A program made the position numbers and the translations under genes. A stretch of 13,376 nucleotides of DNA from Gallionellaceae bacterium (GTDB lineage Bacteria > Pseudomonadota > Gammaproteobacteria > Burkholderiales > Gallionellaceae): assembly GCA_030646595.1 (NCBI GenBank), contig JAUSKS010000163.1, forward strand, positions 1 through 13,376. Reading direction: 5' to 3'. The notes beneath the pieces are model-generated. The model ran no database searches. It had not been told where the DNA came from and saw only the letters and a program-made list of their open reading frames with translations. Shown here in pieces: positions 1 through 13,376 of this stretch; the first letter of the stretch is position 1, and every line of letters begins with the position of its first letter.

Positions 1-421
1 TGAAAAAGCTTTTAAAGTTGGTGGTAGCTTCAAGACAGATATGTTCGCGGTCAATTTAGTAATTGAAAATACTACCGACACTGTTGCGTTGACTGGCTCA
101 GATACTAAAATCAGAAATATCTATGTGGCTGGCCAATACAACATCAGCAGCAGCGATGCTGTAAAAGTAGCTTTGACCAAGACAGGCGACATGAAAGTGG
201 CAGGAGTTACCAGTGCAAGCTCAGGCGCCAAGCAACTCACTGTGGGTTATGACCATATGATGAGCAAACGCACGACCGTGTATGCTCTGTATACAAAACT
301 GAGCAATAGCACAAATGGCACTTATGAGTTGACTGGCGCAGGTACCAGTGCAGCTGGCCTTGCCTCAACAGCCAATGCAAAACCTTCTGCCTTCTCAGTT
401 GGTATGAAGCACTCGTTCTAA
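1..421 (+). CDS. Outer-membrane porin, C-terminal fragment (5' end outside window)
   Basis: The frame is open from base 2, so the start lies upstream of the window; about 139 residues are visible before the TAA at 419-421. The segment shows the alternating polar/hydrophobic pattern of beta strands (for example KQLTVGYDHMMSKRTTVYALY) and ends in Phe (VGMKHSF). A C-terminal Phe is the usual outer-membrane beta-barrel assembly signal, and this ending is typical of the trimeric general-diffusion porins of Neisseria and Burkholderia type. The product should sit in the outer membrane and pass small solutes. A strong terminator follows, so it is the last gene of its transcript. The porin family call is firm; substrate preference cannot be read from the fragment. 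Confidence 0.85.
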   Translation, partial: EKAFKVGGSFKTDMFAVNLVIENTTDTVALTGSDTKIRNIYVAGQYNISSSDAVKVALTKTGDMKVAGVTSASSGAKQLTVGYDHMMSKRTTVYALYTKLSNSTNGTYELTGAGTSAAGLASTANAKPSAFSVGMKHSF

Positions 422-455
422 ATAACTGCCTCCGTCAGGAGGTGGGTTAGTTGTT

Positions 456-489
456 AAAACGGACACCTTAGGGTGTCCGTTTTTATTTT
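456..489 (+). terminator. Intrinsic terminator of the porin gene
   Basis: A perfect 9-bp stem, ACGGACACC (459-467) with GGTGTCCGT (472-480), closes a TTAG loop and is followed by TTTTATTTT. The A-run before the stem (456-458) extends pairing into the T tract. It lies 35 bp after the porin stop codon and isolates the porin transcript from the toxin-antitoxin promoter. Confidence 0.9.
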
Positions 490-508
490 CACTCAATAAC
501 CGCAACTA

Positions 509-537
509 TTGACGCCTGGTGGGATGATGGTTATAGT
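509..537 (+). promoter_or_regulatory. Sigma-70 promoter of the toxin-antitoxin operon
   Basis: TTGACG (509-514) and TATAGT (532-537) are separated by exactly 17 bp, a close match to the sigma-70 consensus. The antitoxin start codon lies about 35 bp downstream with GAGG at 562-565 as ribosome binding site. ACTAT (505-509) and ATAGT (533-537) form a short dyad across the promoter; it could be part of an antitoxin operator, but five base pairs is weak evidence. Confidence 0.7.
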
Positions 538-572
538 GAGTTACAAATACAACTACATAATGAGGTACTGAA

Positions 573-809
573 ATGACTACAGTGTCACTGCGATTACCAG
601 ACAACTTGCTGAAAGAGGCTGAAAGTGGTGCCAAGGTTCTGCACATTCCGCGCGCTGAATATATCCGACGCGCCATTGCCGCAATGAATCATGAAATGCT
701 GGCGCAAAAACGGCGGGAGCATCTAATAAAGGCTGCACGGCGCGTTAGCGCCGAAAGCATGAGAGTAAATGCGGAGTTTGATGCAATAGAGAGCGATCCC
801 AGTGCTTAA
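573..809 (+). CDS. Ribbon-helix-helix antitoxin of a MazEF/PemIK-like pair
   Basis: A 78-residue protein. Residues 2-40 look like a ribbon-helix-helix DNA-binding domain: a short strand (TTVSLRLP), then two helices with the spacing seen in CopG/MetJ-type repressors (NLLKEAESGAKVLHIPRAEYIRRAIAAM). The charged tail (about 41-78) is where antitoxins of this class usually wrap the toxin. It starts at ATG 573 with GAGG seven bases upstream and its stop overlaps the toxin start by 8 bp, so the two are translationally coupled. By analogy it neutralises the toxin at 802-1143 and represses their shared promoter. The TA role is inferred mainly from the partner gene; the fold call rests on the pattern. 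Confidence 0.8.
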   Translation: MTTVSLRLPDNLLKEAESGAKVLHIPRAEYIRRAIAAMNHEMLAQKRREHLIKAARRVSAESMRVNAEFDAIESDPSA

Positions 810-1143
810 GCAAGGAGAAATCTGGCTCGCCAACCTCAATCCCGGCAAAGGTAGCGAACCCGGCAAAAACCGTCCAGTACTGATCATACAAGGCCCGGCA
901 TTATTGGATGCTGGACACCCTTCAACCCTTATTATCCCTTTAACAACAAAGTTGATCGAGAATGCAGAACCGTTGCGCATTCGGGTTGCTGCACATGGGC
1001 GGCTGAAACACGATTCCGATTTGCTGATTGATCAAATGCGAGCGATTGATAATCGCCGGTTGACTGAAGGTCCGCTCACGCAGTGCGACCAACAATTCAT
1101 GATGCGCGTTTACAGCGCAATTCGTGATATTTTGGAAATGTAA
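802..1143 (+). CDS. MazF/PemK-family endoribonuclease toxin
   Basis: A 113-residue protein beginning at GTG 802, inside the last codons of the antitoxin gene. It carries the MazF/PemK hallmarks: an N-terminal GEIWLANLNPGKGSEPGKNRPVLII block with the conserved Arg-Pro of the active-site loop, the central IIPLTT strand with a catalytic-type Thr, and DLLIDQMRAID. Length and motif order match the family (about 110 residues). Members cut mRNA, often at short sequence motifs, and stop growth when freed from the antitoxin. The cleavage motif cannot be predicted here. The gene ends 9 bp before the 3' end of the convergent trpC, with no terminator visible between them. Confidence 0.9.
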   Translation: MLKQGEIWLANLNPGKGSEPGKNRPVLIIQGPALLDAGHPSTLIIPLTTKLIENAEPLRIRVAAHGRLKHDSDLLIDQMRAIDNRRLTEGPLTQCDQQFMMRVYSAIRDILEM

Positions 1144-1152
1144 CGTTACGCT

Positions 1153-2526
1153 CTAGCAAAGTGCAAACACGCGCGCCAACTCCATCCCCGCATCATCTGC
1201 GCGCATGAAGGCTTCACCCACCAGGAAAGTATGTACCCCGCTAGCGCGCATCCGTTGCACATCTTCTGCCTGCACAATGCCGCTTTCAGTTATCACGATG
1301 CGCTCTGGCGGAATGCGCGGCAGCAAATCCAGCGTAGTTTGCAGGCTGACTTCGAAGGTGCGCAAGTTGCGGTTGTTGATGCCGATGAGCGGGGTTTGCA
1401 ATTGCAGGGCGATTTGCAGTTCGTCTGCATCATGCACTTCTACTAATACCGCCATGCCGAGACTGTGCGCTAACGATTCCAGTTCATGTAGGGAAGCGAG
1501 ATTGAATTGTATGTCTTCTTCCTTACCCTCTCCCCTAGCCCCGGCCCCTCGCTTCGCTCTCCCCAAGGGAGAGGGGAAAACAACATGGCTGCGGCTCAAC
1601 TCCCCTCCCCCTTGGGGGGAGGGGTTGGGGGAGAGGGTGTTGTATATATGTTCCAGAACGGCATCGAATTCACCCAGCACTTCGTTGTTCCAGAATCTCA
1701 ACACGCGATAACCGTGCTCGGCAAACCAAGCGTCGCGCTGAGTATCGCGGTGAGATTCTGCGTGTTGCCCACCATCAATTTCGATGACCAGGCGAGCATC
1801 ATGGCATATGAAATCGGCGATATAGTTTCCCAGCGGTTCTTGGCGACGAAATTTCCAGCCTGCAAATCGCTGGGCGCGCAGTTCACCCCATAATTTTTGT
1901 TCCGCATCCGTCATGTTTTTTCGAAGTTCGCGGGCGAAGGGCAAGTGTTCTTGGGTGTATAGGTAGCGACCTGTTTTTTCTGCGGGGCGGGGGGTAGGCA
2001 CCCTCTCCCTAACCCTCTCCCCGAGGGAGAGGGGATAGCTACCCTCTCCCTTGGGGAGAGGGGTTGGGGGAGAGGGTAGTTTGAACGCTGCGACAATCAG
2101 CAATATGCAGTCTGCTCCCATCGCCCGTGCTTGATAAATTTGGTAAGCATCCACCATGAAGTCCTTGCGCAGGACGGGCAGGGTGCAGGCGGCGCGGGCG
2201 TGTTGTAAATAGTCGGCACTGCCCTGGAAAAATTGTTCATCAGTTAGCACTGACAAGCATGCTGCGCCATGCTGGGCATAGCTGGCTGCAATTTCTGCGG
2301 GACGGAAATCAGCGCGCAGCACGCCTTTGCTGGGGCTGGCCTTTTTGATTTCGGCGATGACGGCGGGCTGGTCTGCCGCAATTTTATTGCGGATGGCTGC
2401 GACGAAATCACGCACGGGCATCGCCTGTTCCGCCTCGGCACGTATCTGCGCCAGCGGCTTGATAGCCTGCGCAGCCGCTATTTCTTGCGCTTTGACGGTT
2501 AGAATTTTTTGCAGAATGTCGGACAT
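1153..2526 (-). CDS. trpC: Indole-3-glycerol phosphate synthase carrying an in-frame inserted DUF559 nuclease-like domain
   Basis: TrpC closes carboxyphenylamino-deoxyribulose phosphate to indole-3-glycerol phosphate in tryptophan synthesis. The host enzyme is complete in two parts, residues 1-148 and 342-457, together 264 residues, which is the normal family length. Conserved active-site segments are present: EIKKASPSKG (Glu59, Lys61), RKDF (Lys121), VEVH (Glu363), INNRNL (Asn385) and ITESG (Glu414, Ser415). Residues 149-341 are foreign: low-complexity PSPPTPLPKGEG-like ends around a DUF559 domain (about 187-298), with PD-(D/E)XK-like residues Asp238, Glu249, Asp251 and GGQH. The insert lies between strand beta4 (CILLIVAA) and helix alpha4 (SLHELESLAHSLG), on the catalytic face of the (beta/alpha)8 barrel. 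No frameshift or stop is present. trpC stands alone here, divergent from proA, rather than in a trpEGDC operon. Whether the fusion is active is unknown. Confidence 0.93.
   Translation of the reverse strand: MSDILQKILTVKAQEIAAAQAIKPLAQIRAEAEQAMPVRDFVAAIRNKIAADQPAVIAEIKKASPSKGVLRADFRPAEIAASYAQHGAACLSVLTDEQFFQGSADYLQHARAACTLPVLRKDFMVDAYQIYQARAMGADCILLIVAAFKLPSPPTPLPKGEGSYPLSLGERVRERVPTPRPAEKTGRYLYTQEHLPFARELRKNMTDAEQKLWGELRAQRFAGWKFRRQEPLGNYIADFICHDARLVIEIDGGQHAESHRDTQRDAWFAEHGYRVLRFWNNEVLGEFDAVLEHIYNTLSPNPSPQGGGELSRSHVVFPSPLGRAKRGAGARGEGKEEDIQFNLASLHELESLAHSLGMAVLVEVHDADELQIALQLQTPLIGINNRNLRTFEVSLQTTLDLLPRIPPERIVITESGIVQAEDVQRMRASGVHTFLVGEAFMRADDAGMELARVFALC
1524..1641. repeat. Inverted pair of CCCTCTCCC-family palindromes (left flank of DUF559 element)
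   Basis: Copy A (1524-1576, plus orientation) begins TACCCTCTCCCCTAGCCCC and ends CCCCAAGGGAGAGGGG. Copy B (about 1600-1641, opposite orientation) ends GGGGTTGGGGGAGAGGGT. They face each other across about 25 bp. Read in the trpC frame they encode low-complexity Pro/Ser/Gly/Arg stretches (NPSPQGGGELS and FPSPLGRAKRGAGARGEG). Copy A carries an extra segment (GGCCCCTCGCTTCG) compared with the other copies. Confidence 0.85.
2000..2079. repeat. Inverted pair of CCCTCTCCC-family palindromes (right flank of DUF559 element)
   Basis: Copy C (2000-2035) reads ACCCTCTCCCTAACCC followed by CTCTCCCCGAGGGAGAGGGG. Copy D (2040-2078, opposite orientation) runs from TACCCTCTCCCTTGGGG to TTGGGGGAGAGGGTA. The arrangement mirrors the pair at 1524-1641, so the nuclease part is bracketed by two head-to-head pairs. 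In the trpC frame they encode PSPPTPLPKGEG and YPLSLGERVRERV. Confidence 0.85.
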
Positions 2527-2547
2527 AAGGGGACTCGTTTACACAAG

Positions 2548-2586
2548 GCGCGCATTTTAACACCCCGCTTGCGGTAAAATGCGCGC
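2548..2586. promoter_or_regulatory. 12-bp dyad with symmetric TAAAAT boxes between trpC and proA
   Basis: GCGCGCATTTTA (2548-2559) and TAAAATGCGCGC (2575-2586) are perfect inverted repeats with a 15-bp spacer, centred in the 105-bp gap between the divergent genes. Each arm offers a TAAAAT that could serve as a -10 box, reading right towards proA and left towards trpC. No convincing -35 is visible at the proper distance for either. It may be a shared divergent promoter, an operator or an mRNA hairpin; the dyad itself is certain, its role is not. Confidence 0.5.
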
Positions 2587-2631
2587 TTACGCGTCAGTGC
2601 TTCGTTTTTGATCGCGCAATAGGAGCTTGCC

Positions 2632-3891
2632 ATGAAAGACATTAAAACCTATATGCAACAAATCGGGCAGCAAGCCCGCGATGCTTCGCGCTTGATGGCG
2701 CTGGCCAACACTGCCGTGAAAAATACGGCGTTGGAAAATATTGCCGCCGCCATTTTGCATAACCGCGCGCAACTCCTCGCGGCCAATGCCAAAGATGTCG
2801 CTGCTGCACGCAATAACGAACTGGATGAGGCGCAGATAGACCGGCTGACCCTGACCGAAAAAAGCCTGCGCAGCATGGCCGAAGGTCTGTTGCAAATTGC
2901 TACCTTGCCCGACCTCATTGGCGAAATAACGGAATTGAAATACCGTCCTTCCGGTATCCAGGTTGGCAAGATGCGTGTGCCATTGGGGGTGATCGGCATC
3001 ATTTATGAATCGCGCCCCAATGTCACGGCAGATGCTGCCGGGCTATGTCTGAAATCGGGCAATGCCGCCATTTTGCGCGGTGGCTCGGAGGCCATACATT
3101 CCAATCAGGCGATTGCCGCCTGTGTGCATCAAGGGCTGCGCGAGGCAGGCTTGCCAGAAACCGCAGTGCAAGTTATCGCCACGACTGACCGCGCTGCGGT
3201 AGGCGAGCTGATTACCATGCCGGAGTATGTGGATGTGATCGTGCCACGCGGCGGCAAGAGTTTGATTGCGCGCATTGCGAGTGAGGCCAAGGTGCCAGTC
3301 ATCAAGCATCTGGACGGCATTTGCCATGTATATATAGATGACGAAGCCGATCTGGACAAGGCTATCCGTATCGCGGATAACGCCAAGACCCAGCGCTATG
3401 GTGTATGCAACACCATGGAAACTCTGCTGGTGGCACAAGGCGTGGCTGCTGCCGTGCTGCCCAAACTATGCCAGATTTATCTGGACAAGGGTGTGGAACT
3501 GCGCGGCGATGAAGCGGCATGCAAACTGGTCAAGCAGATGAATCCGGCAACCGAGAAAGACTGGCGCACCGAATATCTGGCGCCCATTTTAAGTGTGCGC
3601 GTGGTGGCTGATTTAAATGAAGCCATTGCTCATATTAATACGTACAGTTCGCAACATACCGACAGCATCGTGACCGAAAATCACACACGGGCCATGCGCT
3701 TTTTGCGCGAGGTGGATTCCAGTTCGGTGATGGTAAATGCTTCGACTCGCTTCGCCGATGGCTTTGAATATGGGCTGGGTGCGGAGATCGGTATTTCCAC
3801 AGACAAAATACATGCGCGCGGCCCGGTGGGGCTGGAAGGATTGACCTCGCAGAAATTTATTGTGCTGGGTAGCGGGCAGATCAGAACTTAA
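2632..3891 (+). CDS. proA: Gamma-glutamyl phosphate reductase (glutamate-5-semialdehyde dehydrogenase)
   Basis: ProA reduces gamma-glutamyl phosphate to glutamate-5-semialdehyde with NADPH, the second step of proline synthesis in the cytoplasm. The protein has 419 residues, the usual length. Visible landmarks are the N-terminal [19 protein letters not shown] block, the nucleotide-binding and core segments [12 protein letters not shown] and [11 protein letters not shown], the catalytic cysteine in [10 protein letters not shown] (Cys259), and the C-terminal [15 protein letters not shown] and [13 protein letters not shown] motifs. The ATG at 2632 is supported by AGGAG at 2621-2625. proB is not adjacent. 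lpdA follows 67 bp downstream on the same strand, separated by a double hairpin. Nothing in the reading frame is damaged. Confidence 0.96.
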
Positions 3892-3893
3892 GC

Positions 3894-3941
3894 AGGCGCG
3901 CGGACGTCTCGTCCGCAATGCGGGCAGGATGCCCGCGATCC
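3894..3941. repeat. REP-like double hairpin between proA and lpdA
   Basis: Two perfect 7-bp hairpins stand side by side: GCGGACG-tct-CGTCCGC (3900-3916) and GCGGGCA-gga-TGCCCGC (3920-3936). The segment fills most of the 67-bp gap. It could slow polymerase, stabilise the upstream mRNA end or act as a weak terminator, but no T-tract follows either hairpin. I recognise this kind of GC-rich paired hairpin as a dispersed intergenic repeat in proteobacteria; its genome copy number cannot be seen from one copy. Confidence 0.7.
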
Positions 3942-3958
3942 ATTTCAAGAAAGAAAAA

Positions 3959-5737
3959 ATGAGCACAATTATTTCCGTTACCGTGCCGGATCTCGGCGAT
4001 TTTAAAAATATTCCCATCATCGAAGTGCTGGTTAAAGCAGGCGACACAGTCACAGCCGAGCAGCCGCTGATCACGCTGGAAACCGACAAGGCCACCGTGG
4101 ATGTACCTGCGCCTGCCGCTGGTGTGGTGCAGGAACTCAAAGTTAAAGTGGGCGACAAGGTCAGTCAGGGTAGTGTGATTTTGATGCTGGATAGCGAGGA
4201 TCGAGGATCGGGGATCGAGGAACGAGTAAAGCCGGTTGTCGTTGAGGATAAAGGGACAAAGGAAAAATCTGCTGCACCCAACCCTCAATCCTCAATCCCC
4301 GATCCTCGATCCTTCCCCAAAGGGGACCTCCATGCCGAAGTCGTCGTTCTCGGTGCCGGACCTGGTGGCTACACCGCTGCTTTTCGCGCGGCTGATTTGG
4401 GCAAGCAGGTGATATTGATCGAACGCTATGCCAGTCTGGGCGGCGTGTGTCTGAATGTAGGTTGCATTCCTTCCAAAGCCCTGCTGCATGTGGCCAAGGT
4501 CATTAGCGAAGCAGATGACGTGGCGCAGCATGGTGTGACTTTCAGCAAACCTAAAATTGATCTGGACAAAATTCGCAACTGGAAAGAAAGCGTCATTGCC
4601 AAGCTCACGGGTGGATTGACGGTGCTGGCCAAACAGCGCAAGGTGCAAGTGGTGTATGGCGTGGCAAAATTTACTTCGCCCCACAGTCTGGTAGTGGAAA
4701 CCAAAGAGGGCAGTAAGACTATCAGTTTTGATCACGCCATCATCGCGGCAGGCTCCAGCGTGGCGCGTATTCCTGGTTTTCCCTACGATGATCCGCGTCT
4801 GCTGGATTCCACCAGCGCACTGCAATTGCAAGATGTGCCCAAACGCTTGCTGATTATCGGCGGCGGCATCATTGGTCTGGAAATGGCGACGGTATATGAC
4901 GCACTCGGCTCTAAAATTTCCGTGGTGGAATTGGCGGATGGATTGATTCCCGGCGCGGATCGCGACCTCGTGCGCCCCTTGCACAAGCGCATACAAAAAC
5001 GCTATGAGGCTATTTATCTAAAAACAAAAGTCAGCCAAATTGAAGCACTAAAGGAAGGATTGCAAGTGACCTTTGTCGGCGACAATGCACCCGCGCCACA
5101 ATTATTTGATCGTGTACTGCTGGCCGTAGGTCGCCGTCCCAATGGTCGCGACATCGGCGCAGATGCCGCAGGGGTAACGGTCAACGAACGCGGCTTCATC
5201 CCGGTGGATAAACAGCAGCGCAGCAACGTGCAGCACATTTACGCCATCGGCGATATTGTCGGCGATCCCATGCTGGCACATAAGGCCACGCATGAAGGCA
5301 AAGTGGCAGCAGAAGTGATTGCCGGACACAAGGCCAGCTTCGATGCGCTGACCATTCCTTCCGTCGCTTACACTGACCCTGAAATTTCCTGGATGGGCTT
5401 GACCGAAACCCAAGCCAAAGCGCAGAACATCCCCTACGAAAAAGCCAGCTTCCCCTGGGCAGCCAGTGGCCGCGCGTTATCTATGGCGCGCGAGGAAGGA
5501 CTCAGCAAGCTGCTGTATGACCCACAGACCAAGCGCATCCTGGGGGCAGGCATAGTGGGCAGCAACGCTGGCGAACTCATCGCTGAAACCGTGCTGGCGC
5601 TGGAAATGGGCGCAGATATGGAAGATATTGGATTGACCATACACCCGCATCCCACGCTCTCGGAAACGGTAGCCTTTGCGGCAGAAATTGCTGAGGGGAA
5701 TATTACCGATTTATATATGCCGAAGAAAAAATCTTAA
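3959..5737 (+). CDS. lpdA: Dihydrolipoamide dehydrogenase (E3) with N-terminal lipoyl domain
   Basis: E3 reoxidises dihydrolipoamide with FAD and NAD+ for the 2-oxoacid dehydrogenase complexes, and as the L protein of the glycine cleavage system. From ATG 3959 it has 592 residues. Residues 3-77 form a biotinyl/lipoyl domain with attachment Lys44 in ETDKATVD. Residues 80-119 are a repeat-encoded linker. The E3 part follows: FAD-binding LGAGPGGYTAA, redox disulfide Cys164/Cys169 in GGVCLNVGCIPSK, NAD site IIGGGIIGLEMA, second FAD site YAIGDIVG, and the C-terminal His-Glu pair in HPHPTLSE. A lipoyl domain fused to E3 is usual for the pyruvate dehydrogenase E3 of betaproteobacteria, but aceE and aceF are not in view. 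The frame is open up to 3860, but that would run through the double hairpin and overlap proA; homology starts at MSTIISVTVPDLG. Confidence 0.95.
   Translation: MSTIISVTVPDLGDFKNIPIIEVLVKAGDTVTAEQPLITLETDKATVDVPAPAAGVVQELKVKVGDKVSQGSVILMLDSEDRGSGIEERVKPVVVEDKGTKEKSAAPNPQSSIPDPRSFPKGDLHAEVVVLGAGPGGYTAAFRAADLGKQVILIERYASLGGVCLNVGCIPSKALLHVAKVISEADDVAQHGVTFSKPKIDLDKIRNWKESVIAKLTGGLTVLAKQRKVQVVYGVAKFTSPHSLVVETKEGSKTISFDHAIIAAGSSVARIPGFPYDDPRLLDSTSALQLQDVPKRLLIIGGGIIGLEMATVYDALGSKISVVELADGLIPGADRDLVRPLHKRIQKRYEAIYLKTKVSQIEALKEGLQVTFVGDNAPAPQLFDRVLLAVGRRPNGRDIGADAAGVTVNERGFIPVDKQQRSNVQHIYAIGDIVGDPMLAHKATHEGKVAAEVIAGHKASFDALTIPSVAYTDPEISWMGLTETQAKAQNIPYEKASFPWAASGRALSMAREEGLSKLLYDPQTKRILGAGIVGSNAGELIAETVLALEMGADMEDIGLTIHPHPTLSETVAFAAEIAEGNITDLYMPKKKS
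4197..4313. repeat. GGATCGAGG-type inverted repeat forming the in-frame linker of lpdA
   Basis: The left arm (4197-4221) and right arm (4289-4313) are 25-bp inverted copies with one mismatch; each starts or ends as AGGATCGAGG / CCTCGATCCT. The whole unit is 117 bp, exactly 39 codons, and encodes the hinge between the lipoyl and E3 domains, starting EDRGSGIEER and ending SSIPDPRSF. Related lpdA genes usually have an Ala/Pro-rich linker here. A second member of the family lies at 10437-10520. Confidence 0.85.
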
Positions 5738-5749
5738 GCCGTCATTCCG

Positions 5750-6166
5750 GTGTTCACCCAATTTCTCACCAACGATCTCAGCCTGTGCGGATTATTTATT
5801 TCCAGCTTTCTTGCGGCCACCTTATTACCTGGCGGCTCGGAAATCATTTTAATCGGAGTGCTTAAACTTCATCCTGAATTATCCTGGCCTGCTCTGTTGC
5901 TGGGTACATTGGGAAATACCCTGGGTGGTATGGTGACCTTGGTCATGGGTCGGATGCTGCCGCCTACGCAGCAACTCAAGCATGTGGAAAAAGTACGGCG
6001 CTATGGTACGCCCTTGCTGTTGCTGGCCTGGGTTCCCCTTATGGGTGATGCGCTATGTCTGGTAGCGGGTTGGTTACGCCTGAATCCCTGGTACGCCATG
6101 CTGTTTATGGCGCTGGGAAAATTTATGCGCTATGCGCTGATAGTGGTGGCGACAACATCAATATAG
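5750..6166 (+). CDS. YqaA/DedA-like small integral membrane protein
   Basis: A 138-residue hydrophobic protein with about four membrane segments (roughly 10-42, 47-67, 86-108 and 113-136). The motif FLAATLLPGGSEIIL near the N-terminus, the glycine-rich GTLGNTLGGMV in the second segment and the late WYAMLFMALGKFMRYALI match the YqaA branch of the DedA/VTT-type membrane proteins. Its transport or lipid role is not established for this branch. It starts at GTG 5750, 12 bp after lpdA, without a clear ribosome binding site; no closer ATG fits, since the next Met is deep in the second helix. It is probably co-transcribed with lpdA and converges on the YebC-family gene 18 bp away. Confidence 0.75.
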   Translation: MFTQFLTNDLSLCGLFISSFLAATLLPGGSEIILIGVLKLHPELSWPALLLGTLGNTLGGMVTLVMGRMLPPTQQLKHVEKVRRYGTPLLLLAWVPLMGDALCLVAGWLRLNPWYAMLFMALGKFMRYALIVVATTSI

Positions 6167-6184
6167 TCAGCTACATCATGGCCC

Positions 6185-6886
6185 TTAACCCGCCAGCCCC
6201 ACATAAACATTTTGCACATCATCATCTGCATCTATGGCTTCCAGGAACGCTTCCACCTCTTCACGCTCAGCCTCGTTCAACGTAACTGGATTTTTGGGAC
6301 GATAACCTAACTGGGCGGACTGCACGGTAAACCCGTGTGCGGGCAAGGCGCGGCATACCGCGTCCAGATCGGTGGCATCAGTAAGAAATAGCGTGGCACC
6401 ATTTTCAGCGGGCTCTAAATCCTGAGCGCCAGCCTCAATAGCTGCCAGCTCTGCATCTGCATCTTTAGCAGTTGGGGTCGCTTCTATCATGCCCTGATAA
6501 TCAAAATCCCATGCAACCGAACCTGATGCACCCAGCTGACCCTTGCGGAATAGTACGCGTATGTTGGACAGCGTTCGGTTAATATTGTCCGTCAGGCATT
6601 CCACAATCACGGGTACGCGGTGCGGCGCAAATCCCTCGTAGGTAAGCCGCTCCAGACTGACCCCTTCATCCAGCAAGCCTGCGCCTTTTTTGATGGCGCG
6701 TTCCAGCGTTTCACGCGGCATGGAAGCTTTTTTGGCTTGCTCCACCACCAAACGCAAACGCGGGTTCATGTCTGGATCGGCACCCGCGCGCGCGGCGACC
6801 ATGATTTCCTTGGACAGCTTGCCGAATATTCTGCCCTTTTCATTAGCTGCAATTTCTTTATGTCTGGCTTTCCATTGTGCGCCCAT
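6185..6886 (-). CDS. YebC/PmpR (TACO1) family protein, YeeN-type
   Basis: A 233-residue protein of the YebC family, annotated either as transcriptional regulators or, from recent work on family members, as ribosome-associated factors that help translation of difficult stretches. Landmarks are the start [21 protein letters not shown], the first-domain segment [42 protein letters not shown], and [13 protein letters not shown]. The MGAQWK opening and GAQDLEP region resemble the YeeN-type paralogue rather than canonical YebC, which begins MAGHSKW. It starts at ATG 6886 with a purine-rich AAAGAGAG upstream. It follows the M17 peptidase gene by 64 bp on the same strand, with no terminator seen between, so they may share a transcript. 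Regulator versus translation factor is unresolved. Confidence 0.88.
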
Positions 6887-6950
6887 ATCTGCTCTCTTTA
6901 CTCTTTTGCTTTACTAAAAACTTGGGGGGATTTCATCACAGCTAATACAT

Positions 6951-8393
6951 TTACTTAGCCTGCACCATCCGCAATCCCCAGCCTACACCGAACCCCGTCA
7001 CATCACTCGCTACACTACCCAACCCGCCTTCGCAACGGCTGGCTGACAAATCCACATGCAGCCACGGCGTATCATGCTCGACAAAGCGTTTCAGGAAGCG
7101 CGCAGCGAGGATGTGATCAGCTTCGCCATCCAGCGTACATTGTTTGATGTCGGCCACTTTGGAATCGAGCGCGGGTTCGTAATCTTCGTCCATGGGAAAG
7201 GCACACAGCCGCTCGCCGCTTTGCTGCCCCGCTTGCACCGCCTGTTGCAACAAGGCATCGCGGTTGCCCAATACACCACTGTAGCGCGCGCCCAGCGCGA
7301 CATGCATGCTGCCGGTGAGCGTGGCGAAATCAATCAGCAGATTGGGTTTGGCACGCGAGGCAAGAGTGAGCGTATCGGCCAGCACCATGCGCCCTTCGGC
7401 ATCGGTGTGCATGATTTCGATGGTGGTGCCGTTTAACGCTTTGACGATGTCGTTTTGTTTGTAGGCTTTGGGGCCGATGTGGTTTTGCGCAATGGCCAGC
7501 CAGCAGTCTATATTGACGGCCAGCTTTTGTTGCGTAGCAGCCAGCAGAATACCGAGCGCGACCGCAGAGCCGTTCATGTCTTCATGCATGCCATGCATAT
7601 AGCGCGCGGGCTTGAGATTGTGGCCGCCGGTATCGAAACAAATACCCTTGCCCACCAGCGCCACCGTTTTCTTGGCTTTGGGATGCGTATAGTGCAGATG
7701 CACAATCGCAGCATCCTCCTCTGCGCTACCCTGGGCAACGGCCACGAAAGCACCCGCCCCCATTTTGCGCAGTTTTTTCAAATCAAATTCCTCATGTTTC
7801 CATTTGTTGATCTGCGCCAGTTTTTTTACGCGGCTGCGGTATAACCCTGGTGTCAGCTCATTTGGCGGCAACACAGTCAATTCGCGGCATAAAAAATTTC
7901 CTTCCGCCTGCGCCTTGAGCGGCGCAAAAATTTTCTGGTCAGCGAAACCAAACAGTTCAATTTTTTGCAGCGGTTTGCGCTCGTCTTTTTTCTTGTGCAG
8001 CGGCAGTGGTGTGCCATTTACCCATGCGCTGTATACGGCCAGTGTAGCCGCTTGTTGACGTTGTGTCGCATCGCCCAACACCACTATCGCAATACGCTGC
8101 GGTTTTTCATCCAGCAACAATTGCAGCGCCTTGCGCACCTGCACTTGCTGGGCGAAAGTCTCTTTGGAAAAATCCAGCATGGCCCACACGATCAGCGCAC
8201 CATCGGCATTGGCAGATACAGCCGTGGTAGCCAGTTCGTCCGGCTTCAGCTTGCGTCGCGCTAACACGGCCTTGAGTAAATCGGCATGCAACAGGTCTTG
8301 CGGTAGCGTTTTGTTTTTGGGCAATAGCACCAGCAGATGTTGCTGGGGTAAGCGCTTGGGCACAGCCTGCGCCAGGGTAAGTTGAGCTAGCAT
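6951..8393 (-). CDS. M17 family leucyl aminopeptidase
   Basis: A 480-residue cytosolic metallo-aminopeptidase that removes N-terminal residues from peptides. The C-terminal catalytic domain keeps the whole M17 metal site: Lys249 and Asp254 in VGKGICFDTGG, Asp272 in HEDMNGSA, and Asp331 and Glu333 in HTDAEGRMVLADTL. Lys261 (NLKP) and Arg335 fit the catalytic Lys and the bicarbonate-binding Arg. The signature octapeptide varies from the usual NTDAEGRL. Residues 1-160 are the divergent N-terminal domain, typical of the PepA/PepB superfamily. ATG 8393 is preceded by AAGGA with good spacing. The gene is divergent from the glycine cleavage operon and lies upstream of the YebC-family gene. pepA is possible, but the sequence is distant enough that I leave the symbol empty. 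Confidence 0.92.
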   Translation of the reverse strand: MLAQLTLAQAVPKRLPQQHLLVLLPKNKTLPQDLLHADLLKAVLARRKLKPDELATTAVSANADGALIVWAMLDFSKETFAQQVQVRKALQLLLDEKPQRIAIVVLGDATQRQQAATLAVYSAWVNGTPLPLHKKKDERKPLQKIELFGFADQKIFAPLKAQAEGNFLCRELTVLPPNELTPGLYRSRVKKLAQINKWKHEEFDLKKLRKMGAGAFVAVAQGSAEEDAAIVHLHYTHPKAKKTVALVGKGICFDTGGHNLKPARYMHGMHEDMNGSAVALGILLAATQQKLAVNIDCWLAIAQNHIGPKAYKQNDIVKALNGTTIEIMHTDAEGRMVLADTLTLASRAKPNLLIDFATLTGSMHVALGARYSGVLGNRDALLQQAVQAGQQSGERLCAFPMDEDYEPALDSKVADIKQCTLDGEADHILAARFLKRFVEHDTPWLHVDLSASRCEGGLGSVASDVTGFGVGWGLRMVQAK

Positions 8394-8461
8394 GAGGAAT
8401 CCTTGGTAATGAATCCCCGCATTATCCCGAAAAAACCCAGACTACATGGAGCAAATTGCTA

Positions 8462-8491
8462 TTGCCCCGCCACCCCCATTTCCGGTATAGT
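8462..8491 (+). promoter_or_regulatory. Probable promoter of the gcvTHP operon
   Basis: TTGCCC (8462-8467) and TATAGT (8486-8491), 18 bp apart, precede the riboswitch by about 15 bp, the position expected for a leader that begins just before aptamer I. The -35 box is a partial match, so this is probable rather than certain. The segment from 8394 to here otherwise holds only the upstream region of the divergent aminopeptidase gene. Confidence 0.55.
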
Positions 8492-8508
8492 TCGGGCTGC
8501 CGTTTAGA

Positions 8509-8745
8509 CCTACTGGGAGAGTGTGCAGCGTAGCAATGCCGCACCGCCGAAGGCGCAACACCCGTAACCGCTCAGGCTCATGAACCGCTAGGACAGGCAA
8601 ATCTGGAGAGTGCCAATTACATGAAACTCGCGTAGCGAGTCTTTGTCCCCCTCGCCCATTTATGGGAGAGGGCTGGGGAGAGGGTAATCAGCCACCGAAG
8701 GGGCACACAACGCGAGTTGTAATCTCTCAGGTATCAAGAACAGAT
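8509..8745 (+). ncRNA. Tandem glycine riboswitch controlling gcvTHP
   Basis: Two glycine aptamers lie in tandem before gcvT. Aptamer I (about 8509-8592) has CTGGGAGAG, the core ACCGCCGAAGGCGCAA and CGCTCAGG, closed by CCTA/TAGG. Aptamer II (about 8601-8745) has CTGGAGAG, the core CACCGAAGGGGCA, the small hairpin ACAAC-GCGA-GTTGT and ATCTCTCAGG, with P1 formed by ATCTG (8601-8605) and CAGAT (8741-8745). Known members sense glycine and usually turn on glycine cleavage genes. The P3 arm of aptamer II is greatly enlarged by an extra hairpin ACTCGC-gta-GCGAGT (8626-8640) and a repeat copy (8647-8685). A terminator follows P1 almost directly, so control of transcription ending is likely. Confidence 0.92.
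8647..8685 (-). repeat. CCCTCTCCC-family repeat copy inside riboswitch aptamer II
   Basis: On the minus strand this reads ACCCTCTCCCCAGCCC followed by CTCTCCCATAAATGGGCGAGGGG, the same family as the four copies in trpC. It contains its own hairpin, CCCTCGCCC with GGGAGAGGG, with one mismatch. Removing it joins TGT (8644-8646) to AAT (8686-8688), giving TGTAAT, which pairs with ATTACA at 8616-8621. So the repeat sits in the outer part of the P3 arm, away from the conserved core. Confidence 0.8.
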
Positions 8746-8747
8746 GG

Positions 8748-8780
8748 GGCGAAGCAGAATAAGTCTGCTTCGCCTTTTTT
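8748..8780 (+). terminator. Intrinsic terminator in the gcvT leader (riboswitch expression platform)
   Basis: A perfect 11-bp stem, GGCGAAGCAGA (8748-8758) with TCTGCTTCGCC (8764-8774), closes a 5-nt loop and is followed by six T. It ends 17 bp before the gcvT start codon and begins two bases after the 3' strand of P1 of aptamer II. This placement fits transcriptional control of gcvTHP by glycine, but no overlapping antiterminator is obvious. Confidence 0.9.
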
Positions 8781-8797
8781 CATTCCGAAAGAAAAAT

Positions 8798-9886
8798 ATG
8801 ACCTTAAAACAAACGCCGCTCAATGCAACTCACCGCGCCATGGGTGCCAAGATGGTTGATTTTGGCGGCTGGGATATGCCGGTTAATTATGGCTCGCAGA
8901 TAGACGAGCATCATCAGGTACGCCGTGATGCCGGCATGTTCGACGTGTCGCATATGCGCGTGGTGGATATACACGGCGAGGGGGTGCGCGCTTTCCTGCG
9001 TTATCTCTTGGCCAATAACGTAGACAAGTTGCAATTCAGCGGCAAGGCGCTGTATTCCTGCATGCTGCGCCCGCATGGTGGTGTGATTGATGACCTGATT
9101 GTGTATTTCATGAGCGAGCAGTGGTTTCGCATCGTGGTTAACGCGGGCACCGCAGATAAAGATATTACCTGGATGCGGGAGCAAGCTGTCGCTCATGCAG
9201 CCCAGTTAAAAATTACCTCGCGTGATGACCTGGCCATGGTGGCTGTACAAGGCCCCCATGCACAGGCAAAAGTATGGCAGGTATTGCCGCAGACCAAAGC
9301 GGCCACCGAAAGTCTGCAACCCTTTCAGGCGGCAGAGTGTGGCGATTATTTTGTAGCGCGCACTGGCTATACCGGCGAGGATGGGTTTGAAATCATCTTG
9401 CCTGCCACCGAGGTTACCGCTTTCTGGAATGCTCTGCACAAAGTCGGCGTAGCGCCCATCGGCCTGGGCGCGCGCGATACTTTGCGTTTGGAGGCGGGCA
9501 TGAATTTATATGGGCAAGACATGGATGAAACCATCAATCCGCTGGAAGCGGGGCTGGCCTGGACGGTAGACTTGAAGAGCGAGCGCGATTTCATCGGCAA
9601 GGCCGCACTGCTGGCCAACCCTGCTACGCGCAAGATGGTGGGATTGGTGCTGCTGGATCGCGGGGTATTGCGCGGCCATCAGCAAGTGCATAGTGCGCAA
9701 GGTGTGGGCGAAATTACCAGCGGCAGTTTTTCGCCGACGCTGGAAAAATCCATCGCGCTGGCGCGCATGCCCAAGGAAGTGCAGATTGGTGATACGGTAC
9801 AAGTCGCAATTCGCGATAAAATGCTGGCCGCGAAAGTTGTTAAATATCCGTTCGCGCGCAATGGCAAAGGTTTAGGGCACCTCTAA
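8798..9886 (+). CDS. gcvT: Aminomethyltransferase, glycine cleavage T protein
   Basis: GcvT takes the aminomethyl group from lipoylated H protein and passes its carbon to tetrahydrofolate, releasing ammonia. The protein has 363 residues, the usual length. Motifs are the N-terminal [27 protein letters not shown], the folate and catalytic block [10 protein letters not shown] (Asp98/Asp99), [34 protein letters not shown], and the C-terminal [23 protein letters not shown] 8798 is chosen because homology starts there and the in-frame ATG at 8744 lies in the riboswitch/terminator. A weak GAAAG precedes it. The last three codons and the stop (GHL-stop) come from a 142-bp inserted element; without it the protein would end KGLN. 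It leads the glycine-controlled operon with gcvH and gcvP. Confidence 0.95.
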
Positions 9887-10016
9887 AAACCCAAGTTTCT
9901 AAGCCAGACAAGGCGCGAGCAAAAAATTGCGACGCAGCATATACACAATATGTAAGGAGTAATTTTTTATGAGCAACGCAGTATGGCGACGAAAATTGGA
10001 ATTTTTAGAGGTACCC
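9875..10016. mobile_element. 142-bp MITE-like element between gcvT and gcvH
   Basis: Terminal inverted repeats GGGCACCTCTAAAAA (9875-9889) and TTTTTAGAGGTACCC (10002-10016) match at 14 of 15 positions and are flanked by TTTA direct repeats (9871-9874 and 10017-10020), a clean target duplication. Inside are AAAAAATT/AATTTTTT (9921-9928, 9961-9968) and a CATAT-acaca-ATATG hairpin (9938-9952), so the element can fold on itself. No transposase is encoded. Removing it with one TTTA gives gcvT ending KGLN-TAA, then ten bases containing AGGGAGA, then the gcvH ATG: a normal operon junction. Confidence 0.88.
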
Positions 10017-10040
10017 TTTAAATTAATCAGGGAGACATGA
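9969..10040 (+). CDS. Possible 23-codon leader peptide created by the MITE-like element, overlapping the gcvH start
   Basis: AAGGAG (9954-9959) lies nine bases before ATG 9969. The frame reads [23 protein letters not shown] and stops at TGA 10038-10040, so its stop and the gcvH start share ATGA (10037-10040). The ribosome binding site and the first 16 codons lie in the element; the rest comes from the gcvT-gcvH junction. The layout would suit translational coupling, but no conservation can be judged from one copy, and chance is possible. Confidence 0.3.
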
Positions 10041-10432
10041 TCAGCAACACACCCAGCAAATTGAAAAACACCGCCTCCCACGAATGGGTCAAAGCTGAAG
10101 CCGATGGCACGGTCAGCGTGGGCATTACGCAGCATGCGCAGGAATTATTGGGCGACATGGTGTTCGTGGAATGCCCTGCCGTCGGCCGCAAGCTGAAAGC
10201 AGGCGAAGAATGCGCGGTAGTGGAATCCGTTAAAGCCGCATCCGATGTGTATGCGCCGATTGCTGGTGTCGTTACGGCGGCCAATGCAGCGCTGGATAAC
10301 ACACCAGAAAACATCAACAGCGACCCTTACGGCTCATGGATGTTCAAGCTCAAGCCCGATAATGCAGCCGATGTGAACAGCTTGATGGATGCCACAGCTT
10401 ATCAAGCGCATGTAGATAGCGAAGCACATTAA
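10037..10432 (+). CDS. gcvH: Glycine cleavage system H protein
   Basis: GcvH is the small lipoylated carrier that shuttles the aminomethyl group between P, T and L proteins in the cytoplasm. It has 131 residues, the standard size. The lipoyl attachment site is Lys66 in [14 protein letters not shown], preceded by [21 protein letters not shown] and [10 protein letters not shown] and followed by [23 protein letters not shown] and the GSWMFKLK strand, all typical. The start at 10037 has AGGGAGA just upstream, native to the operon. The gene is the second of gcvTHP; a palindromic repeat begins four bases after its stop codon. Confidence 0.96.
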
Positions 10433-10436
10433 CAAC

Positions 10437-10520
10437 AGGATCGGGGATTGAGGATCGAGGATAGAGGGAAACCCGCTGTCCCGCTTTTATCTCAATCCTC
10501 GATCCTCACTCCTCGATCCT
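10437..10520. repeat. GGATCGAGG-type inverted repeat between gcvH and gcvP
   Basis: The left arm (10437-10467) and right arm (10490-10520) are about 31-bp inverted copies with three or four mismatches, starting AGGATCGGGG and ending CCTCGATCCT, around a 22-nt centre. It belongs to the same family as the lpdA linker repeat. It fills nearly the whole 92-bp gap, starting four bases after gcvH and ending four bases before the gcvP ATG, so transcribed RNA would form a long stable hairpin there. Confidence 0.85.
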
Positions 10521-10524
10521 AAAA

Positions 10525-13376
10525 ATGATTACTACTGATAAATTTGTAAACCGTCACAATGGCCCGCGTGAGCAGGATGTCGTTGCCATGCTGAAAAAAA
10601 TTGGTGTCAGCTCGCTGGATGAGTTAATAGACCAAACCATACCTGCCGCGATTCGTTTGAAAAAACCGTTGAATTTGCCGAGCGCCATGTCTGAGTATCA
10701 ATATCATCAGCATTTGCGCGCGGTGGGGGCAAAAAATAAAGTATTCAAAACCTATATTGGTTTGGGTTATTACAACACCATCGTGCCGCCCGTTAATCAG
10801 CGCAACATTCTGGAAAATCCTGGTTGGTATACGGCTTACACGCCTTATCAGGCGGAGATTGCGCAAGGCCGCCTGGAAGCGCTGCTGAATTTTCAGACCA
10901 TGATTATGGATTTGACCGGCATGGAAATCGCCAATGCTTCTTTGCTGGATGAGGCTACTGCTGCCGCCGAAGCGATGGCTATGTTGTTCAGCAATCGTAC
11001 CCGCGAGGCCATTGAAAAAGGCGCGAATAAATTTTTCGTTTCCCACGAATGTTATCCGCAAACTATAGACTTATTGAAAACCCGTTCTGAGCCTATGGGG
11101 ATAGAGCTGGTGATAGGCGATTTCAAAACAGCCACTTTGGAGAGCAATATTTTTGGCGCTTTGCTGCAATATCCCAGCGCAGATGGTCAGGTACACGACT
11201 ACGCCGATTTTGTGAAAAAAGCCAAAGCTAACGGTAGTTCTATTGCCGTGGCGGCGGATATTTTAAGCCTGGTTTTATTAACGCCCCCCGGCGAATGGGG
11301 CGCAGATGTGGTGGTGGGCAATACGCAACGCTTTGGTGTGCCCATGGGCTACGGCGGGCCGCATGCTGCTTTTTTTGCCTGCCATGATGAATTCAAGCGT
11401 TCCATGCCGGGCCGCATCATCGGTGTATCGGTGGATGCGAATGGTAATCCGGCATTGCGCATGGCGTTGCAAACGCGCGAGCAACATATCCGGCGCGATA
11501 AAGCCACTTCCAATATTTGTACCGCACAAGCGTTACTGGCCATCATGGCCAGCATGTACGCGGTCTATCACGGGCCGCAAGGGCTGAAGGGCATTGCGCA
11601 ACAAGTGCATTTGTCTGCTATCGCACTGGCTGCGGAATTGAAAAAGCTGGGCTACGCAGTAACAGAAGGCATTTATTTTGACACCCTGAAAATCACTGGT
11701 GTTGATCCTGCCAAAATAAAGTCACTGGCAGAAGCGGCGCAAATTAATTTCCGTTACATCGAGCAAGCAATCACCATCTCGCTGGATCAGACTACCGCTG
11801 CCGACGATCTGAATGCGATTATTGCCGTGTTCGCAAAAGCAATAGGCAAAGAGGCGGGAAAAATTTCTGAAGCACAAATTTTCAGTCAAAAATCCTTAAT
11901 CAAGAATCGCTCCTCTGCCATTCTGCAACATCCGGTATTTAATCTTTACCATTCCGAATCAGAAATGATGCGCTATATAAAGCGTCTGGAAAATAAGGAT
12001 TTGTCGCTGACGCATTCCATGATTTCCCTGGGCTCTTGCACCATGAAATTGAATGCGGCGTCCGAGCTGATGCCGATTACCTGGCCGGAATTTGCCCACC
12101 TCCATCCCTTTGTGCCGGTTGAGCAAGCAGCGGGTTATCATGAAATTATCGCCAGCCTGGATCAGGCCTTGAGCGAAATTACCGGCTTCGCCAAAATGAG
12201 CTTTCAGCCCAACAGCGGCGCTCAGGGCGAATATGCCGGGCTGCTGGTGATCCAGGCTTATCATCAATCACGCGGTGATGCGCATCGCAATGTGGCATTG
12301 ATTCCGACCTCGGCGCATGGCACCAACCCGGCCAGCGCAGCGATGTGCGGTTTGAAAATCGTGCTGGTGAAGTGCGACAAGAAAGGCAATATTGATATAG
12401 ATGATTTGCGCGAGAAAGCAGTACAGCACAAGGATGATTTGGCTTGCCTGATGGTGACTTACCCCAGCACACACGGTGTGTATGAAGAAAGCATCATGGA
12501 AATCACCCGCATCATTCATGAAAATGGTGGCCAGGTTTATATGGATGGGGCCAACATGAATGCGCAAGTGGGCTTGACCAGCCCTGGCAATATCGGCGCA
12601 GATGTGTGCCATTTGAACTTGCACAAAACCTTTGCCATTCCTCACGGTGGTGGCGGGCCGGGCATGGGACCGATAGGCGTGGCCAAACATCTGGCACCAT
12701 TTTTACCTAGCCACCCGGTTATCAAAACGGGGGGTGAAAAAGGAATACATGCTGTGTCTGCCGCGCCATATGGCAGCGCATTAATTTTGCTGGTGTCTTA
12801 CGGCTACATAAAAATGCTGGGCGGGGAAGGGGTGACGGAAGCCACTCGATTGGCGATTCTGAATGCCAACTACATTAAAGAATCGCTGAAAGATTTTTAC
12901 CCGACTTTATACAGCGGCAAAAATGGCCGTTGCGCCCATGAAATGATATTGGCTTGTGCCGAGTTCAAACGTGACGCGGGCGTGGAAGTGGGCGATATTG
13001 CCAAACGCTTGATGGATTATGGCTATCATGCCCCCACTGTTTCCTTCCCGGTGGCGGACACCTTGATGATAGAGCCAACCGAAAGTGAATCGAAAGAAGA
13101 GTTGGATAAATTCTGCTCGGCCATGATTGCCATCCGCCACGAAATTAATGAGATCATTTCCGGGGTAGCAGACAAACAGGATAATGTGCTCAAAAATGCG
13201 CCGCATACGGCCCAGTCTGTTATTGTGGACACTTGGTCACATGGCTATTCCCGCGAAAAAGCGGTTTATCCCTTAAAATGGGTAAAGGCCAGTAAATTCT
13301 GGCCCAGCGTGGGCCGCGTGGATAATGTGCGGGGCGACAAGAACTTGGTGTGTGCTTGCCCGCCCATTGAATCCTA
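10525..13376 (+). CDS. gcvP: Glycine dehydrogenase (decarboxylating), glycine cleavage P protein; 3' end cut by window edge
   Basis: GcvP is the PLP enzyme that decarboxylates glycine and loads the aminomethyl group onto lipoyl-GcvH. The reading frame is open without a stop for 950 codons from ATG 10525 to the window edge, where the next codon begins TA. The family has about 950-960 residues in its single-chain form, so at most a few residues are missing. Both homologous halves are present: the N-terminal half with [33 protein letters not shown] and [16 protein letters not shown]; the C-terminal half with [34 protein letters not shown], and the PLP-binding Lys701 in [18 protein letters not shown]. 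It ends [19 protein letters not shown]. No Shine-Dalgarno sequence is visible; the ATG sits four bases after a long palindromic repeat. Confidence 0.96.

Follow-up and report, generated by a model that had tools for sequence, protein, structure and literature searches.

A DUF559 nuclease domain bounded by BoxC-type palindromes resides in frame within trpC and other bacterial genes

A nuclease domain interrupts trpC without breaking its frame

The window, by which we mean the whole stretch of 13,376 nucleotides analysed here, contains a trpC gene that reads as one open frame of 457 residues. Pfam assigns this frame to indole-3-glycerol phosphate synthase (IGPS) in two stretches with a DUF559 domain between them (Table 1). 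The N-terminal part ends in LLIVAAF, which we take to be barrel strand 4. Excising the insert in silico leaves a TrpC that is ungapped relative to its relatives (LLIVAAF-NL vs LLIAAAL-SL), and a chosen set of eight active-site residues is intact in all 18 aligned inserted TrpCs. Structure prediction gives a barrel of the inserted TrpC that matches IGPS, and the linkers around DUF559 are predicted to be disordered.

The DUF559 domain itself scores 137.1 bits against a Pfam cut-off of 20.6. Its residues D54, E65, D67, Q70 and H71 (D/E..DxxQH) are invariant in our alignment A1, and the active-site columns are intact in 120-121 of the 121 aligned DUF559 domains taken from the listed matches to the insert region. 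Scans of the trpC ORF with Pfam and NCBIfam models returned only IGPS/TrpC, DUF559 and a related REase model, with no splicing domains.

An earlier reading, made from the sequence only, had described a 193-codon in-frame insert whose removal leaves a gapless TrpC with its active-site residues, and had seen in it a nuclease cassette bounded by repeats within a biosynthetic enzyme. Both descriptions hold. The insert measures 579 bases, the emptied window TrpC aligns without gap when compared, as that reading had suggested, with uninterrupted homologues, and the frame, the Pfam assignment and the palindromes agree.

Table 1. Features of the interrupted trpC gene and BoxC copies in the window
Feature	Position	Strand	Evidence or remark
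trpC ORF (indole-3-glycerol phosphate synthase), 457 aa, insert in frame	1153..2526	-	ORF list, Pfam/NCBIfam, PDB sequence matches, predicted structure
TrpC N-terminal part, residues 1-148, ending in LLIVAAF	2083..2526	-	Pfam, alignment
TrpC C-terminal part, residue 342 on (NLASLHELES), stop codon included	1153..1503	-	Pfam, alignment
Insert of 579 bp (193 codons), edges +/- few bases	1504..2082	-	Alignment with empty relatives
DUF559 (PF04480) PD-(D/E)XK-type nuclease domain, residues 196-298	1633..1941	-	Pfam E 2.6e-40, active-site pattern
BoxC/PIT/TMECO copy, outer, next to TrpC N-terminal part	2042..2076	+	nhmmer 26.2 bits
BoxC copy, inner, G-rich foot facing DUF559	2001..2033	-	nhmmer 28.6 bits
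BoxC copy, inner, foot facing DUF559, overlapping 3' end of DUF559 coding part	1603..1637	+	nhmmer 24.1 bits
BoxC copy, outer, degenerate	1525..1575	-	core 1557-1575, 13.1 bits; arm 1525-1548
Unmatched bases between BoxC and trpC	1507..1523	-	no target duplication supported
Additional BoxC copy, outside ORFs called as genes	8649..8684	+	nhmmer 28.2 bits

The bounding repeats belong to the BoxC/PIT/TMECO family

BoxC/PIT/TMECO is an intrastrand triplex motif described in 3610 copies from 262 proteobacterial genomes (Holder 2015, PMC4666352). The main text of that paper assigns it no function, finds no mobility gene nearby, leaves its origin open and contains no words beginning 'nuclease', 'endonuclease' or 'DUF559'. 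Outside subscription papers, the listed titles and starts of abstracts yielded no link between DUF559 and BoxC, the motif strings CCCTCTCCC and GGGAGAGGGG included. Like the published motif, the window repeats consist of a C-rich arm, a loop, a G-rich arm, a short loop and a G-rich foot (PMC4666352).

The strict BoxC pattern is CCCTCNCCC N3-6 GGGNGAGGG N3 GGGNGAGGG with one stem mismatch allowed. BoxC-like motifs gave five matches in the window, against a mean of 0.00 in 200 shuffles. Four copies reach 24-29 bits and depart from the two-arm pattern by 0-2 mismatches, some deviating by 1-2 bases in loop length from the strict BoxC pattern. The window repeats are thus members of the family, the outer left copy in degenerate form (13 bits). 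The sequence-only reading had noticed these repeats without recognising them as BoxC/PIT/TMECO; the palindromic pairs that it placed on both sides of DUF559 are present, and the roughly 17 unmatched bases that it flagged at the left edge are real.

A 5-bp target duplication (TTGAA/TTCAA), proposed in the same reading, has to be given up. The longest word common to both insert edges is 5 nt, 38% of 5000 shuffles do equally well, and no duplication is seen at the edges of two other inserted trpC genes, L046 (Thiobacillus sp. UBA6205) and L047 (a Burkholderiales bin). A target duplication of the MITE or IS type was found neither at trpC in three loci nor at two E. coli BoxC sites. A recent transposition with a 5-bp duplication, to which TTCAA at both edges of the window insert would point, is made very improbable by these observations and by the age of the insertion discussed below.

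The DNA of BoxC has a high GC content, is open in most frames and encodes Pro/Gly/Ser-rich linkers predicted to be disordered. Among 149 BoxC copies, one frame is open in 149/149 and the others in 116-136; base composition predicts 86%, and openness does not exceed this expectation except in the one frame.

The trpC insert occupies a single site across lineages

Searches with the insert region (best 120 of 450 matches tabulated) and with TrpC (best 120 of 8000 scored homologues tabulated) were used to place the window gene among its relatives. At least 19 proteins among the 120 listed insert-region matches combine TrpC with DUF559, 17 of them full length and two fragments. The insert site is identical in all 17 other full-length TrpCs, where IV(A/S/G)AF precedes the insert, and the two fragments show the right edge only. 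Samples of the family (158 genomes) and order (399 genomes) contained no other close copy of the insert core (E 1e-44), and the class sample (369 genomes, E 1e-38) yielded three other genomes in which DUF559 lies in frames of only 152-174 aa. The sole trpC insert found in the sampled family, order and class genomes is the window's own.

An artefact of assembly or binning might be suspected in a fragmented metagenome bin (83.85% complete, 333 contigs), the more so as the window TrpC falls outside the main same-genus clade of the TrpC tree. This explanation is made extremely unlikely by the same-site fusion in the 17 further full-length proteins, and by its presence in a pair of named genomes of which one is the source of one such protein.

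On a tree of 168 TrpC sequences with the junction columns removed, the 19 inserted rows call for eight changes of state, at least five of them forced by well-supported branches. The DUF559s resident in TrpC fall into a single clade (support 87). Both trees were made by a quick method, with SH-aLRT as the sole measure of support, and that of DUF559 was built from few columns. The divergence of TrpC is matched by that of its resident DUF559 (rho 0.86 over 153 pairs), with mean identities of 79.1% and 78.5%. Because nuclease and TrpC keep this common pace, the trpC insert is judged to be old; it is also confined to a single site and patchy. We also considered a fresh insertion into trpC, which the co-divergence and the same-site occurrence rule out.

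Two comparisons bear on how the insert comes and goes. The nearest empty relative, P0122 (87% identical), carries a short in-frame extra stretch exactly at the insert site, which would most simply be a remnant of the insert. In one clade of six inserted and four empty TrpCs, identities within and between states are 93.0, 93.1 and 92.7%, and only 3 of 56 variable columns separate the two states. All three lie at the insertion site, a clustering with p 0.002 when eight columns, the analyst's choice, are counted as near. The pattern would fit an exchange of full and empty alleles by recombination with short flanks, the alternative being co-adaptation.

Homing endonucleases, Vsr-like ones included, occupy the same site patchily, the nuclease lying inside the gene that it targets and full alleles differing from empty ones locally at the site. 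A site-specific homing process, in which a DUF559 lineage recognises trpC, cleaves empty alleles and is then copied into them without intein or intron, would account for the one trpC site with its patchy presence among close relatives and forced changes, for the single resident clade, for fixed full/empty differences restricted to the insertion site and for the IV(A/S/G)AF ahead of the insert. We nevertheless consider it unlikely, though a serious candidate. The cassette differs from homing systems in having no intein or intron, in its BoxC boundaries and in its many unrelated hosts, and the same architecture also occurs between genes. The equal pace of nuclease and TrpC divergence fits one old insertion followed by losses or allele replacement as well, and the likely remnant in P0122 points to loss there.

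BoxC-like peptide insertions that lack DUF559 are seen at a second site of TrpC, ahead of RIVVTESG, both in inserted proteins (P0006, P0007, P0009, P0016, P0017, P0018) and in empty ones (P0143, P0150, P0169, P0200, P0227).

Similar cassettes reside in many other enzymes

The sequence-only reading had suggested looking for bracketed DUF559 domains inside other conserved genes, and this check returned MetG, HrpA, AsnB and others in frame. In 63 proteins among the 120 listed matches, DUF559 is flanked by 60 or more residues on each side; TrpC accounts for 17 of the 63. Repeat-like peptides flank the domain on both sides in 58/63, compared with 30% of control windows from the same proteins. A Pfam scan of 20 DUF559 proteins found one host domain in two stretches around DUF559 in TsaD, QueC, a class III aminotransferase, AsnB and an MmeI-type methylase, and domains on either side of it in MetG, PriA and HrpA. 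At the threshold used, a domain was recognised on one side only in HsdS, HsdM, GalK, RecO and a DUF1156 methylase; TadA, SdhE, TilS and a radical-SAM protein are end fusions. The unit occurs both alone and in frame within many enzymes.

The MetG cassette sits at one linker in 8 of the 148 family genomes with a match, across four genera, and the remaining MetGs show, by eye, BoxC-like insertions at that linker or none. At least two family genomes, as well as P0084, carry the HrpA cassette. Copies in trpC and metG alike keep the active-site pattern and occupy one site that is present or absent among relatives. Divergence of MetG and of its nuclease is uncorrelated (rho 0.20 for six of the eight cassettes, two having been missed by the pattern). 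When DUF559s are arranged on a tree they group by host gene, the 17 groups requiring 18 changes against a minimum of 16. The residents of each host gene thus come close to being a single clade, which makes new insertions into genes rare and residence long.

The nuclease resident in MetG evolves under strong constraint, with a dN/dS of 0.09 in the informative pair L174/L176. This constraint, the near-complete conservation of active-site columns noted above, and residence in the restriction-modification genes HsdS, HsdM and MmeI-like would all suit a domesticated fusion, a domain kept for a service to the host such as defence against foreign DNA, with TrpC, MetG and HrpA as carriers only. Patchy presence and bracketing palindromes are better explained by a selfish element, and we regard domestication as distinctly unlikely.

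The window's genome also has in-frame BoxC insertions that lack DUF559, in PurL (L121, 850-3315) and TadA (L143, 1225-1884), both named by sequence reading. A Bacteroidetes TsaD (L089) is split by DUF559 with flanks that are weakly BoxC-like.

DUF559 genes and BoxC repeats go together

DUF559 genes and BoxC are associated by adjacency, by a preferred orientation and by co-presence across genomes. Adjacency was assessed in 69 DUF559 loci, two from the window's genome besides trpC, three from sampled genomes and 64 from named genomes. A strict regular expression left 34 of the 69 without a BoxC match; an nhmmer model was used instead, its seeds drawn partly from the window and from seven of the 69. 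The model matched 180 times at 400 bp or less from DUF559 and 32 times elsewhere, that is 3.26/kb near the domain vs 0.077/kb elsewhere in the loci, a 42-fold difference. A model-free motif count placed motifs on both sides of DUF559 in 49/65 loci, compared with 0.14% of 9241 control positions.

The layout BoxC> DUF559 <BoxC was found in 44/69 loci, several phyla being represented in the locus titles. Where matches occur on both sides, the G-rich feet point towards DUF559 in 44 of 53 loci, and in 24/33 once the 22 loci of the Bradyrhizobium set are removed. The downstream BoxC starts a median of 10 bp past the domain in the 44 inward loci. Among in-frame cassettes, the window, L046, L047, L110, L113, L114, L115 and L116 have the inward layout, L111 has BoxC on one side only, and L089 and L112 differ. 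Of the two other DUF559 copies in the window's genome (L041/L117), C272 has the inward layout and C120 does not.

For co-presence, 249 genomes of Pseudomonadota were surveyed, those with at least five copies of GGGAGAGGG N2-6 GGGNGAGGG, the one pattern counted, being termed repeat-rich. A strong DUF559 match was present in 62/249 genomes, and 45/249 were repeat-rich. DUF559 occurred in 35/45 repeat-rich genomes and in 27/204 others; ten genomes had the repeats only (two of them with weak DUF559 matches) and 177 had neither. The association persists within 19 families (CMH p 1e-6); one family entered with 16 negatives instead of 17, which leaves the result unchanged as it contains no DUF559 genome. 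The backward-pattern control, which also matches in some repeat-rich genomes, was left unsubtracted and gives no clean null, the motif being nearly mirror-symmetric. With the strict pattern, the window's genome holds 17 repeat clusters in 33 stretches, two of them inside long frames.

In two Rhizobiales loci, L088 and L062, the DUF559 gene lies just upstream of what is presumably pheT, with which it forms one open frame in L088.

BoxC and ycjD in Escherichia coli

YcjD is the DUF559 protein of E. coli. DUF559 and YcjD are assigned to the PD-(D/E)XK family, and the YcjD profile detects Vsr (PMC1189080); this is the domain family of the cassette, and an association with repeats is not mentioned in the part of that paper drawn on here. 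A BoxC remnant overlaps the 3' end of ycjD, so that the YcjD C-terminus reads as repeat-like SPSP, and a full TMECO lies 167 bp beyond the end of the gene. The gene was matched in 3365/5426 genomes. Across 60 listed records, from which one 18-kb record was excluded, 37 ycjD+ records have 13-28 other BoxC places (median 18) and 22 ycjD- chromosomes have 1-16 (median 3.5), a comparison confounded by lineage structure. In O157:H7 records ycjD is absent, yet 12 BoxC places are found.

Inverted BoxC pairs are known from E. coli as well (PMC4666352). Two BoxC pairs, hrpB-mrcB and fepB-entC, are present or absent among strains; with coverage to 80%, they occur in 3521/5375 and 2752/5375 matching genomes. 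The feet of the pair face each other, which is the arrangement of the DUF559 unit, and a short spacer takes the place of the nuclease. In five strains aligned by eye at these two sites, no target duplication was seen and some flanking bases differ. The ycjD gene gave dN/dS values of 0.28-1.98 from few changes, and hence no clear purifying selection.

A clean empty site of ycjD was sought in E. coli and abandoned as a candidate, 8/8 of the ycjD- strains analysed having an efflux operon there. The fabI-sapF interval holds ycjD in some lineages and an RND efflux operon in others, as reported in the EefABC paper (PMC12817139) and seen here in eight loci.

A probable palindrome-nuclease partnership and how it may spread

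BoxC might spread by other means, such as replication or repair slippage at triplex DNA, with DUF559 caught between copies and carried along as a passenger. Holder 2015 (PMC4666352) ties BoxC to instability without any enzyme, insertions of BoxC only occur in frame (PurL, TadA, the second TrpC site, the MetG linker), and ten repeat-rich genomes have no strong DUF559 match. Such passive carriage does not readily explain the recurrent inward orientation and close downstream spacing in several phyla, the tracking of DUF559 by repeats across genomes and E. coli records, or the strong constraint on the MetG-resident nuclease. We think it rather unlikely.

We favour, as the probable reading, an element resembling REP-RAYT, a palindrome-nuclease partnership with a PD-(D/E)XK enzyme, which persists in genes as a tolerated inserted domain and whose spread or loss proceeds through local conversion of alleles. 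RAYT, a single-strand transposase of the HUH type, acts with GTAG-type REPs. In REPIN/RAYT systems, inverted palindrome pairs likewise bracket one dedicated nuclease family (PMC3116915, PMC8266576), and the same inverted bracketing is seen in the inward-facing majority of our two-sided loci. The window element differs from RAYT in its PD-(D/E)XK domain, its BoxC ends and its in-frame residence. No HUH (Y1) transposase was noticed by eye in the window ORFs, and in the Pfam-scanned cassettes it is DUF559 that is bracketed. Rickettsia palindromic elements likewise place palindromic DNA in frame in many genes; as described, they measure about 150 bp and encode a conserved peptide, and the description mentions no nuclease domain (PMC10969869). 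BoxC in MG1655 has been called always intergenic (PMC4666352), whereas here it is bound to DUF559 and lies inside coding frames.

The window block would then be a resident copy of the BoxC> DUF559 <BoxC unit, with one extra BoxC on each outer side. We hypothesize that DUF559 recognises BoxC and cuts there, and that repair would then copy BoxC pairs, or the whole unit, to new places and into empty alleles, the route being gene conversion with short flanks. Copies landing in surface loops would be tolerated as an added domain because BoxC is GC-rich, mostly open and encodes linkers predicted to be disordered; TrpC would fold around the insert and stay active. The mobile-element reading offered from the sequence alone thus survives as regards the cassette and its copies in other genes, and fails as regards fresh transposition with a 5-bp duplication. 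Its suggestion that nuclease and repeats are the likely actors also stands, as a proposal.

More tentatively, and as a possibility to which we give slightly less than even weight, the unit may represent a new class of mobile element: a PD-(D/E)XK nuclease with triplex-forming palindrome ends that copies itself by cutting and conversion instead of a transposase, is the source of proteobacterial BoxC (in E. coli via YcjD) and persists as a drive-like domain in the essential enzyme MetG and in others such as TrpC and TsaD. Tying BoxC/PIT/TMECO to one nuclease family makes its origin testable in E. coli K-12. The cassettes also show an entry route for whole domains and disordered linkers into the middle of important enzymes, and they extend nuclease-palindrome partnerships beyond the HUH/RAYT world.

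Other features of the window

A second, unrelated palindromic family (GGATCGAGGATCGGGG...) occurs in the window at 4195-4313 and 10437-10520. One copy is in frame in the linker of an ORF that we take to encode a lipoyl-dihydrolipoamide dehydrogenase, and another follows a presumably gcvH-like ORF; this family may be another in-frame palindromic element. The ORF at 802-1143 on the + strand resembles, by its sequence pattern, what we assume to be a MazF/PemK-type protein.
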